A stretch of DNA of 64,000 bases from Clostridia bacterium (GTDB lineage: Bacteria > Bacillota > Clostridia > TANB77 > CAG-465), in contig JAFXHJ010000006.1 in the NCBI GenBank assembly GCA_017536445.1, positions 1 through 64,000 on the forward strand, read 5' to 3'. Shown here in pieces: positions 1 through 64,000 of the stretch. The notes under the pieces were generated by a model, which was not told the DNA's origin, ran no database searches, and saw nothing but the letters and a program-made list of their open reading frames with translations. Position numbers and translations under genes: made by a program. Within the stretch, counting starts at the first letter, position 1; each line of letters starts with the position of its first letter.

Positions 1-383
1 CAAACTTTGCAAATACAGAGGCATATGGAACAAATGTAGTAGGAGCAATAGGAGGACCAACACTAGAGTTATTAGCAGCAGGATGGAATGCAAAGGGCTA
101 TACACCAACAATGGCATTAACAACAGACACATATGGATACAAGATAAATAATGCTAATTATATAATTGTAACAAGTGATGGATTATATGTACCATCAAAT
201 AATTACTATTGGTTGGCGTCTCCGTCTGCTAACTCCTATAGCGATGTTGTGCTTGCGGGCTATGTCCTTGTGAGCTATGACGCCTGCAACCGTACTAGTG
301 GCGTGCGTCCCGTAGTTTGTCTAAAATCTAGCATCCCAGCAATAGCAGGAACAGGAGAGTATGATTTTAGCTTAACAAAATAA
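1..383 (+). CDS. 3' end of a secreted/pilin-like protein with a DGR-type variable C terminus (partial)
   Basis: The reading frame is open from base 3 to the stop at 381-383, so this is the C-terminal part of a gene that starts before the window. The last third contains WLASPSAN, then a stretch of small and polar residues, then GVRPVVCL. This WL(A/R)SP...GVRPV layout is the C-type-lectin-like / formylglycine-enzyme-like fold seen in DUF6273-type and DGR target proteins (established knowledge, recalled from motif shape). The protein ends with EYDFSLTK shortly after. Bases 241-320 are 56% G+C by my count (45/80), against 27% (16/60) for 121-180, the kind of local jump expected where a retro-copied cassette replaces gene sequence. 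The N terminus is unseen, so a pilin-type start is only inferred from the family. Confidence 0.75.
   Translation, partial: NFANTEAYGTNVVGAIGGPTLELLAAGWNAKGYTPTMALTTDTYGYKINNANYIIVTSDGLYVPSNNYYWLASPSANSYSDVVLAGYVLVSYDACNRTSGVRPVVCLKSSIPAIAGTGEYDFSLTK
206..325 (+). other. candidate DGR variable region (VR)
   Basis: This block encodes NYYWLASPSAN...NRTSGVRPVVCL. It is much richer in G+C than the DNA on either side and sits at the extreme 3' end of its gene, where DGR variable regions lie. The variable-looking positions fall between the conserved WLASPS and GVRPVVCL anchors. The matching template repeat and reverse transcriptase are not in this window, so the call rests on protein layout and composition only. 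Confidence 0.6.
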
Positions 384-409
384 CGGAGGCACTAAAGGAG
401 GATGTGCAA

Positions 410-449
410 GTGGTGTATAGAACCACCTGTGTAAGCGCACACAATTTTT
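410..449 (+). terminator. double hairpin after the variable gene
   Basis: Two small hairpins follow the stop codon: GTGGT (410-414) with ACCAC (422-426), and TGTGT (428-432) with ACACA (439-443), the second followed by TTTTT. They could terminate transcription. Hairpins just downstream of a variable region are also a known aid to DGR target recognition, so either role is possible. Confidence 0.45.
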
Positions 450-467
450 GATGTATATAGGATACGT

Positions 468-509
468 AAAAAACAACGAACTCTAATAAATTTAGAATTC
501 GTTGTTTTT
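468..509. terminator. bidirectional intrinsic terminator
   Basis: AACAACGAA and its complement TTCGTTGTT form a long stem (inner part TCTAA/TTAGA) with A-tracts upstream and T-tracts downstream. It lies between the convergent variable gene and pssA, so it can serve both. Confidence 0.85.
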
Positions 510-524
510 GCTCTATTTTGTATA

Positions 525-1157
525 TTAAAATCTATATATCACATTTCTAAGTAGCATTAGTATATAAATTACTACTCCAATTGCAACTAGTATTGACATA
601 CCCTTAAGCTTGAATTTAGGCACTTTAAACTTGTATATGAAAAAGAATGCAATTGCAAGGAAAAGTACTGTAAAAAGTATGCTAGCGAGCGTTTCAAAGC
701 GAGATATAATTGGAAATAGTAATGGGAGAATTAAAGCTACTGAAGTAACTGGTAATCCTTCATAACTTTTTCTAGCTTCTGTTGTTTGTTCTTGACGTTC
801 ATCTTCCATAACATTAAAGTATGCTAATCTAATTAAAGCTGCTAGTGAGAATATTCCGTAAGCAATTAATGCATACCATTGTTTAACACCGGTTGTATAT
901 ACTATTACCACTGGAAGTATTCCGTAACATACGAAATCTGCTAAAGAATCTAGTTGTATTCCAAATTTCTTTTCTTTATCTGTTCTATCTTTTTTTGTTC
1001 TTGCTACTAGTCCGTCAAACATATCGCAAAAGCCTGCAAACATCAATGCGCCAAGGGCAAATATTGGATGTCCTTCTATTGAAGCAAATATTCCAAGTAG
1101 GCCAGATATTAGCCCAATATATGTTAAAATTACAGTGTAATTATAATATCCTATCAC
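525..1157 (-). CDS. pssA: CDP-diacylglycerol--serine O-phosphatidyltransferase
   Basis: A 210-residue integral membrane enzyme of the CDP-alcohol phosphatidyltransferase family, which joins serine to CDP-diacylglycerol to make phosphatidylserine for membrane lipid synthesis. The family signature is complete near residues 45-80: DMFDGLVAR, then GIQLDSLAD, giving the DxxDG..AR...GxxxDxxxD metal and substrate site. Several hydrophobic helices follow. The start is a GTG at 1157 preceded by GGAGG. The upstream promoter and downstream terminator indicate a single-gene unit. PssA is preferred over PgsA because of the overall order of helices and the YF-N segment after the motif, but substrate choice is not proven. 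Confidence 0.85.
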   Translation of the reverse strand: MIGYYNYTVILTYIGLISGLLGIFASIEGHPIFALGALMFAGFCDMFDGLVARTKKDRTDKEKKFGIQLDSLADFVCYGILPVVIVYTTGVKQWYALIAYGIFSLAALIRLAYFNVMEDERQEQTTEARKSYEGLPVTSVALILPLLFPIISRFETLASILFTVLFLAIAFFFIYKFKVPKFKLKGMSILVAIGVVIYILMLLRNVIYRF

Positions 1158-1187
1158 TTAAGTTTCCTCCGTTTAAATAACATTACT

Positions 1188-1216
1188 ATTTTACACTTTA
1201 AGGGTGCTTATGTCAA
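1188..1216 (-). promoter_or_regulatory. sigma-A-type promoter for pssA
   Basis: On the minus strand TTGACA (1211-1216), a 17-base spacer and TAAAAT (1188-1193) precede pssA. Confidence 0.7.
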
Positions 1217-1265
1217 GAAATATAATAAGTGAGAATATGTGAATAAAATTAAGTTAACATAACTA

Positions 1266-1294
1266 TTGACAAAAGGTGGAAAATGAGTTATAAT
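1266..1294 (+). promoter_or_regulatory. consensus sigma-A promoter
   Basis: TTGACA (1266-1271), a 17-base spacer and TATAAT (1289-1294), a perfect consensus promoter for the 81-residue gene at 1351. Confidence 0.9.
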
Positions 1295-1350
1295 ATTAAA
1301 TGTAGACGCGAGTTTACAAAATATTATAATTAAGAAATTGGAGGACAGGT

Positions 1351-1596
1351 ATGTACATAATTGTTACTGCCAAAACAGAACTGGCCGATGCGGCAAAAGA
1401 AAACGGAGCAAAAGTTTATGAGGATGCTCAAGTGATGGAACCTGCATCAAGATTTGAAGTCATCTCGTATGATGAAGCAGAGGTACCCGAAATGTATTTC
1501 CAGATTTTCAGCAGACAGCTGAAAGAGGAGCCGACAAACAGCGAATTCATCAGTATGATGAGTCAGCATATTCGTTATCCGGTAGCGGCTGTATAA
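1351..1596 (+). CDS. small protein related to the N terminus of the next two genes
   Basis: An 81-residue soluble protein of unknown function. It starts MYIIVT and contains NGAKVYEDAQ; the next gene starts MYIILT and has DGAKVYETIT, and the third has EGSKVYEART, so the three seem to share an N-terminal module. This one stops before any DNA-binding domain. The start is supported by GGAGG nine bases upstream. It has its own consensus promoter and its own terminator. G+C and codon choice (GCG, CCG, CGT) differ from the housekeeping genes around it. It could be a stand-alone regulator or inhibitor of its paralogues; that is inference. Confidence 0.7.
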   Translation: MYIIVTAKTELADAAKENGAKVYEDAQVMEPASRFEVISYDEAEVPEMYFQIFSRQLKEEPTNSEFISMMSQHIRYPVAAV

Positions 1597-1628
1597 ACGG
1601 CAAAAACAAACGCTAAACTACTACGCTA

Positions 1629-1658
1629 AAAAAGGCACCCAGTCTTGGGTGCCTTTTG
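1629..1658 (+). terminator. intrinsic terminator
   Basis: AAAAGGCACCC / GGGTGCCTTTT with a short loop and T-tract after the 81-residue gene. It rules out the upstream in-frame start at 1649 for the next gene, which would lie inside it. Confidence 0.85.
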
Positions 1659-1696
1659 ATGTACAAATTACAAGAAGAGGAAACACTGGAGGAAAA

Positions 1697-2272
1697 ATGT
1701 ACATAATCTTAACAAACAATGGGAATCTTGAAAACTATGTAGGAAAGCTTGGTACAACAGCTTTTACGATTCCAAATAGCATTAATGTCTCGAGGTATAA
1801 CAATGAAGGACTTGTTACAACTACAAATCGAGGGATTGCAGTAATTGCACTCGTAGACGGAGCAAAGGTGTATGAAACCATTACTATGCAAGGATTGTTT
1901 CCAGAGTATGAAAGTAGAGAAGAACTCATAAATAAAGTCATTGACGAGTTCTTTGAGGCTTTGGGAATACGCAAAAACGCAAGAGGATATGATCTTCTAA
2001 AATATATGCTTATCAAGTATGTAAAAGATGATAGCTATTGCATGAACCAGGTTTGTGATGTGGTTTATCCGGAATGCGCAAAAGAGTTTGCTGTTAGCCC
2101 TGCAACAGTTGCAAAAAACGCGAAAGATCTTATTAAGTACAGCTATGAAAGAAATGCTATGAAGTATGAAGTGTTGTTTGCTCATACGGGTATCGCACCA
2201 CTTACAGAAGCACCTAAACCTAGTGCGTTTTTACCTGTTATAGGTGGAAAGATTCGTGCACTCATAATTTAA
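1697..2272 (+). CDS. Spo0A C-terminal-domain-like regulator (copy 1)
   Basis: A 191-residue protein. Residues about 85-160 read like the Spo0A effector domain: a GYDLLKYML helix, then VVYPECAKEFAVSPATV, matching the Spo0A pattern of GYxYLR, (L/V)YPxIAKKFNTTxSRVERAIRHAIE. The N terminus (MYIILT...DGAKVYE...FPEYESREEL) is not a receiver domain: the phosphorylated Asp environment of Spo0A is absent. This suggests a DNA-binding protein whose activity is set by a different N-terminal module. The ATG at 1697 follows GGAGGAAAA; longer starts run through the preceding terminator. It is one of three neighbouring related units. Confidence 0.65.
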   Translation: MYIILTNNGNLENYVGKLGTTAFTIPNSINVSRYNNEGLVTTTNRGIAVIALVDGAKVYETITMQGLFPEYESREELINKVIDEFFEALGIRKNARGYDLLKYMLIKYVKDDSYCMNQVCDVVYPECAKEFAVSPATVAKNAKDLIKYSYERNAMKYEVLFAHTGIAPLTEAPKPSAFLPVIGGKIRALII

Positions 2273-2281
2273 CAGCATAAT

Positions 2282-2313
2282 TAAAAGGCAACGTTTATGT
2301 AACGTTGCCTTTT
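2282..2313 (+). terminator. intrinsic terminator
   Basis: AAAAGGCAACG / CGTTGCCTTTT hairpin directly after copy 1 of the Spo0A-C-like genes. Confidence 0.85.
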
Positions 2314-2321
2314 GCTTTATA

Positions 2322-2349
2322 TTGACAAATTCAGTAAAAAGAGTATAAT
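2322..2349 (+). promoter_or_regulatory. consensus sigma-A promoter
   Basis: TTGACA (2322-2327), a 16-base spacer and TATAAT (2344-2349) drive the second Spo0A-C-like gene separately from the first. Confidence 0.85.
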
Positions 2350-2397
2350 ACTTATGCGTACTTTATATAACAAAATTTTAATAAATTGGAGGGAAAG

Positions 2398-2991
2398 ATG
2401 AAATCGTACGTTATTGTTACACGGAATATGAATCTTATCAGATGTACTGTTCCGCCAGAAGAAATGTTGCCCGTAGATGAGGAATGCAGGAAAAAAATGA
2501 AGCTTGATGCTGATGTGATCATTTTAGATCACGATCAAGATTTTGCTTTTTTGGCATTTATGGAAGGTTCTAAGGTTTACGAAGCTCGTACAAACAAGAA
2601 GCTTGTTCCGGAATACGAAACAGAAGAAGAGCTTGTAGAAAAGATGGTAGAGCTTCTTCTTAAGGTTCTGGAAATTGACCAGAATGAAAAGGGTTATGCA
2701 TATCTTAAATATATGCTTAAGCTTCACGTGGAAGACCTTGATTATAATTCCGAAACTATGGGAGATGTGGTCTATCCGGACTGTGCTAAACATTTCGGTG
2801 TAAGCCCTAGAACTGTATCCAAACATGCAAATCGTGTTCTCAAGGATAGCATTGCAAAGAATAAGTATAGACATATCGCTCTTTGGGACAGTATGGTTGT
2901 AGTGGAAGCGGTTGAAAAGCTGAACGTTGCTGGCTTCCTTGTTATTGCAGGCGAGAAAATCAGAACCGTTATTCGTAACAATTTAAACTAA
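2398..2991 (+). CDS. Spo0A C-terminal-domain-like regulator (copy 2)
   Basis: A 197-residue paralogue of the preceding protein. The shared blocks are EGSKVYEART, LVPEYETEEELVEKM, KGYAYLKYMLKLHVED, DVVYPDCAKHFGVSPRTVSKHANRVLKDS and a C-terminal AGEKIRTVI (copy 1 has GGKIRALII). The central block resembles the Spo0A DNA-binding domain, including a helix-turn-helix-like VSPRTVSKHANRV. No receiver domain is present. The ATG at 2398 follows GGAGGGAAAG; the TTG upstream lies inside the ribosome-binding site. Its own promoter and terminator make it a separate unit. A role in DNA binding is likely; a role in sporulation is only a guess. Confidence 0.65.
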   Translation: MKSYVIVTRNMNLIRCTVPPEEMLPVDEECRKKMKLDADVIILDHDQDFAFLAFMEGSKVYEARTNKKLVPEYETEEELVEKMVELLLKVLEIDQNEKGYAYLKYMLKLHVEDLDYNSETMGDVVYPDCAKHFGVSPRTVSKHANRVLKDSIAKNKYRHIALWDSMVVVEAVEKLNVAGFLVIAGEKIRTVIRNNLN

Positions 2992-2995
2992 AACA

Positions 2996-3030
2996 AAAAC
3001 AGACAACATTTATATAATGTTGTCTGTTTA
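2996..3030. terminator. intrinsic terminator (bidirectional)
   Basis: ACAGACAACAT / ATGTTGTCTGT hairpin with flanking A and T tracts, between the second Spo0A-C-like gene and the convergent end of pheT. Confidence 0.8.
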
Positions 3031-3058
3031 TTTCTATTTAAATAATAAATTTGTTATA

Positions 3059-5482
3059 TTATTCTGCTCTAACAGTAATTCCAAATCTGTTGTTTAAAGA
3101 TTTAACAATAGAATCTACTTTGCTGTTAATTTGTTCAGAAGTAAGCATTCCATCATCATTAGAAAGTCTAAGTCTTAATACTATAGATTTCTTTCCTTCA
3201 GGAATTTGGTTTCCTCTGTATTCTTCAATGAATTCTACTTCTTTAACTTTAGCTTTAATTGTAGAGTGGATGTCTGCCCAAGTAGTAGATTCGTCTACAA
3301 GTAAAGATAAGTCTTTTTCTACTAGTGGCAATACTGGTAAATGTTCAAATTCGTTTGTTCTAGAAGCAAATGGAACAAGTAATCCAAAGTCTAATTCAAA
3401 CACTGCTACGTTAGTACGTTTAATTTTGCTGTCCATCATTGTTTGAACTGATACTAAAGATAATGTACCAACTTTAGTTTCACCACGCATAATATCTAAA
3501 TATGCATTAACATCTGCCCATGTAGGTCTTTCACCTTTAACAAAGTGTAATCCTTCCATATGAGTATATTCTGCCATGTTTTCTATTATACCTTTAGCTT
3601 CGTAGAATATAGCCTTGGCATCTTTACCAACAACAGAACCTGTTAAGTATTTCTTGTGTACTGGTAATGTTTCTTCTTCTGAAGATGGGTGGTATTCACC
3701 TTTTTCGAATACTTGAGCCATTTCAAACATTTTGAAGTTTGTCATATATCTAAGGTTTTTAGATATTGCTTCTAACATACCAGGAACAAGTGAACTTCTT
3801 AAAATTGCACTTTCTGGAGAAGGTGGAGTAGCTAGTTTTATAGATTTTGTTACATCTATTTTAGCTGCGTAGATATATTTATCTTCTATCCAAGGATATG
3901 TAAATATTTCATTCATTCCACATCTATATGCTAGATATTCTCTTAATCTTCTTTCAAGTAATGCTGTATTTTGATGAACTGCATGTTCAAAGTTTACTGG
4001 TAATGGTTTGGCTTCAAAAGATTCAAAGCTTAATAGTCTTGCTATATCTCCCATAACGTCATCTTTAAGTGAAACGTCACCAGTAGATCTCCATACAGGA
4101 ACTGTTACGTGGTATACACCATCTTGGAAGCTTACATCATAGCCAACACTTGTTAGTACTTTTTCTATGGTTTCTTTAGGAATAACTTTACCAAGTCTAA
4201 CATCTAAGAATTCTTGCTCTACATCAATTTTTTCTCTTTCAGTTTTAACTGGGTAAACATCATTGTATTTAACAACTTTAGATTCAGGGAATAGTTCCTT
4301 AAATAACATAAGAGCCATATCACGACCTAAATCTACACGTTCAGTATCTATGTTCTTTTCATATCTAATAGATGAATCTGTTTTTTCATCAAATCTTTTA
4401 CCAGTTTTTCTAATTGTTTTAGCTGTGAAGTTTGCAACTTCTAAAAGCACACCAGTAGTTTCAGGAAGAATTGAATCTTTCTTACCACCACGGATACCAG
4501 CAAGAGCTAGTGCAGATTCTGTATCACTAATTACTAAATCATCTTCTGTTAGGGCGATACAGTTATCGTCTAGAAGAAGTAGTTGTTCACCTTGTTTCGC
4601 ATTTCTTACAACTATTTTTTCACCTTTAACATGTGTTCTATCGAAAGCATGAGTAGGTTGACCTACTGCAAGCATAACATAGTTTGTTATATCTACAATT
4701 GCATTAATTGGTCTCATTCCACCATTTATTAATGCTGCTTTCATCCACATAGGAGATTCTTTTTCATATACATTTTCTATTTCTACACCAACGTATCTTT
4801 GACACTTAGTAGGTTCTAATATTTCAACATTATATTTAGGTAATGTGCTATCTATTTCCACTTTATCTAATTCTTTTAATGGTACATTATATATACAAGA
4901 TAATTCTCTTGCTATACCATAATGTCCCCAAAGGTCAGGTCTATTTGTTAAAGATTTGTTATCTATTTCAATAACTGTATCGTTCATTTCTATAACGTCT
5001 GCTATGTTATCTCCTGGCTTACAATCTACACCTTTAAGGTCAACTATTGCGTGATCGTTTTCAGGTGGAAATAGTTTGTCTAAGAAAACTTCTTCAGCGC
5101 CACATATCATACCATAAGAGTATTCACCACGCATTTTAGTTTCTTTAATTACAACTGGTTCACCTTCACCATGCCAAACAACTTCAGCACCTGGTTTAGA
5201 AACTACAACCATTTCACCTTCATATAGGTTTGAACCACCACAGACGATTTGAACGGGTTCATTAAGACCAATATCTACTATACATATTCTTAATGCATCT
5301 GCATTAGGATGTGCTTTTATTTCTAAGATTTTACCTACAACAATATCATGAAATTTTTCAGCTGTGTTTTCTACAGATTCAACTTCAACTGTTCTTAAAG
5401 TTAAATCATAAGCTATTTGTTTAGAAGTAATGTAATCAGGTAAATCTATATATTTTTTAATCCAATTTAAAGATAATTTCAT
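3059..5482 (-). CDS. pheT: phenylalanyl-tRNA synthetase beta subunit
   Basis: An 807-residue beta chain of the (alpha-beta)2 phenylalanyl-tRNA synthetase, which charges tRNA-Phe. The domains appear in the usual order: a tRNA-binding EMAP/OB fold at about residues 40-150 (VVGKILEIKAHPNADALRIC), B3/B4 editing region at about 200-390 (GGMRPINAIVDITNYVM, GQPTHAFD), B5 domain, synthetase-like core, and a C-terminal ferredoxin-like anticodon-binding domain from about 710 (PLVEKDLSLLVDE to GITVRAE). Full length for the family. Start at MKLSLNW, preceded by AAGGAG. It follows pheS by 13 bases and shares its T-box leader. Confidence 0.97.
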   Translation of the reverse strand: MKLSLNWIKKYIDLPDYITSKQIAYDLTLRTVEVESVENTAEKFHDIVVGKILEIKAHPNADALRICIVDIGLNEPVQIVCGGSNLYEGEMVVVSKPGAEVVWHGEGEPVVIKETKMRGEYSYGMICGAEEVFLDKLFPPENDHAIVDLKGVDCKPGDNIADVIEMNDTVIEIDNKSLTNRPDLWGHYGIARELSCIYNVPLKELDKVEIDSTLPKYNVEILEPTKCQRYVGVEIENVYEKESPMWMKAALINGGMRPINAIVDITNYVMLAVGQPTHAFDRTHVKGEKIVVRNAKQGEQLLLLDDNCIALTEDDLVISDTESALALAGIRGGKKDSILPETTGVLLEVANFTAKTIRKTGKRFDEKTDSSIRYEKNIDTERVDLGRDMALMLFKELFPESKVVKYNDVYPVKTEREKIDVEQEFLDVRLGKVIPKETIEKVLTSVGYDVSFQDGVYHVTVPVWRSTGDVSLKDDVMGDIARLLSFESFEAKPLPVNFEHAVHQNTALLERRLREYLAYRCGMNEIFTYPWIEDKYIYAAKIDVTKSIKLATPPSPESAILRSSLVPGMLEAISKNLRYMTNFKMFEMAQVFEKGEYHPSSEEETLPVHKKYLTGSVVGKDAKAIFYEAKGIIENMAEYTHMEGLHFVKGERPTWADVNAYLDIMRGETKVGTLSLVSVQTMMDSKIKRTNVAVFELDFGLLVPFASRTNEFEHLPVLPLVEKDLSLLVDESTTWADIHSTIKAKVKEVEFIEEYRGNQIPEGKKSIVLRLRLSNDDGMLTSEQINSKVDSIVKSLNNRFGITVRAE

Positions 5483-5495
5483 TGTAATCTCCTTT

Positions 5496-6539
5496 CTACT
5501 TGAACTGATTTAAGAATCTTAAATCTCCGCTGTGGAATAGTCTTACATCATCTACGCCATAACGCATCATAACTAATCTATCTAGTCCAATGTTGATATA
5601 GAAACCAGTCCATTTATTTGGATCAAGGTTGGCAGATTTAAGTACGTTTGGATGTATAACACCACCTGGCATAACTTCTATCCAGCCATTGTGGTTACAA
5701 ACCTTACAACCTTTACCACCACAAACTAGACATTCCATATCTATTTCGTATCCTGGTTCTGTGAATGGGAAGAAACCTTCACGCATTCTAACATTAATTT
5801 TTCTACCGAATACTTTTTCAAGTATTGTTTGTATCATAACCATACCAGATGAGAAGGATATATTCTTATCTACTATTAATGCTTCGTATTGGAAGAACGC
5901 TCTTTCGTGTCTAGCATCAGTTGTTTCATTTCTATATACTCTACCTGGATATACAAATCTAGCTGGAGCACCATGTTTTAATAAATATCTTACTGAACCG
6001 CCAGTTAGGTGTGGTCTTAAACATAATCTTTCAGTACCAGCTTTGTCTTCAGTTCCTTCAATCCAATATGTATCCATAGATTGACGAGCCGGATGGTCTG
6101 CAGCAAAGTTTAAGTTATCAAATGCATATTTTTCACTTGAGATATCATCTTCGCTGTATACTTCAAATCCTAATGATGCGAAAGCATCGTTTAAGTCATA
6201 ACACATTTGAGTAATAGGGTGTAGAGCACCACCGTTTATTTTAGTTCCGGGTAATGTTAAATCTAGTGGTTCGTCTAATACACTTTTAGAAGCAATTAAT
6301 GCTGCTTCTTTTTCATTAAGTTTAGTTTCAAATGTAGTTTTTATCTCACTAATTTTCATACCAACTTGTTTACGTGCCTCAGCATCTAAACTACCCATAG
6401 ATTTAGATACTTCAGAAAGTGGACTTTTCTTACCAGTTAATTCTCTACGAACATCTTGAAGTTCTTCTACTGTTTTTGTAGCTTCGATTTGTTCTAAACC
6501 GGCTTTAAGAATATTATCCATGTTTTGTAATATTTCCAT
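5496..6539 (-). CDS. pheS: phenylalanyl-tRNA synthetase alpha subunit
   Basis: The 347-residue catalytic chain. An N-terminal coiled coil (residues 1-85) binds tRNA, followed by the class II core: motif 2 region VYRNETTDARHERAFFQ, and motif 3 GLDRLVMMRYGVDDVR near the C terminus. The loop CLVCGGKGCKVCNHNGW carries four cysteines arranged as in the zinc-type PheS of other Firmicutes. The start at 6539 (MEILQNM) is chosen because AGGAGG lies just upstream; a longer frame to 6578 begins inside the leader's terminator region. First gene of the pheST operon, controlled by the T-box upstream. Confidence 0.96.
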   Translation of the reverse strand: MEILQNMDNILKAGLEQIEATKTVEELQDVRRELTGKKSPLSEVSKSMGSLDAEARKQVGMKISEIKTTFETKLNEKEAALIASKSVLDEPLDLTLPGTKINGGALHPITQMCYDLNDAFASLGFEVYSEDDISSEKYAFDNLNFAADHPARQSMDTYWIEGTEDKAGTERLCLRPHLTGGSVRYLLKHGAPARFVYPGRVYRNETTDARHERAFFQYEALIVDKNISFSSGMVMIQTILEKVFGRKINVRMREGFFPFTEPGYEIDMECLVCGGKGCKVCNHNGWIEVMPGGVIHPNVLKSANLDPNKWTGFYINIGLDRLVMMRYGVDDVRLFHSGDLRFLNQFK

Positions 6540-6565
6540 TAAAATTTCCTCCTTGTTTATACATA

Positions 6566-6828
6566 ATAAAAAAGTCATTTCATCCTAGATTAGGACGAAA
6601 TGACTTTGCTTCCGTGGTACCACCTAAATTCGTTGATTATTCAACGCACTTAACAAGCTATAACGGGCCTTAGCCGACTCAATCTACCGTTAGTTCAAAA
6701 GAGCACCTCGAAAGTGAAATTTCGGTTTAAGTATATTAGCAGGCTTACAGCCGGTGACCCGCATTCTCTAGAATATATTCTCTTAAACTTACTTTGCTTT
6801 GTCTTAGGTTTTATATATTCAAAACTAG
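6566..6828 (-). promoter_or_regulatory. T-box riboswitch leader of pheST
   Basis: On the minus strand the T-box sequence AGGTGGTACCACGG (6612-6625) is followed by a long terminator hairpin (6567-6608) and then the pheS ribosome-binding site. Upstream there is a distal stem I loop CCGGCTGTAAGCC, and a segment GAAATTTCACTTTCGAG that fits the usual specifier-loop context. The likely specifier is UUC (complement of 6716-6718), a Phe codon, in agreement with the gene. Uncharged tRNA-Phe would pair with the T-box and favour read-through. The specifier is read by eye without folding. Confidence 0.92.
6567..6608 (-). terminator. T-box attenuator hairpin
   Basis: AAGTCATTTCGTCCTA / TAGGATGAAATGACTT (one interior mismatch) followed by a T-run on the minus strand. 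This is the conditional terminator of the pheST leader. Confidence 0.9.
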
Positions 6829-6833
6829 TTATT

Positions 6834-6861
6834 ATTATATCACAAAAGAAAATAAATGCAA
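6834..6861 (-). promoter_or_regulatory. promoter of the pheST leader
   Basis: On the minus strand TTGCAT (6856-6861), a 16-base spacer and TATAAT (6834-6839) with an extended TGA before the -10. It places the transcript start near 6827. Confidence 0.75.
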
Positions 6862-6878
6862 GTAGTATAAATAAAATA

Positions 6879-6906
6879 CAGGCCTAGATATTTCTAGACC
6901 TGCATT
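6879..6906 (-). terminator. intrinsic terminator
   Basis: CAGGTCTAGA / TCTAGGCCTG hairpin with a T-rich tail on the minus strand, just after the stop of the 125-residue gene. Confidence 0.7.
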
Positions 6907-6909
6907 CTG

Positions 6910-7287
6910 TTAGATAACATGAACAATATAACAACTGTTAAGGGTATAGATTTTATATCCTTTGTTGTTTATTTGCTCGACGCTTCTAACCCGGGAAGTG
7001 AGTACGGTAGTACGAGAGTATTTGTTACCGTCGGGTAGTTGTTCATAGCATAAAAACCGTTCGCCTACTTTAGGTGGTTTAGTAGCAATTACAAGCCCGA
7101 CTTTAACATTATCAAACCAAACGGAGTTAAAATAGCCATCCACTCCTTTTAATGTATAATTGGTTTGACATTCTCCAACGTCTTTAGATACCACTTCGTA
7201 AAACTCTCCTTCTTTAAGGAGTGTAGGAGAACTGCAAGACTCATATGTAGCAGTACTTCCGTTGTATTTTACTAATCTAGTAGCCAT
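6910..7287 (-). CDS. hypothetical small beta-rich protein
   Basis: A 125-residue protein that I do not recognise. It looks beta-rich and may contain two SH3-like halves: LLKEGEFYEVVSKDVG...YTLKGVDGYFNSVWFDNV, and PKVGERFLCYEQLPDG...RTTVLTSRVRSVEQIN. There is no signal peptide or membrane segment. GGAGG precedes the ATG. It is a single-gene unit with its own extended -10 promoter and terminator, and its codon use (CGG, GTC, ACG) is less AT-biased than that of its neighbours, so it belongs to the cassette-like gene class in this window. Confidence 0.7.
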   Translation of the reverse strand: MATRLVKYNGSTATYESCSSPTLLKEGEFYEVVSKDVGECQTNYTLKGVDGYFNSVWFDNVKVGLVIATKPPKVGERFLCYEQLPDGNKYSRTTVLTSRVRSVEQINNKGYKIYTLNSCYIVHVI

Positions 7288-7360
7288 TTTAACCTCCTTC
7301 TAGCTAATTAGTACGATACAACCACATAGTTAGTGGTTAGTTTAATTTAACAACGCAAAT

Positions 7361-7389
7361 ATTATATCATAGATTATACAAAAAAGCTA
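7361..7389 (-). promoter_or_regulatory. extended -10 promoter for the 125-residue gene
   Basis: TGATATAAT on the minus strand (TATAAT at 7361-7366), with only a weak -35 (TAGCTT) 17 bases upstream; the extended -10 probably compensates. Confidence 0.6.
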
Positions 7390-7452
7390 TTAAAATATGA
7401 TGGCCTGTATAAATGATATAAATTAAACCAAAATATTTTTGGTGAGAAAAAA

Positions 7453-8844
7453 ATGCAAATAACACATAATATCCAAAAGATAGGAAGTAAAGAAAACATA
7501 TACATCTATGTGACTATAGAAGATGTATATGAATTTGGAGATGAAAATTTTAGTGATGGTAAATATACTAATTTCTTGAGTAGACTTAGAAAATATGTAA
7601 AGAAAAACTTTAATGAATTAGGAAAAGCATCTGTAGTTCTAGTAATAAATGGAGTTGTTATAGGTACGGTTGCAATGTCGGCTATTCTGCCTAAAACAGA
7701 GGGAAACATAGATAATAATACTAATGCTGGAAAAGTATCGATATATAAAGAAGAGAGTAAAGTAGAAGATAAAGAAGAGATGGCTAGTCAAAAAGAAGAA
7801 AAAACAGCAGCTGAAGAAGAGAGCAAAAAGGAAGTAATTGCTAATACTTCATCTAGTAATACTAAAAAAACAAATAATACAAAAACTACAAATTCATCTA
7901 CTAAGAAACCAACTACAAGTACTAATAAAAAAACAAACGCAACTGCAACAAATAAAACCAATACAAGTACTACTAATAAAGATACGAATAAAAATTCTAG
8001 TACAACAAGTAGCACTTCTACTAAAGAACAAAAAGTTGAAACAATAAAAAGCGGAATATATATTAACTTAAATAACAATGGAGTTATATCTAAGATAGAT
8101 ATAGAAGAATATATAATAGGAGTTGTGGCAGCAGAAATGCCAGCATCATTTCATACGGAGGCATTAAAAGCACAAGCTATACTTGCTAGAACATATGCAA
8201 TAAAGAAAGCTAAAGCGGGGGTGACGTTATTAAACTCTACTTATCATCAAGTATATAATACAGTTGATCAAATGAAGAAAAAGTGGGGCACATCTTTTAA
8301 TGCATATTATAACAAAGTGAAAAACGCGGTAGAAAGTACAGAAGGTAAAGTACTAACATATAACGGTGGATATATAGAGGCAGTGTATTACGCAATAAGT
8401 AATGGTAGTTCAGAACTTCCTAAGTATGTATGGAATAGTACTTATCCATATTTACAAGCGGTAAGTAGTAAATGGGACCAAGATTTATCTGTTGGTAAAT
8501 ATACGGTTAAATTATCATATGAAAAAGTTTCAAAAAAGCTAGGAATAGATGTAAACAAAGAAACTGAATTTAATGTTTTATCAAAGACGGAAGGAAACAG
8601 AATTGCTGAGATAAAGGTGGGAGATATGACATTTGAAGGAAATAAATTTAGAAGTAAGTTAGGACTTAGGTCTACGGATTTTGAAATAACTAAAACAGAT
8701 GTTGGTCTTACAATTACTACACATGGTTATGGACACGGAATAGGGATGAGCCAATATGGAGCAAATGGTGCAGCTAAAGCGGGCTATACATATAAGCAAA
8801 TATTAAATCATTATTATCCAGGAACTACACTTGGAAACATATAA
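7453..8844 (+). CDS. spoIID: SpoIID-like peptidoglycan lytic transglycosylase
   Basis: A 463-residue protein. The C-terminal half is a SpoIID/LytB domain: IEEYIIGVVAAEMPASFH, ALKAQAILARTYA, and the terminal HGYGHGIGMSQYGANGAA...YPGTTL. In spore formers SpoIID cleaves glycan strands during engulfment, together with SpoIIP and SpoIIM. A single membrane helix lies near residues 57-78, preceded by an unusually long charged N-terminal segment of about 55 residues and followed by a Lys/Thr/Asn-rich linker (about 90-190). The nearby spoIIP-like gene supports the role. A vegetative LytB-like function cannot be excluded. Confidence 0.88.
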   Translation: MQITHNIQKIGSKENIYIYVTIEDVYEFGDENFSDGKYTNFLSRLRKYVKKNFNELGKASVVLVINGVVIGTVAMSAILPKTEGNIDNNTNAGKVSIYKEESKVEDKEEMASQKEEKTAAEEESKKEVIANTSSSNTKKTNNTKTTNSSTKKPTTSTNKKTNATATNKTNTSTTNKDTNKNSSTTSSTSTKEQKVETIKSGIYINLNNNGVISKIDIEEYIIGVVAAEMPASFHTEALKAQAILARTYAIKKAKAGVTLLNSTYHQVYNTVDQMKKKWGTSFNAYYNKVKNAVESTEGKVLTYNGGYIEAVYYAISNGSSELPKYVWNSTYPYLQAVSSKWDQDLSVGKYTVKLSYEKVSKKLGIDVNKETEFNVLSKTEGNRIAEIKVGDMTFEGNKFRSKLGLRSTDFEITKTDVGLTITTHGYGHGIGMSQYGANGAAKAGYTYKQILNHYYPGTTLGNI

Positions 8845-8864
8845 CATAAATATGAATAAAAATA

Positions 8865-8892
8865 CACCTAGTACATATTAATGTATTAGGTG
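8865..8892 (+). promoter_or_regulatory. hairpin that includes the ribosome-binding site of the next gene
   Basis: CACCTAGTACAT (8865-8876) pairs with ATGTATTAGGTG (8881-8892) with one G-T wobble and a 4-base loop. The 3' arm contains AGGTG, the ribosome-binding site of the ferritin-like gene at 8898. It may be a weak terminator for spoIID or may mask that site. Confidence 0.6.
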
Positions 8893-8897
8893 ATTTT

Positions 8898-9449
8898 ATG
8901 AATTTTGAACAAGCAAATTTAATAGATTTTAATAAAAACTTTAAGGTAAATAAACCATATCCAGAAATAACATTAACTAGTTTACCATTTGAAGTAATAT
9001 CCAAAATCAAGAGACTTTATGCGGATAGAAGAAGTGAAATGACTAGTGTTATGCAGTACATTTACCAACATTTTATATTAGGATCTGCAGAAGGATTAGA
9101 GAATGTTTCTCATACAATGGAAGAAATATCTGTTGCCGAAATGGAACATTATGAAATACTTGCAAAAATAATGGTTAAGTGTGGGGTTGATCCAAAGAAT
9201 TGTGTATTTATAGATAACAATATAGATATTTGCGATTATTGGAAAGCAAACTATGTAAATTATACAAGAGATTTTATAGATATGTTTGAAAAAAATATTG
9301 CATTGGAGCAGTCTGGAATAAATGGATATCTTGATCTTATAAATAGTACAGATAATGAGAATTTAAAAGATATAATTGAGAGAATTATTGAAGATGAAAA
9401 AGCACATATTGCATACTTTAAAGCTGTATTAGAAGTAGTTAAAAAATAA
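8898..9449 (+). CDS. ferritin-like/rubrerythrin-type four-helix protein
   Basis: A 183-residue helical protein with spaced metal-ligand-like motifs: EISVAEMEHYEIL (ExxH) in helix 2, ALEQSGI in helix 3 and EDEKAHIAYF (ExxH) in helix 4. This is the pattern of ferritin-like diiron or manganese-catalase-like proteins. In helix 1 the expected Glu seems to be Gln (MQYIYQHF), so the metal site may be altered. Similar proteins occur in spore coats of Clostridia (CotJC-type), which would suit the position between spoIID and spoIIP, but this is inference. The start follows AGGTG, which sits in a hairpin. Confidence 0.65.
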   Translation: MNFEQANLIDFNKNFKVNKPYPEITLTSLPFEVISKIKRLYADRRSEMTSVMQYIYQHFILGSAEGLENVSHTMEEISVAEMEHYEILAKIMVKCGVDPKNCVFIDNNIDICDYWKANYVNYTRDFIDMFEKNIALEQSGINGYLDLINSTDNENLKDIIERIIEDEKAHIAYFKAVLEVVKK

Positions 9450-9461
9450 TTATATCTTGTA

Positions 9462-9490
9462 TTGAAAAATGTCGAAATCTTTGATATAAT
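9462..9490 (+). promoter_or_regulatory. sigma-A promoter for the divIVA-like gene
   Basis: TTGAAA (9462-9467), a 17-base spacer and TATAAT (9485-9490) with an extended TGA. Confidence 0.75.
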
Positions 9491-9520
9491 AACTCCGTCG
9501 TAGTATGGAGGGAGTATTAA

Positions 9521-9940
9521 ATGGAGAATGATAAGAAGTTCACTTCTGAAATGTTTGGATATGCTAAAAAGGAAGTTGAAGAATATATAAAGGAACTTAA
9601 GTCAGATTATGAGGGCAGATTACAAGTTGAGAAGGCAGAAGTAAACAGACTTTCTAACGAAATAACTATCATAAGAAAGAAACTTGAAAGATATGATAGT
9701 GAATATCTACAAAAACAAGAAAAAGTTGCTAATGCACTAATTACTGCAGAAGATCAATCTAAAGCAATTGTTGAAAGTGCAAGACAAGAAGCAATTAGTG
9801 AAAAAAATAGAATTGAAGCTTTAATTGAAGCAGAAAAGGAAAAACTATTAGATATTAAAAAAGAGGTAATCGGGTTAAAAGAAAGAACAATAAGTGTATT
9901 AGAAAAATATAATACTTCAATGTCAGATCTTTTAGATTAA
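9521..9940 (+). CDS. DivIVA-like coiled-coil protein
   Basis: A 139-residue, almost fully coiled-coil protein. The N terminus FTSEMFGYAKKEVEEYIKEL resembles the conserved start of DivIVA/GpsB proteins (F...GY...EV..yl), which bind curved membrane at the poles or septum. The coil runs from about residue 20 to the end. It is shorter than typical DivIVA and has no obvious second domain. The start follows GGAGG. It lies between sporulation genes and has its own promoter, so it could act in polar septation or in cell division. Confidence 0.65.
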   Translation: MENDKKFTSEMFGYAKKEVEEYIKELKSDYEGRLQVEKAEVNRLSNEITIIRKKLERYDSEYLQKQEKVANALITAEDQSKAIVESARQEAISEKNRIEALIEAEKEKLLDIKKEVIGLKERTISVLEKYNTSMSDLLD

Positions 9941-9992
9941 TTTAATCATAATATTTAACTAATCGTAATAACATAGAATAAGGTGATAGTCT

Positions 9993-11165
9993 ATGGAATA
10001 TACGGTTAGTTTTTTAAATGCCGTTTTAAATAAAATAAAAAATATAAAAACGATTATAAAAGAAAAAATATCTAAATACTTACATATTAGTGCATCTTTA
10101 ACATTTGGCGCAAGTTTGTTAACTATTTTAGGAATATCTTTATTAAGAATGCCAAAGCTATATAATGGACTTTTTATGTTTGCAACAAATGTAAGAGAAA
10201 AAATGGATATGAATCTAGATATGACTGCATTTCTTAAAGCTTATCCTGTTCTTAATGTGGACAATTATATTTTAGCAGAAAAAGAAATTGCGGAAAAAGT
10301 GGATAATAAAGAAACTCCTGCTATTAAAGAGGAGGTTGTTCAATCACAAGATACAAGCCTGTTTGATGCGTCTGCAGTAGATGTAAATGGGAATAACATT
10401 GTGTTAGAAGAGTCTGATGCAGTAAAAAAGAGCACAAAAGCATATACAAGAATAGATATAGATGGAGTAACGGTGTTAGACTATTCTTCTAAGAAAATTA
10501 ATTATGAAGAAATAATGGATATGGAATTAAATTTAAAAAAATCAGATGATATGGTGTTAATGTATTCAACGCATACATCAGAAACATATACCAATAGTGA
10601 TACATATAAATTTGGATATTCTGGAACATATAGGACAAAAGATGCGAAATATAATATGCTATCGGTTGCGCATATATTAAATAAGACATTAAACGAAAAG
10701 GGGATAGAAACTATATTTGATACAACTCCTCATGACTATGTATCATATAACAATGCATATAAAAACTCTATGAAAACATTAAATAAAAATTTAGAAGAGT
10801 ATTCTCATTTTGGACTTGTAATAGATGTTCATAGAGATGCTTCCGGAGATTTAACGTTTGGACCAAGAACGAAAATAAATGGTAAAAGCACAGCTAAACT
10901 TATGATAGTAATAGGTGTGGGATATCAAAGTTTAGAAAATAAATATTGGAAAGAAAATTTAAGCGCTGCACTTAAAATAGCAAAGGTTGGTGAAGCTATG
11001 TATCCAGGACTTTTTAGACATGTTTTAGTTAGAGATTCTAGATATAATCAACATATAGAAGACGGCAGTATATTAATTGAAGTTGGCGCAACAGGAAATA
11101 CTTTAGAGGAAGCATATTATGCAGCAAGATGTTTAGGAAATATAATAGAAAAATTGTATAATTAG
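9993..11165 (+). CDS. spoIIP: stage II sporulation protein P-like amidase/endopeptidase
   Basis: A 390-residue membrane-anchored peptidoglycan hydrolase used with SpoIID in engulfment. A membrane helix lies at about residues 32-52. The catalytic domain (from about 185) shows the SpoIIP metal-site motifs: LMYSTHTSETY, LVIDVHRDASG and a late ILIEVGATGNTLEEA. Length and order match the family. The start follows AAGGTGA. Next to the SpoIID-like gene, as expected for partners, although each gene has its own spacing and probably its own control. Confidence 0.92.
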   Translation: MEYTVSFLNAVLNKIKNIKTIIKEKISKYLHISASLTFGASLLTILGISLLRMPKLYNGLFMFATNVREKMDMNLDMTAFLKAYPVLNVDNYILAEKEIAEKVDNKETPAIKEEVVQSQDTSLFDASAVDVNGNNIVLEESDAVKKSTKAYTRIDIDGVTVLDYSSKKINYEEIMDMELNLKKSDDMVLMYSTHTSETYTNSDTYKFGYSGTYRTKDAKYNMLSVAHILNKTLNEKGIETIFDTTPHDYVSYNNAYKNSMKTLNKNLEEYSHFGLVIDVHRDASGDLTFGPRTKINGKSTAKLMIVIGVGYQSLENKYWKENLSAALKIAKVGEAMYPGLFRHVLVRDSRYNQHIEDGSILIEVGATGNTLEEAYYAARCLGNIIEKLYN

Positions 11166-11205
11166 GTAGGAAATTGACGTAATTTGTTTTTTTATCTCCA
11201 TTTAC

Positions 11206-11234
11206 TTGCAATTGAGAAGGATAAATTATATAAT
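11206..11234 (+). promoter_or_regulatory. sigma-A promoter for rny
   Basis: TTGCAA (11206-11211), a 17-base spacer and TATAAT (11229-11234), leaving a leader of about 110 bases before the start. Confidence 0.65.
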
Positions 11235-11350
11235 ATGGTTAGGCAAAATGTAATTTGACAGAAATTGTATAAACAATGTCAAAATTAATATAGATAAAAG
11301 TTATATAGATTAGATATTGTACTTTGAAAATTTAATATGGAGGTAAAAAA

Positions 11351-12898
11351 ATGACAGGTATAATTATAGCAATTGTCGCTACACTTGTTGTTTCAATACC
11401 TACATCTGTTTTAGTAACAAGTTCGCAAAAGAAAAAACATGATGCTCGTGACTTAGAGAGTGCGGAAAACAGATCAAAGAAAATGATCGAAGATGCTAAA
11501 CAAGAAGCTGAAAGAATTAAAAAAGATGCAATGATTGAGGCTAAAGATGAGGTAATTAAACAAAAAGAAGAAGCAGACAGAGAGATTAAACAAAAGAAAG
11601 CCGAAATAGAAAAAGCAGAACAAAGAGTAAATCAAAGACAAGACCTAGTAGACAAAAGATTTGATTTAATCGAGGAAAAAGAAATAAGCTTTTCTATGAA
11701 GCAACAAGCATTAGAGAAGAAAGAAAAAGAACTAGAAAACTCATTCAAAAAAGAAGAAGAAGAACTAGTTAGAATCTCTAGACTTACAGTTGAAGACGCC
11801 AAACGTGAATTAATGGCAAGACTGGAAGATGATATGAAAACAGAAATGGCAAACTACATAGTAGATGCTCAAGCTAAAGCTAAATTTGAAGTAGATAAAA
11901 AAGCTAAACAAATGTTAGTTGGAGCAATTCAAAGATGCGCTGCTGACCATACTTCCGAAGCAACTATATCAGTTGTAAATCTACCAAGTGATGATATGAA
12001 AGGTAGAATTATAGGAAGAGAAGGTAGAAACATTAAATCTATTGAAACATTAACAGGAATAGATATCATAATAGATGATACACCAGATGTAATAGTATTA
12101 TCTAGCTTTGATCCAATCCGTAGAGAAGTAGCACGTCTTGCAATTGAAAGATTAATTGCAGATGGAAGAATACATCCAGGAAAGATTGAAGAAACAATCG
12201 AAAAAGCTAAAGTAGAAGTAGCTAATACAGTTAAGGAAGAAGGAGAAAGAGCTCTTTATGAAACAGGAGTTATTAATCTTCATCCAGACCTAATTCAATT
12301 ATTAGGTAAATTAAGATATAGAACAAGTTATGGACAAAATGTTCTTAACCATTCTATTGAAGTAGCACATATAGCTGGACTTCTAGCATCAGAATTAGGA
12401 CTAGATGTAGCTTTAGCAAAACGTGCAGGCTTACTTCATGATATTGGTAAATCAGTAGACCATGAAGCTGAAGGAACACACGTAGAACTAGGTGTAGAAA
12501 TACTTAAGAGATACAAAGAATCTGATGCCGTTATTAATGCAGTAGCAGCTCACCACGGTGACTGTGAACCAACTACAATGGAAGCTGTATTAATTCAAGC
12601 AGCAGATGCGGTATCTGCATCAAGACCCGGAGCGAGACGTGAAACTGTAGACACATATATCAAGAGATTACAAAAACTTGAAGAAATTTGTGATGGATAT
12701 AAAGGTGTAGATAAATCTTACGCTATCCAAGCTGGTAGAGAAGTAAGAATTATTGTTAAACCGGAACAAGTAGATGATTCTGCTGCAACAATTATGGCAC
12801 GAAATATTGCTAAGCAAATTGAAGCAGAAATGAATTATCCAGGACAAATAAAAGTAAACGTAATTCGTGAAACAAGAGCAGTTGAACTTGCAAAATAA
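11351..12898 (+). CDS. rny: ribonuclease Y
   Basis: A 515-residue endoribonuclease that starts mRNA decay from the membrane. An N-terminal membrane helix (residues 1-25) is followed by a long coiled coil (30-195), a KH domain ([19 protein letters not shown]) and an HD domain with [14 protein letters not shown] and AAHHGDCEP. Full length for the family. The start follows GGAGGTAAAAAA. It is the only gene between its promoter and a strong terminator. Confidence 0.97.
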
Positions 12899-12912
12899 AA
12901 TTAATAAATAAT

Positions 12913-12946
12913 AAAACGCCATCAACGAAAGTTGAGGGCGTTTTTT
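12913..12946 (+). terminator. intrinsic terminator of rny
   Basis: AAAACGCC(A)TCAAC / GTTGAGGGCGTTTTTT hairpin with a T-run. Confidence 0.9.
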
Positions 12947-12948
12947 AG

Positions 12949-12977
12949 TTGTAAATTTACATAAAAAGTGATATAAT
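12949..12977 (+). promoter_or_regulatory. sigma-A promoter
   Basis: TTGTAA (12949-12954), a 17-base spacer and TATAAT (12972-12977) with extended TGA. It begins directly after the rny terminator and drives the 198-residue gene. Confidence 0.75.
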
Positions 12978-13029
12978 ACTAAGCATAATATAAATTTCTT
13001 ATCCAAGTAATTACGAAGGAGGTTTGGGC

Positions 13030-13626
13030 ATGTTTAGGAAGAAGTCATTTATATATAATTGGTGGGTTGGTACTAAATCTGAACGGAATTGCTTTGTAGA
13101 TATTTTCTCAAAAGAATGTATTACGAATGCATGCATCGTTGTAGGACAAGTACATTCTACTTTTTGTGATATGGAAACAAGTAGGAATCCTGTTGTAAAA
13201 GTAACTAAAAGAGGAATAATAACAGCGAGTGGACGTTTTTATCCGTATTCTACAGCGCATCCATTATATTTAATGTATCTTAACGAAATCCATAGCAACG
13301 AAAGAGGATGCGTAGCATTTAATTGGTGTGAAAGTAGAAAGGTGGAAAATCAAATTACAGCGGATGTTTTATTTCCAAACGGAGAATATAAAGAAAACAT
13401 TACGTTTGATTTTGAATCTCTTATTGAACAACATCCAAATTTTTTAGGGTTTTCTAAGACGCTTCAAAGTAGGGTGGTGTTTAATACTTTTGACGTAAGA
13501 CCATTTAGGCCTGAGTATAAAGGGTGGATATCTCCAAATGAAGTACACGAATCTGCAGAGAAATTCGAGGATTACAAAAAGGAAATCGTAAGAAGAACAA
13601 CGAATCTTTTTAAAACAATTAAATGA
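13030..13626 (+). CDS. hypothetical cytoplasmic protein
   Basis: A 198-residue protein that I do not recognise. It has no signal peptide or membrane helix, contains several Trp and Cys residues (IYNWWVG, FNWCES) and a central PFxxG-free beta-like region (VVKVTKRGIITASGRFYPY). The start at 13030 is chosen because GGAGG lies 7 bases upstream; the TTG at 13024 would overlap that site. It is a single-gene unit with its own promoter and terminator and with codon use unlike rny and folC on either side, so it fits the acquired-cassette class. Confidence 0.7.
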   Translation: MFRKKSFIYNWWVGTKSERNCFVDIFSKECITNACIVVGQVHSTFCDMETSRNPVVKVTKRGIITASGRFYPYSTAHPLYLMYLNEIHSNERGCVAFNWCESRKVENQITADVLFPNGEYKENITFDFESLIEQHPNFLGFSKTLQSRVVFNTFDVRPFRPEYKGWISPNEVHESAEKFEDYKKEIVRRTTNLFKTIK

Positions 13627-13628
13627 AC

Positions 13629-13669
13629 AAAAAAGCACAACTTAAACTAACATTTGAGTTGTGCTTTTT
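13629..13669 (+). terminator. intrinsic terminator
   Basis: AAAAGCACAACT / AGTTGTGCTTTTT hairpin after the 198-residue gene. Confidence 0.85.
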
Positions 13670-13702
13670 GCTATTTAATACATTGTATTAAAAGGTGCGT
13701 TA

Positions 13703-13732
13703 TTGTAATTTATAGATAGTTTATAATATAAT
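13703..13732 (+). promoter_or_regulatory. sigma-A promoter for folC
   Basis: TTGTAA (13703-13708), an 18-base spacer and TATAAT (13727-13732); a second overlapping TATAAT lies at 13722. Confidence 0.6.
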
Positions 13733-13769
13733 GGAGTAGTGAATAAGTAACAAAAGAAAAGGAGAAATA

Positions 13770-15065
13770 ATGATAGATATAAATTCATATTTTGATAACT
13801 GTTATCGCGGAAGTAAAAATCCAGATCTAAAATATATAAAAGAATTCTTAAAACAATACGATAGTCCTGAAGAAAAATTAAAGTTCATACATATAGCAGG
13901 AACTAATGGTAAGGGCAGCTGTACAGAAATGGTAAGTAACATTTTAGAAAAACAAGGCTACACAGTAGGTAAGTTTATAACTCCGCATTTAATAAATTAT
14001 AATGAAAGAATAAGTGTAAATAGTAAACATATAACAAACGGAGAACTAGAAGAATTAATATTAGAACTTGAACCTAAAATTGATGATTTTAAGAATTCTA
14101 AAAATATAAGATTATCCTACTTTGAAATATTAACAATAATAGCATTTATATATTATTCTAGAAAAAATGTAGACTTTGCAGTTTTAGAAACAGGTTTAGG
14201 TGGAAGAGATGATGCGACTAACATAATTTCTAACACGCTTGTTTCTATAATATCTTCAGTAGATTATGATCATTTAAGACTTTTAGGTGGAACATTAACT
14301 GAGATTGCAACAAAGAAGGTTGGAATAATTAAACCTAATTCACATACTGTTGTATATAATATGGTAGATGAGGTTATGTATGTTGTGAAGGAAAAATGTA
14401 AGAAGGAAAATAACACACTACATATAATAAATAATAAAGATATATCTGGATATATCTTTAATGAAGATTATCAATATTTTGATTACAAAACATTACCAAA
14501 TGTTGCAGTAAACTTAAAAGGCAAAAAACAAATAATAAATGCCAGCTTATGTATAGAAACTATAAATATTTTAAAAAGCCTTGGATATGAAGTATCAAAT
14601 GAAGCAATATATGAAGGTTTAAGAACAGTAGTACATAAAGCAAGAATGGAAAAGATATCAGACTTGCCAGAAATATATTATGACGGGGCACACAACACTC
14701 CAGCTATGCATAACTTTATAGATATGATAGATATGTATTATAAAAATAATAAAAGGATATACATTGTATCTATTCTAAAAAGGAAAGAATATGAAAAAAT
14801 GGTAAAAATATTATTAGAAGATAAAGAGGCAACAATAATATTAACATCTGGTACAGAAGATAATAAATATGCAACATCTCAAATGTTATATGAAGTAGCA
14901 TTAAAGAATAATAGAGGACCTAATGTACTTATGAAATCTTTGGATGAAGCTTTGGAATTTGCGTTCAAGCACTCTTTTGATGCAACAACATTTGTAGTGG
15001 GAAGCTTCTATGTATATGGAAAAGTATTAAATAAAATTAAAGAGTTAAAAGAAAAAATGTCGTAA
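13770..15065 (+). CDS. folC: folylpolyglutamate synthase / dihydrofolate synthase
   Basis: A 431-residue Mur-ligase-type enzyme that adds glutamate to folates. The ATP loop HIAGTNGKGSC is at about residues 42-53, followed by FITPHLINYNERI and the VLETGLGGRDDATN metal-site segment. A C-terminal ligase domain contains YYDGAHNTPAMHNF. Full length. The start follows AAGGAG. Together with folD downstream in the window it serves one-carbon metabolism. Whether it also has the dihydrofolate synthase activity cannot be told from sequence. Confidence 0.93.
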   Translation: MIDINSYFDNCYRGSKNPDLKYIKEFLKQYDSPEEKLKFIHIAGTNGKGSCTEMVSNILEKQGYTVGKFITPHLINYNERISVNSKHITNGELEELILELEPKIDDFKNSKNIRLSYFEILTIIAFIYYSRKNVDFAVLETGLGGRDDATNIISNTLVSIISSVDYDHLRLLGGTLTEIATKKVGIIKPNSHTVVYNMVDEVMYVVKEKCKKENNTLHIINNKDISGYIFNEDYQYFDYKTLPNVAVNLKGKKQIINASLCIETINILKSLGYEVSNEAIYEGLRTVVHKARMEKISDLPEIYYDGAHNTPAMHNFIDMIDMYYKNNKRIYIVSILKRKEYEKMVKILLEDKEATIILTSGTEDNKYATSQMLYEVALKNNRGPNVLMKSLDEALEFAFKHSFDATTFVVGSFYVYGKVLNKIKELKEKMS

Positions 15066-15073
15066 TTTGTAAA

Positions 15074-15112
15074 CGAACACTTTGTATGAGCTGCAAGGTG
15101 TTCGTAGCTTTT
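15074..15112 (+). terminator. intrinsic terminator of folC
   Basis: CGAACACTTTG / CAAGGTGTTCG (one G-T pair), then a T-rich run. Confidence 0.75.
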
Positions 15113-15212
15113 TATATAAAAATATTTAAATCTTGTTTACTTGTAAAGTTGAAATTATTAGAATATGAGTATAGTTATTCTTATCGCACACATAATAATT
15201 TTGGTGATTAAA

Positions 15213-15677
15213 ATGAGAATAAGATTATTAAAGAAAAATGAAATAAAAGAAGTGTCTAAACTTCTAGTTACTGCTTATGAAAATGAGGATAAAGATAGAA
15301 GATGGAATGAAAAATGTGCAGAAGATTATGTACAAATGATGTATAAAATATGTAATAAATTATGTTTTGTTGCAGTTGAAGAAGGGAAAATAGTAGGAGT
15401 AACATTAAATATAATTATGCCAGACTTTTGTAAAGAAATAGTAGAATCACGTGTGCTTTTGGTTCATCCGGACTTTAGAAGACAAAAAATAGGTACAAAG
15501 TTAATAACAAAAGTATGTGAAAAAGCTTTGAACGATTTTAATATCGAAGAAATAGAAAGTAGCATTTACACCTTAACAAACTTTCCTATTACTTGGTATG
15601 AATGTATTGGCTTTAGAACAAAGAAATATTATGAGGTGACAAGAGCAAATATAGCAAATATACTAAATAAAATGTAA
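15213..15677 (+). CDS. GNAT-family N-acetyltransferase
   Basis: A 154-residue GNAT fold enzyme that would transfer an acetyl group from acetyl-CoA. The acetyl-CoA loop is visible as LLVHPDFRRQKIGTKLITKV (the RxxxG[I/T]G-like P-loop) and the C-terminal strand as WYECIGFRTKKYYE. The substrate is unknown. The start at 15213 follows GGTGATTAAA; the 16 residues before it in the same frame are hydrophobic but have no ribosome-binding site. The gene ends convergently with dinB, with an inverted repeat between them. Confidence 0.8.
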   Translation: MRIRLLKKNEIKEVSKLLVTAYENEDKDRRWNEKCAEDYVQMMYKICNKLCFVAVEEGKIVGVTLNIIMPDFCKEIVESRVLLVHPDFRRQKIGTKLITKVCEKALNDFNIEEIESSIYTLTNFPITWYECIGFRTKKYYEVTRANIANILNKM

Positions 15678-15690
15678 CATTTGCTATATT
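15648..15690. terminator. inverted repeat between convergent genes
   Basis: AATATAGCAAAT (15648-15659) and ATTTGCTATATT (15679-15690) are perfect complements around the stop codon of the GNAT gene. It may terminate transcription from both sides, but lacks a strong T-run. Confidence 0.45.
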
Positions 15691-16890
15691 CTAAATATTG
15701 TTTTTTGAATTTTTGTCAGAATGTATTAAAGAACCTCTAGTAATAAGATGATTATTGCCAAATTTATTTAAAATGTTATCTACTGTTTTATCTAACTTGT
15801 GTTCTTTTTCACTAAAATTTTCAAATAAATTTAATTGAGTAGTTTCATCTAGTTCCAAATTGCTAAGACTCACTCCAATTAATCTTAGAGGTTCGCCTTT
15901 ATACATTTTGTTAAATATATTTTTACAGTCTTTATATATTTCAGATGTTCCATTAGTAGGAAAATCTAAAGTAGCGGAAGAAGAATATACTTTAAAGTTA
16001 CTTGTCTTAAGTGAAATAGTTATTGTATTAGCCTTCATATTTTCCTTTCTAAGTCTATTACATGTATCTTGAACAACATCTAATATAAATGAGTATATTT
16101 CTTCTAAATTAGTAAGGTCATAAGAAGATGTTTTGCTATGGCCAACAGATTTTGGAGTTTCTTTCCTTTGATGCCTTTCATCAATATCTTTACCCCAAGC
16201 ATAGTTATATAAATCTTCCCCTTGGGATTTAAGATGCACTTTTAAAATATTAATATCTGTATTAGCAAGTTTACCAACAGTATCAATTCCTATTGCTTTT
16301 AATTTAGGAGCAGTTTTGCCGCCTAACAGAAACATATTTTCAATAGGTAATGGCCAAAATTTTTCTTTTATTTCACTTGTATATAATGTATGTATTTTAT
16401 TTGGTTTTTCAAAATCACTAGCCACTTTTGCTAGATATTTTGTATCAGATATACCAATGTTTACGGTAAATCCTAATTCGTTAAATATTCTATCTTTAAT
16501 GCTATTTGCAACATCCATAACACTACCTAAAAGTGGAATGTATGAAATAAAACATTCGTCAATCGAGTAAGGCTCGATTTCATCAGAGAAATCTTCAAGA
16601 AGTTTTCTAAGTTTTTTACTTTCTGCTTCGTAATATGAATGATTAGGGGGAACACATAAAAGATTAGGGCATTTCTTCATAGCAGCAAATATGGGTTCTC
16701 CTGTTTTAACGCCCATATCTTTAGCTGGTTTAGATTTTGCAAGTATTATACCGGTCCTATTTTTAGGATCTCCGGCTACAGCAGAAGGTATAGTTCTAAG
16801 GTCTATTTGTTCCCCTTCTTTTAATCTTTTAACCGCTTCCCAAGATAGAAAAGCATTATTAACATCTATGTGAAAATATATTTTAGACAA
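15691..16890 (-). CDS. dinB: DNA polymerase IV-like Y-family polymerase
   Basis: A 399-residue translesion polymerase. The catalytic acidic residues are seen in YFHIDVNNAFLSWEAV near the start and in PYSIDECFISY (S-x-D-E); the helix-hairpin-helix region (NMFLLGGKTAPKLKAIGI) and the little-finger domain follow. VNNAFLSWEAV resembles the Clostridia branch of DinB/UmuC-like enzymes. The frame runs to 16935, but a promoter occupies 16907-16935, so those codons cannot be translated from it; a TTG at 16890, 8 bases after GGTG, is the probable start. Likely part of DNA-damage tolerance. Confidence 0.9.
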   Translation of the reverse strand: MSKIYFHIDVNNAFLSWEAVKRLKEGEQIDLRTIPSAVAGDPKNRTGIILAKSKPAKDMGVKTGEPIFAAMKKCPNLLCVPPNHSYYEAESKKLRKLLEDFSDEIEPYSIDECFISYIPLLGSVMDVANSIKDRIFNELGFTVNIGISDTKYLAKVASDFEKPNKIHTLYTSEIKEKFWPLPIENMFLLGGKTAPKLKAIGIDTVGKLANTDINILKVHLKSQGEDLYNYAWGKDIDERHQRKETPKSVGHSKTSSYDLTNLEEIYSFILDVVQDTCNRLRKENMKANTITISLKTSNFKVYSSSATLDFPTNGTSEIYKDCKNIFNKMYKGEPLRLIGVSLSNLELDETTQLNLFENFSEKEHKLDKTVDNILNKFGNNHLITRGSLIHSDKNSKNNI

Positions 16891-16906
16891 CTTTATCACC
16901 AAAAAT

Positions 16907-16935
16907 ATTATACAAACATTCGTTCTTAAAGTCAA
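16907..16935 (-). promoter_or_regulatory. sigma-A promoter for dinB
   Basis: On the minus strand TTGACT (16930-16935), a 17-base spacer and TATAAT (16907-16912). It contains GAACGAATGTTTG, close to a LexA-type GAAC-N4-GTTY box, which would suit damage control. Confidence 0.75.
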
Positions 16936-16959
16936 CAGGAAATTTTTGTGAGGTGTATT

Positions 16960-17214
16960 ATGAAAGTATATGTATTAGAACCTTTAAATAATATTGAGCT
17001 TTGTCGATATTTAAAAGATAGAAAGATATATGTAAATACTTTAACCCTAGCGGATGTAGTAATAGTAGACAAAGTGTATAATGTTAAAGAGGGGCTAAAT
17101 AAAGTAGATTATGCACTAATGCAAGGCAAAGAAATAATTTGCTTTAAGAACGAATTTGCGAAAGAGAACTATGTAAGTAACTATCTTATTAAAGATGGTG
17201 CTAGTCATATATAA
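16960..17214 (+). CDS. short DprA-like Rossmann protein
   Basis: An 84-residue protein. The second half (EGLNKVDYALMQGKEIICF...NYLIKDGASHI) resembles the end of the DprA/LOG-type Rossmann domain (SGxLxTAxxALxxGRxVxAVPG...NxLIxxGA). DprA loads RecA on incoming single-stranded DNA, but this protein is far too short to be a working DprA. The start at 16960 follows GAGGTG. It may be a degenerate fragment or a small stand-alone member. It is divergent from dinB. Confidence 0.55.
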   Translation: MKVYVLEPLNNIELCRYLKDRKIYVNTLTLADVVIVDKVYNVKEGLNKVDYALMQGKEIICFKNEFAKENYVSNYLIKDGASHI

Positions 17215-17244
17215 CTCCAGTTAGAATAAATTTATATGAATAAA

Positions 17245-17284
17245 AAATAATGTAGCTAATTAATATTAGTTACATTATTTTTAT
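17245..17284. terminator. bidirectional intrinsic terminator
   Basis: AAATAATGTA(G)CTAAT / ATTAG(T)TACATTATTT between the short DprA-like gene and the end of spoIVA. Confidence 0.75.
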
Positions 17285-17289
17285 ATTTG

Positions 17290-18771
17290 TTAAAGTATTA
17301 TACAGATTAATCCTCCGCTACCCTCATTGATTAATCTTTCTAATGTTTCTTGAAGTTTCATTCTAGCTTCATCTGGCATTTTATATAATTTGTTGTGAAG
17401 ACCTTCGTTAACCAGTTCGTGCAGAGATTTACCGAATATATTAGATTTCCATATAGATTTTGGATCGTTTTCAAATTCTGCAAGCAGATATTTTACTAAA
17501 TCTTCAGATTGTTTTTCACTACCAACAATAGGAGATACTTCAGTTTCAATATTCGCTTTAATCATATGAATAGATGGAGCAGAAGCTTTTAATTTAACAC
17601 CGTATTTTGTTCCTTGCTTAACTATTTCGGGCTCTTCTAATGTTAGTTCGTCTATATCTGGAGTTACTATTCCATAACCTTTTATATTAACTTCTTCTAA
17701 TGCATCTTTAATTTTAGAATAATCTTTCTTAACCTTAGAATAATCGTCTATAATTTTAAAGATATCACACTCAGACTTAACTTCATTTCCTGTTTTTTCA
17801 CTTAATACTTTAAAGAACCATTCATCTTTAATATCCATTTTAATATTAATACACCCATCGGACATATTAGCTTCATCTACAGATATGTTTTTAAAGATAT
17901 CTGAATCTTTAGAAAAGTCTTGAGTTAATTTGCTAATTTCCCTTATAGAAGAGTCTTTTAAGAAGTTATCCTTTACTAATGCTATTATTTTTTCTTTTAA
18001 AGGATAATTTGTATCTAGCATATTAAACCAGTTAGGGAGATTAAAACTAATTTCGCTTACTGGAAATTCTTCTAATACTCTTGAGAACATTTCAGTAATA
18101 TCTTTTTCTGTTAAATCCAAAGCGTTACTTGCAATTACTGGCACATCATATTTTTCTTCAAGCTCACATCTTAATGTTTCTGTTTCAGTTGACGTGGGCT
18201 CTTTAGAATTAAGCATAACAACAAAAGGCTTACCACATTCTTTAAGTTCGCGAACAACACGTTCTTCAGCAGGAATATAGTTTTCTCTTGGAATATCTGT
18301 GATGCTACCATCAGTTGTTACGACAAGCCCTATAGTAGAATGATCACAAATTACTTTATGCGTTCCTGTTTCTGCTGCTTTAGTAAATGGCAGTTCTTCA
18401 TCTGCCCAAGGAGTTCTAACCATTCTTGGCATATTACCTTCTAAATGTCCCATAGCATCGTTTACTAAATAACCTACACAATCCACAAGCCTTGCTTTCA
18501 TTTTAACATTACCATTTAAAGTAATGTCTACAGATTCATTTGGTACAAATTTAGGCTCTGTAGTCATAATAGTTTTACCTGCAGCACTCTGTGGTAGTTC
18601 GTCTATTGCTCGTTCTTGCTTATGTGGATTATCTATACTTGGTATAACAAGTCTTTCCATAAAGTTCTTAATAAATGTAGATTTACCGGTTCTGACAGGG
18701 CCTACAACACCAATATATATATCCCCGCCTGTTCTAGCAGATATATCCTTGTAAATATCTATGCTTTTCAT
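17290..18771 (-). CDS. spoIVA: stage IV sporulation protein A
   Basis: A 493-residue ATPase that polymerises on the forespore membrane and forms the base of the spore coat. The P-loop GPVRTGKST is at residues 24-32, followed by the SpoIVA-specific SAAGKTIMTTEPKF and DCVGYLV (Walker B-like), then VVMLNSKEP. Length and the C terminus (ending GGLICIIL after a KLQETLERLINEG helix) match the family, one of the best markers of true endospore formers. The start follows GGAGGT. It is monocistronic. Confidence 0.97.
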   Translation of the reverse strand: MKSIDIYKDISARTGGDIYIGVVGPVRTGKSTFIKNFMERLVIPSIDNPHKQERAIDELPQSAAGKTIMTTEPKFVPNESVDITLNGNVKMKARLVDCVGYLVNDAMGHLEGNMPRMVRTPWADEELPFTKAAETGTHKVICDHSTIGLVVTTDGSITDIPRENYIPAEERVVRELKECGKPFVVMLNSKEPTSTETETLRCELEEKYDVPVIASNALDLTEKDITEMFSRVLEEFPVSEISFNLPNWFNMLDTNYPLKEKIIALVKDNFLKDSSIREISKLTQDFSKDSDIFKNISVDEANMSDGCINIKMDIKDEWFFKVLSEKTGNEVKSECDIFKIIDDYSKVKKDYSKIKDALEEVNIKGYGIVTPDIDELTLEEPEIVKQGTKYGVKLKASAPSIHMIKANIETEVSPIVGSEKQSEDLVKYLLAEFENDPKSIWKSNIFGKSLHELVNEGLHNKLYKMPDEARMKLQETLERLINEGSGGLICIIL

Positions 18772-18804
18772 TTCTTACCTCCAATATTTCTTAATACAAA
18801 TATA

Positions 18805-18842
18805 CGAGTATGCTTAAAAAATATTACAAAATCTATGAGAAA
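18805..18842 (-). promoter_or_regulatory. possible sigma-E-type promoter of spoIVA
   Basis: The minus strand reads TCATAGAT, about 17 bases, then GCATAC, roughly like the mother-cell sigma-E elements (ATA at -35, CATA at -10) known for spoIVA in Bacillus. The match is loose. Confidence 0.35.
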
Positions 18843-18929
18843 AAATATAACATATCTTTTTCGCTGTACTTTTTTACAAAAATGTAGTAGAATGTACTTA
18901 GGAAAAATTTATTCTTAAGTGGAGGTAGT

Positions 18930-20618
18930 ATGAATAAGATATGGAAGATAAAAGATATAGATAGTGAAAAGGTACAAGAATACACAGAAAAGTTTAAGAT
19001 TTCTGAAGTAGCAGCAAAGTTGTTACTTGCGAAAGACTTAACAGAAGATAAAATAGACGAATATTTAAATCCAAGTATAGATAAGCTATATGACCCATAC
19101 CTTCTAAATGATATGGATGTTCTTGTAGATAGAATAATACTTGCTAAGACTAGAAAAGAAAAAGTAGCTATATATGGAGATTATGATGTTGATGGAATAA
19201 CAAGTATAACTTTAATATATACATTCTTAAGAGATTTAGGATTAGATATGGTATATTATTTACCAGATAGAATAGAAGAAGGGTATGGATTAAATACAGA
19301 AGCATTAAAGAAACTAAAAGATGAAGGAGTTTCTTTAGTAATAACTGTAGACTGTGGTATTTCGGCTGTGAGTGAAGTGGAATATGCTAAAAGTATAGGA
19401 CTTGATGTGTGTATAACAGACCATCATGAATGCTCAGATACATTGCCTAAAGCCATTAGTATTGTAAATCCTAAAAGACCGGATTCAACATATCCGTTTA
19501 ATTCTTTAGCTGGTGTAGGAGTAACATTTAAGGTGCTTTCTGCAATAGTTAAAAGACTAGGTTTAGATGAAAACGAATATCTAAAATATTTAGATATAGC
19601 AGCAGTAGGAACAATAGCAGATATAGTTCCGCTTGTTGGAGAGAATAGAATAATTACAGCTAATGGACTTGAGATGTTAGCTAAAACTAAAAACGAAGGC
19701 TTAAAAGCATTAATGAAAGTTGCTAGAATAGAAAAGGTAGATTCAGATAATGTATCTTTTGGAATAGCACCAAGAATAAATGCAAGCGGAAGAATGGCAG
19801 ATGCTACAGTCGCTGTAAAGATGCTTTTAGCAGAAAATGAAATGGAAGCATACAAATATGCTAAAGTTTTAGATTCACAAAACACCAAAAGACAAGAAGT
19901 AGAAAAAGGAATATACAATGAAGCAATAGAACAAATAGAAATAGCTGGTTTAGACAAGAGAAAATCTATGGTTATAGCCGGTGAAAAATGGCATCAAGGA
20001 GTAATTGGTATAGTTGCTTCTAAACTTACAGAAAAATATTTAAAACCAGTAATACTATTAGCTTATGATGGTGAAATGGCTAAAGGTAGTGGGAGAATAC
20101 CAGCTGGAATTTCATTATATGATGCTTTATCTGAATGCTCAGATTTATTAACAACATTTGGGGGTCACGAATTAGCAGCAGGTCTTACACTAGAAACTAA
20201 AAATATAGAAGCGTTCAGAGAAAAATTTGAACAAATAATAACTTCTATGAAGGAAGAAGATTTTGTAAGGGTTATAGATATAGATACAGAAATTACGAAG
20301 AAAGATATAACTTTAAGTATTTTAGAAGATATAAATCTTCTTGCTCCATTTGGACAAAAAAATAAGAAACCAATGTTTATGTACAAGAATTTAAAAGTAA
20401 CTAGTGTATCTACTCTAAAAGAAGACAAACATTTGAAATTTAGGCTAAGTGATGGAGATTTCTATGTAGATGCCGTGTTCTTTGGAGCAGGAAATAGACG
20501 AGATGAAGTAACTCTTGGGGATAAAATAGATGTTGCAGTTAATATTTCATTAAATGAATTCCAAGGAAGAAAGTCTATACAATTCTTGATGTCGGATTTT
20601 AAGAAAAGTATGATGTAG
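18930..20618 (+). CDS. recJ: single-stranded-DNA-specific exonuclease RecJ
   Basis: A 562-residue DHH/DHHA1 5'-3' exonuclease. DHH-domain motifs: YGDYDVDGITS, VITVDCGISA and CITDHHECSD; DHHA1 motif: GSGRIPAG...TTFGGHELAAGL. The C-terminal OB fold (from about 465) binds single-stranded DNA. The length is typical. The start follows GGAGGTAGT. A metallo-hydrolase gene follows after 7 bases, so the two are likely co-transcribed. RecJ serves recombination and mismatch/base-excision repair. Confidence 0.95.
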   Translation: MNKIWKIKDIDSEKVQEYTEKFKISEVAAKLLLAKDLTEDKIDEYLNPSIDKLYDPYLLNDMDVLVDRIILAKTRKEKVAIYGDYDVDGITSITLIYTFLRDLGLDMVYYLPDRIEEGYGLNTEALKKLKDEGVSLVITVDCGISAVSEVEYAKSIGLDVCITDHHECSDTLPKAISIVNPKRPDSTYPFNSLAGVGVTFKVLSAIVKRLGLDENEYLKYLDIAAVGTIADIVPLVGENRIITANGLEMLAKTKNEGLKALMKVARIEKVDSDNVSFGIAPRINASGRMADATVAVKMLLAENEMEAYKYAKVLDSQNTKRQEVEKGIYNEAIEQIEIAGLDKRKSMVIAGEKWHQGVIGIVASKLTEKYLKPVILLAYDGEMAKGSGRIPAGISLYDALSECSDLLTTFGGHELAAGLTLETKNIEAFREKFEQIITSMKEEDFVRVIDIDTEITKKDITLSILEDINLLAPFGQKNKKPMFMYKNLKVTSVSTLKEDKHLKFRLSDGDFYVDAVFFGAGNRRDEVTLGDKIDVAVNISLNEFQGRKSIQFLMSDFKKSMM

Positions 20619-20625
20619 GTAAAAT

Positions 20626-21297
20626 ATGTTAGTAAAAGAAACAGAAAATATAGTAGGTTATTTATATCAAATAGAGATAGAAAATACAGGACACATCACA
20701 AATACATACGTAATAAAAGACAAGGTAACCACTAAATTGGCGGTTATAGATCCGGCATTTGATGGTAAAAATATAAAGCGAATAATTAAAGAGTTAGGCG
20801 AATTAGAATGCGTAATAATTACACATTCTCACGCAGATCATATAGCCGGACTTGCAGAGCTTGTAAATGATACAAATGCAAAAGTATATATTCATCCTCT
20901 AGATAAAGAGGGCCTTTGGAATGAAAGGTTTAATGAGGAAAAAGTCGTTGGAACAAAAGTGCTGCCTATAGAGGAAAAAAGTATACGCGAAGTAGAAGAA
21001 AATGATAAAATAGAGCTTGGAAATACTACACTTTTTGTAATGCATACTCCAGGACATACGCAAGGATCTATGGTTGTATATATAGAAAAAGAAAATATAT
21101 TGTTTGCAGGTGATACAATATTTAAAAATTCTTATGGAAGAACGGATCTTATAACGGGTAGTACAGAAGCAATGGGGAAAAGTTTAGATAAATTATTTAA
21201 TAAATTTCATAATATAGAGGTCTATCCTGGTCATGGAGAAATATTTGAACTTATAAATTCTAAACGAAGGATAAAAATGTTATTTGCTTTTAAATAA
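20626..21297 (+). CDS. metallo-beta-lactamase-fold hydrolase
   Basis: A 223-residue hydrolase of the glyoxalase II-like MBL group. It shows the HSHADHIAGL zinc motif (HxHxDH), MHTPGHTQGSM (third ligand), FAGDTIF (bridging Asp) and YPGHGE (last His). Such proteins hydrolyse thioesters such as lactoylglutathione-like substrates, but the substrate here is unknown. It lies 7 bases downstream of recJ with only a weak ribosome-binding site, indicating translational coupling. A strong terminator follows. Confidence 0.88.
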   Translation: MLVKETENIVGYLYQIEIENTGHITNTYVIKDKVTTKLAVIDPAFDGKNIKRIIKELGELECVIITHSHADHIAGLAELVNDTNAKVYIHPLDKEGLWNERFNEEKVVGTKVLPIEEKSIREVEENDKIELGNTTLFVMHTPGHTQGSMVVYIEKENILFAGDTIFKNSYGRTDLITGSTEAMGKSLDKLFNKFHNIEVYPGHGEIFELINSKRRIKMLFAFK

Positions 21298-21305
21298 GTT
21301 TAAAG

Positions 21306-21347
21306 AAAAAAGATTAATGATTTGTTGGCAAATCATTAATCTTTTTA
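21306..21347. terminator. bidirectional intrinsic terminator
   Basis: AAAAAGATTAATGATTTG / CAAATCATTAATCTTTTT, 18 perfect pairs, between the MBL gene and the convergent 471-residue gene. Confidence 0.9.
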
Positions 21348-21358
21348 TATATGATAAT

Positions 21359-22774
21359 TTATAATTCGGGTGATTCGTTTTTTGTTTTTACATCTACTTC
21401 TATAAAGTCTTGAGATGACAATTGTGAATCATAACTTGCTACTTCATCTAGAGTGTTGAGAGCGTTTAATTTATCCATAGCAGTATTGCTTTTAGGTCTG
21501 AATTGTAGTACCTTAACACCGGTATGACGGATTTGCTCATCTGTTTCCATTGCTTTGATTGATTCTATACAATCTTTATTATCCCAATAATCAGTACCAT
21601 AATCTTCTTCTAAGAAATCCTTCTTATATTCTGAAGTATCTACATCAGGTTTATCTGCGATAGAAGGAAGGGTTAAACCGTATCTATTAAGAGTTTCGTC
21701 TATATTTACATCTTCGATGCTTAATTCTTCTACAAGACTTTCATACTCCTTTTTCCCAAGCTTTCTTCTATTAGTAACAGCTATTTCAAATGCTAAAACT
21801 TTTTGATTAGTAGTACTTACTTCTGGTAATTCGTTTAATTGTTCAAGTGAAAAAGGTGTATTTTTTGTTATTCCGTGTTTGTAATTAATAGCCAATCTTT
21901 CTAATTCATATCTAGTTTTTTCAGAAAATGTTTTAGGATCAGCTTCGCTTCTTTGAAGTTCTGAAGATATCCTAGCGTCCATAACACTTAGACATTCACC
22001 ATAGATAGTTGCTGTTAAATTGGCAATATTTCTATAGTCTGTAGTAGATAATGTGCCTTCTTTATATTTTATTGCGTGTATTGAATCGCTCGCAAAGGTT
22101 ATTGTTGCCATGAAATCATCAAACGTTTTAGGATCTGAGAATTTTTTTGACATAGTTTCTCTAAAATATTCAGGACCTTTTTCAGCAGCCGAAAGGAATT
22201 CTCTTTCTGAAACGCCTAAAGCAGTATGCATCATTGTTCCAATAAACATTAAATCGTTATATCCAACGTGTCTCATCATACATTTAGGGTCTGCTCCAGG
22301 CCCCATATCTGCAGATAAACGCATATTCATAGTAAGTCTGGCTGCGCGCATTTCTTTATGGATTTCATTAAAGGCAACACCTTTAAATCTTCCATTAGCT
22401 CCAATATGCATAAAAGAGTTTGGAGTCGGAGCTGCAAAATTTTCATCAACGTGTCCGAATTCATGGAACATAGTACACAAATGAGCTACATAAGATTCAT
22501 TTCTTTGTGACATACCAGCGAAATTTAATATTATCTTTTTTTCATTTGGTTTATATAAAGCATTGTTACTAGAATCTGGTTGGTCGTCTATTTCAATTGT
22601 TTCCAAATTCATAAACATAGTATCTAGTTTTGTTTTAATTTCTTTATCAGTTAAATCAAATTCGGCGGCATCTCTAGAAAAGTAATCATTAAGTAATGGC
22701 CAAACGGATTCGGGATAGCCATGTGCCTTATATTCTGAATTAAAATTATATTTTTTATATTTTCTAGGTGCCAT
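21359..22774 (-). CDS. predicted HEFGH zinc metallopeptidase, otherwise unknown
   Basis: A 471-residue soluble protein that I do not recognise. MFHEFGHVDEN at about residues 108-118 is a full HExxH zinc motif, and a downstream helix (FNEIHKEMRAARLTM, about 142-156) could supply the third ligand Glu as in gluzincins. There is no signal peptide, so it acts inside the cell or is exported another way. The C-terminal 120 residues are acidic and low in complexity. The start at 22774 follows GGAGGTTAAT; the upstream in-frame TTG lies in that site. It is co-transcribed with the 68-residue gene directly upstream. Composition is host-like. Confidence 0.6.
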   Translation of the reverse strand: MAPRKYKKYNFNSEYKAHGYPESVWPLLNDYFSRDAAEFDLTDKEIKTKLDTMFMNLETIEIDDQPDSSNNALYKPNEKKIILNFAGMSQRNESYVAHLCTMFHEFGHVDENFAAPTPNSFMHIGANGRFKGVAFNEIHKEMRAARLTMNMRLSADMGPGADPKCMMRHVGYNDLMFIGTMMHTALGVSEREFLSAAEKGPEYFRETMSKKFSDPKTFDDFMATITFASDSIHAIKYKEGTLSTTDYRNIANLTATIYGECLSVMDARISSELQRSEADPKTFSEKTRYELERLAINYKHGITKNTPFSLEQLNELPEVSTTNQKVLAFEIAVTNRRKLGKKEYESLVEELSIEDVNIDETLNRYGLTLPSIADKPDVDTSEYKKDFLEEDYGTDYWDNKDCIESIKAMETDEQIRHTGVKVLQFRPKSNTAMDKLNALNTLDEVASYDSQLSSQDFIEVDVKTKNESPEL

Positions 22775-22775
22775 A

Positions 22776-22982
22776 TTAACCTCCAAAAACGATATCTATA
22801 GGCTTGGCTTCAAGCATATCTAAAATTTTATTTATTAACACTGTATCTTTAACAAGTGCTAATCTGCTATTTGGTTTGTCGTATAGGTAAATATTATCAT
22901 TTACATCTAGATAATATGTTGAACCTTCAAATTCTACAGAACCTAACATTTTGATTCCGTTTATTACATTTCGTTGTAACAT
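22776..22982 (-). CDS. small hypothetical protein upstream of the metallopeptidase candidate
   Basis: A 68-residue protein of unknown function. The central part GSVEFEGSTYYLDVNDNIYLYDKPNSRLALV looks like a small beta-sheet domain, followed by a helix (INKILDMLEAKP). The start at 22982 (MLQRN) is 7 bases from GGAGGG; the earlier ATG at 22988 is too close to it. Its stop lies within the ribosome-binding region of the metallopeptidase candidate, so the two are translationally coupled and probably act together. Confidence 0.65.
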   Translation of the reverse strand: MLQRNVINGIKMLGSVEFEGSTYYLDVNDNIYLYDKPNSRLALVKDTVLINKILDMLEAKPIDIVFGG

Positions 22983-23005
22983 ATACATCCCTCCATAATA
23001 TAAAA

Positions 23006-23034
23006 ATTATATTATATATGTTTTTTGTTGTCAA
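23006..23034 (-). promoter_or_regulatory. consensus promoter with a dyad over the -35
   Basis: On the minus strand TTGACA (23029-23034), a 17-base spacer and TATAAT (23006-23011). The -35 lies inside the dyad TTGTTGACAACAA, which could be an operator. Confidence 0.75.
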
Positions 23035-23067
23035 CAACACTAAAAAGAGGATTAAACTACTATAAAC

Positions 23068-23097
23068 TAGACAAAATATGTTGTTTTATGGTATAAT
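23068..23097 (+). promoter_or_regulatory. promoter of the ung operon
   Basis: TAGACA (23068-23073), an 18-base spacer and TATAAT (23092-23097) with an extended TGG. Confidence 0.65.
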
Positions 23098-23119
23098 ATT
23101 TATGTAGAGGTATGTATAA

Positions 23120-23785
23120 ATGGTAACTAGTTTTAGCGAATTATTAGAGATAGAAAAGAAGAAAGAGTATTTTAAGCAATTAACGGAATTTATAGATCAA
23201 GAGTATGCGTCAAAAACAATTTTCCCAGCAAGAGAAAATGTTATGAATGCGATGAAATATACACCGTATAAAAATGTAAAAGTTGTAATAGTTGGACAAG
23301 ATCCATATCACGGAGTAGGTGAAGCACATGGACTTTGCTTTTCAGTAAATCCAGGGATTAAAATTCCACCATCATTACAAAACATATATAAAGAATTACA
23401 TAGAGATTTAGGATTATATATTCCTAACAATGGGTATTTATTAAAATGGGCTAAAGAAGGAGTGCTAATGTTAAATAGTGTTTTAACAGTTGTAAAAGAT
23501 ACTCCTGGAAGTCACAGGAAAAAAGGTTGGGAAATATTTACTGATGAAGTAATAAAAGCGGTTAACGAAAAAGAAGAACCTGTAGTGTTCCTTTTATGGG
23601 GAGCATATGCAAAGGAAAAGAAAGCATTAATCACTAACCCTAAACATCTTGTATTAGAATCTTCACATCCTAGTCCGTTTTCAGTAAGAAACGGATTTGA
23701 CGGTTGTGGACATTTTTCTAAAACTAATGAGTTTTTAAAACAAAATGGAAGAGAAGAAATAGATTGGCAAATAGAAAATATATAA
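23120..23785 (+). CDS. ung: uracil-DNA glycosylase (family 1)
   Basis: A 221-residue enzyme that cuts uracil from DNA as the first step of base-excision repair. The catalytic water-activating motif VGQDPYHG is at about residues 61-68, and the DNA-intercalating motif SSHPSPFSV at about 184-192 carries the conserved His. Full length. The start is 10 bases after GAGG. queA follows after 10 bases, so ung heads a run of co-directional genes. Confidence 0.97.
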   Translation: MVTSFSELLEIEKKKEYFKQLTEFIDQEYASKTIFPARENVMNAMKYTPYKNVKVVIVGQDPYHGVGEAHGLCFSVNPGIKIPPSLQNIYKELHRDLGLYIPNNGYLLKWAKEGVLMLNSVLTVVKDTPGSHRKKGWEIFTDEVIKAVNEKEEPVVFLLWGAYAKEKKALITNPKHLVLESSHPSPFSVRNGFDGCGHFSKTNEFLKQNGREEIDWQIENI

Positions 23786-23795
23786 AGGAGAATAA

Positions 23796-24821
23796 ATGAA
23801 GACAAGCGATTTTAATTATAATTTACCAGAAGAGTTAATAGCACAAGTACCACTTAAAGATAGATCAAGTTCTAGATTACTTGTTTTAGATAAGCATACT
23901 GGAAATATAGAGCATAGAAGCTTTAAGAATATTATAGAATATCTAAACAAAGGAGATACGTTAGTACTTAATAATACAAAGGTAATGCCTGCAAGAATAT
24001 ATGGAACAAGAGAAGGGCACACTGGTAAAATAGAAGTACTTTTACTTAAGAATACTGAGGGTGATGTATGGGAGTGTTTAGTAGGCCCTGCAAAAAAAGC
24101 GAAAATTGGTACAATTTTAGTGTTTGGTGCTAGACTTAAAGGTAAAGTTGTTGATATAATAGAAGAAGGTATAAGAAAAATAGAGTTTATATATGATGGA
24201 ATATTTAACGAAATACTTGATGAAATCGGCGTTATGCCACTTCCGCCATATATAACAGCAACATTAGAAGATAAGACAAGATATCAAACGGTGTATGCAA
24301 AATATATAGGCTCGGCAGCAGCACCAACAGCAGGTCTTCATTTTACAGAAGAACTACTAGAAGAAATAAAAAATAAAGGCATAAATATAGCATATGTAAC
24401 ATTACATGTAGGACTTGGAACATTTAGGCCAGTTAAAGTAGACGACGTTGAAACACATGTAATGCATAGCGAATATTATGAAATAGAGCAAGAAGCTTGT
24501 GATATAATAAATAATACAAAAAAGAATGGTAATAAAGTAGTTACGGTTGGAACAACATCATGTAGAGTTTTAGAATCAGCTTCAAAAGAAGATGGTACTT
24601 TAGTACCAACACATGCAAATACACAAATATTTATATATCCAGGATATAAGTTTAAGGTAGTAGATAATTTAATAACAAATTTTCACTTACCTGAATCTAC
24701 ATTAATTATGTTAGTATCTGCACTTGCAGGTAAAGAAAATATTATGAATGCATATGAACAAGCGGTAAACGAAAGATATAGATTTTTCAGCTTTGGAGAT
24801 GCAATGTTTATTAAAGAGTAG
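23796..24821 (+). CDS. queA: S-adenosylmethionine:tRNA ribosyltransferase-isomerase
   Basis: A 341-residue enzyme that transfers and isomerises ribose from S-adenosylmethionine to make epoxyqueuosine in tRNA. Family blocks: [18 protein letters not shown] at the start, [46 protein letters not shown] and [12 protein letters not shown]. Full length. It follows ung by 10 bases with AAAGGAG. Its pathway partner tgt lies one gene downstream, separated by an unrelated coiled-coil gene. Confidence 0.97.
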
Positions 24822-24841
24822 TTTTGAGGAGGTAATAAACT

Positions 24842-26524
24842 ATGGCAAAAGAAACTATTGTAGAGGAATCTCAAGATTTCAAAGACGATTTTTTCAAACA
24901 ATTAAAAAATTCTGTTATACCAACAGAACCAGAAATGGGTGGTAACAAAACAGACAGATTGGCGGATCTCTTAGCAAGAAAGGAACAACTTGCGAGAGCT
25001 TTAGATGAGGAAACTGACTCAATAAAGAAAATGACTTTAAGAAACGAAATTGCTGAAGTTGAAGCAGAAATAGGTAAAATAAAAGGGCTAGACGAACTAG
25101 ATGAACAAGAAACTGCTGAAGAAGATTTAGATGATGATGCTAAAAAAGCAGATGAAGATAAAGCAAAAGAAGCAGAAGAACAAGATTTAGCAGCTAAAGA
25201 GCAAAAAGAAAGAGAAGAAGCAGAAAAGAAACAAAGAGAAGCAAGAAGCTTAGCTTTAAGAGAGCAATACCACGAAGCTTTAGTTGCATTATATAATCAT
25301 AAGGTTGTAAGTGCAGAAGAAGCAAAAGCAGCTCAACTTTCTATGATTTCAAAAGATGCATTTGAACGCGAACTTCAACTAGAATCAGAAATGTATAGAC
25401 TTAGAGATGAATATTTATCTTTAGGGAATGAAGATCCATATACAGAACTTAGAACAGAATTAATAAAAAAAGAAAGAATAGCAGTAGACCCAATGGAAGC
25501 AGTCATTAGAAAAGATGCAAGAGAATTTGCAAAGTTTCAAAAAGAAATAGTGGAACTAGATGCGCAAATTGCAGAAATAGATAGACAAATTGCAGATGAA
25601 CAAATGACGGAAGGTGTAGCAGAAAAATTAAGACAGGAAAGGGTAGAAATAGAAGCAAAAAAGAGTGCAACTGTAAAAAGAGCTACTGTGTTAAAAGAAA
25701 AATTAACACCTATTGTAGCAGAAAAGGCAAGACGTTCAGAAGCAAGAGTAGAATTGGACGCTAAATTAGTAGAAACATTTAGTACGGAAGATAGTAAGAA
25801 CTATCAATATCAACAAAAGCAAGCAAATACAATAACCAAAAACACTGAACAAGGTTTAAGACAAGAATATAGACATTTAAATGAAAGAATTAATAAGAGA
25901 GAAGATCGTATAGTAGAACTAAAAGAACAATTAAGCAGAACTCCAATAGATGATTTTGAAGGAAGATTAAATATATTGGCAGAATTGGATAGAGAAGCAA
26001 CATTACTACAAGCAGATAGAGATTCTAGAACGGATTTAAAACGTAAAGATAAATTAACACCAGAACAAAGAGCGAAGAAAGCAAAAGAACGTGAAGAAGA
26101 AATTGAAACAAGAGCAGAAGACTTTTATAAAGCAACAGATGATACAAGAGACCTTGTAAGAGCGCAAAACAAATTTATAGGTGAAGATGTAGTTGCAAAT
26201 CCAGTAAAAAACACAGTAACAGAACCAAGCGAAAGAAATATAAAAACTGTAGCAGCAACACATGCTATTATAGCTGGTGGCCCAAATGATTCTTTATCTA
26301 AAAATTATTTAGAATATCAATCGACAAAACAAATACTTATAGCAACAGCAGATGAAGAAGTTACACCGTCTGTAATACCTGGATTAGAAGATAAGGTTGT
26401 AAATATAGAGGATGTTGAGGAGGCTCAAAAATATCTAGAGCAGAACGATGAACTAGCTAGAGCAAACGAAGAATTATTAAGACAACAGAAGCAAGTAGAA
26501 GAAAGAACAGCAGATATAGATTAG
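24842..26524 (+). CDS. long charged coiled-coil protein of unknown function
   Basis: A 560-residue protein made almost wholly of Glu/Lys/Arg/Gln-rich heptads (about residues 35-440), with no signal peptide, membrane helix or visible catalytic motif. A shorter less regular segment (about 440-520) contains ATHAIIAGGPNDS and KQILIATADEEVTPSVIPG. The start follows GAGGAGG. The gene lies between queA and tgt with short gaps, so it is transcribed with them, though the queuosine pathway needs no such protein. Codon use is host-like. It could be a structural or scaffold protein; no homologue is recognised. Confidence 0.65.
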   Translation: MAKETIVEESQDFKDDFFKQLKNSVIPTEPEMGGNKTDRLADLLARKEQLARALDEETDSIKKMTLRNEIAEVEAEIGKIKGLDELDEQETAEEDLDDDAKKADEDKAKEAEEQDLAAKEQKEREEAEKKQREARSLALREQYHEALVALYNHKVVSAEEAKAAQLSMISKDAFERELQLESEMYRLRDEYLSLGNEDPYTELRTELIKKERIAVDPMEAVIRKDAREFAKFQKEIVELDAQIAEIDRQIADEQMTEGVAEKLRQERVEIEAKKSATVKRATVLKEKLTPIVAEKARRSEARVELDAKLVETFSTEDSKNYQYQQKQANTITKNTEQGLRQEYRHLNERINKREDRIVELKEQLSRTPIDDFEGRLNILAELDREATLLQADRDSRTDLKRKDKLTPEQRAKKAKEREEEIETRAEDFYKATDDTRDLVRAQNKFIGEDVVANPVKNTVTEPSERNIKTVAATHAIIAGGPNDSLSKNYLEYQSTKQILIATADEEVTPSVIPGLEDKVVNIEDVEEAQKYLEQNDELARANEELLRQQKQVEERTADID

Positions 26525-26532
26525 AAAGGTAG

Positions 26533-27708
<1,176 letters not shown>

Positions 27709-27717
27709 GAGTAGTTT

Positions 27718-29277
27718 ATGAAAAGCAAAAAAAGCGAGAAGAATATAATAAATACAATAATAAAAAGCATAGTAGCTGTTATTGTTTTTGTTCTTCAAAT
27801 ATTAGTTTTCTATTTTATGTATATGAGAGGTATAGCATTTGCTAATACTTTTACTATAGGCTCTGTAATATTACAATTAATACTTGTTTTATACCTACTT
27901 AATGGTAAGGGTAAGTTAGTATATAAAATACCTTGGTTAATATTTATAATGTTCTTTCCTGTAGCAGGTACAGTAATATACATATTATCTGGTGAAAGAA
28001 CGGTAAATAGAAAACTAAAAAAAGCTAGAGAAATAACACTAGCAAATTCACATCATTTATTTGATTCTGATGAAGATGTGTTAAAGGAGATAAAAGCTGA
28101 AGTAGAAGATACAGATACACCAAAACAAGTAAATCTTTTAAGAAAATTAACTAATTATCCTGTAAGACGAAATGAAGGATTAGAATATTATGAAATAGGT
28201 GAAAAATGTTTTGATGCTATTTTAGATGATATGGAAAAAGCAGAAAAATATATACTTATAGAATACTTTATTTTAGCTAAAGGAAAGCTTTGGGATAAAA
28301 TATATAATATTATAGAACAAAAATTAAAACAAAAAGTTAAGGTTATAATAATTGCTGATGGTTGGGGCTCTGTTTTAAGATATCCAACAAAACAAATGAA
28401 AGAATTAGAAGAACTTGGAGCGATAGTTAAAAAATATAATCCAATAAGATTTGGTATAAACCATTATATAAATTATAGAGACCATAGAAAAATAGTGGTT
28501 ATAGATGGAACTATAGGCTATACAGGTGGAGTTAATGTCGCAGATGAATATGTTAACGAGCAACAAAGATTTGGGCATTGGAAAGATACAGGAGTTAAAA
28601 TTATTGGTAAACCAGTAGAAAACCTTGTAATAGCTTTCCTTAAGATATTTGAACTTGTTCAAAAAGAAACACCAGATTATAAATGGTTTTTAGATAATAA
28701 AAAAGACCATGAAGTAAAGGAAAATAAAAATGGCTATTTAATGTTCTTTACGGATGGACCAGATAATAAGAAAAATCCAAGTGAAAATATACATATTTCT
28801 ATGATAAATGCTGCAAAAGAATACATATACATATATACTCCATACTTTATTGCAAGCCAAGAGCTACTTGGAGCAATATTAAATGCAGCAAACAGTGGAA
28901 TAGATGTAAGAATAATAACACCATCACATCCAGACAAGTGGTATGTTCATATGACAACTAGAAGTTATTACGAAATATTGCTTGAAGCAGGTGTTAAGGT
29001 TTACGAATATTTACCGGGTTTCTTGCACGCCAAGTCATTTATAACGGATGATAATGCCGCGGTAATAGGAAGTATAAATTTAGACTACAGAAGTATGAAC
29101 TTAAATTTTGAATGCGGTGTTTGGATGCATGATACAGGGATAGAAAAAGATATCAAAGAAGATTTCATAAATACAATGAAACTAAGTAAAGAAATAACTT
29201 TAGAAGAAGTAAAAAAGAAAAATATATTTGTGAAGATTATAGAAGCAATACTAAAAACATTTGCTCCTATGCTGTAA
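27718..29277 (+). CDS. cls: cardiolipin synthase (PLD superfamily)
   Basis: A 519-residue membrane enzyme that joins two phosphatidylglycerols to form cardiolipin. There are two or three N-terminal helices (residues 15-40, 45-62, 70-88), then two PLD domains with HKD motifs: YRDHRKIVVIDGTIGYTGG (about 258-276) and FLHAKSFITDDNAAVIGS (about 436-453). Length is typical. The start is 9 bases after tgt, with AGGAG. It belongs with pssA in the window to phospholipid synthesis. Confidence 0.95.
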   Translation: MKSKKSEKNIINTIIKSIVAVIVFVLQILVFYFMYMRGIAFANTFTIGSVILQLILVLYLLNGKGKLVYKIPWLIFIMFFPVAGTVIYILSGERTVNRKLKKAREITLANSHHLFDSDEDVLKEIKAEVEDTDTPKQVNLLRKLTNYPVRRNEGLEYYEIGEKCFDAILDDMEKAEKYILIEYFILAKGKLWDKIYNIIEQKLKQKVKVIIIADGWGSVLRYPTKQMKELEELGAIVKKYNPIRFGINHYINYRDHRKIVVIDGTIGYTGGVNVADEYVNEQQRFGHWKDTGVKIIGKPVENLVIAFLKIFELVQKETPDYKWFLDNKKDHEVKENKNGYLMFFTDGPDNKKNPSENIHISMINAAKEYIYIYTPYFIASQELLGAILNAANSGIDVRIITPSHPDKWYVHMTTRSYYEILLEAGVKVYEYLPGFLHAKSFITDDNAAVIGSINLDYRSMNLNFECGVWMHDTGIEKDIKEDFINTMKLSKEITLEEVKKKNIFVKIIEAILKTFAPML

Positions 29278-29299
29278 TTAAAATAAAATAATATAATAA

Positions 29300-29328
29300 A
29301 AATATATTAAATAACTTAATCATATAAT
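29300..29328 (+). promoter_or_regulatory. possible sporulation-type promoter of dpaA
   Basis: CATATAAT (29321-29328), with ATATAT about 13 bases before it, resembles mother-cell sigma-E/K elements more than sigma-A. Sporulation control of dipicolinate synthase is known in Bacillus. Weak evidence. Confidence 0.35.
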
Positions 29329-29344
29329 CTACAGAGGTGGATTT

Positions 29345-30181
29345 ATGGTTAAGTTATATTTTTTAGGTTTAGATAAAAGAAGTATATATCTTAAAGAATT
29401 GTATGAGGAAGAAATAGAAAAGAAGAAAGATAAAGAAGAATATATAATTACAGATGTATTAGAAGAAGCAAATGTAGTAATTCTTCCGATACCATTTACT
29501 AAAGATAGAGTGCATATTTTAGGTGAGGGAATAGAAATATTACCATTTATTAAAAAGTGTACAGGTAAACTAGTAATAGGAGGGGCGCTAAGCGCTTTCA
29601 CAGACGAATTTAAGGCTTCAAATGTTGAGTGCATAGATTTAATGGAACAAGATAGTATAGCACTTTTAAATGCCATTCCTACAGCAGAGGGAGCTATAGC
29701 AAAAGCAATGGAATATACGGATATAGTACTTCATAAAAGTAATGTGCTAGTGTTAGGATTTGGTAGAGTTGGAAAGATACTTGCACATAAATTAAAAGGG
29801 TTGGATGCAAATGTATTTTGTGAGGCAAGGAAGAAAAAAGACCTTGCACATGCTAACGCTTTAGGGTATAATGTAGTTAAATTAGAAGAATTGGATAATG
29901 TACTAGGGAATATAGATATAATATTTAGTACAATACCAAAAGAAATATTAAAGGAAGACTATCTAAAGTTACTTAAAAAAGATGCGGTAATAATAGACCT
30001 TGCATCTAGTCCTGGTAGTGTAGATTATATGGCTGCAAGAAAATATAATATAGATGCGCATTTAGAATTAGGTTTACCATCTAAAGTAGCGCCAAAGTCT
30101 GCTGCTATATACTTAAAAGAAGAGATAGATAGTATCTTAGAACATAGATTTAATAATACAAACAGTGAATTAGGGGGATAA
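29345..30181 (+). CDS. dpaA: dipicolinate synthase subunit A
   Basis: A 278-residue protein of the SpoVFA type, which oxidises dihydrodipicolinate to dipicolinic acid, the spore-core stabiliser. The Rossmann motif VLVLGFGRVGK is at about residues 136-146, with EARKKKDLAHANALGY as the cofactor-selecting segment and IIDLASSPGSVDY later, all as in DpaA. Length is near that of Bacillus DpaA. The flavoprotein partner DpaB is not next to it: uppP begins two bases after the stop. The partner may be encoded elsewhere. Confidence 0.88.
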   Translation: MVKLYFLGLDKRSIYLKELYEEEIEKKKDKEEYIITDVLEEANVVILPIPFTKDRVHILGEGIEILPFIKKCTGKLVIGGALSAFTDEFKASNVECIDLMEQDSIALLNAIPTAEGAIAKAMEYTDIVLHKSNVLVLGFGRVGKILAHKLKGLDANVFCEARKKKDLAHANALGYNVVKLEELDNVLGNIDIIFSTIPKEILKEDYLKLLKKDAVIIDLASSPGSVDYMAARKYNIDAHLELGLPSKVAPKSAAIYLKEEIDSILEHRFNNTNSELGG

Positions 30182-30183
30182 CA

Positions 30184-31014
30184 ATGACAATTATACAAGC
30201 GATAATACTTGGTATTGTGCAAGGAATTACAGAATTCTTTCCAATATCTAGTTCAGCACATTTAATAGCATATAGATTTTTTATGAACATAGAGTGGGAT
30301 AAGGCAACTGAGATAGTAATAGATACAGCGCTACACTTTGGAACACTTCTTGCAATTGGAATATACTTCTTTAAGGATTTTATAAAGATGTTTATGGAAT
30401 GCTATAAGTTTAAAGGAAAAGATGGAAAGAAGAGTTTTAACAACCTTAAACAAGAAGGTAAAATCTTTTGGTTTATTGTAATAGGTTCAGTACCTGCTGC
30501 AATAATAGGGTTATTATTTAAGAAATTAACAGAACCAATAAGAGAAAATATAATAGTAATTGGTATTGCTTTAGCGGTAATGGGAGTAATACTATACTTT
30601 GTAGATAAGAAATGTAAAAAAGAAACTACAATGGAAAACTTAACATTAAAACAAGCAGTATTAATTGGTTCAAGCCAAGTGTTAGCAGCCTTAGTTCCAG
30701 GTTTCTCAAGAAGTGGAACAACAATGACGGTGGCAAGAGCTACAAAGATGGAAAGAGAATCTGCAGCTAAATTTTCATTCCTTTTAGGAGCACCAGCGAT
30801 AGCAGGAGCAGCGCTACTTGCATTTGTAGAAGATTTTAGTTTGGCAATGTTAAATTTCCCGTTTGTGTTAGCAGTGTTAGTATCGTTTGTTGTAGGATTA
30901 ATAGCAATAAAAACATTAATGGAAATAGTAAAGAAAATAGGATATGAAGTATTTGCAATATATAGAGTACTTCTTGGTGTAGCGTTAATAGTTACATATT
31001 TAGTAAGACTTTAA
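30184..31014 (+). CDS. uppP: undecaprenyl-diphosphatase
   Basis: A 276-residue polytopic membrane enzyme (BacA family) that recycles the lipid carrier for peptidoglycan synthesis. Signatures: GITEFFPISSSAHL (residues 14-27, with the catalytic Glu) and LVPGFSRSGTTMT (residues about 172-184). About eight hydrophobic helices. The start is 2 bases after dpaA and its ribosome-binding site overlaps the dpaA stop, so the two are translationally coupled. Overproduction gives bacitracin resistance in other bacteria. Confidence 0.96.
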   Translation: MTIIQAIILGIVQGITEFFPISSSAHLIAYRFFMNIEWDKATEIVIDTALHFGTLLAIGIYFFKDFIKMFMECYKFKGKDGKKSFNNLKQEGKIFWFIVIGSVPAAIIGLLFKKLTEPIRENIIVIGIALAVMGVILYFVDKKCKKETTMENLTLKQAVLIGSSQVLAALVPGFSRSGTTMTVARATKMERESAAKFSFLLGAPAIAGAALLAFVEDFSLAMLNFPFVLAVLVSFVVGLIAIKTLMEIVKKIGYEVFAIYRVLLGVALIVTYLVRL

Positions 31015-31031
31015 TTAGGAGGTAACTAAAG

Positions 31032-31874
31032 ATGAGTATAGTAGATGTAAAACAAATAGTAGAAAACAAAAAAGTAAAATTAAAAAGAGAAATATTAGAT
31101 TTAAGAGATAAAGGAATAGTTCCTAAACTTGCAGTTATACTTGCAAATGATTCGGATGCATCAAGAGTATATGTAGGAAGAAAAAGAAAACTTTGTCACG
31201 AACTAGGTATAGAAGAAACAGAATACCTTTTCGATGAAAAAGTAACTACAGATAATATATTAAAAGTAATAACTAAATTAAACAATGATCCGGAAGTAGA
31301 TGGAATACTTGTTCAATTACCATTATTTAAACATCTAGATGAATCTAGAATAATAGATAGTATAGTTCCAGAAAAAGACGTAGATGGTTTCTCTGCTATA
31401 AATGTTGGTAGACTATATCAAGGTAAAGATGAAATAGTTCCATGTACTCCAAAAGGTGTTCTAACAATATTAAAAGAATTAGAACCAGAACTAAAAGGAA
31501 AGAACGCAGTAGTAGTTGGACGTTCACAAATAGTTGGAAAGCCAATGGCAGCGTTATTATTAAATGAGAATATGACAGTAACAATATGTCACTCGGCTAC
31601 AACTAATCTTCCAGAACATACAAGAACAGCAGATGTACTTGTAGTAGCAACTGGAATACCTCATTTAATTAAAGAAAATATGGTTAAAGAGGGAGCTATA
31701 GTAATTGATGTTGGAATGACTAGAGTAAAAGAAAAATTAGTTGGAGATGTAGACACAGAAAATGTAGAAAAAGTTGCAAAATATGTAACACCAGTTCCTG
31801 GTGGAGTAGGACTTACTACAGTATATAGCTTAGCAGAAAATGTAGTAGAAATAGCTAAGAATAGAAAGAAATGA
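31032..31874 (+). CDS. folD: methylenetetrahydrofolate dehydrogenase / cyclohydrolase
   Basis: A 280-residue bifunctional enzyme interconverting 5,10-methylene- and 10-formyl-tetrahydrofolate. Motifs: VDGILVQLPLFKHLDE, EKDVDGFSAINVGRL, VVGRSQIVGKPMAALLL (NAD(P) loop) and PVPGGVGLTTVYSLAENVVE at the end. Catalytic residues Tyr/Lys are in SRVYVGRKRK. Full length. The start follows AGGAGGTAAC. A strong bidirectional terminator closes the run that began at ung. Confidence 0.97.
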   Translation: MSIVDVKQIVENKKVKLKREILDLRDKGIVPKLAVILANDSDASRVYVGRKRKLCHELGIEETEYLFDEKVTTDNILKVITKLNNDPEVDGILVQLPLFKHLDESRIIDSIVPEKDVDGFSAINVGRLYQGKDEIVPCTPKGVLTILKELEPELKGKNAVVVGRSQIVGKPMAALLLNENMTVTICHSATTNLPEHTRTADVLVVATGIPHLIKENMVKEGAIVIDVGMTRVKEKLVGDVDTENVEKVAKYVTPVPGGVGLTTVYSLAENVVEIAKNRKK

Positions 31875-31875
31875 T

Positions 31876-31919
31876 AAAAATATTCCCCTAAGATTTAATC
31901 CTTAGGGGAATATTTTTTA
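31876..31919. terminator. bidirectional intrinsic terminator
   Basis: ATATTCCCCTAAG / CTTAGGGGAATAT with flanking A and T runs, between folD and the convergent TraG-like gene. Confidence 0.92.
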
Positions 31920-34334
31920 TTCTTGTTTATTATCACCAGTATCAATTACAATATCAAAATCGTTTGGGTTATTAAAATCAAATGATTGAACTGCTGGTTG
32001 ATCATCTGTATCTACTATTGGACTAGTTAAATCATCATTTTCTTTTATAACAGATGAATAGCTATTAGTAGTTACTGAGTCTGCATCGCTAAATATGTTG
32101 TCATCATCTTCATCTAATATACTTGATGATGCGTTTGATGTAAGTGGTTTGTTTATCATAAACTTTTCAAAGTTGTACATATAAGCTGGATGTTTTTGTT
32201 TGTATTTATCTTCAAGGAAATCAACTTTACCTTCACCGAAAATACTATTTCCATTATCAAGCTTAGTTTTGTAGTAAATTGCTCCAAATTTATGTTCAGC
32301 AATTTTATGAACTTTGAATCTTTCTTTGTCTTTAAGTGCAACAGATTTTTTAGCTTTAAAGTTATCTGTTGGATCAAAGCTTGAAGACATATCTACTTTC
32401 TTAGTCATACCGAATGCTTTGTTCCAGTATTCACTATCTTCAGGTACTGTATCACCAAATACGATTTGAGTTTTTGTATTGGCAAGTACAACTTGTCTAT
32501 AATATTCAAATCCTTTATTCTTTTCAAGTTGTGATAAGTTTTGTATTGCTATTGTAGCACCACATCTATATTTTCTAAATAGTGTGAACATTACTTCTGT
32601 ATCCTTGTTGATGTATTCAGGGAATTCATCAATGTATAAGAAGTGAGGTATACGAGAATCTTCAGAACCTGCTCTTCTTAAAACTGCATCTTGGAATTGT
32701 AGTATGAAGAACATACCAAATGCTTTAGAAGCAATCATACCAAGCTCACCTTTTCTAGAACATGCTGTAATAACTTTACCTTCTTTTAATGCAGTATCAA
32801 AGTCTATTACATTTGTTCTACCACAAAGAGCTTTCTTAATACCAGGATGTCTTAATAAGTTGTTTAATTGAGTTATAGCACCGTACAAGTATCTTTCGGT
32901 ATCTTTTCTACCACTACCTCTTGTACCAGGTATTTCAAAACCATTTATATTTAATGTTGGTTTATAGAAGTTCTTTTCAAAGTATGCAATAAGTAGTTTA
33001 TACTTTTCTGCAAGCTCTGGAATTTTCTTCATGTCTTCTGTCATTTCTTCAACTTTATCAAAGTTGTATAACATATCTAACACATCTTCAAGTGATGGTA
33101 ATGCACCGTTGTTAAGTCTTGGATACATTTCTTTAAGAAGTATAGATAAGTTTTGGAATGCGTCTGAAGTTAAGTTAGCAAAGAATGCTTCTTCTTTAGC
33201 GCCTTCACTTTGTTGCATAGATTTTAATACGTCTGCTATTATTGATGCAACCTTAGCTGGATCAGGAATAGCGAATGGATTCATACTTAATGTGTGTTCT
33301 GGATCTGCTGGGTCAATTGTTAACACTTCGATATCAAAGTTTTTAGCTACATTTGTAAAGTTAGTTACATATGAACCATCGTTTTCAACAACTGTAACAC
33401 CAACACCTCTATAAACCACTTCACCAGTTTCGCTGTTCTTATATAGTATTACATCTTTTAATTCAGAATAGAATTCTTTTTCGTGTCCTTTTTTAGGTTG
33501 TAAGTAATTTAAGCTAAAGTTTAAGTTGATGAATTCGTTAGAGTAAGGTCCTTCAATATATGCTATACCTTTCTTTAATAATCCATAACCTAGTTTTTTA
33601 GAATATTCACGTAAGAAATATTTCTTTTCAAGGTCTCTAGCACTCATTGGTAATAATACCATTGCAGTTTTACCTGTACCAGTAGCACCCTGTACAAGTG
33701 TAGATTCCATTCTTTTCTTTTCCGGAACTACGACTGGTTTTAATGTTTCTATATCTTTACATATAATATTTTCACAAGTAAATATTCCTTTATCTGATTT
33801 AGGTTTAGCTACTTTCATACCACAAAAACCAACTACACCTTTGTTAATGTCGTCATCTCTTAATACTAGTAAAGCATAATCTACATAGCTAAATAGAGAA
33901 ATAAACGGAATAACAAAACATAATGTTTTAAGTGCTGGCCCAAACAATTCGGGATACTCTGTTATTAATAAACTGTAATTAGGCATTTTTTCTAATATGG
34001 CCCAAACAATTTTATTAATATTAGTAATAATAAGTGAGTTTACTGTAGCCCCAAATAAAAATACTGCAACCAAGAACCATTTTATTCTTGCATCTTTACC
34101 AGAAATTAGCTTTGAGTTAACACCATAAGAATACCACAATACTGGACAAACTAAAGCCATCGCATAAAGTATTGGATCGGGATAATATGGTAATCTACCC
34201 TCCGGAACTACAAACAGAGTAAATGTTTGTACTATTATAAATGCAACGATTATCATGGTTAAGAAACCAAATATCGATGCGACAAATTTGTTTTGATCTT
34301 TTATTTTAAGTTTACTAAGAATGTTATATAACAA
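31917..34334 (-). CDS. VirD4/TraG-like coupling ATPase without neighbouring transfer genes
   Basis: An 805-residue membrane ATPase of the type IV secretion coupling-protein family. Four hydrophobic segments lie in the first 160 residues. Walker A is GATGTGKTAM (about residue 217), Walker B is PHFLYIDEFPEY (about 585), and the following MFTLFRKYRCGATIAIQNLSQLEK is the TraG/TraM-recognition region. An acidic low-complexity tail of about 90 residues is unusual. Such ATPases feed DNA or proteins to a type IV channel. No relaxase, VirB4 or channel gene is nearby; the gene lies between folD and pth with host-like codon use. The TTG start follows GGTGAT. Confidence 0.85.
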   Translation of the reverse strand: MLYNILSKLKIKDQNKFVASIFGFLTMIIVAFIIVQTFTLFVVPEGRLPYYPDPILYAMALVCPVLWYSYGVNSKLISGKDARIKWFLVAVFLFGATVNSLIITNINKIVWAILEKMPNYSLLITEYPELFGPALKTLCFVIPFISLFSYVDYALLVLRDDDINKGVVGFCGMKVAKPKSDKGIFTCENIICKDIETLKPVVVPEKKRMESTLVQGATGTGKTAMVLLPMSARDLEKKYFLREYSKKLGYGLLKKGIAYIEGPYSNEFINLNFSLNYLQPKKGHEKEFYSELKDVILYKNSETGEVVYRGVGVTVVENDGSYVTNFTNVAKNFDIEVLTIDPADPEHTLSMNPFAIPDPAKVASIIADVLKSMQQSEGAKEEAFFANLTSDAFQNLSILLKEMYPRLNNGALPSLEDVLDMLYNFDKVEEMTEDMKKIPELAEKYKLLIAYFEKNFYKPTLNINGFEIPGTRGSGRKDTERYLYGAITQLNNLLRHPGIKKALCGRTNVIDFDTALKEGKVITACSRKGELGMIASKAFGMFFILQFQDAVLRRAGSEDSRIPHFLYIDEFPEYINKDTEVMFTLFRKYRCGATIAIQNLSQLEKNKGFEYYRQVVLANTKTQIVFGDTVPEDSEYWNKAFGMTKKVDMSSSFDPTDNFKAKKSVALKDKERFKVHKIAEHKFGAIYYKTKLDNGNSIFGEGKVDFLEDKYKQKHPAYMYNFEKFMINKPLTSNASSSILDEDDDNIFSDADSVTTNSYSSVIKENDDLTSPIVDTDDQPAVQSFDFNNPNDFDIVIDTGDNKQE

Positions 34335-34360
34335 AAAATATCACCACTTTCATTTAAATC

Positions 34361-34389
34361 TTGTAAATAAACTTTTTCTGCTATATAAT
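34361..34389 (+). promoter_or_regulatory. promoter of pth
   Basis: TTGTAA (34361-34366), a 17-base spacer and TATAAT (34384-34389). Its -10 overlaps the -10 of the opposing promoter. Confidence 0.7.
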
Positions 34390-34415
34390 ATACTACAGAT
34401 TGAGTAAAAATTCAA
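34387..34415 (-). promoter_or_regulatory. promoter of the TraG-like gene
   Basis: On the minus strand TTGAAT (34410-34415), a 17-base spacer and TATATT (34387-34392), sharing three bases with the pth -10. Confidence 0.6.
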
Positions 34416-34453
34416 GTAAAAGTATCGAATTATGGTAGAAATGAGGTAAATTT

Positions 34454-34987
34454 ATGAAATGTATTATAGGACTAGGTAATATAGGCAAAGAGTACGAGTA
34501 TACTAGACATAATATGGGGTTTGTTATGCTAGATAAACTAGCTGAAAAAAATAATATAAAAATAGACAAAAAAATGAAAAAATATATTTATGGCGAAGGC
34601 AATATAAATGGAGAAAAGGTGTGCCTTGTAAAACCAACTACATATATGAATCTTAGTGGTGAAGCTATAGTAGAACTTATGAATTGGTACAAAATAGACA
34701 AAGAAGATATTGTAGTTATATATGATGATATAGATATTCCGTTTGGAGATGTAAGATATAGATTAAATGGAAGTGCTGGAACTCATAATGGAATGAGAAA
34801 TATTATAGCTATGATTAAAACAGAAGACTTTGCAAGAATAAGAGTAGGTATAGAAAATAGAAATGGTGTACCAATTCCACTTGTAGATTATGTTCTTCAA
34901 AGAATGAGTAAATATGAAATAAGAAAAATAGATGACGCTATATACAATATAGTAGAAGAAAATGCAAACAAGTTCTTGACAAAATAA
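34454..34987 (+). CDS. pth: peptidyl-tRNA hydrolase
   Basis: A 177-residue enzyme that frees tRNA from dropped-off peptidyl-tRNA. Family motifs: IIGLGNIGKEYEYTRHNMGFVMLD (residues 3-27, with catalytic His and substrate Asn), KPTTYMNLSG, DDIDIPFGDVRYR and GSAGTHNGMRNI. It is slightly shorter than the usual 185-195 residues but all motifs are present. The start follows GAGGT. The rplU promoter begins within its last codons. Confidence 0.96.
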   Translation: MKCIIGLGNIGKEYEYTRHNMGFVMLDKLAEKNNIKIDKKMKKYIYGEGNINGEKVCLVKPTTYMNLSGEAIVELMNWYKIDKEDIVVIYDDIDIPFGDVRYRLNGSAGTHNGMRNIIAMIKTEDFARIRVGIENRNGVPIPLVDYVLQRMSKYEIRKIDDAIYNIVEENANKFLTK

Positions 34988-35003
34988 ACACTTCGTGTTA
35001 AAA
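34975..35003 (+). promoter_or_regulatory. promoter of rplU-rpmA
   Basis: TTGACA (34975-34980, inside the end of pth), a 17-base spacer and TAAAAT (34998-35003). It leaves a leader of about 80 bases before rplU that could carry an L21-type autoregulatory structure; I did not fold it. Confidence 0.75.
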
Positions 35004-35091
35004 TATGAGGGTATTTAGTATGAATTGGGTTAAAAAGAGCAATAAGGCCACCTACATTCAGCTATAGCAAGCAAGAATTGGAGGAAAAGAA

Positions 35092-35448
35092 ATGTACGCA
35101 ATAATTGAAGCATGTGGAAAACAATACAAAGTTTCTGAAGGAGACATTGTTTTCATGGAAAGACTTGATGCAGAAGAAGGTAAAACAGTTACTTTTGATC
35201 AAGTATTACTAGTTTCTGACGATGCTAAAACAGAAGTTGGTGCACCAACTGTTAAAAATGCTAAAGTAACAGCAACTGTTATAGGTCATGGAAAAGGTAA
35301 AAAAGTAAGAGTGTTCAAATACAAAGCTAAGAAGAATGAAAGAAAAGTTAGAGGACACAGATGGTGCTACACTAAAGTTCAAATTGAAAAAATAGCAACT
35401 AAGGCACCAGCAAAAAAAGCTGAAGCTAAAGAAACAGTAGAAGCTTAA
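35092..35448 (+). CDS. rplU: 50S ribosomal protein L21
   Basis: A 118-residue ribosomal protein that binds 23S rRNA. It starts [18 protein letters not shown], and the C-terminal L21 signature is [25 protein letters not shown]. An Ala/Lys/Glu tail (residues 103-118) extends beyond the core. GGAGG precedes the start. It is followed after 40 bases by rpmA; the usual Firmicutes gene between them (prp/ysxB) is absent. Confidence 0.97.
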
Positions 35449-35488
35449 TTAATTTAGAATTGATGTAAAGGAAGAGGAGTTGAGATAA

Positions 35489-35746
35489 ATGGCACATAAA
35501 AAAGGTGGTGGATCTACTAAGAACGGTAGAGACAGTATAGGTAAAAGACTTGGTGCTAAAAGAGCAGATGGACAATTTGTTGAAGCAGGAAACATTTTAG
35601 TAAGACAAAGAGGAACTAAAATACATCCAGGAACAAATGTTGGAATCGGTAAAGACGATACATTATTTGCTAAAGAAAGCGGAATACTAAAATTTGAAAG
35701 ATTAGGTAGAGCTAAAACAAAAGCAAGTGTTTACAAAGAAAATTAA
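35489..35746 (+). CDS. rpmA: 50S ribosomal protein L27
   Basis: An 85-residue ribosomal protein whose N terminus reaches the peptidyl-transferase centre. It begins [16 protein letters not shown] directly. Most Firmicutes L27 proteins carry a short extension cut off by the protease Prp (established knowledge); here a TAA codon stands immediately before the ATG, so no extension can be translated. This agrees with the missing prp gene between rplU and rpmA. Otherwise a normal L27 ([30 protein letters not shown]). Confidence 0.97.
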
Positions 35747-35751
35747 TTATA

Positions 35752-35781
35752 AAAAGTGCCTTAAATATAGGGCACTTTTAT
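35752..35781 (+). terminator. intrinsic terminator of rplU-rpmA
   Basis: AAAAGTGCC / GGCACTTTT hairpin with a 10-base loop and T-rich tail. Confidence 0.8.
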
Positions 35782-35851
35782 TGTTTCTATTAGCTACTTA
35801 GTATATAATATAACTTAGAGTTATATATGTAATATATATGAGGTGAAAGAA

Positions 35852-36877
35852 ATGAAAGAGAAAAAAAGAATATTAACAGGGGATAGACCTACAGGAAAGC
35901 TACATATAGGACATTATTTTGGTTCGTTACAAAACAGAGTAAAGTTGCAAGATGAATATGATACATATATTCTTGTAGCAGACGTTCAAGCTTTAACAGA
36001 TAATTTTAATAACCCTGCAAAAGTAAGAGAAAATATATTAGAAACAACAATAGATAACTTATCTGCTGGATTAGATCCAAATAAAGTTACATTTGTTGTT
36101 CAATCAATGGTACCAGAAATAGCAGAACTTACTGTGTTCTACTCAAATCTAGTAACAGTATCTAGACTACAAAGAAATCCAACTATTAAAACTGAAATAG
36201 CTCAAAAGAAAGAGATATTTGGTAATAGTGGTGAATCTGTAACTTATGGATTTTTAGGTTATCCAGTGTCACAAGCAGCAGATATTACAGCATTCAATGC
36301 AGATGTAATACCTGTAGGAGATGACCAATTACCATTAATTGAACAAACTAGAGAAATAGTAAGAAAGTTTAATTTGCTTTATGGTGAAGGAAAAGACATA
36401 TTAACAGAACCAGAAGCAATACTTAGTAAAAACTCTAGAATTAAAGGACTAGATGGTGGAGTTAAAATGGGGAAGAGTTTAGGCAATGCTATATATCTTG
36501 CAGATGATGATGAAACAATAAAGAGCAAGGTTATGGGAGCAGTAACTGACCCTAATAAGATTAGAAAAGATGATCCTGCAAACCCAGACGTTTGTATGGT
36601 AGCATACTATCACAAATTGTTTAGCGACGATTCATATGCTACAGTTTGTGATGAATGTAAAGCGGGAGCTAGAGGATGCGTTAATTGTAAACGTGAACTT
36701 ATAGCTAACATCATTAAAAAGATGGAACCAATTCGTGAAAGAAGAAGATATTATGAAACTCATAAAGATGAAGTTAAAGATATCTTAGAAAAAGGAACTA
36801 AGAAAGCACGCGAAATTACTAAAGAAACTTTAAGACAAGTAAAGAGTGCTATGAAGATAGATTATTTTGAGTCGTAA
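35852..36877 (+). CDS. trpS: tryptophanyl-tRNA synthetase
   Basis: A 341-residue class I synthetase charging tRNA-Trp. The signature GKLHIGHYFGS (HIGH-type) is at residues about 16-26, and GVKMGKSLGNAI (KMSKS-type, here KMGKS) at about 206-217. PVSQAADITAFNADVIPVGDDQ is the tryptophan pocket region. A C-terminal CDEC...CVNC cluster could bind a metal. The start at 35852 is 8 bases after AGGTG; the GTG at 35843 lies inside that site. Confidence 0.95.
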   Translation: MKEKKRILTGDRPTGKLHIGHYFGSLQNRVKLQDEYDTYILVADVQALTDNFNNPAKVRENILETTIDNLSAGLDPNKVTFVVQSMVPEIAELTVFYSNLVTVSRLQRNPTIKTEIAQKKEIFGNSGESVTYGFLGYPVSQAADITAFNADVIPVGDDQLPLIEQTREIVRKFNLLYGEGKDILTEPEAILSKNSRIKGLDGGVKMGKSLGNAIYLADDDETIKSKVMGAVTDPNKIRKDDPANPDVCMVAYYHKLFSDDSYATVCDECKAGARGCVNCKRELIANIIKKMEPIRERRRYYETHKDEVKDILEKGTKKAREITKETLRQVKSAMKIDYFES

Positions 36878-36902
36878 TATGAATTAACATAGGAGGAGAA
36901 AT

Positions 36903-38339
36903 ATGGTTGCAGAATGTGCACTTTTGGGCGCGGGTGCAGTTGTTGCATCTGACGCCATAAAAATAGAATATCTAAAAAGTAAACATCGTGAATTAAACGA
37001 TACAGAAAAACGAGAGTTTTTGGCAGATGATTCTAGGCGTTTTATTCACTTTACATCAGAAACAAGTGCGAAAAAAATAATGCAATCAGGTTTCTTAATT
37101 CCAACTAAAGGTGTTGTAAATAATCATTTTACTAGAAGTATGGATTCTAAGGGTATAACTCGTGATTCAGAAATGGTATATATGTTTGATAATGCAACTT
37201 TTAGTGTAGATGATTATATACGTAACCTGCCAATAAAACGTTCGCCGTTTAATGGATGTTATGAGTATTATGCAATAAGTACAAAACCAAACAAATATGA
37301 TATACATAATTTTAGAAAAAGAGCGCAAGATGGTGCAATAACTTATGAAGGAAGATTGGATATTGATGGTACGGATACAAGACTTGTAAAATACGCATTA
37401 GCACTAGATGAACAAGGCGAATATACATTTACAGAAATGGCGATGGATGCAGAGTATACTCCAACACCAGAGTTGTTAGCAAAACTTGAAAGAGACAAAA
37501 CAACTTCGATTGGGTATATAGCTAAAACATATATGTCTGAAGTTAGAAAATCTAAAGAATCTATGAGAAGATTTAGAGCTGAAAAAGATATATATAAAGA
37601 ACAAATAAGAAAGAAAAAAGAGCTGGCTAAAGCAAACAGGCAATTTACAGAAGAAGAAAAAGATAAATCATATATATACGAACAAGACGGTAGGACCATC
37701 GTTGTTAAAAATATAGAATATGAACAAGTTGGCGGAAAGAGACTTCAAAAAATAGCAATAATGGAAAGAGAAGATGGGACTAAGAAATCTAAATCAAGTA
37801 TGACATTTTGCTATATGGATGAATTAGACGTATCTAAACTTGAACCTGAAGTTGCTAGTAAATATTTCTTTAGTAATCATGATGAAGCAAGAAATAGTAA
37901 AAGTAAAATGCCTAGATATATTGGTATGCCACTTCTAAATCTTGAAACTGGTGAAGTTGTAAACGAGTACGATAAGACTTTTGATAAAGATTTTAGAGAA
38001 CATATGGATAGAAAGTATAAAGTAAGTGCAACTTTAGAAGAAAGATATGAAAGAGTTAAAAAGAGTAGAGGTATAGTTGCTAAGGTAAAATCGATGTTTG
38101 CACGAATATTCAAAAAAGAACAACCATTAGCATTATCTGAAGCTGAAGTTGATAGACAAAAATTAGCAGATTTAGGCTATTCAAGTGTAGAAGCTATGAA
38201 TAATGACGATAGAGATGCAAGAATGTTTAAACTTCTAGAAGATGGAACATATCCACCGGAAGAAGTTGCTACATATGATTTAACAAATGAAAGCCAAGAA
38301 ACATTAACTATTAAGCCAAGAGAAGTAGAGGAGAAATAA
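36903..38339 (+). CDS. unknown protein with a possible ADP-ribosyltransferase-like N-terminal segment
   Basis: A 478-residue protein. After a short hydrophobic start (LLGAGAVVASDAI) comes RRFIHFTSETSAKKIMQSGFLIP (residues about 42-64), similar in form to the H-[F/Y]-T-S...I[L/M]xSGxL segment that opens DarT-like and other ADP-ribosyltransferase folds. The rest is charged, with a coiled stretch (about 205-240) and a basic patch (KVKSMFARIFKKE). No catalytic Glu can be assigned with confidence. The start follows AGGAGGAG, and obg begins at the base after its stop, so the two are co-transcribed. Host-like codon use. The ADP-ribosylation idea is a low-certainty inference. Confidence 0.5.
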   Translation: MVAECALLGAGAVVASDAIKIEYLKSKHRELNDTEKREFLADDSRRFIHFTSETSAKKIMQSGFLIPTKGVVNNHFTRSMDSKGITRDSEMVYMFDNATFSVDDYIRNLPIKRSPFNGCYEYYAISTKPNKYDIHNFRKRAQDGAITYEGRLDIDGTDTRLVKYALALDEQGEYTFTEMAMDAEYTPTPELLAKLERDKTTSIGYIAKTYMSEVRKSKESMRRFRAEKDIYKEQIRKKKELAKANRQFTEEEKDKSYIYEQDGRTIVVKNIEYEQVGGKRLQKIAIMEREDGTKKSKSSMTFCYMDELDVSKLEPEVASKYFFSNHDEARNSKSKMPRYIGMPLLNLETGEVVNEYDKTFDKDFREHMDRKYKVSATLEERYERVKKSRGIVAKVKSMFARIFKKEQPLALSEAEVDRQKLADLGYSSVEAMNNDDRDARMFKLLEDGTYPPEEVATYDLTNESQETLTIKPREVEEK

Positions 38340-39626
38340 ATGTTTGTAGATTATACTAAAATAAAAGTAAAAGCTGGAGACGGTGGAAATGGAGCGATGA
38401 CATTCCATAGAGAAAAATATGTAGATAGCGGCGGACCAGACGGTGGAGATGGCGGCCGTGGCGGTAGCATAATCTTTAGAGTACATCCTGGAATGAATAC
38501 ATTAATTAACTTCAGCTATAACAAAAAAATATTTGCTAAAAACGGTGAAAATGGTGCAAAGAAAAATTGTGCTGGTAAAAGTGCAGAAGATGTTTATGTA
38601 GATGTACCAAAAGGAACTGTTGTAAGAGATTTAGAAAATGGTAAGATTATAGCAGATTTAAATAAGGATGATTCAGAAGCTGTAATTGCTAAAGGTGGCC
38701 GTGGCGGTAAAGGTAACCAACACTTTGCAAACTCAGTAAGACAAGCTCCTAGATTTTCAGAACAAGGTGAACCTGGTGAAGAAAAAGAACTTGAACTAGA
38801 ACTTAAACTAATTGCAGATGTAGGACTTGTAGGATTCCCTAACGTTGGTAAATCTACATTAATATCTATGGTATCTTCAGCAAAACCAAAAATTGCAAAC
38901 TATCACTTTACTACACTTGAACCAAGTTTAGGTGTTGTAACTGCGAAGGATGGTTCTTCGTTTGTAATGGCAGATATTCCTGGAATTATAGAGGGAGCTG
39001 CTGAGGGTGTTGGTCTTGGAATCAAGTTCTTAAGACACATTGAAAGAAACAAAATATTACTTCACGTAATAGATGTATCTGGAAGTGAAGACCGTGATCC
39101 GATAGATGATTATTACACAATAAATGTAGAGCTTAGAAAGTTTAGCGAAAAATTAGCAGAAAAGAAACAAATAATTGTTGCAAACAAAATTGATGTTTTA
39201 GATGATGAATCTAAACTAGAAAAATTAAAACAAGTAGCGGCTAAAGACGGTCGTGAAGTGGTAGCAATTTCTGCTGCAACAAATGTTAATGTAAAAGAAT
39301 TAGTGGAAATAGTTTCTAAAGCATTAAAAGAACTTCCTAATGAAGAATTAGAAGATACAGATGAAGAGGTATTTACAATTTCATTAGACAAACGTAATAA
39401 AGATGAAGAAGACTTTAGAATAGAAATTATTGAATGCGAATATACAGTATTAGGACCTGCAATAGACAAGCTTATGAGAAGAGTTAATGTTGAAGACTTT
39501 GAATCTAGACAATACATGCAACGTTCATTAAAATTTATGGGTGTAATGGATGTATTAAGAAAAATGGGTATTGAAGCAGGGGATACTGTGGATATCAAAG
39601 GATTCAAATTTAACTGGGAAGAATAA
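38340..39626 (+). CDS. obg: GTPase Obg/CgtA
   Basis: A 428-residue essential GTPase linked to 50S ribosome assembly and, in spore formers, to entry into sporulation. Domains in order: glycine-rich Obg fold (VDYTKIKVKAGDGGNGAMTFHREK, residues 2-155), G domain (GFPNVGKST, DIPGIIEGA, NKID) and a C-terminal OCT domain (from about 345 to the end). Full length. It starts at the base after the stop of the 478-residue gene, with AGGAG inside that gene. Confidence 0.97.
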   Translation: MFVDYTKIKVKAGDGGNGAMTFHREKYVDSGGPDGGDGGRGGSIIFRVHPGMNTLINFSYNKKIFAKNGENGAKKNCAGKSAEDVYVDVPKGTVVRDLENGKIIADLNKDDSEAVIAKGGRGGKGNQHFANSVRQAPRFSEQGEPGEEKELELELKLIADVGLVGFPNVGKSTLISMVSSAKPKIANYHFTTLEPSLGVVTAKDGSSFVMADIPGIIEGAAEGVGLGIKFLRHIERNKILLHVIDVSGSEDRDPIDDYYTINVELRKFSEKLAEKKQIIVANKIDVLDDESKLEKLKQVAAKDGREVVAISAATNVNVKELVEIVSKALKELPNEELEDTDEEVFTISLDKRNKDEEDFRIEIIECEYTVLGPAIDKLMRRVNVEDFESRQYMQRSLKFMGVMDVLRKMGIEAGDTVDIKGFKFNWEE

Positions 39627-39667
39627 AATGTACATAGTAAGAATAGATTGTACAAGGAGGAGTTAAG

Positions 39668-39922
39668 ATGGAAATTTTAGGAGCGGTTGGCGGAGTAATA
39701 GCTTTAATAATAATAATAAGACTATTATTATGTCCTATAAAACTATTATTTAAATTATTAATAAACGCAGCTGTAGGACTAGTAATATTATTTATATTTA
39801 ATCATTTTGGTTTAATGTTAGTAGGATTTACAATTCCAATTAATTTTGTAACTGCAGCAATAGTTGGTATACTTGGAATACCAGGAATTTTAGGCTTAAT
39901 TGCATACTTTATGTTTTTTTAA
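39668..39922 (+). CDS. bofA: BofA-like membrane protein (pro-sigma-K processing inhibitor family)
   Basis: An 84-residue protein with two or three hydrophobic helices. The C-terminal segment IPINFVTAAIVGILGIPGILGLI matches the BofA family motif (N.xTxxxxGxLGxPGxxxL). In Bacillus BofA holds back the SpoIVFB protease in the mother cell. The start follows AGGAGG. It lies between obg and a tRNA gene. It supports the view that the host has a sporulation programme; the exact target in Clostridia is less certain. Confidence 0.8.
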   Translation: MEILGAVGGVIALIIIIRLLLCPIKLLFKLLINAAVGLVILFIFNHFGLMLVGFTIPINFVTAAIVGILGIPGILGLIAYFMFF

Positions 39923-39934
39923 TTAATTAAATAA

Positions 39935-39963
39935 TTGAAATTTAATCCCGCTTATGGTAAAAT
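39935..39963 (+). promoter_or_regulatory. promoter of tRNA-Gly
   Basis: TTGAAA (39935-39940), a 17-base spacer and TAAAAT (39958-39963), placing the start about 5-8 bases before the mature tRNA. The spacer carries the left arm of a palindrome (see 39943-39983). Confidence 0.7.
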
Positions 39964-39983
39964 TTTTACTATAAGCGGGATTA
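39943..39983. repeat. palindrome reaching into the 5' end of tRNA-Gly
   Basis: TAATCCCGCTTAT (39943-39955) is the exact complement of ATAAGCGGGATTA (39971-39983), and the centre GTAAAA / TTTTAC continues the symmetry. The right arm includes the first nine bases of the tRNA; the left arm lies in the promoter spacer. Confidence 0.85.
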
Positions 39984-40048
39984 GTTTAGTGGTAGAATAC
40001 AAGGCTTCCGATCTTTTGGCGTGGGTTCGATTCCCACATCTCGCTCCA
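39975..40048 (+). tRNA. tRNA-Gly (anticodon TCC)
   Basis: The 74-base sequence folds as a cloverleaf: acceptor GCGGGAT / ATCTCGC (one G-T pair), D arm GTTT...GAAT, anticodon loop CTTCCGA with TCC, T arm GTGGG TTCGATT CCCAC, and an encoded CCA end. The anticodon stem CAAGG / TCTTT has a mismatch at its outer pair and a G-T pair next to the loop, and base 37 is G, so this copy is slightly unusual. Confidence 0.88.
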
Positions 40049-40103
40049 TCATTAATTAAGGGAAATAAAATTATAAAAATATAATTATTAAAAATATTAA
40101 TAA

Positions 40104-40131
40104 AACAAAGCACCCGAAAGGGTGCTTTGTT
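40104..40131. terminator. bidirectional intrinsic terminator
   Basis: AACAAAGCACCC GAAA GGGTGCTTTGTT, 12 pairs with a GAAA loop, between tRNA-Gly and the end of the CNNM/CBS gene. Confidence 0.92.
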
Positions 40132-40136
40132 ATTTA

Positions 40137-41144
40137 TCAATTATTTTGTTCATTAACATCATATTCGTCAAAGATATTTCCTACAATTTCTTCTAGAATA
40201 TCTTCTAAAGTAACTATACCAATATATTTGTTGTTTTCTCTAACTATAGCCATGTTTTCGTATGCACCATTTAGTATAAGAAATGCATCATCTATTATAG
40301 TATCAGCATCTAATATTTTTACTTTGCGTAGATATCTATACAGACTAAATTCTTTATCCTTGCCAAGTATTAAGTCTTTAATATTAATAATACCTAGGAT
40401 CTTTTCACCTTCCATAACAGGAAATCTTGTAAATTTAGATTCTCTAATTTTTGAGATTATAGTTTCATTGCTATCCGAAGTATCTATGTATACTACGTTC
40501 TCTTTTTTAGTCATGATATCTTTTATTGTTATATCATTAAATTCAAACACTCTTAGTAGAAGTTTCTTTTCTAATTCCTCGAGGTTTGAGTCTACAATAG
40601 TATCTTTTATCTCTTCTTCATCTTCATCCTTTGGAGGAGAGATTTTTAGCAATTTTTCAAAAGCGTTTGTAGATAACTTTAATACTAATATGAATGGTTT
40701 GAATATTAATATAACAAGGTTTATTATATTTACCATCTTATATGCTATCTTTTCAGGATTTGCAATACCTATCTTTTTAGGAAGTAGTTCGCCAAATACA
40801 AGAGTAAAGTATGAAAGTATTATTGTTATAAGAACTATCAAAATGTTTATTTGCATAGCTTCAGAAATATATGGAATATGGATATATTCTGCTATTTCAC
40901 TTGCAAAGCTATCTGCTGCAAAAGCGCTTGCTAGAAAACCAGATAAAGTTATTGCAACTTGTATTGCAGATAAGAATGTACTGGAATCATTTAGTAAACT
41001 AACAATTCTTTTAGCTTTTTTATTTCCTTTTTTTACTTCTTTACTAAGTTTGTATTTATTTAAAGATAAGAATGCTATTTCAGTTGACGAAAATATACCG
41101 TTTATTATTATAAGAATAATTAGAATTAATATTTTAATTAACAT
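40137..41144 (-). CDS. CNNM-domain, CBS-pair membrane protein (HlyC/CorC family)
   Basis: A 335-residue protein. The N-terminal CNNM membrane domain (residues 1-180) has the INGIFSSTEIAFLSLNKYKL and AITLSGFLASAFA signatures; two CBS motifs follow (ITIKDIMTKKENVVYID, and ENNKYIGIVTLEDILEEIVG). The C-terminal CorC/HlyC cap domain found in longer members (about 430 residues) is missing. Proteins of this family export magnesium or sodium, in Bacillus MpfA/YhdP style. The start follows GGAGG. It is monocistronic. Confidence 0.88.
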   Translation of the reverse strand: MLIKILILIILIIINGIFSSTEIAFLSLNKYKLSKEVKKGNKKAKRIVSLLNDSSTFLSAIQVAITLSGFLASAFAADSFASEIAEYIHIPYISEAMQINILIVLITIILSYFTLVFGELLPKKIGIANPEKIAYKMVNIINLVILIFKPFILVLKLSTNAFEKLLKISPPKDEDEEEIKDTIVDSNLEELEKKLLLRVFEFNDITIKDIMTKKENVVYIDTSDSNETIISKIRESKFTRFPVMEGEKILGIINIKDLILGKDKEFSLYRYLRKVKILDADTIIDDAFLILNGAYENMAIVRENNKYIGIVTLEDILEEIVGNIFDEYDVNEQNN

Positions 41145-41229
41145 GTTAATCCTCCGTTAATGTGTAGTATATCATTAAGTAAAAAAATATACTATATCTA
41201 AATAATAAAAAGTGTAAAAAATGTATAAT

Positions 41230-41258
41230 TTGCAAAACTACCTGCATAGTGGTATAAT
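41230..41258 (+). promoter_or_regulatory. sigma-A promoter of a two-gene cassette
   Basis: TTGCAA (41230-41235), a 17-base spacer and TATAAT (41253-41258) with an extended TGG. Confidence 0.8.
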
Positions 41259-41321
41259 AATAAAGCGCGAAAAAATTAAGTCGAAATTTTTAATAAAATA
41301 AATTTAAGGAGATATATAATT

Positions 41322-41711
41322 ATGTTTTTTAAGAAGAAACGGAAAGGAGATGAACCAAAGAAACTATTTGTAAAGGTAGATGATGTATATATTGCAACAA
41401 GCAATCTTAAAGCAAATTGCAATGACGGAAAAGGCTTTTACGAAAAAAAGGTAACACTATTTTACTTAGCTGTTAAGGTATCTTACGGGTACAAAGAATT
41501 GTTTACCGGTAGAGACCTGTGCCTTGATGAAGATGAGGAGTTTTTAGATATTCCATTTATACAAAAAGTAGAACCTTTAAGGGATTACTTAGGCGACTAT
41601 GAACAGGAAGAGATAAGCTATACAGCTCTTTTTGATATAATTGCAACGATAAATGCAATGGTAAAACTCGGTAGTTTAGAAAACACAAAGAAAGGTAGAA
41701 AGAAGGCATGA
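41322..41711 (+). CDS. hypothetical protein, first gene of a coupled pair
   Basis: A 129-residue soluble protein that I do not recognise. It begins with a basic tail (FFKKKRKGDEPKK), followed by a beta-rich middle (KLFVKVDDVYIATSNL, KVTLFYLAVKVSYGYKELFTGRDLCL) and an acidic helix-rich end. The start follows AAGGAG. Its stop overlaps the start of the next gene as ATGA, so the two products are probably made in fixed proportion and may act together. Codon use is less AT-biased than in the flanking CNNM and ABC genes. Confidence 0.7.
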   Translation: MFFKKKRKGDEPKKLFVKVDDVYIATSNLKANCNDGKGFYEKKVTLFYLAVKVSYGYKELFTGRDLCLDEDEEFLDIPFIQKVEPLRDYLGDYEQEEISYTALFDIIATINAMVKLGSLENTKKGRKKA

Positions 41712-42055
41712 ATATTGGACGATTGGATATTATTATAGTAAAAAGAGAACTCGAAGAAAAACGTAAAGAGTTCGATAGAATTTCTGTTAATATGTCGCTT
41801 GAAGAGAAACTTGAATGGATAAGAAACTTCTTTAACGAATATGTTCCTGAACTAGAGAAACGGTATATGACAGAACAGGAACTTAAAGAGTGGATTTTCT
41901 TACCGGATGAGCTTAGAATTTGGTTTTATCATTACTTTCCTGAACATGGACTTAACATGGCAAAGTACACAGAACAGCTTATGCACGATTTTCATTGGGA
42001 AGGACATAAGAGATTCCAAACAGTGGATAGAAGATTTTTTAGCCATTATGATTAA
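41708..42055 (+). CDS. hypothetical protein, second gene of a coupled pair
   Basis: A 115-residue, mainly helical, charged protein of unknown function (LEEKLEWIRNFFNEYVPELEKR, EHGLNMAKYTEQLMHDFHWE). Several His, Trp and Tyr residues lie in the second half, but no clear metal motif. It starts in the ATGA overlap with the preceding gene. A two-gene layout with tight overlap would fit a partner pair such as toxin and antitoxin, but neither protein shows a known toxin or antitoxin motif, so that remains a guess. Confidence 0.68.
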   Translation: MNIGRLDIIIVKRELEEKRKEFDRISVNMSLEEKLEWIRNFFNEYVPELEKRYMTEQELKEWIFLPDELRIWFYHYFPEHGLNMAKYTEQLMHDFHWEGHKRFQTVDRRFFSHYD

Positions 42056-42056
42056 C

Positions 42057-42086
42057 AAAAAGAGCAACGTAAAAGTTGCTCTTTTT
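42057..42086 (+). terminator. intrinsic terminator
   Basis: AAAAGAGCAAC / GTTGCTCTTTTT after the coupled pair. Confidence 0.88.
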
Positions 42087-42202
42087 GTTATATAAAATTT
42101 CTGTAAAATTATGTGAAATTTAGCTTATTAGGTATACAAATTCTAACCTTTATGATATATTTTAATGTAGAATTTTATAGGTTAAAAAGGAAAGGAAAAG
42201 AT

Positions 42203-45200
42203 ATGTTAAAGTTAAAGGGTATAACAAAAACATATGTTACTGCAAACGATAAAGTTGAAGCACTAAAAGGCGTAGATATAGAATTTAGAAAATCTGAGTT
42301 TGTATCTATTTTAGGACAAAGCGGATGTGGTAAGACAACATTATTAAATATTATAGGCGGATTAGATAGATATACTAAAGGAGATTTAATAATCAATGGT
42401 AAATCTACTAAGGAGTTTAAAGACAGAGATTGGGATAGTTACAGAAACCATAGTGTTGGTTTTGTGTTCCAAAGTTATAATTTAATACCACATCAATCAG
42501 TATTATCTAATGTAGAGCTAGCTTTAACAATAGGCGGTATATCTAAAAAAGCAAGACGTGAAAGAGCGAAAGTAGCACTAGAATTAGTAGGCCTTGGTGA
42601 TCAAATACATAAAAGACCTAACCAACTATCTGGTGGACAAATGCAAAGAGTTGCAATAGCAAGAGCACTTGTTAACAATCCAGAGATTATTCTAGCAGAC
42701 GAACCTACTGGTGCATTAGACACAAAGACAAGTGTACAAATAATGGAGATACTAAAAGAGGTTTCTAAAGATAGACTAGTAATAATGGTCACACACAACC
42801 CTGAACTTGCTGAAACATATTCTACAAGAATAGTAAAAATACGTGACGGTGAACTTTTAGATGACTCTAAACCATTTGACTCCAGTGTGGAAAAAGAGGA
42901 AAAACAAAAAGCAAAAGCAAATAAAAAGCTTTCAATGTCAATATTTACAGCACTTTCTTTAAGCTTAAACAATTTGCTTACTAAGAAAGGCCGTACAATA
43001 CTTACATCATTTGCAGGCTCAATAGGTATAATAGGTATCGCAATGATACTTTCACTATCTACTGGTTTCCAAAATTACATAGATAAGATACAAGAAGATA
43101 CTTTAACTTCGTATCCATTCCAAATAACATCGGAAACAGCGGATGGAGCGTCAATGCTTCTATCTATGACAGGAGCAACAGCGGATAATGATGCTACTGG
43201 TGAAAATGTAAAGGAAACTCAAAATATACGTGAGATGTTCACTAAGATTGGAACAAATGATTTGAAATCCTTCAAATACCATTTAGAAAAGAATAAATCT
43301 GAAGTAGACAAAATGGTATCGTTTACAAGATATACATACGGAATAACACCAATTATATATACTAAAGATGTTACTGGTGAAATAGCAAAGTTAAATCCAA
43401 GTAATTTAATGAATAGTATTAGTGGTAATTCTTCAGCAGGAACAATAATGTCATCTGCAGGTATAACAGTATTTAGTGAACTTGTAGATAACCAAGAGAT
43501 GATTGAAGACCAATATGAATTATTAAAAGGAGATTGGCCAAAAGAATATAATGAAGTAATAATAATACTTCCTAAACCAAATCAAATATCAGATATGTTA
43601 CTTTATGGGCTAGGATTAAGAGAATTAGATGAACTTGAAGATATGATAGCAGATATCATTCAGCAAAAAGAAATAGTAAATGATTCTAAACCTCTAGAGT
43701 ATACATATGATGATCTTATGAATCTAACATTTAAGTTAGTAGATGCAAGCTCATTATATAAATATAATAGTAAATATGGAATATATGAAAACAAAGAAAA
43801 CGATAAAGAATACATTGAAAAGCTATATGATAAAGCAGAGAGAATTAAAGTAGTTGGTATAGTTACTCCAAAATCTAGCGAAAGTATGAGCATGCTAGCA
43901 GGTGTTGGATATACTAAAAAATTAACAGAACATGTAATTAAAACTGCGTCTAAATCTGAAATAGTAAAGAAACAATTAGCAGATAGTGATGTAAATGTAT
44001 TTAGCGGTAAAGAGTTCGACGATGATGAAGAAACAGCCGGATTAGACTTCGAGGATATGATATCTATAGATAAAGATATGTTAGCTTCTGCATTTGGTGG
44101 AAATGTTAGTGAAAAAACAATAGCTAATATGACTACTGGATATATGACTGAAATATCTAATGCTATAACAGTAAATACATTACAAGCAGAAGTTGCGTTT
44201 ACTACAACATTAGAAACATTAACTAAAGAAATGTTAACAATGTATATAAAAGAAAATGCAGTTATGGGAATGGCAACAATGAAATTAAGTGCAGTAGATG
44301 CGGAAGTAGACAAGTATTTAAATAATACATCTGCAAAAGCTCATTTAGCCAAACTAGAAAAAGATTATGTTGTACCAGCATCTGTATTTAAGGATACATA
44401 TGCTCAAATGATAAAAGGTTTCTTAAAAGGATATATAATGACTACTGCAAATAACAATCCTGGTGGAAATGTAGATATATATAACGAAGATCCTGCAGGT
44501 ATGTTTATGGAACAAATGGTAGAACCATTAGTTCAAGCATTTGTAGCACAAGATGCTATTAAAGCAGCAGCTACTCAAATGGGTGCTGCTATGACAGAAG
44601 CTACAATGCAAAAAACAATATTAACTAAAGTTGGCGAGTTAACAGCTAAACTTGCTGAAACAATGGCAGGAGCATTCAAAGTAGATGAAAAGAAAATAGC
44701 AGCAGCATTTAAGTTTGATATGAGTGAAGATGAAATAAGAAGCATAATAGAAACGATGTCTTCTACATCTACAGTACAAAATGCAACAACAAATCTAATT
44801 ACTTTAGGTTATCAAGATTTGAATTCGCCAACAACAATGCAGTTCTATTTTGAAAACTTTGAAAACAAAGAAAAATTCATAGCATTCTTAGATGCGTACA
44901 ATGATAAGATGGAAAAAGAAGATGACGAGAAGGTTATAAAATACACAGATGTAACAGGAATATTAATGTCATCAGTAAAAGTAATAGTAGATAGCGTAAG
45001 TTATGTATTAATTGCGTTTGTAAGTATATCACTTGTTGTATCATCAATAATGATAGGAATAATAACATACATATCTGTACTAGAACGTACTAAAGAAATA
45101 GGTGTACTAAGAGCAATCGGTGCTTCTAAGAAAGATATTTCTAGAGTATTTAATGCAGAAACATTTATAGTAGGATTGCTAGCAGGTTTAATAGGTATAG

Positions 45201-45400
45201 GAGCAACATTATTATTGTTATTCCCAACAAATGCAATAATACATGCAGCTACAAACAATCCTAATATTATAGCAGTACTTCCAACGGTAGGTGGAGTAGT
45301 ACTTGTAATATTAAGCATAGTTCTTACACTTATAGGTGGATTAATTCCATCTAAGTTAGCAAGTAAGAAAGATCCAGTTATTGCACTTAGAACAGAATAA
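42203..45400 (+). CDS. MacB-type ABC exporter, ATPase fused to a large permease
   Basis: A 1065-residue single-chain ABC transporter. The ATPase (residues 1-230) has [24 protein letters not shown] and [12 protein letters not shown] first membrane helix (about 290-310) is followed by an extracellular part of roughly 600 residues and three C-terminal FtsX-type helices ([49 protein letters not shown]). This is the mechanotransmission design of MacB/LolCDE, acting on a periplasm-like or cell-surface substrate. The start at 42203 follows GGAAAGG; the 30 codons before it lack a ribosome-binding site. Substrate unknown. Confidence 0.9.
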
Positions 45401-45413
45401 TATTAATAATATA

Positions 45414-45450
45414 AATAGACAAAGAATATTTTATCTTTGTCTATTTTTTT
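45414..45450 (+). terminator. intrinsic terminator
   Basis: AATAGACAAAGA / TCTTTGTCTATT with a T-run after the ABC exporter. Confidence 0.88.
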
Positions 45451-45451
45451 G

Positions 45452-45480
45452 TTGACATGTATTTTAACAAAGAATATAAT
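45452..45480 (+). promoter_or_regulatory. consensus sigma-A promoter
   Basis: TTGACA (45452-45457), a 17-base spacer and TATAAT (45475-45480), immediately after the preceding terminator. Confidence 0.88.
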
Positions 45481-45519
45481 TTGTGTGGATAAGAAACAAT
45501 GAAAGGTAAGGTGTTTTTT

Positions 45520-46713
45520 ATGGGAAGAATGGTAGGTACAGTATCTAGAGGTATACGTACACCAATTATTAAAGCTGGGGACGATTTAGTTAAAATCGTT
45601 GCCGATTCAGTTTTAGAAGCTGCAAAAGAATATGATTTTGAAATTAAAGACAGAGATATTATTGCAGCAACAGAAGCAATAGTTGCAAGAGCACAAGCAA
45701 ACTATGCTACAGTAGATGAAATTGCTACAGACATTAGAAACAAATTTACAGGGGATACATTAGGAGTTATATTCCCAATACTAAGTAGAAATCGTTTTGC
45801 AATATGTCTAAGAGCAATAGCAAAAGGTGCTAAGAAAATAGTATTAATGCTAAGTTATCCATCAGACGAAGTTGGAAATCATTTAATAACATTAGATATG
45901 TTAGATGAAAAAGGAGTGAATCCTTATTCTGATGTTTTAACTTTAGAAAAATATAGAGAATTATTTGGATATGTAAAACATCAATTTACAGGTATGGATT
46001 ATGTGGAATACTATGAGAATTTAATAAAAGAATCTGGTGCGGAAGTGGAAATAATATTCTCAAACAATCCAAGAACAATATTAAACTATACAAAAGATGT
46101 TCTTGTTTGTGATATCCATACAAGAGCAAGAACTAAAAGAATACTTAAAGAAAATGGTGGAAACATCATATTAGGTCTAGACGATATTATGACTAGCCCA
46201 ATAGGTGAAAGTGGATGTAATGAAGATTATGGTTTGCTAGGTTCAAACAAAGCAACAGAGGATAAAGTAAAGTTATTCCCAAGAAACTGTGATGAGTTTG
46301 TACTTGAACTTCAAGCAGAAATATTCAAAAGAACTGGTAAAACAGTAGAAGTTATGGTGTATGGAGATGGAGCGTTTAAAGATCCTGTAGGTAAGATATG
46401 GGAGCTTGCAGATCCAGTTGTATCTCCTGGATATACTAGTGGACTTACAGGGACACCAAATGAAGTTAAATTGAAATATTTAGCAGATAACAACTTTGCG
46501 CATCTAGAAGGGGAGGCATTAAAAGAAGCAATAAAAAACCACATTAAGAGCAAAAAAGAAAATCTAGTAGGTTCTATGGAATCTCAAGGAACAACACCAA
46601 GAAGATTAACAGACCTTATTGGTTCGTTATGTGATTTAACATCTGGAAGTGGAGACAAGGGAACACCAGTTGTATATATTAGCGGTTACTTTGATAACTA
46701 TACAGATAACTAG
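45520..46713 (+). CDS. F420-0:glutamate ligase-like (CofE-like) protein
   Basis: A 397-residue protein resembling the CofE ligase fold seen in Firmicutes that lack coenzyme F420: VGTVSRGIRTPIIKAGDDL at the start, DIIAATEAIVARAQ, then IGESGCNEDYGLLGSN and VMVYGDGAFKDPVGKIWELADPVVSPGY. In archaea CofE adds glutamate to F420-0; no other F420 gene is present here, so the substrate is probably different. The start at 45520 follows AAGGTG; the earlier ATG at 45499 has no clear ribosome-binding site. Monocistronic. Confidence 0.72.
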   Translation: MGRMVGTVSRGIRTPIIKAGDDLVKIVADSVLEAAKEYDFEIKDRDIIAATEAIVARAQANYATVDEIATDIRNKFTGDTLGVIFPILSRNRFAICLRAIAKGAKKIVLMLSYPSDEVGNHLITLDMLDEKGVNPYSDVLTLEKYRELFGYVKHQFTGMDYVEYYENLIKESGAEVEIIFSNNPRTILNYTKDVLVCDIHTRARTKRILKENGGNIILGLDDIMTSPIGESGCNEDYGLLGSNKATEDKVKLFPRNCDEFVLELQAEIFKRTGKTVEVMVYGDGAFKDPVGKIWELADPVVSPGYTSGLTGTPNEVKLKYLADNNFAHLEGEALKEAIKNHIKSKKENLVGSMESQGTTPRRLTDLIGSLCDLTSGSGDKGTPVVYISGYFDNYTDN

Positions 46714-46723
46714 GTTGTTAAAA

Positions 46724-46761
46724 TGTACCATAAATTGACTAACCATCACATTTATGGTACA
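46724..46761. promoter_or_regulatory. inverted repeat overlapping a promoter
   Basis: TGTACCATAAAT (46724-46735) and ATTTATGGTACA (46750-46761) are perfect 12-base complements. The second arm covers most of the -10 of the next promoter, and the -35 starts at the end of the first arm. It could be an operator or double as a terminator of the preceding gene. Confidence 0.75.
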
Positions 46762-46763
46762 AT
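46735..46763 (+). promoter_or_regulatory. promoter of the zinc-ribbon gene
   Basis: TTGACT (46735-46740), a 17-base spacer and TACAAT (46758-46763) with an extended TGG. Confidence 0.7.
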
Positions 46764-46833
46764 ATTTTTGTCTTAAAGCAAGGCTTAAACCAAACTTGGT
46801 ATAAGATAAAAATAATTTAAGGAAGGTAGTGTT

Positions 46834-47175
46834 ATGGACAAAAAGTTATTTAGGAAATGGTTCAATGGTAAGTATGGTAAACTCCCTCCCGAAAGACAGC
46901 TTAAAGAGATCGCAAAGCTTCGGGAAATTTTAGACGATTTTGAAGAATCGCGACACAGAAAATTTGACCGTTATCACGAAAAATGCGAGTGCTGCGGTAA
47001 GTACTCGTTAAGAAGCGCATTTCATTCGCATGCAGAACTCATAACTAGAGAAGTGGATGTAAATGGTGAAAAGCACAATGCGGAGTTTTCCGTTGAGTAT
47101 TACACGTGTCCTAAGTGCGAGTGCACATTTATGTTTGATCAGTACTTTATTGGATATGAAGGAGATGCTGAATAA
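46834..47175 (+). CDS. small zinc-ribbon-like protein
   Basis: A 113-residue protein. The first half is a basic helix region (LPPERQLKEIAKLREILDDFEESRH); the second half has two cysteine knuckles, CECCGKY and CPKCEC, about 40 residues apart, giving a likely zinc ribbon. Function unknown; nucleic-acid binding is plausible. The start follows AAGGAAGG. Its own promoter, an inverted repeat upstream and a terminator downstream make it another single-gene cassette. Codon use includes CCC, CGG and TCG, rare in the neighbours. Confidence 0.7.
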   Translation: MDKKLFRKWFNGKYGKLPPERQLKEIAKLREILDDFEESRHRKFDRYHEKCECCGKYSLRSAFHSHAELITREVDVNGEKHNAEFSVEYYTCPKCECTFMFDQYFIGYEGDAE

Positions 47176-47184
47176 ACATGCAAG

Positions 47185-47215
47185 ATCAAGCGAATTTATT
47201 TCGCTTGATTTTTTT
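47185..47215 (+). terminator. intrinsic terminator
   Basis: ATCAAGCGAA / TTCGCTTGAT followed by a T-run. Confidence 0.9.
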
Positions 47216-47278
47216 CTTGTTATAATATATTCTTTATGTAGATGTATAGATATTATATATACAAATAGGGGGAAGAAT

Positions 47279-48130
47279 ATGTTTTCTAAAAGAGCTGATG
47301 GAAGAAGAATAAAATCTTTAGCTCCATATTATAAGATAATTCCATATATAATGAAGGAAAGAACAGATGCTCATGTGTACTTTGAAGAAGATATTCCAGT
47401 AGATAATTTAGAAGAGTACATTGCTAAAAAGAAAGAGGAAGGAATAAAGATAAAACATATGGACGTGGTTCTTGCGGCAATTGGTAGAGTTGCTTTAGAA
47501 AAACCGCGTATTAATAGATTTATTATGAATCGCAGAATATACGCAAGAAATGAAGTAAGCATTTCTCTTGCTATGATAAGAAAACTAAATGAAGAAGATT
47601 ATGTAGATACTACAGTTAAGTTTAAGATTAAACCAGAAGATACAATATTTACTATTGCAGGGAAAGAACAAAAAGTTGTTGAAGAAAACAAGAAGGCAAA
47701 GTCAAATAATAGTACGGATAAACTTGCTGCAGCAGTAATGAGTTTGCCAAATCCATTAATAAAATTTGTTGTATGGTTAATAACTAAAATGGATAATTGG
47801 AATATGCTACCTAGATTTGTAATGGAAGCATCACCTTTCCATACAAGTATATTCTTAACTAATTTAGGTTCGGTAGGTATAGATTCAATATATCATCATA
47901 TATATAACTTCGGCACGACAAGTGGTTTCCTTGCAATGGGCGGTAGAAAAACAAGAATAAAAGATGTTACGACTGGAGAAACAGAAAAGTATATGACATT
48001 CAGATTTGTAATGGATGAAAGAATTTGTGATGGATATTATTATGCAAGAGCTTTTTCGGCTTTTAGAAGATATATAATGTATCCAGAATTATTAGAACTT
48101 CCTGCAGATGCTAAAGAGGATCAAGAATAG
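47279..48130 (+). CDS. 2-oxoacid dehydrogenase acyltransferase-like protein lacking the catalytic His
   Basis: A 283-residue protein with the fold pattern of the E2/chloramphenicol acetyltransferase catalytic domain: IKHMDVVLAAIGRVALEKPRINRF near residue 60, HTSIFLTNLGSVGID near 190 and FVMDERICDGYYYARAFSAFRR near 245. Active enzymes have HRxxDG at the last motif; here it is ERICDG, so the catalytic His appears to be Glu. No lipoyl domain is present. It may act as a non-enzymatic or altered acyltransferase. The ATG at 47279 follows GGGGGAAG; upstream codons in this frame overlap the previous gene and its terminator. Confidence 0.7.
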   Translation: MFSKRADGRRIKSLAPYYKIIPYIMKERTDAHVYFEEDIPVDNLEEYIAKKKEEGIKIKHMDVVLAAIGRVALEKPRINRFIMNRRIYARNEVSISLAMIRKLNEEDYVDTTVKFKIKPEDTIFTIAGKEQKVVEENKKAKSNNSTDKLAAAVMSLPNPLIKFVVWLITKMDNWNMLPRFVMEASPFHTSIFLTNLGSVGIDSIYHHIYNFGTTSGFLAMGGRKTRIKDVTTGETEKYMTFRFVMDERICDGYYYARAFSAFRRYIMYPELLELPADAKEDQE

Positions 48131-48156
48131 TAATTAATTTAATAAAAATATATAAC

Positions 48157-48188
48157 AAAAACCAGAGAAATGTTTTCTCTGGTTTTGT
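48157..48188. terminator. bidirectional intrinsic terminator
   Basis: AAAACCAGAGAAA / TTTCTCTGGTTTT between the acyltransferase-like gene and the convergent 73-residue gene. Confidence 0.85.
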
Positions 48189-48202
48189 TTAATGTTAGAA
48201 GG

Positions 48203-48424
48203 TTAAAAAGTAATTGCTCTACAATGTTCGTAAAGTTCTTTGATAGAATTGAATTTTTTGGTAAGAATTGCTTTTTCAAAAAATACAGCGGTGATTTCTT
48301 CGGCCGTAGTTATTTGTTTTTTGTCGTTGCTCATTTCATAATGTACCATAAAATCCATAAGAGTGTCATACTCTCTTGCTTGTTCTTTGCCGTCCTGTAC
48401 AAATGTAATCTTCAGGTCTTTCAT
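48203..48424 (-). CDS. small hypothetical protein
   Basis: A 73-residue soluble protein that I do not recognise (LKITFVQDGKEQAREYDTLMDF; ITTAEEITAVFFEKAILTKKF). It has a strand-then-helices look and no membrane segment. AAGGAGC precedes the ATG. A well-formed promoter upstream and a shared terminator downstream make it a single-gene unit. Its codon use (CTG, GTC, GCC) is unlike that of the corA and acyltransferase-like genes on either side. Confidence 0.65.
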   Translation of the reverse strand: MKDLKITFVQDGKEQAREYDTLMDFMVHYEMSNDKKQITTAEEITAVFFEKAILTKKFNSIKELYEHCRAITF

Positions 48425-48472
48425 ATGTGCTCCTTAAATAATTATTTGTAGGCTAAATTTAACTACGAAAAG

Positions 48473-48501
48473 ATTATATCATAAAAATACCCGCAAAACA
48501 A
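48473..48501 (-). promoter_or_regulatory. promoter of the 73-residue gene
   Basis: On the minus strand TTGTTT (48496-48501), a 17-base spacer and TATAAT (48473-48478) with an extended TGA. Confidence 0.7.
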
Positions 48502-48521
48502 CAAAAGTGGTATTATTTTGC

Positions 48522-48551
48522 TTGACAAGGCCCTTGTGGGCATAATAAAAT
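48522..48551 (+). promoter_or_regulatory. promoter of corA-radA
   Basis: TTGACA (48522-48527), an 18-base spacer and TAAAAT (48546-48551). It is divergent from the preceding promoter, with 20 bases between the two -35 elements. Confidence 0.65.
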
Positions 48552-48577
48552 AAAAGTTGAAGAGAGGAGGAAATAGT

Positions 48578-49525
48578 ATGATTAAAATATTAAAAAATAC
48601 TGAAGAAAACAAAACAATTCTTGAAATCAAGAATATAGAAAAGGGCTGCTGGATAGATTTAATAAAACCAACAGAAGCAGAACTAAAAAGAGTCATATCA
48701 GAAACTGGTGCAGATGAAACATTGTTAAGATACGCGCTTGACGAAGAAGAAACGTCTCACATAGATACTGAAGACGACCAAGTATTGGTATCGTTCAATA
48801 TGCCTATAACAGAAAGTAATAAACGCGGCAAGGTATATACAACAATGCCAATAGGAGTACTAGTAGTCCGAGATGATTTTGTTATAACAATTTCAAATGC
48901 ATCATTCAAACTACTAGATATGCTTAATAAAAAGAAGGCAATAGTTGGTGAAATTTCTACATACAAAAAGACAAGACTTGCTTTTCAACTGCTATACATT
49001 ACATCGGTTGAATTCTTAAGATACTTAACATATATAAGTAGAGATCTAGAAGTGTATGAAGAAAACTTGGCTAAATCTATGAATAGTAACGAATTATTCA
49101 AATTAATAAATTACCAAAAGTCTATGATATTCTTTAATACAGCAATTAAAACAAACCAAGCGGTTATGGAAAGATTAAATCGTGGAAAATTAATTAAAGT
49201 GTATGAAGAGGATGAAGATATACTTGAAGATGCGGCAATAGAAAATAGACAAGCCTTAGAAATGTCTAAAACATATAGCGATATTTTAAATGGTATGACA
49301 GAAGTATTTGGTACAGTTGTATCTAACAACCTAAATGATGTCATGAAGTTATTAGCATCAATTACCTTAATTATATCTATACCAACCTTTATTGCATCGT
49401 TATTTGGAATGAATGTTCCGTTCCCTCTACCAGCGGGATTAAATGGATTTTATATAATACTTGGAATAATGGCAGTAACAACAATAATAGTAACTGTATG
49501 GCTAAAGAGAAAGGATTTGTTGTAA
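48578..49525 (+). CDS. corA: CorA-family magnesium/cobalt transporter
   Basis: A 315-residue divalent-cation channel. A large cytoplasmic alpha/beta domain is followed by two C-terminal membrane helices; the selectivity motif GMN is present in LFGMNVPFPL between them (about residue 278), and the protein ends with basic residues (WLKRKDLL) as in CorA. The start at 48578 follows GAGGAGG; the track of codons upstream runs through that site. radA begins three bases after the stop, so the two are co-transcribed. Confidence 0.93.
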   Translation: MIKILKNTEENKTILEIKNIEKGCWIDLIKPTEAELKRVISETGADETLLRYALDEEETSHIDTEDDQVLVSFNMPITESNKRGKVYTTMPIGVLVVRDDFVITISNASFKLLDMLNKKKAIVGEISTYKKTRLAFQLLYITSVEFLRYLTYISRDLEVYEENLAKSMNSNELFKLINYQKSMIFFNTAIKTNQAVMERLNRGKLIKVYEEDEDILEDAAIENRQALEMSKTYSDILNGMTEVFGTVVSNNLNDVMKLLASITLIISIPTFIASLFGMNVPFPLPAGLNGFYIILGIMAVTTIIVTVWLKRKDLL

Positions 49526-49528
49526 TAG

Positions 49529-50890
49529 ATGGGAAAAGAAAAAGTAGTATTCTTTTGTAAAGACTGTGGCTATGAATCTGCAAAATGGCTAGGAAAATGT
49601 CCTGGATGTAATGCTTGGAATAGCTTTGTTGAAGAAAAAATAAAGAAGGAAATAGTAGCAAATAGATCTGTTTCAAATGTACCAAAAAGTGAACTAAAAA
49701 AGTTGAAAGATGTTTCTGTAGAACATAAACAAAGATTTACTACGGGTTTTGAAGAACTAGATAGAGTACTTGGCGGTGGAATTGTAGATGGCTCACTTAT
49801 ACTTTTAGGTGGTGAACCTGGTATTGGTAAATCTACACTTGTACTTCAAGTAACAGACAAGTTAACAACACACGGAGATGTACTTTATGTATCTGGAGAA
49901 GAGTCAGAACTACAAGTAAGACTAAGAGCAGATAGACTAGGAATAGATAATGATAAAATATATTTTTATGGCGAAACAGACATAGCAGAAATAGAACAAA
50001 AAATAATAAATATGAACCCAAAAGTTTGTATAATAGATTCTATACAAACGATGTATGATGAAGCAATATCTTCAGTACCTGGAAGTGTATCTCAAGTAAG
50101 AGAAGTAACAGCAAGACTTATGAATGTAGCTAAAAAGATGGGAATAATAACAATAGTTATTGGCCATGTAACAAAAGATGGAACAATAGCTGGACCTAGA
50201 CTTTTAGAACATATGGTAGATGTTGTGTTATACATAGAAGGAGAAAGATTTGTAAGTCATAGAATAGTTAGAGGAGTAAAAAATAGATTTGGTTCTACCA
50301 ACGAAATAGGAATATTTGAAATGGCCGAAAAGGGAATGGTAGAAGTAACTAATATGTCCGAAATGTTCTTAACTAAAGAAACAAATCAACCAGGCGCTGC
50401 AACAACTGCAATTCTTGAAGGAACATCAACATTACTTCTAGAACTTCAAGCACTAACTTCACATTCATATTATAACGTGCCAAGAAGAGTAACTAATGGA
50501 ATAGATTTAAATAGACTTAATATGATTCTTGCAGTTATAGAGAAAGTTTGTGGAATAAGTTTAGGTGCACAAGATGTATATGTAAATGTTGTTGGTGGTA
50601 TAAAAATAACCGAACCTGCATCAGATCTTGCGGTAGCTATGGCGGTTATATCTAGTTACAAATCTGTACCAGTAAAACCAGGTTCGCTGTTTATAGGGGA
50701 GCTTGCATTAACTGGAGAGATTAGAAGCGTTGTAAATGTAGAAAAGAGAATTAAAGAGGCGGTTAAATTAGGATTTACTACAATCTATACAACTAAGTAT
50801 GGATTAGAGAAAATAACGCTTCCTAAAGAGGCTAAAATAGTTAAGGTTAACAATATAAAAGACCTTGTAAAAAACATTCAAAATGATTAG
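49529..50890 (+). CDS. radA: DNA repair protein RadA
   Basis: A 453-residue RecA-like ATPase that helps process recombination intermediates. N-terminal zinc finger CKDCGYESAKWLGKCPGC (residues 8-25), ATPase with GGEPGIGKST (about 92-101), the RadA-specific KNRFGSTNEIGIFEM (about 251-265), and a C-terminal Lon-protease-like domain. Full length. The ribosome-binding site AAGGA lies inside the end of corA. In Bacillus the order is radA-disA-...-carD; here carD follows on its own promoter. Confidence 0.97.
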   Translation: MGKEKVVFFCKDCGYESAKWLGKCPGCNAWNSFVEEKIKKEIVANRSVSNVPKSELKKLKDVSVEHKQRFTTGFEELDRVLGGGIVDGSLILLGGEPGIGKSTLVLQVTDKLTTHGDVLYVSGEESELQVRLRADRLGIDNDKIYFYGETDIAEIEQKIINMNPKVCIIDSIQTMYDEAISSVPGSVSQVREVTARLMNVAKKMGIITIVIGHVTKDGTIAGPRLLEHMVDVVLYIEGERFVSHRIVRGVKNRFGSTNEIGIFEMAEKGMVEVTNMSEMFLTKETNQPGAATTAILEGTSTLLLELQALTSHSYYNVPRRVTNGIDLNRLNMILAVIEKVCGISLGAQDVYVNVVGGIKITEPASDLAVAMAVISSYKSVPVKPGSLFIGELALTGEIRSVVNVEKRIKEAVKLGFTTIYTTKYGLEKITLPKEAKIVKVNNIKDLVKNIQND

Positions 50891-50913
50891 TAAAAACATA
50901 TGAATATATAGTA

Positions 50914-50965
50914 GAGTAAAGGAGTTTTAAGAAAAAAATAATTTTTTAAATTCCTTTACTTTTTG
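50914..50965 (+). terminator. long intrinsic terminator carrying the next -35
   Basis: AGTAAAGGAGTTTAAGAAAAAA pairs with the complement up to TCCTTTACT, then TTTTT. The TTTACT at its 3' end also serves as the -35 of the carD promoter. Confidence 0.8.
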
Positions 50966-50983
50966 TATAAAAAGTGGTATAAT
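50955..50983 (+). promoter_or_regulatory. promoter of carD
   Basis: TTTACT (50955-50960), a 17-base spacer and TATAAT (50978-50983) with an extended TGG. Confidence 0.7.
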
Positions 50984-51025
50984 ATAACTGTGATTGATAA
51001 AATAAAAGGAAAGCGAGGGATTAGC

Positions 51026-51544
51026 ATGTTTAGTATTGGAGATAAAGTAGTATATCCTATGCACGGTGCAGGAACAATCGAATCTATCGAAGAACAAGAA
51101 ATGTTTGGAGATACAGCAGAATATTATATAATCAAGATGCCAGTTGGTGATATGAAGGTTATGGTACCTACAGAATCAGCTGCAGAAATAGGAGTAAGAG
51201 AAGTATCGGATTCTTCTATTGCACCTAGTGTATTTGCTGTGCTAGAAAAACCTAAGGAAGAATATGTTTACGAAAATAATTGGAACAGAAGATATAAATC
51301 TAATGTTGAAAAGATAAAGACTGGTGACATACTAGAAGTAGCAGATGTTGTTAGAGAATTATCTCATAGACATATGGAAAGAGGACTTTCTACGGCTGAA
51401 AAGAAAATGCTAAACTCAGCTAAAGAAATATTAATAAGTGAGCTTATGCTTGCACAAGGATTAGAACATTCGGATGTGGATCGTGAAATTGAAGAAAAAA
51501 TTAAATTCTCTTACGATTTAGGAACAACAACAGAAATGACTTAA
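51026..51544 (+). CDS. CarD/CdnL-type RNA-polymerase-binding regulator
   Basis: A 172-residue transcription factor that binds the RNA polymerase beta subunit and stabilises open promoters. The N-terminal Tudor-like domain is MFSIGDKVVYPMHGAGTIESIE...YYIIKMPVGDMKVMVP, and the C-terminal helical domain follows (VADVVRELSHRHMERGLSTAEKKML). Full length. The ATG at 51026 follows GCGAGGGA; upstream codons overlap the promoter. It could affect the many extended -10 promoters in this genome, but that is inference. Confidence 0.93.
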   Translation: MFSIGDKVVYPMHGAGTIESIEEQEMFGDTAEYYIIKMPVGDMKVMVPTESAAEIGVREVSDSSIAPSVFAVLEKPKEEYVYENNWNRRYKSNVEKIKTGDILEVADVVRELSHRHMERGLSTAEKKMLNSAKEILISELMLAQGLEHSDVDREIEEKIKFSYDLGTTTEMT

Positions 51545-51563
51545 TCTAAAATAAAGTAGTATT

Positions 51564-51590
51564 AAAACTGGGACAAGCCCCAGTTTTTTT
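51564..51590 (+). terminator. intrinsic terminator of carD
   Basis: AAAACTGGG / CCCCAGTTTTTTT hairpin. Confidence 0.88.
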
Positions 51591-51611
51591 ATGTGAAAAT
51601 GATATAAACTA

Positions 51612-51640
51612 TTGACGAAAGATATTAAAAAGTGGATAAT
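51612..51640 (+). promoter_or_regulatory. promoter of the 161-residue membrane protein gene
   Basis: TTGACG (51612-51617), a 17-base spacer and GATAAT (51635-51640). Confidence 0.65.
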
Positions 51641-51670
51641 GTAAGAAGAGAACATAATAAGAGGTATAAT

Positions 51671-52156
51671 ATGGAGAAATATGAAAAAGCTAGAAGAGAA
51701 TCAAGAACGACAGTAAAAAAACAACAAGAACTAAAACAAAACAATAGAAAATTGAATTTTAAAGTATTAAAAAAACCAGGCAATTTTACATTAGTTTTTG
51801 CAACAGCATATATAATGTTAATAATACTAAGTGTAATAGGTAGAATTTCTACACTTAAATACACTTCAACTACAGAAGTAACATTTGGTGCAGTAATAGG
51901 TGAATTTTTAATGCCTATAATTGTAGCAGCACTTTTGATTGTTACAACAATTATATATTATAAAAATAGAGTATATGGTGCAGCTTTAGAAATGTCTGTA
52001 GGACTTTCTATGGTAGTAGATGTATTAATAAGTGTATTTACATCTGGATTTGATTTTTTAGCATTATTACTTACATTAATAATACCAAGTACGTTAATAG
52101 TACATTCAATAATTACTTTGAAAGCTATTAAAAAAGAAAAGAAAAAGTCGGCGTAA
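51671..52156 (+). CDS. hypothetical membrane protein
   Basis: A 161-residue protein with a charged N-terminal tail of about 38 residues (EKYEKARRESRTTVKKQQELKQ) and three to four hydrophobic helices (FTLVFATAYIMLIILSVIG; GEFLMPIIVAALLIVTTIIYY; AALEMSVGLSMVVDVLISVF; FLALLLTLIIPSTLIVHSII). It ends KKEKKKSA. No family recognised. The start at 51671 follows AGAGG; the earlier ATG at 51632 lies inside the promoter. A tRNA-Thr gene follows 10 bases after the stop. Confidence 0.7.
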   Translation: MEKYEKARRESRTTVKKQQELKQNNRKLNFKVLKKPGNFTLVFATAYIMLIILSVIGRISTLKYTSTTEVTFGAVIGEFLMPIIVAALLIVTTIIYYKNRVYGAALEMSVGLSMVVDVLISVFTSGFDFLALLLTLIIPSTLIVHSIITLKAIKKEKKKSA

Positions 52157-52166
52157 GCTGACATAT

Positions 52167-52242
52167 GCTGGTGTAGCTCAGTAGGCAGAGCAACAGATTC
52201 GTAACCTGTAGGTCGGCGGTTCGATTCCGCCCACCAGCTCCA
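52167..52242 (+). tRNA. tRNA-Thr (anticodon CGT)
   Basis: A 76-base cloverleaf: acceptor GCTGGTG / CACCAGC, D arm GCTC...GAGC, anticodon stem ACAGA / CCTGT region with loop TTCGTAA (CGT), T arm GGCGG TTCGATT CCGCC, encoded CCA. It may be co-transcribed with the upstream membrane-protein gene. Confidence 0.95.
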
Positions 52243-52246
52243 TTTG

Positions 52247-52276
52247 TACTCCTACTTGTGGGAGTATTTCTTTTTT
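52247..52276 (+). terminator. intrinsic terminator of tRNA-Thr
   Basis: TACTCC / GGAGTA hairpin followed by TTTCTTTTTT. Confidence 0.75.
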
Positions 52277-52358
52277 CCACTTTTGTAATTATTAAATTAT
52301 AGTCATAAACAAAATTAAACTAAAAATATTCTACAATTTATTAGTATAGGCAATTAAC

Positions 52359-52397
52359 AAAAGAGGAATTTATCGTTAGTGACAAATTCCTCTTTTT
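52359..52397. terminator. intrinsic terminator for the uridine-kinase-like gene
   Basis: AAAAGAGGAATTT / AAATTCCTCTTTT with T-runs on both sides, 24 bases after the original end of the minus-strand gene at 52421. Confidence 0.85.
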
Positions 52398-52420
52398 AAA
52401 TATATATTTTACTTTTAAGT

Positions 52421-53120
52421 TCATTTATTATCTTTTTGAATACCATTTTTTATGATGAGACTGTATTCATACATATCATCGTAATAATTATCCGTTCTCT
52501 TATTTGCAATAATGATCATATCTGCTTTTGAGCGAACTGGTTCAGTGTATGGCTTGTGTTGTAGCTTTTGACGTAGGTTAAAATTTTCTCTAATAGATTT
52601 TTCGTCGATGTCTCTTCCGTTTTAATAAATCTCTAGTTATTCTATTATGCAGTCTAGTTTCGTCATCAACATCAAAATAAATTAGCAAATCGGGATTTTT
52701 TACAAAATCAAAATCACCTTCAACGATTATATATTTTACTGGAAAAACTTTTTTATGATATTCTCTAGCATCAACGCCTTCGCCAGTTACATCGTCATAC
52801 GTGGGTACGAGATGGAATTCATTAGCCTTAAGATTTTTTATTGCAGAAATATTTTCATTAAGAGCTGTTGTGTTGTATTTTTTTAAAGGCGAGTTACCTT
52901 CCAAATTTTTACGTCTAAATTCTCTATTGCCAATCACATAATCGTCAGTGCTTAATGTGCAGGCATCTCCTAAGAACATTATTAATTCATGAGCAAATGT
53001 TGTTTTGCCACTTCCTGCACCTCCTACAATATTTATTACTTTTACATTATTATTTGTAGAAGCTATCATATTTTTTATTTCAGCAAATATATCATTTCTG
53101 CTTAAATTGTTTTTTGTCAT
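52421..53120 (-). pseudogene. uridine kinase-like P-loop protein with a frameshift
   Basis: The first frame (53120 down to 52590) encodes a P-loop kinase-like protein: GGAGSGKTTFAHEL at about residues 32-45, STDDYV, VEGDFDFVKNPDLLIYFDVDDETRLHNRITRD. It then runs into TAG. The other frame continues from about 52617-52623 as GRDIDEKSIRENFNLRQ, then HKPYTEPVRSKADMIII and on to a stop at 52421, which is exactly the expected end of a uridine-kinase-like domain (RGR...I..NF..R....pYt.P.k..ADmii). So one reading-frame change splits an otherwise complete gene of about 230 residues. AAGGAGG precedes the ATG. Confidence 0.85.
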
Positions 53121-53448
53121 TTATATTTTAACCTCCTTTAATTATTTGCATTTTTTCTTCCATCAGGGACAATAGCAATAATATTGAAATGGTTCAAAGA
53201 AAAAATATGTCCCTCTATTTTTATAATAATTCACAAAACATAAAATAATTATATAGGATTTTTGTATAATAAGCAACCGATTGTTTTTTTTATTACGTAA
53301 AATGTTTAAAACAGTAAAATCATATCTTGTATTAAAAAGTATCATACAAACAAACGGTAAGTTTTTTGCTTTATAAAAATTTTCAAATAAAATATAGCAT
53401 TGATACATACTTTTTGATATAATACAAGAACAAAAGGGGAGGGATTAT
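53121..53448. other. AT-rich intergenic region
   Basis: This 328-base stretch separates the divergent kinase-like gene and ABC exporter. I see no gene: the one frame of 81 codons on the minus strand has no ribosome-binding site and an improbable composition. The only clear signal is the exporter promoter at its right end. Confidence 0.6.
53395..53423 (+). promoter_or_regulatory. extended -10 promoter of the second ABC exporter
   Basis: TGATATAAT (TATAAT at 53418-53423), with a poor -35 (TAGCAT) 17 bases before it. Confidence 0.6.
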
Positions 53449-56361
53449 ATGATTGAAGTAGTAAACTTAAAAAAGTATTATAAAAACAAGGGTGGCAATC
53501 AAGTAAAAGCTTTAGATGGAATATCGTTAAAGTTCCCAGACAAAGGAATGGTATTTTTACTAGGTAAAAGTGGTTCTGGTAAATCTACACTTCTTAATGT
53601 ATGTGGTGGATTAGATTCACCTACTGACGGAGAAATAATTGTTAAGGGAAGAAGTAGCAAAAAATTTACTAGAAACGATTTTGATAGCTATAGAAATACA
53701 TATGTAGGATTTGTATTCCAAGAATACAATATTCTAAATGAATTTTCTGTAGAAAATAATATAGCACTTGCTTTAGAATTACAAGGAAAACCAAAGGACA
53801 AAGAAAGTGTGGCTAATTTATTAAAAGAAGTAGACTTAGAAGGATATGGACATAGAAAACCAAACACATTATCTGGTGGACAAAAGCAAAGAATAGCAAT
53901 AGCTCGTGCACTTATTAAAAATCCAGAGATAATAATGGCAGATGAACCAACAGGAGCACTTGATTCTAATACAGGTAAGCAAGTTTTTGATACACTTAAA
54001 AAGTTATCTAAAGATAAACTTGTTATAGTTGTATCTCACGATAGAGAATTTGCAGAGCAATATGCAGATAGAATAATAGAACTAAAAGATGGTAAAGTTT
54101 TATCTGATGTATCTAAAACAGAAGAAAAGAGGGAACATCTAAACGATAACGTTTCTGTTGTTGGAGACAGCGTGTTATGTGTAAATGATGGTGAAGCGTT
54201 AAAAGAAGAAGATTTCAAATTTATTAAAGACTTCTTAAAGAAAAATAAAAATGCAATTATATGCAGCGATGAACATGATCTTAAGAATGTAAAGAAAGCT
54301 GCAAAGATAAATGATAAAGGATATAAAGAATCTTTCGAAAATACAACAGATGAGAAGATAGATAGAAAAACATATACTAAGGAAGAAGCAAAATTTATTA
54401 GATCACGTCTTCCTATGAAACACGCAATAGCAATAGGTGCATCGGGGCTTAAGACAAAACCATTTAAGCTTTTAATGACAATATTCTTATGTACATTCGC
54501 ATTTGCATTATTTGGACTTTTATCTACTATGATGCTTTATGATGGCGATGCTGTATTTACAGAAAGTATGATGAAATCTAATTATAACTATCTACAATTA
54601 GTTAAAGAATATAATGTAAAAGAAAACTATTATGAAGGAGAAGTATTAGTAGATTCATATAATTATTTTGAAACTACTAAATTAACTGAAACTGAATTAG
54701 AAGAACACAAAAAGAAATATGGTGAAAATACATTTGGTGCTATAGAAGTAAATATGGATGTATCTAATACATCAAGTAAAACAGGTAGCTATTCATATTA
54801 CAGTACAATAGTTAGACATTTAGCAGTAATAGATAAAACTAATTCTTTGTATAACATGCTATCTGGAACTTATCCTACAAAGGCAAACGAAATAGCAATA
54901 TCTAGTTATCTAGCAGATTCAATTGTATATACAGGACTATATAATAAAAAGACAGATAAAAAATATACAATTAAAGGTTCAAGCGATATAATAGGGAAAA
55001 ATATAGTACTTGGAAGAAATGAATATACAGTAGTAGGTATTTTTGATTCAGGAATGATGCCTACAAAATATGAAGCTTTAAAAGAAGGTGGAGCACAAAA
55101 CTGGTCTTTAACATATGAATTTGAGCAAGAATTATCTAATGGATTATATCAATTGGCATTTGTAAGCGAAGCGGGAATGAAAGCAATGAAACCTTCATAT
55201 GATTCGTTGTATAGAATATTCAATAGTTTAGGAGATATGTATATTGGAAATGATAATATGCATACTGTACCTAACTATGGTAAATACAAAGGAAATGAAA
55301 GTTTATTTAAGATAGATTATTTCAACTCGAAGAATACAAGTGTAGAAGATAATGAAGTAGTATTAACAGGAACAGCTTTATACAATGTGTTAGAGAATAA
55401 TTATTCAAAGTTATCTAGTAAGTATAAAAATGAATGGGAATTTAATTTAAGATGGAAAGCATCAGAACTATTAATATCTTATTCTTATGATAATACAGTG
55501 TTAAGCGCTAAGAAATATACAAGTTACAAAAATGAATTAATGAAATTTATAAAAAATAGTGGAATATTAGATTCTGCTGTAACTGTAAAATTATATGATC
55601 AATATAACGGAAAACCAATAAGTGGTTTTTCAAAGAAATTAAAAGTAATAGGATATTTTGAAGCAGAGATGGATTTAGCTCTTATATCAGATGAAATATA
55701 TACAGCTTTTGAGAAAAAAGCTAAAGAGCATTTAGCAAAGAATGGAATCTCATATTCTGAATACGAAATAGACTATATAGCACCAGCGGATGCAAAATAT
55801 GATGTTATATATTTGGCTTACGATCGTTCGCTAGAAAAAACAACTTCATTATTACCATACGCAGTAAGCAGTTATGATGAAGATAAAACTACAAAAGAAA
55901 GAAATCGTTTATCTAATATGCTTGTAGAAGAAGTAATAATGGTAAATGAAACAGTAGATGAATTTTCTAAAGTCTTTTTATATGCGGGCTTAATAATGGC
56001 GGCGTTTGCAGCATTATTATTATCTAACTTTATAGCAACATCAATTTCTGCTAAAACAAGAGAAATAGGAATACTAAGAGCTGTAGGAGCAAGAAGTGTC
56101 GATGTATTTAAGATATTCTTCTCAGAATCATTTATAATAACAGCAATATGTATTGTATTGTCTGTTGTGGGCGGAATTGTAGTATGTGGACTATTAAACA
56201 ATGTAGTAAGCGAGATGCTAGATGTAACACTATTTGTTTTTGGAATAGTATCTATATTATCTTTAGTAATAGGCGCATTATTAACAACAGTAATAGCAAC
56301 ATTCTTACCAGTAAGAAAAGCAGCTAGAAAGAAACCAGTAGATTCAATAAGAGCAATATAA
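53449..56361 (+). CDS. ABC exporter, ATPase fused to FtsX-type permease
   Basis: A 970-residue single-chain transporter related in design to the one at 42203. The ATPase (residues 1-220) has GKSGSGKST, LSGGQKQRIAIARAL and [13 protein letters not shown] linker (220-340) leads to a membrane helix (LLMTIFLCTFAFALFGLL, about 342-360), an extracellular part of about 480 residues, and three C-terminal helices with AGLIMAAFAALLLSNFIATS, TREIGILRAVGARSVDVF and the ending VRKAARKKPVDSIRAI. Such exporters often confer resistance to peptide antibiotics or export peptides. No two-component regulator lies next to it. The start follows GGGGAGGG. Confidence 0.9.
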   Translation: MIEVVNLKKYYKNKGGNQVKALDGISLKFPDKGMVFLLGKSGSGKSTLLNVCGGLDSPTDGEIIVKGRSSKKFTRNDFDSYRNTYVGFVFQEYNILNEFSVENNIALALELQGKPKDKESVANLLKEVDLEGYGHRKPNTLSGGQKQRIAIARALIKNPEIIMADEPTGALDSNTGKQVFDTLKKLSKDKLVIVVSHDREFAEQYADRIIELKDGKVLSDVSKTEEKREHLNDNVSVVGDSVLCVNDGEALKEEDFKFIKDFLKKNKNAIICSDEHDLKNVKKAAKINDKGYKESFENTTDEKIDRKTYTKEEAKFIRSRLPMKHAIAIGASGLKTKPFKLLMTIFLCTFAFALFGLLSTMMLYDGDAVFTESMMKSNYNYLQLVKEYNVKENYYEGEVLVDSYNYFETTKLTETELEEHKKKYGENTFGAIEVNMDVSNTSSKTGSYSYYSTIVRHLAVIDKTNSLYNMLSGTYPTKANEIAISSYLADSIVYTGLYNKKTDKKYTIKGSSDIIGKNIVLGRNEYTVVGIFDSGMMPTKYEALKEGGAQNWSLTYEFEQELSNGLYQLAFVSEAGMKAMKPSYDSLYRIFNSLGDMYIGNDNMHTVPNYGKYKGNESLFKIDYFNSKNTSVEDNEVVLTGTALYNVLENNYSKLSSKYKNEWEFNLRWKASELLISYSYDNTVLSAKKYTSYKNELMKFIKNSGILDSAVTVKLYDQYNGKPISGFSKKLKVIGYFEAEMDLALISDEIYTAFEKKAKEHLAKNGISYSEYEIDYIAPADAKYDVIYLAYDRSLEKTTSLLPYAVSSYDEDKTTKERNRLSNMLVEEVIMVNETVDEFSKVFLYAGLIMAAFAALLLSNFIATSISAKTREIGILRAVGARSVDVFKIFFSESFIITAICIVLSVVGGIVVCGLLNNVVSEMLDVTLFVFGIVSILSLVIGALLTTVIATFLPVRKAARKKPVDSIRAI

Positions 56362-56365
56362 TAAA

Positions 56366-56404
56366 ATAAACCAACCCCTATTTTAATAGGGGTTGGTTAT
56401 TTTT
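56366..56404. terminator. bidirectional intrinsic terminator
   Basis: AACCAACCCCTATT / AATAGGGGTTGGTT, 14 pairs, between the ABC exporter and the convergent 159-residue gene. Confidence 0.92.
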
Positions 56405-56882
56405 AATCTAACACGAAATAATAACGTTCGATATCAAGCATAAGCCAATTTAAAAGATCCTTGTCTGTGAGCACTTTGGCTTTTTCATACCAATCTGCTT
56501 TGTGCTCATAGATGCCTAATTCATTTCTTCTAATTACATGGAAGAAATAATCGTAGTTACCTATGTCACGAATAAAATCGGTATACCAACCAAATAGAAT
56601 AAAGAGGACCTTGCCATCTGCTTCGGACATATCTGTAATTTGTCTAACATTTAGGTTAAATTGTTTAGCTTTTGAAATAAATGCTTCGCAAATGTCTTTC
56701 TTTGGAATAGTTTTACCGTTTTTAAGAAGATTTATTTCATTAATAGTTAGTAAATCGTAAACTGTAGGAGAATCCATTGTCCGTCCTAATGCAAAGGCTA
56801 AACAATTTGTACCGATTTTTTGATACATTGAGTTGAATTCTTTTGCGGAAGGAAACTTTGTAGAAACACATGTTTTACGCAT
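56403..56882 (-). CDS. predicted papain-like cysteine peptidase-fold protein
   Basis: A 159-residue protein. TNCLAFALG (about residues 25-33) and NYDYFFHVIRRNELGIYEHK (about 108-127) resemble the NCYxYAL and DYHFYRxxxxGxWSHK motifs of a family of small predicted cysteine peptidases found in bacteria and viruses; they would provide Cys and His. No signal peptide. Its start overlaps the end of the NMN adenylyltransferase/Nudix gene by 8 bases, so the two form an operon. Peptidase activity is not proven; the match is by motif form only. Confidence 0.5.
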   Translation of the reverse strand: MRKTCVSTKFPSAKEFNSMYQKIGTNCLAFALGRTMDSPTVYDLLTINEINLLKNGKTIPKKDICEAFISKAKQFNLNVRQITDMSEADGKVLFILFGWYTDFIRDIGNYDYFFHVIRRNELGIYEHKADWYEKAKVLTDKDLLNWLMLDIERYYFVLD

Positions 56883-58125
56883 TTTTATCTTCCTTTAATC
56901 TTGTAAGAGTTTTTTCGAAAATTTCCCACTCGGAATCTGTAAGACCGATTTCCATTGCAGTTTTTACAAAGTTCATAACTTTGGGATTTATTGCAATATA
57001 TTGGTCGAGCGAGAGAGGAATGCCTTTTTTTAGATCGGGATATGCATCAAACATAGTGATAGCTTTTCTAAGCATTTCCGCATGCTGATAGGCGAGGCCT
57101 AAGGTGATAGCTTCGTGAATTTCATAGAATGCAACTTCGGAAAGATCATCAGAAGCTTTTAAGTATTCTTCATATTTGTAAAGTTCATCTTCAACGAAAA
57201 CACCGAAGCATTGTGAAGAACCGCCTCTGGAACCAGCGAGATTTTCATCTTCGGAACTATAAATTCCAACGATAAACATCTGCTCAAGATTAGTATTAGG
57301 AACATTATCAAACTTAACAATAGCAGGCTCTAAAGAGTTGTCTATCATTTGAAGTTTAAGACCAGTTTCCTCATAGAATTCGCGAATTGCAGCGTCAAAT
57401 GGTGACTCGAATTCATCGATACCACCACCAGGAAGCGCAAGATAGCCTGGAAAGTCTACCTTGTCCATAGAACGCTTGCCAAGAAGAACATATACCTTAC
57501 CGTCCGTGATGTTGCGTATAAGAAGTATAACATCTACAGCTTGCCTTCCGGGGACAATTTTTACTCCGTAATTTTTGCTGGCTGCAATGATTTCTTTGAA
57601 GGAATTTCTGAAAAGGATTGGTTTGATTTCCTCTGGGATGAGTTCTTCAAGCTTTTCATAGTTACCTTCAATAATCATTCTTCTAATATCTGTTGCATGA
57701 TATGGGAAGTCTGAACCATCTTCTGGATTGATCATATCAAAGCCTAAAGATTCCCCGCGTGCTTCAAGGACATCCAAGATATCTTTTTTGTTTCCTGTGC
57801 AGAAATGAGTTACGCCATTTGCTATACACACATTCCGTATGTTCATAATCCATTCTTCGAATGTTTCTGTGTCCGGAACATGTATAATGGTATATTTTTC
57901 TTTTGGTATTTTTTCAGAGCTAAAAATAGCTCTAAGCATCTTTTCTCGTTCGATAGCAGGGATACAGTTCCTACTGGTGCCTGCTTCATAGCAAGAACCT
58001 ATCATAACGACTACTCTAGAATACGTCTGTGCGAGTTTAAGTAAAAAGTTTTTGTGTCCATTGTGAAGCGGCATCCATCTTCCGATAGCTGCAACAACAC
58101 CGTTTGCATTTTTGTTGTTTTCCAT
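56875..58125 (-). CDS. bifunctional NMN adenylyltransferase / Nudix hydrolase
   Basis: A 416-residue fusion. The N-terminal nucleotidyltransferase (residues 1-175) has IGRWMPLHNGHKNFL with the HxGH catalytic motif, and FPYHATDIRRMI (the ISSTxxR-type motif). The C-terminal Nudix domain (from about 190) has GGGIDEFESPFDAAIREFYEETGL, a full GX5EX7REXXEEXG box. Such NadM-Nudix proteins make NAD from NMN and cleave ADP-ribose or similar, and are common in bacteria and phages. G+C is higher than in neighbours: 43% over three 60-base lines I counted (57001, 57181, 57481) against 30% in three lines of the ABC exporter. Confidence 0.9.
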   Translation of the reverse strand: MENNKNANGVVAAIGRWMPLHNGHKNFLLKLAQTYSRVVVMIGSCYEAGTSRNCIPAIEREKMLRAIFSSEKIPKEKYTIIHVPDTETFEEWIMNIRNVCIANGVTHFCTGNKKDILDVLEARGESLGFDMINPEDGSDFPYHATDIRRMIIEGNYEKLEELIPEEIKPILFRNSFKEIIAASKNYGVKIVPGRQAVDVILLIRNITDGKVYVLLGKRSMDKVDFPGYLALPGGGIDEFESPFDAAIREFYEETGLKLQMIDNSLEPAIVKFDNVPNTNLEQMFIVGIYSSEDENLAGSRGGSSQCFGVFVEDELYKYEEYLKASDDLSEVAFYEIHEAITLGLAYQHAEMLRKAITMFDAYPDLKKGIPLSLDQYIAINPKVMNFVKTAMEIGLTDSEWEIFEKTLTRLKEDKNA

Positions 58126-58172
58126 AGTATTACCTCTCTAATTAGTTTAGTATTTATTTTTTGAACGCTAGT

Positions 58173-58201
58173 ATTATATCATAAAAACAAGTAAAATACA
58201 A
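58173..58201 (-). promoter_or_regulatory. promoter of the NMN adenylyltransferase operon
   Basis: On the minus strand TTGTAT (58196-58201), a 17-base spacer and TATAAT (58173-58178) with an extended TGA. Confidence 0.7.
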
Positions 58202-58289
58202 ATTGATGAGGGAAAAGATAGACATAATACTAAAGATAATTTAGATATATATATAAATAAAAGTACATAAATTATATATTACAAAGCAA

Positions 58290-58320
58290 ACGAGCCTCAA
58301 AATATGAGGCTCGTTACTTT
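58290..58320 (-). terminator. intrinsic terminator
   Basis: ACGAGCCTCA / TGAGGCTCGT directly after the stop of the 65-residue membrane-protein gene (minus strand). Confidence 0.8.
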
Positions 58321-58323
58321 TGT

Positions 58324-58521
58324 TTAGGCGAAGAATGATGCAATGATGAAGACAAGTCCAACGGCAAATAATGCGTAGCCGAAAAGGCTTAACCATTTAT
58401 ATATGGTAAACATTCTGCTTTTTGTCTTCACTTCTTTGTCTGTGTGAAAAATAGCTCCAACAAAGATTGAGTAGATAATCAACGCGGCAACAAATACGAG
58501 TAAATTTCTAAGTGGTGACAT
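58324..58521 (-). CDS. small two-helix membrane protein (paralogue 1)
   Basis: A 65-residue protein with two membrane helices (LRNLLVFVAALIIYSIFVGAIF and WLSLFGYALFAVGLVFIIASFF) joined by a charged loop (HTDKEVKTKSRMFTIYK). It shares its loop-helix pattern with the next small gene: F..H...VK(T/S)K...YKW.S..G. Function unknown. GAAGGAG precedes the ATG. Own promoter and terminator. Confidence 0.75.
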   Translation of the reverse strand: MSPLRNLLVFVAALIIYSIFVGAIFHTDKEVKTKSRMFTIYKWLSLFGYALFAVGLVFIIASFFA

Positions 58522-58573
58522 ACTAAATTCTCCTTCATATAATTAATAATGGACTAAATAAACCACTACTTAT

Positions 58574-58602
58574 AGTATAACACAAATTGCTTAAAAATTC
58601 AA
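58574..58602 (-). promoter_or_regulatory. promoter of paralogue 1
   Basis: On the minus strand TTGAAT (58597-58602), a 17-base spacer and TATACT (58574-58579) with an extended TGT. Confidence 0.65.
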
Positions 58603-58641
58603 TAAAATTGGATATACAATAGACATAATTAAGCTGCAAAT

Positions 58642-58666
58642 AAAAAACACACCCTAAGGTGTGTTT
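58642..58666 (-). terminator. intrinsic terminator
   Basis: AAACACACC / GGTGTGTTT with a 4-base loop and T-run on the minus strand, after paralogue 2. Confidence 0.85.
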
Positions 58667-58668
58667 GA

Positions 58669-58857
58669 TTAAAGGAAGATTATAATAAAGCCGCCGACAA
58701 ATAAAGTAACAATGCCGATGTGCGATGCCCATTTGTATCTTCGCATAATTTTGCTTTTAACAGGTTCGCCGGCGTGCGCTGCAAAAAGCGCACCGAAGAA
58801 TGCGTAGCAAACTGCTAAAACGCCTAAAATAATAATGCCAAGTTTTAAGACAAGCAT
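58669..58857 (-). CDS. small two-helix membrane protein (paralogue 2)
   Basis: A 62-residue paralogue of the preceding protein: helix LKLGIIILGVLAVCYAFFGALFAA, loop HAGEPVKSKIMRRYK, helix WASHIGIVTLFVGGFIIIF. The ATG at 58857 follows AAGGAGA; the much longer upstream frame is AT-rich, has no ribosome-binding site and crosses the promoter. Function unknown. Each copy has a complete promoter-gene-terminator unit, so the pair arose by duplication of the whole cassette. Confidence 0.75.
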   Translation of the reverse strand: MLVLKLGIIILGVLAVCYAFFGALFAAHAGEPVKSKIMRRYKWASHIGIVTLFVGGFIIIFL

Positions 58858-58906
58858 AATTTTCTCCTTACATATTAATGGTTTAGTTTGCTTTTTAATT
58901 TTTATC

Positions 58907-58935
58907 ATTATATCACAGAGAAAAGTTAGTGTCAA
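58907..58935 (-). promoter_or_regulatory. consensus promoter of paralogue 2
   Basis: On the minus strand TTGACA (58930-58935), a 17-base spacer and TATAAT (58907-58912) with an extended TGA. Confidence 0.85.
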
Positions 58936-59050
58936 AAGTGAAATGTGTGGATAGATTAAAAAATAATATACAAAATATATGAAAAATGTAGAAAAATGTC
59001 GAATGCTATGGTATAATGCGTGAAACAAATAATTTAAGGAGGATGTTAAT

Positions 59051-59392
59051 ATGTCCGAAAATTATAATGCAGTAACGGATGGCACTTATGTGCTTCAACA
59101 AGGAGAAGATGGAAAACATTTCTTTTTCTTCAGAAAGGATGGAGGCGAAATTAACCAGGAGGAAGCAGATCCTATGGATCTTTATCAAGCATTTGTTTGT
59201 AGACAGATGTTTGAAAGCCCGAATCCAAGCATGGTTATGGGAAATCTAAAGTTCGAGACTTCGACAGATAATAAATGTATCCGGATAACTGTTGTGGATT
59301 TTTCAGAGATTCCCATGGAAGAAACCAAACCTAAAAAGAAAAAAGGGTGGCTTGAAAGAATTAAAGAAAAATTTCATAAAAAGGAAAGATAG
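59051..59392 (+). CDS. hypothetical small protein with a basic tail
   Basis: A 113-residue protein that I do not recognise. The first part may be a small beta domain (NAVTDGTYVLQQGEDGKHFFFFRKDGGEI), and the last 25 residues are strongly basic (KPKKKKGWLERIKEKFHKKER), suggesting an amphipathic helix that could touch membrane or nucleic acid. AGGAGG precedes the ATG, and an extended -10 (TGGTATAAT, near 59010) lies upstream. The terminator hairpin begins inside its last codons. It belongs to the cassette class by composition and layout. Confidence 0.68.
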   Translation: MSENYNAVTDGTYVLQQGEDGKHFFFFRKDGGEINQEEADPMDLYQAFVCRQMFESPNPSMVMGNLKFETSTDNKCIRITVVDFSEIPMEETKPKKKKGWLERIKEKFHKKER

Positions 59393-59408
59393 AAATATCT
59401 TTCCTTTT
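59378..59408 (+). terminator. intrinsic terminator overlapping the gene end
   Basis: AAAAGGAAAGATA GAAA TATCTTTCCTTTT; the first arm includes the final codons and the stop of the 113-residue gene. Confidence 0.85.
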
Positions 59409-59452
59409 CTATTTCTATGTGTTAGTATATATAATATAACGGAGGTAATAAT

Positions 59453-59815
59453 ATGAAATTAAAAGTATTTAAATGTAATAAATGTGGAGCAGTAGTATTA
59501 AATTTTGATGAATCAGAAACATTAGAGTGTTGTGATAATGAAATGATAGAACAAGTTCCAAACTCAGTGGATGCATCTTTTGAAAAGCATCTACCAATAT
59601 ATATAAAAGAAGGAGATAAATTAATAGCAGAAGTACCACATGTAATGGAAGAAGAACATTATATAGAATGGATAATGGCGCTTACAGAAGAAGGCTATGA
59701 GATGAGAGATTTAGAACCGGGAATGGAGGCAAAAGTAGAGTTTGAAGCGGACGGAGTTAAAGAACTTTATGCATATTGCAACAAACACGGACTATGGAAA
59801 ACAATCGTAGAATAA
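59453..59815 (+). CDS. desulfoferrodoxin (superoxide reductase)
   Basis: A 120-residue iron protein that reduces superoxide in anaerobes. The N-terminal rubredoxin-like centre has CNKCG and ECCDNEM (four Cys). The catalytic centre has EKHLPI, PHVMEEEHYIEWI (two His six residues apart) and AYCNKHGLW (Cys and His), matching the His4-Cys site. Length is typical of the two-centre type. The start follows GGAGG. It is monocistronic, with a terminator after it, and points to a strictly anaerobic host. Confidence 0.93.
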   Translation: MKLKVFKCNKCGAVVLNFDESETLECCDNEMIEQVPNSVDASFEKHLPIYIKEGDKLIAEVPHVMEEEHYIEWIMALTEEGYEMRDLEPGMEAKVEFEADGVKELYAYCNKHGLWKTIVE

Positions 59816-59821
59816 TTTACT

Positions 59822-59854
59822 AAAAGAATCACTAGAAATAGTGATTCTTTCTTT
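59822..59854 (+). terminator. intrinsic terminator
   Basis: AAAGAATCACTA GAAA TAGTGATTCTTT after the desulfoferrodoxin gene. Confidence 0.9.
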
Positions 59855-59886
59855 GTTACATGATTGTGTAAATTTATACAAAATAC

Positions 59887-59915
59887 TTGTCGTATAAATA
59901 GCTTTTTGGTATAAT
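59887..59915 (+). promoter_or_regulatory. promoter of the glucosaminidase gene
   Basis: TTGTCG (59887-59892), a 17-base spacer and TATAAT (59910-59915) with an extended TGG. Confidence 0.7.
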
Positions 59916-59937
59916 CACATAAAGAGAGGGTAAAAAA

Positions 59938-62664
59938 ATGAGAAGTAAATTACCAAACAACTTAAAAAGAGGGGTAAAAGTGTTTGGTATGATGTTAGGA
60001 ATAGCTCTTTTATCTAATCCGGTACATGGTATATTAAAGAATAATTTGCCAGTATCCAAGATATCCGATGAGTTTCCTGAATCGTATCAAATGTATATAG
60101 ATAATCTTAAGGAAGTATATCCAAATGCTAAGTTTAAAGCGGTATATACTGGCCTTAAATGGAATACGGTCCTAAAACACGAATCGTATGATACAAACAA
60201 AAGAATAAGTACAGTTCCAAAGAGCTATTCGGCTGCATGGAAAATGAACGGAGAGAACATTAAGATAGATGGTTCCTTTGTGGCAGCTTCTAAATCTGCA
60301 GTTGCTTATGTAATGGATCCAAGAAATTCGTTATACAAAAATAGAGTTTTTCAATTTGAAGGATTATCATATAACGAACATATAACAACTGATGTAATAG
60401 AAAAAGTAATAGCAGGTTCGCCTATGGTTGGAACATATGCTAAAAAATATAAAAATGCTGGTGTATGGATAGATATGGACCTATCTTACTCAGAAATAAT
60501 AAACAAGGTAGGTGGGGAATTAAAGGTAAGTAGTGTATACATTGCTTCAAGAATGATACAAGAAACTTCAGGGGATATAATTAACAATGGAAGTATTAAT
60601 GGTTCTAACGCAACTTACCCAGGAGTATACAATTTCTTTAACATTGGTTCTACTCCAAATGCAGATGGCACGGGTTCAGTTACAAACGGACTTAAGCACG
60701 CTAAATCACAAGGCTGGACAACACCATACCTATCTATTTATGGTGGAGTAAATAAAATAAAATCTACATATATTAAGTATGGACAAGATACAGTGTATTT
60801 CCAAAAGTTTGACGTAAACAATCCTTATGGAAATGCAACAGCTCTTATGGCATATCAATATCAAACAAATATACTAGCTCCAATAAGTGAAAGTAAAATA
60901 TCATATGCTGCATATAAGAAATTAGATATGTTGGAAGATACGCCGTTTATATTCTATATACCAGTATATGAAAATATGCCAGAAGATCCTGCACCTTATC
61001 CAGCGGGAGATACAGCAGTATTTGATAAAGATAACACAAGAGTATATTTAGATGATACTACAACAAAAGGTAAAGAATCGTTTAACATACGTTCATCTGC
61101 AAACTCAGAATTAGATAATGTAATATATACATTTACAGAAACTTCAAATGATCCGGATGAAAGAGTAATCTTTACTAGAACGAAAAAAGGTAATGGCTAT
61201 GATTGGGATTATGTAGAAGCTAAAATAGATGGTAAATTAATTAAAGGTTATGTTTGGAAAGATTATGTACAAACATATGAATATACTAAAGTAGAAAGCA
61301 TAACTTTAGATAAAACTGAAGCTACAATTGAAGAAGGAGATAAACTAATAATAGTTGCAACTGTTCTTCCAAATGAAGCTAGATTTAAAGAAATAATATG
61401 GACTACTAGTGATGCTAATGTGCTTACTGTAGAAAATGGAGAAATAACTACAGTAGGAATTGGTACAGCAACAGTTACAGCTACAACAGAAGATCAAGGT
61501 AAAGTAGCAACTGTACAAGTAACAGTAAAAGAAAAAACTTATGATATTACTCTAGATAAAGAGGAATATACAGTAGAAGCTGGTGAACAAATTGAACCAG
61601 TAATAACTACTAAAAATATTGAATCATATACATTAAAAGTATCTGATGAAACTAAAGCTGAAGTAATAGATAACAAGATAATTAAAGGACTAGCAGAAGG
61701 TGAAATAGAAATAGAAGCTCATGCATCAAATGTAGAACTTGTAAAGAAAGCAAAACTTATTGTTACACCAATGCAGTACACAATAACTTTAGATAAAGAA
61801 GAATATGAAGTAGAAGTAGATAGTTTAGTAGAACCAATAGTTACTCTAAAAAATATTGAAGGATATACTCTAGAAGTTGTAGATGAGGCAAAGGCTATAG
61901 TAGAAGATAATAAAATAAAAGGTGTAGCAGAAGGTGAAACTGTGTTAAGAGTACTTGGAACAGGTACAGAAGTTGTTAAAGAAGTTAAACTTACAGTTCT
62001 TCCTAAAGAATATAAAATAACTTTAGACAAAGAAGAATATACAGTTAGAGTAACCAAATATGTAGAACCAATAGTTACATTAAAGAATATCGAGTCATAC
62101 ACTTTAGAAGTAGTAGATGAGGCAAAAGCTATAGTGGAAGAAAATAAGATTAAAGGTGTAGAAGTTGGAGAAACAACTTTAAGAGTATTAGGTACAGGAA
62201 CTGAAATTGTTAAAGAGGTAAAGCTTACAGTATTACCTAATGAATCTTATACAATAGATGAAAGTATAATAGATACAGAAAATGTATTAACTAATATCCA
62301 AACATCTACAACGGTAGAAACACTACTTTCAAAAATACAAGTAGAAGGTTTAAGTATAAAGGTTACAAATGAAGCTGGAACTGAACTTACAGGGGATAAT
62401 AAAGTAGGAACAGGAACAAAAATAACATTTGTAAGGGAAGACGGAACAACATATGTTGAGAAGGAAATAGTAATTCGCGGTGATGTAACAGGAGATGGAT
62501 TAATAAATTCAGCAGATTTATTAAAGATAGTAAAATACTTAAAAGGTACAACAACGCTTAATACAAAAGCAGCTGATGCTACTATAGATAATTTAGTAAA
62601 CTCAGCAGATTTATTAAAAATAGTAAAACACTTAAAAGGCACAAGCCTAATAGATTTCAAATAG
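59938..62664 (+). CDS. secreted glucosaminidase with Ig-like repeats and a C-terminal dockerin
   Basis: A 908-residue exported protein. A signal-like helix (VKVFGMMLGIALLSNPVHG, residues 13-31) is followed by a glucosaminidase domain with ASRMIQETSG (likely catalytic Glu near 209), YNFFNIGS and ALMAYQYQTNI; an SH3-like segment (about 375-450); a Big_2-type Ig domain (about 455-530); three tandem repeats of about 78 residues (535-770); and a dockerin-like end (from about 848) with two NSADLLKIVK(Y/H)LKGT segments. The first has the calcium-loop VTGDGLINSADLL; the second, TIDNLVNSADLL, is less complete. It probably remodels peptidoglycan while bound to a surface partner. Confidence 0.88.
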   Translation: MRSKLPNNLKRGVKVFGMMLGIALLSNPVHGILKNNLPVSKISDEFPESYQMYIDNLKEVYPNAKFKAVYTGLKWNTVLKHESYDTNKRISTVPKSYSAAWKMNGENIKIDGSFVAASKSAVAYVMDPRNSLYKNRVFQFEGLSYNEHITTDVIEKVIAGSPMVGTYAKKYKNAGVWIDMDLSYSEIINKVGGELKVSSVYIASRMIQETSGDIINNGSINGSNATYPGVYNFFNIGSTPNADGTGSVTNGLKHAKSQGWTTPYLSIYGGVNKIKSTYIKYGQDTVYFQKFDVNNPYGNATALMAYQYQTNILAPISESKISYAAYKKLDMLEDTPFIFYIPVYENMPEDPAPYPAGDTAVFDKDNTRVYLDDTTTKGKESFNIRSSANSELDNVIYTFTETSNDPDERVIFTRTKKGNGYDWDYVEAKIDGKLIKGYVWKDYVQTYEYTKVESITLDKTEATIEEGDKLIIVATVLPNEARFKEIIWTTSDANVLTVENGEITTVGIGTATVTATTEDQGKVATVQVTVKEKTYDITLDKEEYTVEAGEQIEPVITTKNIESYTLKVSDETKAEVIDNKIIKGLAEGEIEIEAHASNVELVKKAKLIVTPMQYTITLDKEEYEVEVDSLVEPIVTLKNIEGYTLEVVDEAKAIVEDNKIKGVAEGETVLRVLGTGTEVVKEVKLTVLPKEYKITLDKEEYTVRVTKYVEPIVTLKNIESYTLEVVDEAKAIVEENKIKGVEVGETTLRVLGTGTEIVKEVKLTVLPNESYTIDESIIDTENVLTNIQTSTTVETLLSKIQVEGLSIKVTNEAGTELTGDNKVGTGTKITFVREDGTTYVEKEIVIRGDVTGDGLINSADLLKIVKYLKGTTTLNTKAADATIDNLVNSADLLKIVKHLKGTSLIDFK
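61540..62244 (+). repeat. three tandem coding repeats of about 235 bases
   Basis: Units at 61540-61776, 61777-62010 and 62011-62244 each encode Y(D/T/K)ITLDKEEY...(I/V)EPIVTLKNIE.YTLEVVDEAKA. Units 2 and 3 are nearly identical in protein sequence; unit 1 is more diverged. This indicates recent internal duplication. Confidence 0.9.
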
Positions 62665-62673
62665 AGGTGAAAA

Positions 62674-63852
62674 ATGAGTAAAATAAAGAAAATATTTAGT
62701 AGTATATTAGTTATATTTGTATTTGCCGTAATGCTAACGACAACTTATGCAGCAAGTGCATCAATAACAGCTGCTAAAAAAACAGCATATGTTGGAGATA
62801 AGGTTAAAGTTACAGTAACAGTAAAAGCTGCTGCATGGAATCTTAAAGTTTCTGGAAGTGCATCAGGAGATATAATAGGATTTAATATGGATGGAGTAAA
62901 CCAAACTACAACAAAAACATATACAGTAAAATGTAGTAAGGTTGGAACATATACAGTAAAGATTTCTGGAGATATTACAGATGCAAATGATGCAAATAGC
63001 ATAATAAATAAATCTGTAACAATAACAGTAAAAGAAAAGCCTGCTACAGAAGATAAAGATACTACAACAACTACAAAATCTTCAAACTGTAATTTAAGTA
63101 AAATATCTTTAAGTGTTGAAGGATTAAGCTTTAAGTCTAGTCAAACGACATATAATATTAAAGTTGGAGCAGATGTAGAAAATATAACAGTAAAAGCAAC
63201 TACAGCACATTCTAAAGCAACATATACAGTAAGTGGTAATAAGAATCTTAAGGCTGGAAACAATGTAATTAAAATAGTTGTTAAAGCTGAAAACGGTGCA
63301 ACAAAAACATATAAAATAAATGTAGAAAAAGAAGGAGATATAGAAGAAACATCTTCGTCCCTAACAAATCTAATAATAGAAAATATGGAATTTGAAGAAC
63401 CATTTACAAAAACAGAAACAGAATATAAAGCTAAACCAATTAAATATACTGAAGAATCACTTAATGTTTTAGCATTTACTGAAGCTGAACAAGCTACGTA
63501 TGTAGTAGAAGGAGCAGACAAATTAAAAGTTGGCGAAAATACGGTAAAAGTAATAGTAACATCTTTAGATGAGAGTAGTACAACAGAATATACAGTTATA
63601 TTTGAAATGCTTGCTAAAGAGGAAGAAAATGCATACGTATCTATATATGGTGAAAACAACAATTTAAATAGTAACAAAACAGAAGAAAAACCAAACAAAT
63701 TAGCATACGTTTTAAATAACAGTTCATTGGTAATACTTGTTTATGCTTTAGCTTTAGTCGAGTTTGCGCAAGTAATTTACTTATACATAAAACTAAATAA
63801 AACTGAAAAAGAATTAGAAGCTGAAAGAGCAAAGAGAAATAAAGTTGAATAA
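62674..63852 (+). CDS. membrane-anchored cadherin-like/Ig-like surface protein
   Basis: A 392-residue exported protein. A signal peptide (IFSSILVIFVFAVMLTTTYAASA, residues about 7-29) leads to a beta-domain (SITAAKKTAYVGDKVKVTVTVKA..., 30-122), a Thr-rich linker and two cadherin-like beta-sandwich domains (NLSKISLSVEGLSFKSSQTTYNI..., and SLTNLIIENMEFEEPFTKTETEY...). A C-terminal membrane helix (LVILVYALALVEFAQVIYLYI, about 350-370) precedes a charged tail. The start is 9 bases after the dockerin gene with AGAGGTG, so they are co-transcribed. The first domain could be a cohesin-like receptor for the dockerin, but I cannot confirm a cohesin fold. Confidence 0.8.
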   Translation: MSKIKKIFSSILVIFVFAVMLTTTYAASASITAAKKTAYVGDKVKVTVTVKAAAWNLKVSGSASGDIIGFNMDGVNQTTTKTYTVKCSKVGTYTVKISGDITDANDANSIINKSVTITVKEKPATEDKDTTTTTKSSNCNLSKISLSVEGLSFKSSQTTYNIKVGADVENITVKATTAHSKATYTVSGNKNLKAGNNVIKIVVKAENGATKTYKINVEKEGDIEETSSSLTNLIIENMEFEEPFTKTETEYKAKPIKYTEESLNVLAFTEAEQATYVVEGADKLKVGENTVKVIVTSLDESSTTEYTVIFEMLAKEEENAYVSIYGENNNLNSNKTEEKPNKLAYVLNNSSLVILVYALALVEFAQVIYLYIKLNKTEKELEAERAKRNKVE

Positions 63853-63854
63853 AA

Positions 63855-63894
63855 GTAAAAGAGATATGCTGAAAAACATATCTCTTTTACTTTA
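63855..63894 (+). terminator. intrinsic terminator
   Basis: GTAAAAGAGATATG / CATATCTCTTTTAC hairpin after the surface-protein operon. Confidence 0.88.
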
Positions 63895-63960
63895 TAGATA
63901 TTGTAAAAAAACAAAATATGTAATAGTATATCTGTATAAGAAACGAAAGCGGGAATGTAT

Positions 63961-64000
63961 ATGAAAAACAGAAAAGGGATATCATTAATAGTACTAGTTA
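63961..64000 (+). CDS. start of a prepilin-like protein (partial)
   Basis: Only 13 codons are inside the window: MKNRKGISLIVLV. A short basic start, Gly at the cleavage point and a run of hydrophobic residues is the type IV prepilin / pseudopilin signal, though the usual Glu at +5 is not seen (ISLIV). Proteins with this GISLIVLV start form expanded families in uncultured Clostridia, some with C-terminal variable domains like the one at 1-383 (recalled, not checked). The ribosome-binding site is weak (GCGGGAATGTAT). Confidence 0.6.
   Translation, partial: MKNRKGISLIVLV

Follow-up and report, generated by a model that had tools for sequence, protein, structure and literature searches.

Positions 210-326, at the left edge of a 64,000-nucleotide stretch of Clostridia DNA (the window, by which we mean the whole stretch analysed), very probably form the variable region (VR) of a gene targeted by a diversity-generating retroelement (DGR), the core cassette of which would lie in unassembled sequence. 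A DGR-diversified region had been proposed here in a preliminary description, and the proposal is supported on the target side, because the VR varies in a characteristic pattern among paralogs and between two species, is followed by a stem-loop, and has counterparts in related Clostridia, where complete cassettes carry a template with the same start.

In the mechanism that we propose, an A-rich template RNA with AAC and AAT codons, predicted to take the form TGGTTGGCGTCTCCGTCTGCT-AAC/AAT...GTGCGTCCC, would be reverse-transcribed with errors at adenines, and the cDNA would replace the matching 3' end of a target gene, aided by a 3' homology segment and by the stem-loop after the stop codon. At least six genes scattered over this genome most likely draw on a single template, and their products would join a prepilin-like N terminus to a C-terminal DUF6273 (C-type-lectin-like) domain. 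Such rewriting would probably provide the cell with pili or pilus-like surface proteins whose binding tips can change, pilus display and ligand binding both being presumed, and the putative core would comprise MSL, Avd, the template repeat (TR) and the reverse transcriptase (RT).

The truncated target gene and its variable region

The window starts at the first base of its contig (C3) in a genome of 1.31 Mb and 21 contigs, which is estimated to be 100% complete. The frame at 3-383 on the plus strand is open and represents the 3' part of the target gene (126 codons), the 5' part being removed by the contig start. Its C terminus, YYWLASPSA...GVRPVVCLKSS, confirms the WLASPS...GVRPVVCL frame that had been recognised at the left edge; the product shares 70% identity with the matching part of a full-length paralog of 348 aa, and matches DUF6273 with E=3.5e-4, under the curated cut-off. 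The G+C content is 24.7% at 121-205, 52.5% at 206-325 and 36.8% at 327-383, close to the jump from 27% to 56% inside one gene that had been described, and the fraction of A is 0.46 before 206-325, 0.15 inside and 0.40 after. The segment 206-325, the coordinates and description of which were correct, is the most A-poor 120-nt stretch in the window and lies within an A-rich gene; among the 63,880 120-nt positions in the window, 9 are as A-poor and 27 as G+C-rich. Further downstream, three adjacent ORFs (1351-1596, 1685-2272 and 2386-2991) match the Spo0A C-terminal domain, the first being an 81-aa fragment whose match is under the cut-off.

The VR proper was placed at 210-326 (plus strand, 39 codons, TGG...CTAAAA) by column analysis of nine VRs and by the foreign-template test given below, and is flanked by the conserved anchors WLASPSA and GVRPVVCLK. 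According to the column analysis it contains a hypervariable core at 231-302 (plus strand, codons 8-31), composed nearly entirely of NNC/NNT codons, followed by a near-invariant 3' end at 303-326 (plus strand) that is conserved across paralogs and, judging from its position, is a candidate IMH (initiation of mutagenic homing) segment. The TR of related cassettes has CTAGCTTCT at its end, at the place where the VR reads CTAGTTTCT or CTAGTTTGT.

The nine VRs are of equal length, five of them coming from this genome and four from a sister species (genome G001). Their pairwise difference in the core is 46%, 43% and 14% at codon positions 1, 2 and 3, against 12%, 7% and 20% in the 41 codons upstream, and of the columns at first and second positions 38 of 48 vary in the core, as opposed to 22 of 82 in the upstream codons (p=7e-9). 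Moreover, A is present in 27 of the 28 core columns with at least three bases and in none of the 25 invariant columns; throughout codons 1-34 all invariant columns are without A, in a gene that is 42% A upstream. The codons of the VR are nearly all NNC/NNT, and about 58% of the third positions upstream are A. Third-position conservation counted by columns was not significant (9/24 versus 22/41, p=0.30), for which reason wobble conservation alone was dropped as a proof. The pattern is the one that a template of AAC/AAT codons copied with errors at adenines would be expected to produce.

The stem-loop, the paralog family and the predicted protein

The small hairpins that had been noticed after the stop codon are real and make up one composite stem-loop at 404-440 on the plus strand (GTGCAAGTGGT...ACCACC...AAGCGCAC), a candidate DGR hairpin or cruciform, which is matched by a covariance model at 397-451 with E=3e-15. 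It is kept after six paralogs of this genome, the window gene included, and after three genes in G001. The alignment of the nine copies gives a consensus of 12 pairs with one compensatory pair, and since the covariation is slight, the stem-loop is supported mainly by its conserved sequence and position. In the two genomes the covariance model returned nine strong matches, every one after a VR gene; as the model was built from those same nine copies, what it adds is that neither genome holds another strong copy. The copy in the window is the weakest among the nine. A tenth, weaker match (C16:5314, 26.7 bits), adjoined by no family gene, was set aside as chance. Hairpins of phage DGRs lie 4-34 bp past the VR, against 77 nt here, and in BPP-1 a hairpin of such kind is required for efficient retrohoming (PMC3240598). 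A function as terminator was rejected, because in two related cassettes (L117 and L118) a hairpin at the same place has no T-run and is followed by cassette genes; the other family members, without the conserved stem-loop, have different, terminator-like hairpins.

The state of the VR goes along with the stem-loop. Counted over 26 codons, third-position A occurs 0-1 times in the stem-loop genes and 1-11 times in the 15 genes without a stem-loop (p=1.4e-4, a value to be taken only as a guide because the genes are kin), a few genes, C4b and G001 C58 among them, being exceptions that keep the signature without the stem-loop. We read the genes without a stem-loop as former targets that have been drifting after its loss, in this presumed order of events.

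The full-length relative of 348 aa has 57 matches in this genome, about ten of them close. At least six genes possess an intact VR signature together with the stem-loop, and about a dozen paralogs lack the stem-loop and, mostly, the signature too. Full-length members carry an N-terminal prepilin-like segment (KKQGISLIVLVITIIVMIILAASVVITL; GISLIVLVITIIVMIILA in full-length paralogs), for which the TadF match is weak, and 6 of 8 members show a weak DUF6273 match at the C-terminal domain. In gut phages, DUF6273 has been described as a DGR target domain of C-type-lectin-like character, with models that resemble C-type lectins (PMC10743442, PMC11792537). For a protein of the sister species, a structural model of middling quality (pLDDT 65, pTM 0.73) was submitted to Foldseek; the top matches were mostly C-type lectins and none was significant (best E=0.21), and the predicted structure was considered too weak as a proof of that fold. 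The genome encodes PilB/PilT-like ATPases and a prepilin peptidase, and it is plausible that the family proteins are displayed on a type IV-like pilus. At the other end of the window, a further prepilin-like family member (MKNRKGISLIVLV...) begins at 63961-64000 and continues to C3:64269.

Cassettes in related Clostridia and the missing core

When GTDB genomes were scanned with the 20-mer TGGTTGGCGTCTCCGTCTGC, seven stretches were returned; within the order it is found in 3 of 385 genomes. Two of the stretches, L117 and L118 from rabbit-gut Clostridia MAGs, contain complete DGR cassettes, comprising a prepilin-like target with VR, a hairpin, a MutS_I-domain protein, Avd, TR and RT. The TR is AAC-rich and starts with this same 20-mer, and the RT bears the motif IGSMTSQ. 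G055, a genome of the same order, has a third TR/VR pair, accompanied by MSL and Avd (contig C69, stretch L106); a DGR-type RT of this genome sits on a different contig. In L117 and L118 the MutS domain I protein is matched with E=3e-8, and Avd matches NF033474 with E=1e-9, under the curated cut-off. The MutS domain I (PF01624) protein, with the rest of MutS missing, stands between target and Avd in all three (L117:2481-2930, L118:6077-6526 and L106:1908-2348). Downstream of the template in G055, L106:3371-6633 holds three tandem near-alike ORFs of about 275-309 aa, which we take to resemble Rpn/PD-(D/E)XK transposase-like proteins.

The differences between TR and VR fall on TR adenines in 25 of 29 cases in L117, 21 of 24 in L118 and 16 of 17 in G055 (first 107 bases). 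As the template of this genome is missing, TRs of other genera were used to predict the variable columns of this genus. With the TR of L117, the columns that are A in the TR are variable in 13 of 13 cases and the non-A columns in 5 of 32 (p=1.2e-7); with that of G055 the corresponding numbers are 13 of 14 and 5 of 31 (p=1.4e-6).

RT and template had been supposed to lie outside the window. They are indeed absent from it; they are also absent from the entire assembly and from G001. In this genome, searches for a TR with the VR, and with a synthetic template derived from the VR columns, returned only VRs, and no TR-like copy was found in G001; neither genome yielded an RT to the RVT_1 profile and DGR RT protein searches, and searches for Avd and MSL with related proteins gave only true MutS. 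In a genome of the sister genus, G002:C35:242-925 (L123) is a fragment of a DGR-type RT with two stop codons, which suggests a decayed core. At the same time, the contigs tend to end at these genes: 10 of 42 contig ends lie within genes of the family (P about 7e-8). Of the six stem-loop VR genes, five are broken at a contig end, always on the 5' side. The downstream side, where relatives carry the cassette, is assembled for every stem-loop VR gene and contains no cassette. Since contig ends cluster in the family and five genes are cut on the 5' side, a further target with its cassette may sit in a gap, and we regard an assembly gap as likelier than loss to be the reason for the missing core. 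The preliminary description had taken the lack of a template repeat and RT in the genome as a sign against a DGR; the assembly indeed lacks both, and we do not judge this as refuting, because nothing else tested explains the adenine-site signature and it is at these genes that the assembly is interrupted.

Loss of the core in the lineage, after DGR activity had made the VRs, would have turned the genes into frozen variants or fossils, a parallel being the known Treponema denticola strains that have targets and lack RT and TR (PMC4891356). Such a course would agree with the failure to find RT, Avd, MSL and TR in either genome of the genus, with the interrupted RT fragment in G002 and with the graded decay of the VR signature among other family members. 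We consider it unlikely: six VRs of this genome and three of the sister species retain near-perfect template-like constant sites and the stem-loop between flanks diverged by about 15%, which suggests that rewriting was recent or took place after the species split, and the clustering of contig ends in the VR genes also speaks against it. An ancient loss is disfavoured because VRs are fresh in two species that differ by about 15% at orthologous loci. Fresh targets in two MAGs without a core could also be accounted for by a core acting in trans from a separate, unbinned element such as a phage, a plasmid or an integrative element, and relatives of the DGR RT with 33-39% identity do exist on viral contigs. 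However, neither the 20-mer TGGTTGGCGTCTCCGTCTGC nor a longer template-like 23-mer was found on any viral contig, and in complete relatives the core directly adjoins a target gene of chromosomal type, so that supply in trans appears improbable. It would be equally surprising if pilin-like receptors throughout the genus were rewritten in trans by an off-chromosome core, with loss of the stem-loop retiring receptors and leaving a series from active to fossil genes.

The variable tips might have arisen without any retroelement, through ordinary positive selection or gene conversion between paralogs, which are many and alike enough for recombination. Yet this leaves unexplained the A-free invariant columns, the near-exclusive use of NNC/NNT codons despite third positions that are about 58% A in the gene, and the success of foreign templates in predicting the variable columns, and no VR mosaics with shared multi-codon blocks are apparent by eye in the codon alignments; we give it hardly any credence. 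A DGR target whose core fell into unassembled sequence is the reading that we retain.

Known systems and implications

The mechanism is a known one, and this genome is a further multi-target case. As in the DGR of Bordetella phage BPP-1 (mtd, avd, TR, brt), a C-terminal VR ends in a homology segment, after which an inverted repeat is found, and Avd, an adenine-rich TR and RT recur in the cassettes of related Clostridia. Unlike BPP-1, the targets here are cellular, pilin-like, many and dispersed, the core was not found in the same genome, and the related cassettes have an added MutS_I-domain gene. The multi-target DGR of Treponema denticola likewise has several remote surface-protein targets, but these are mostly lipoproteins, in contrast to the prepilin-like N termini here. 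DUF6273 targets of gut phages (tentaclins; Faecalibacterium prophages) share the domain family around the VR and are phage proteins, whereas ours are cellular and have a prepilin-like segment. In Bacteroides, DGRs diversify pilus-associated proteins of gut bacteria, including tip pilins of type V pili (PMC12632263); pilus type and phylum are different from the type IV-like prepilin signals in Clostridia. Multi-target DGRs (PMC6642488), with up to eight targets (PMC10743442), and DGR-diversified pilins are already known. In the literature covered, which excludes most subscription journals, we did not find described the combination of prepilin-like DUF6273 targets, VRs graded from seemingly live to decayed, and relatives with an MSL-Avd-TR-RT core.

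The case indicates that MAG assemblies may be interrupted at DGR targets and drop the core, so that systems of this kind would escape surveys that take the RT as their starting point. Targets with and without the signature in one genome offer a within-genome view of receptors entering and leaving DGR control, and the findings point to hypermutable tips, probably displayed on pili, in gut Clostridia with small genomes.
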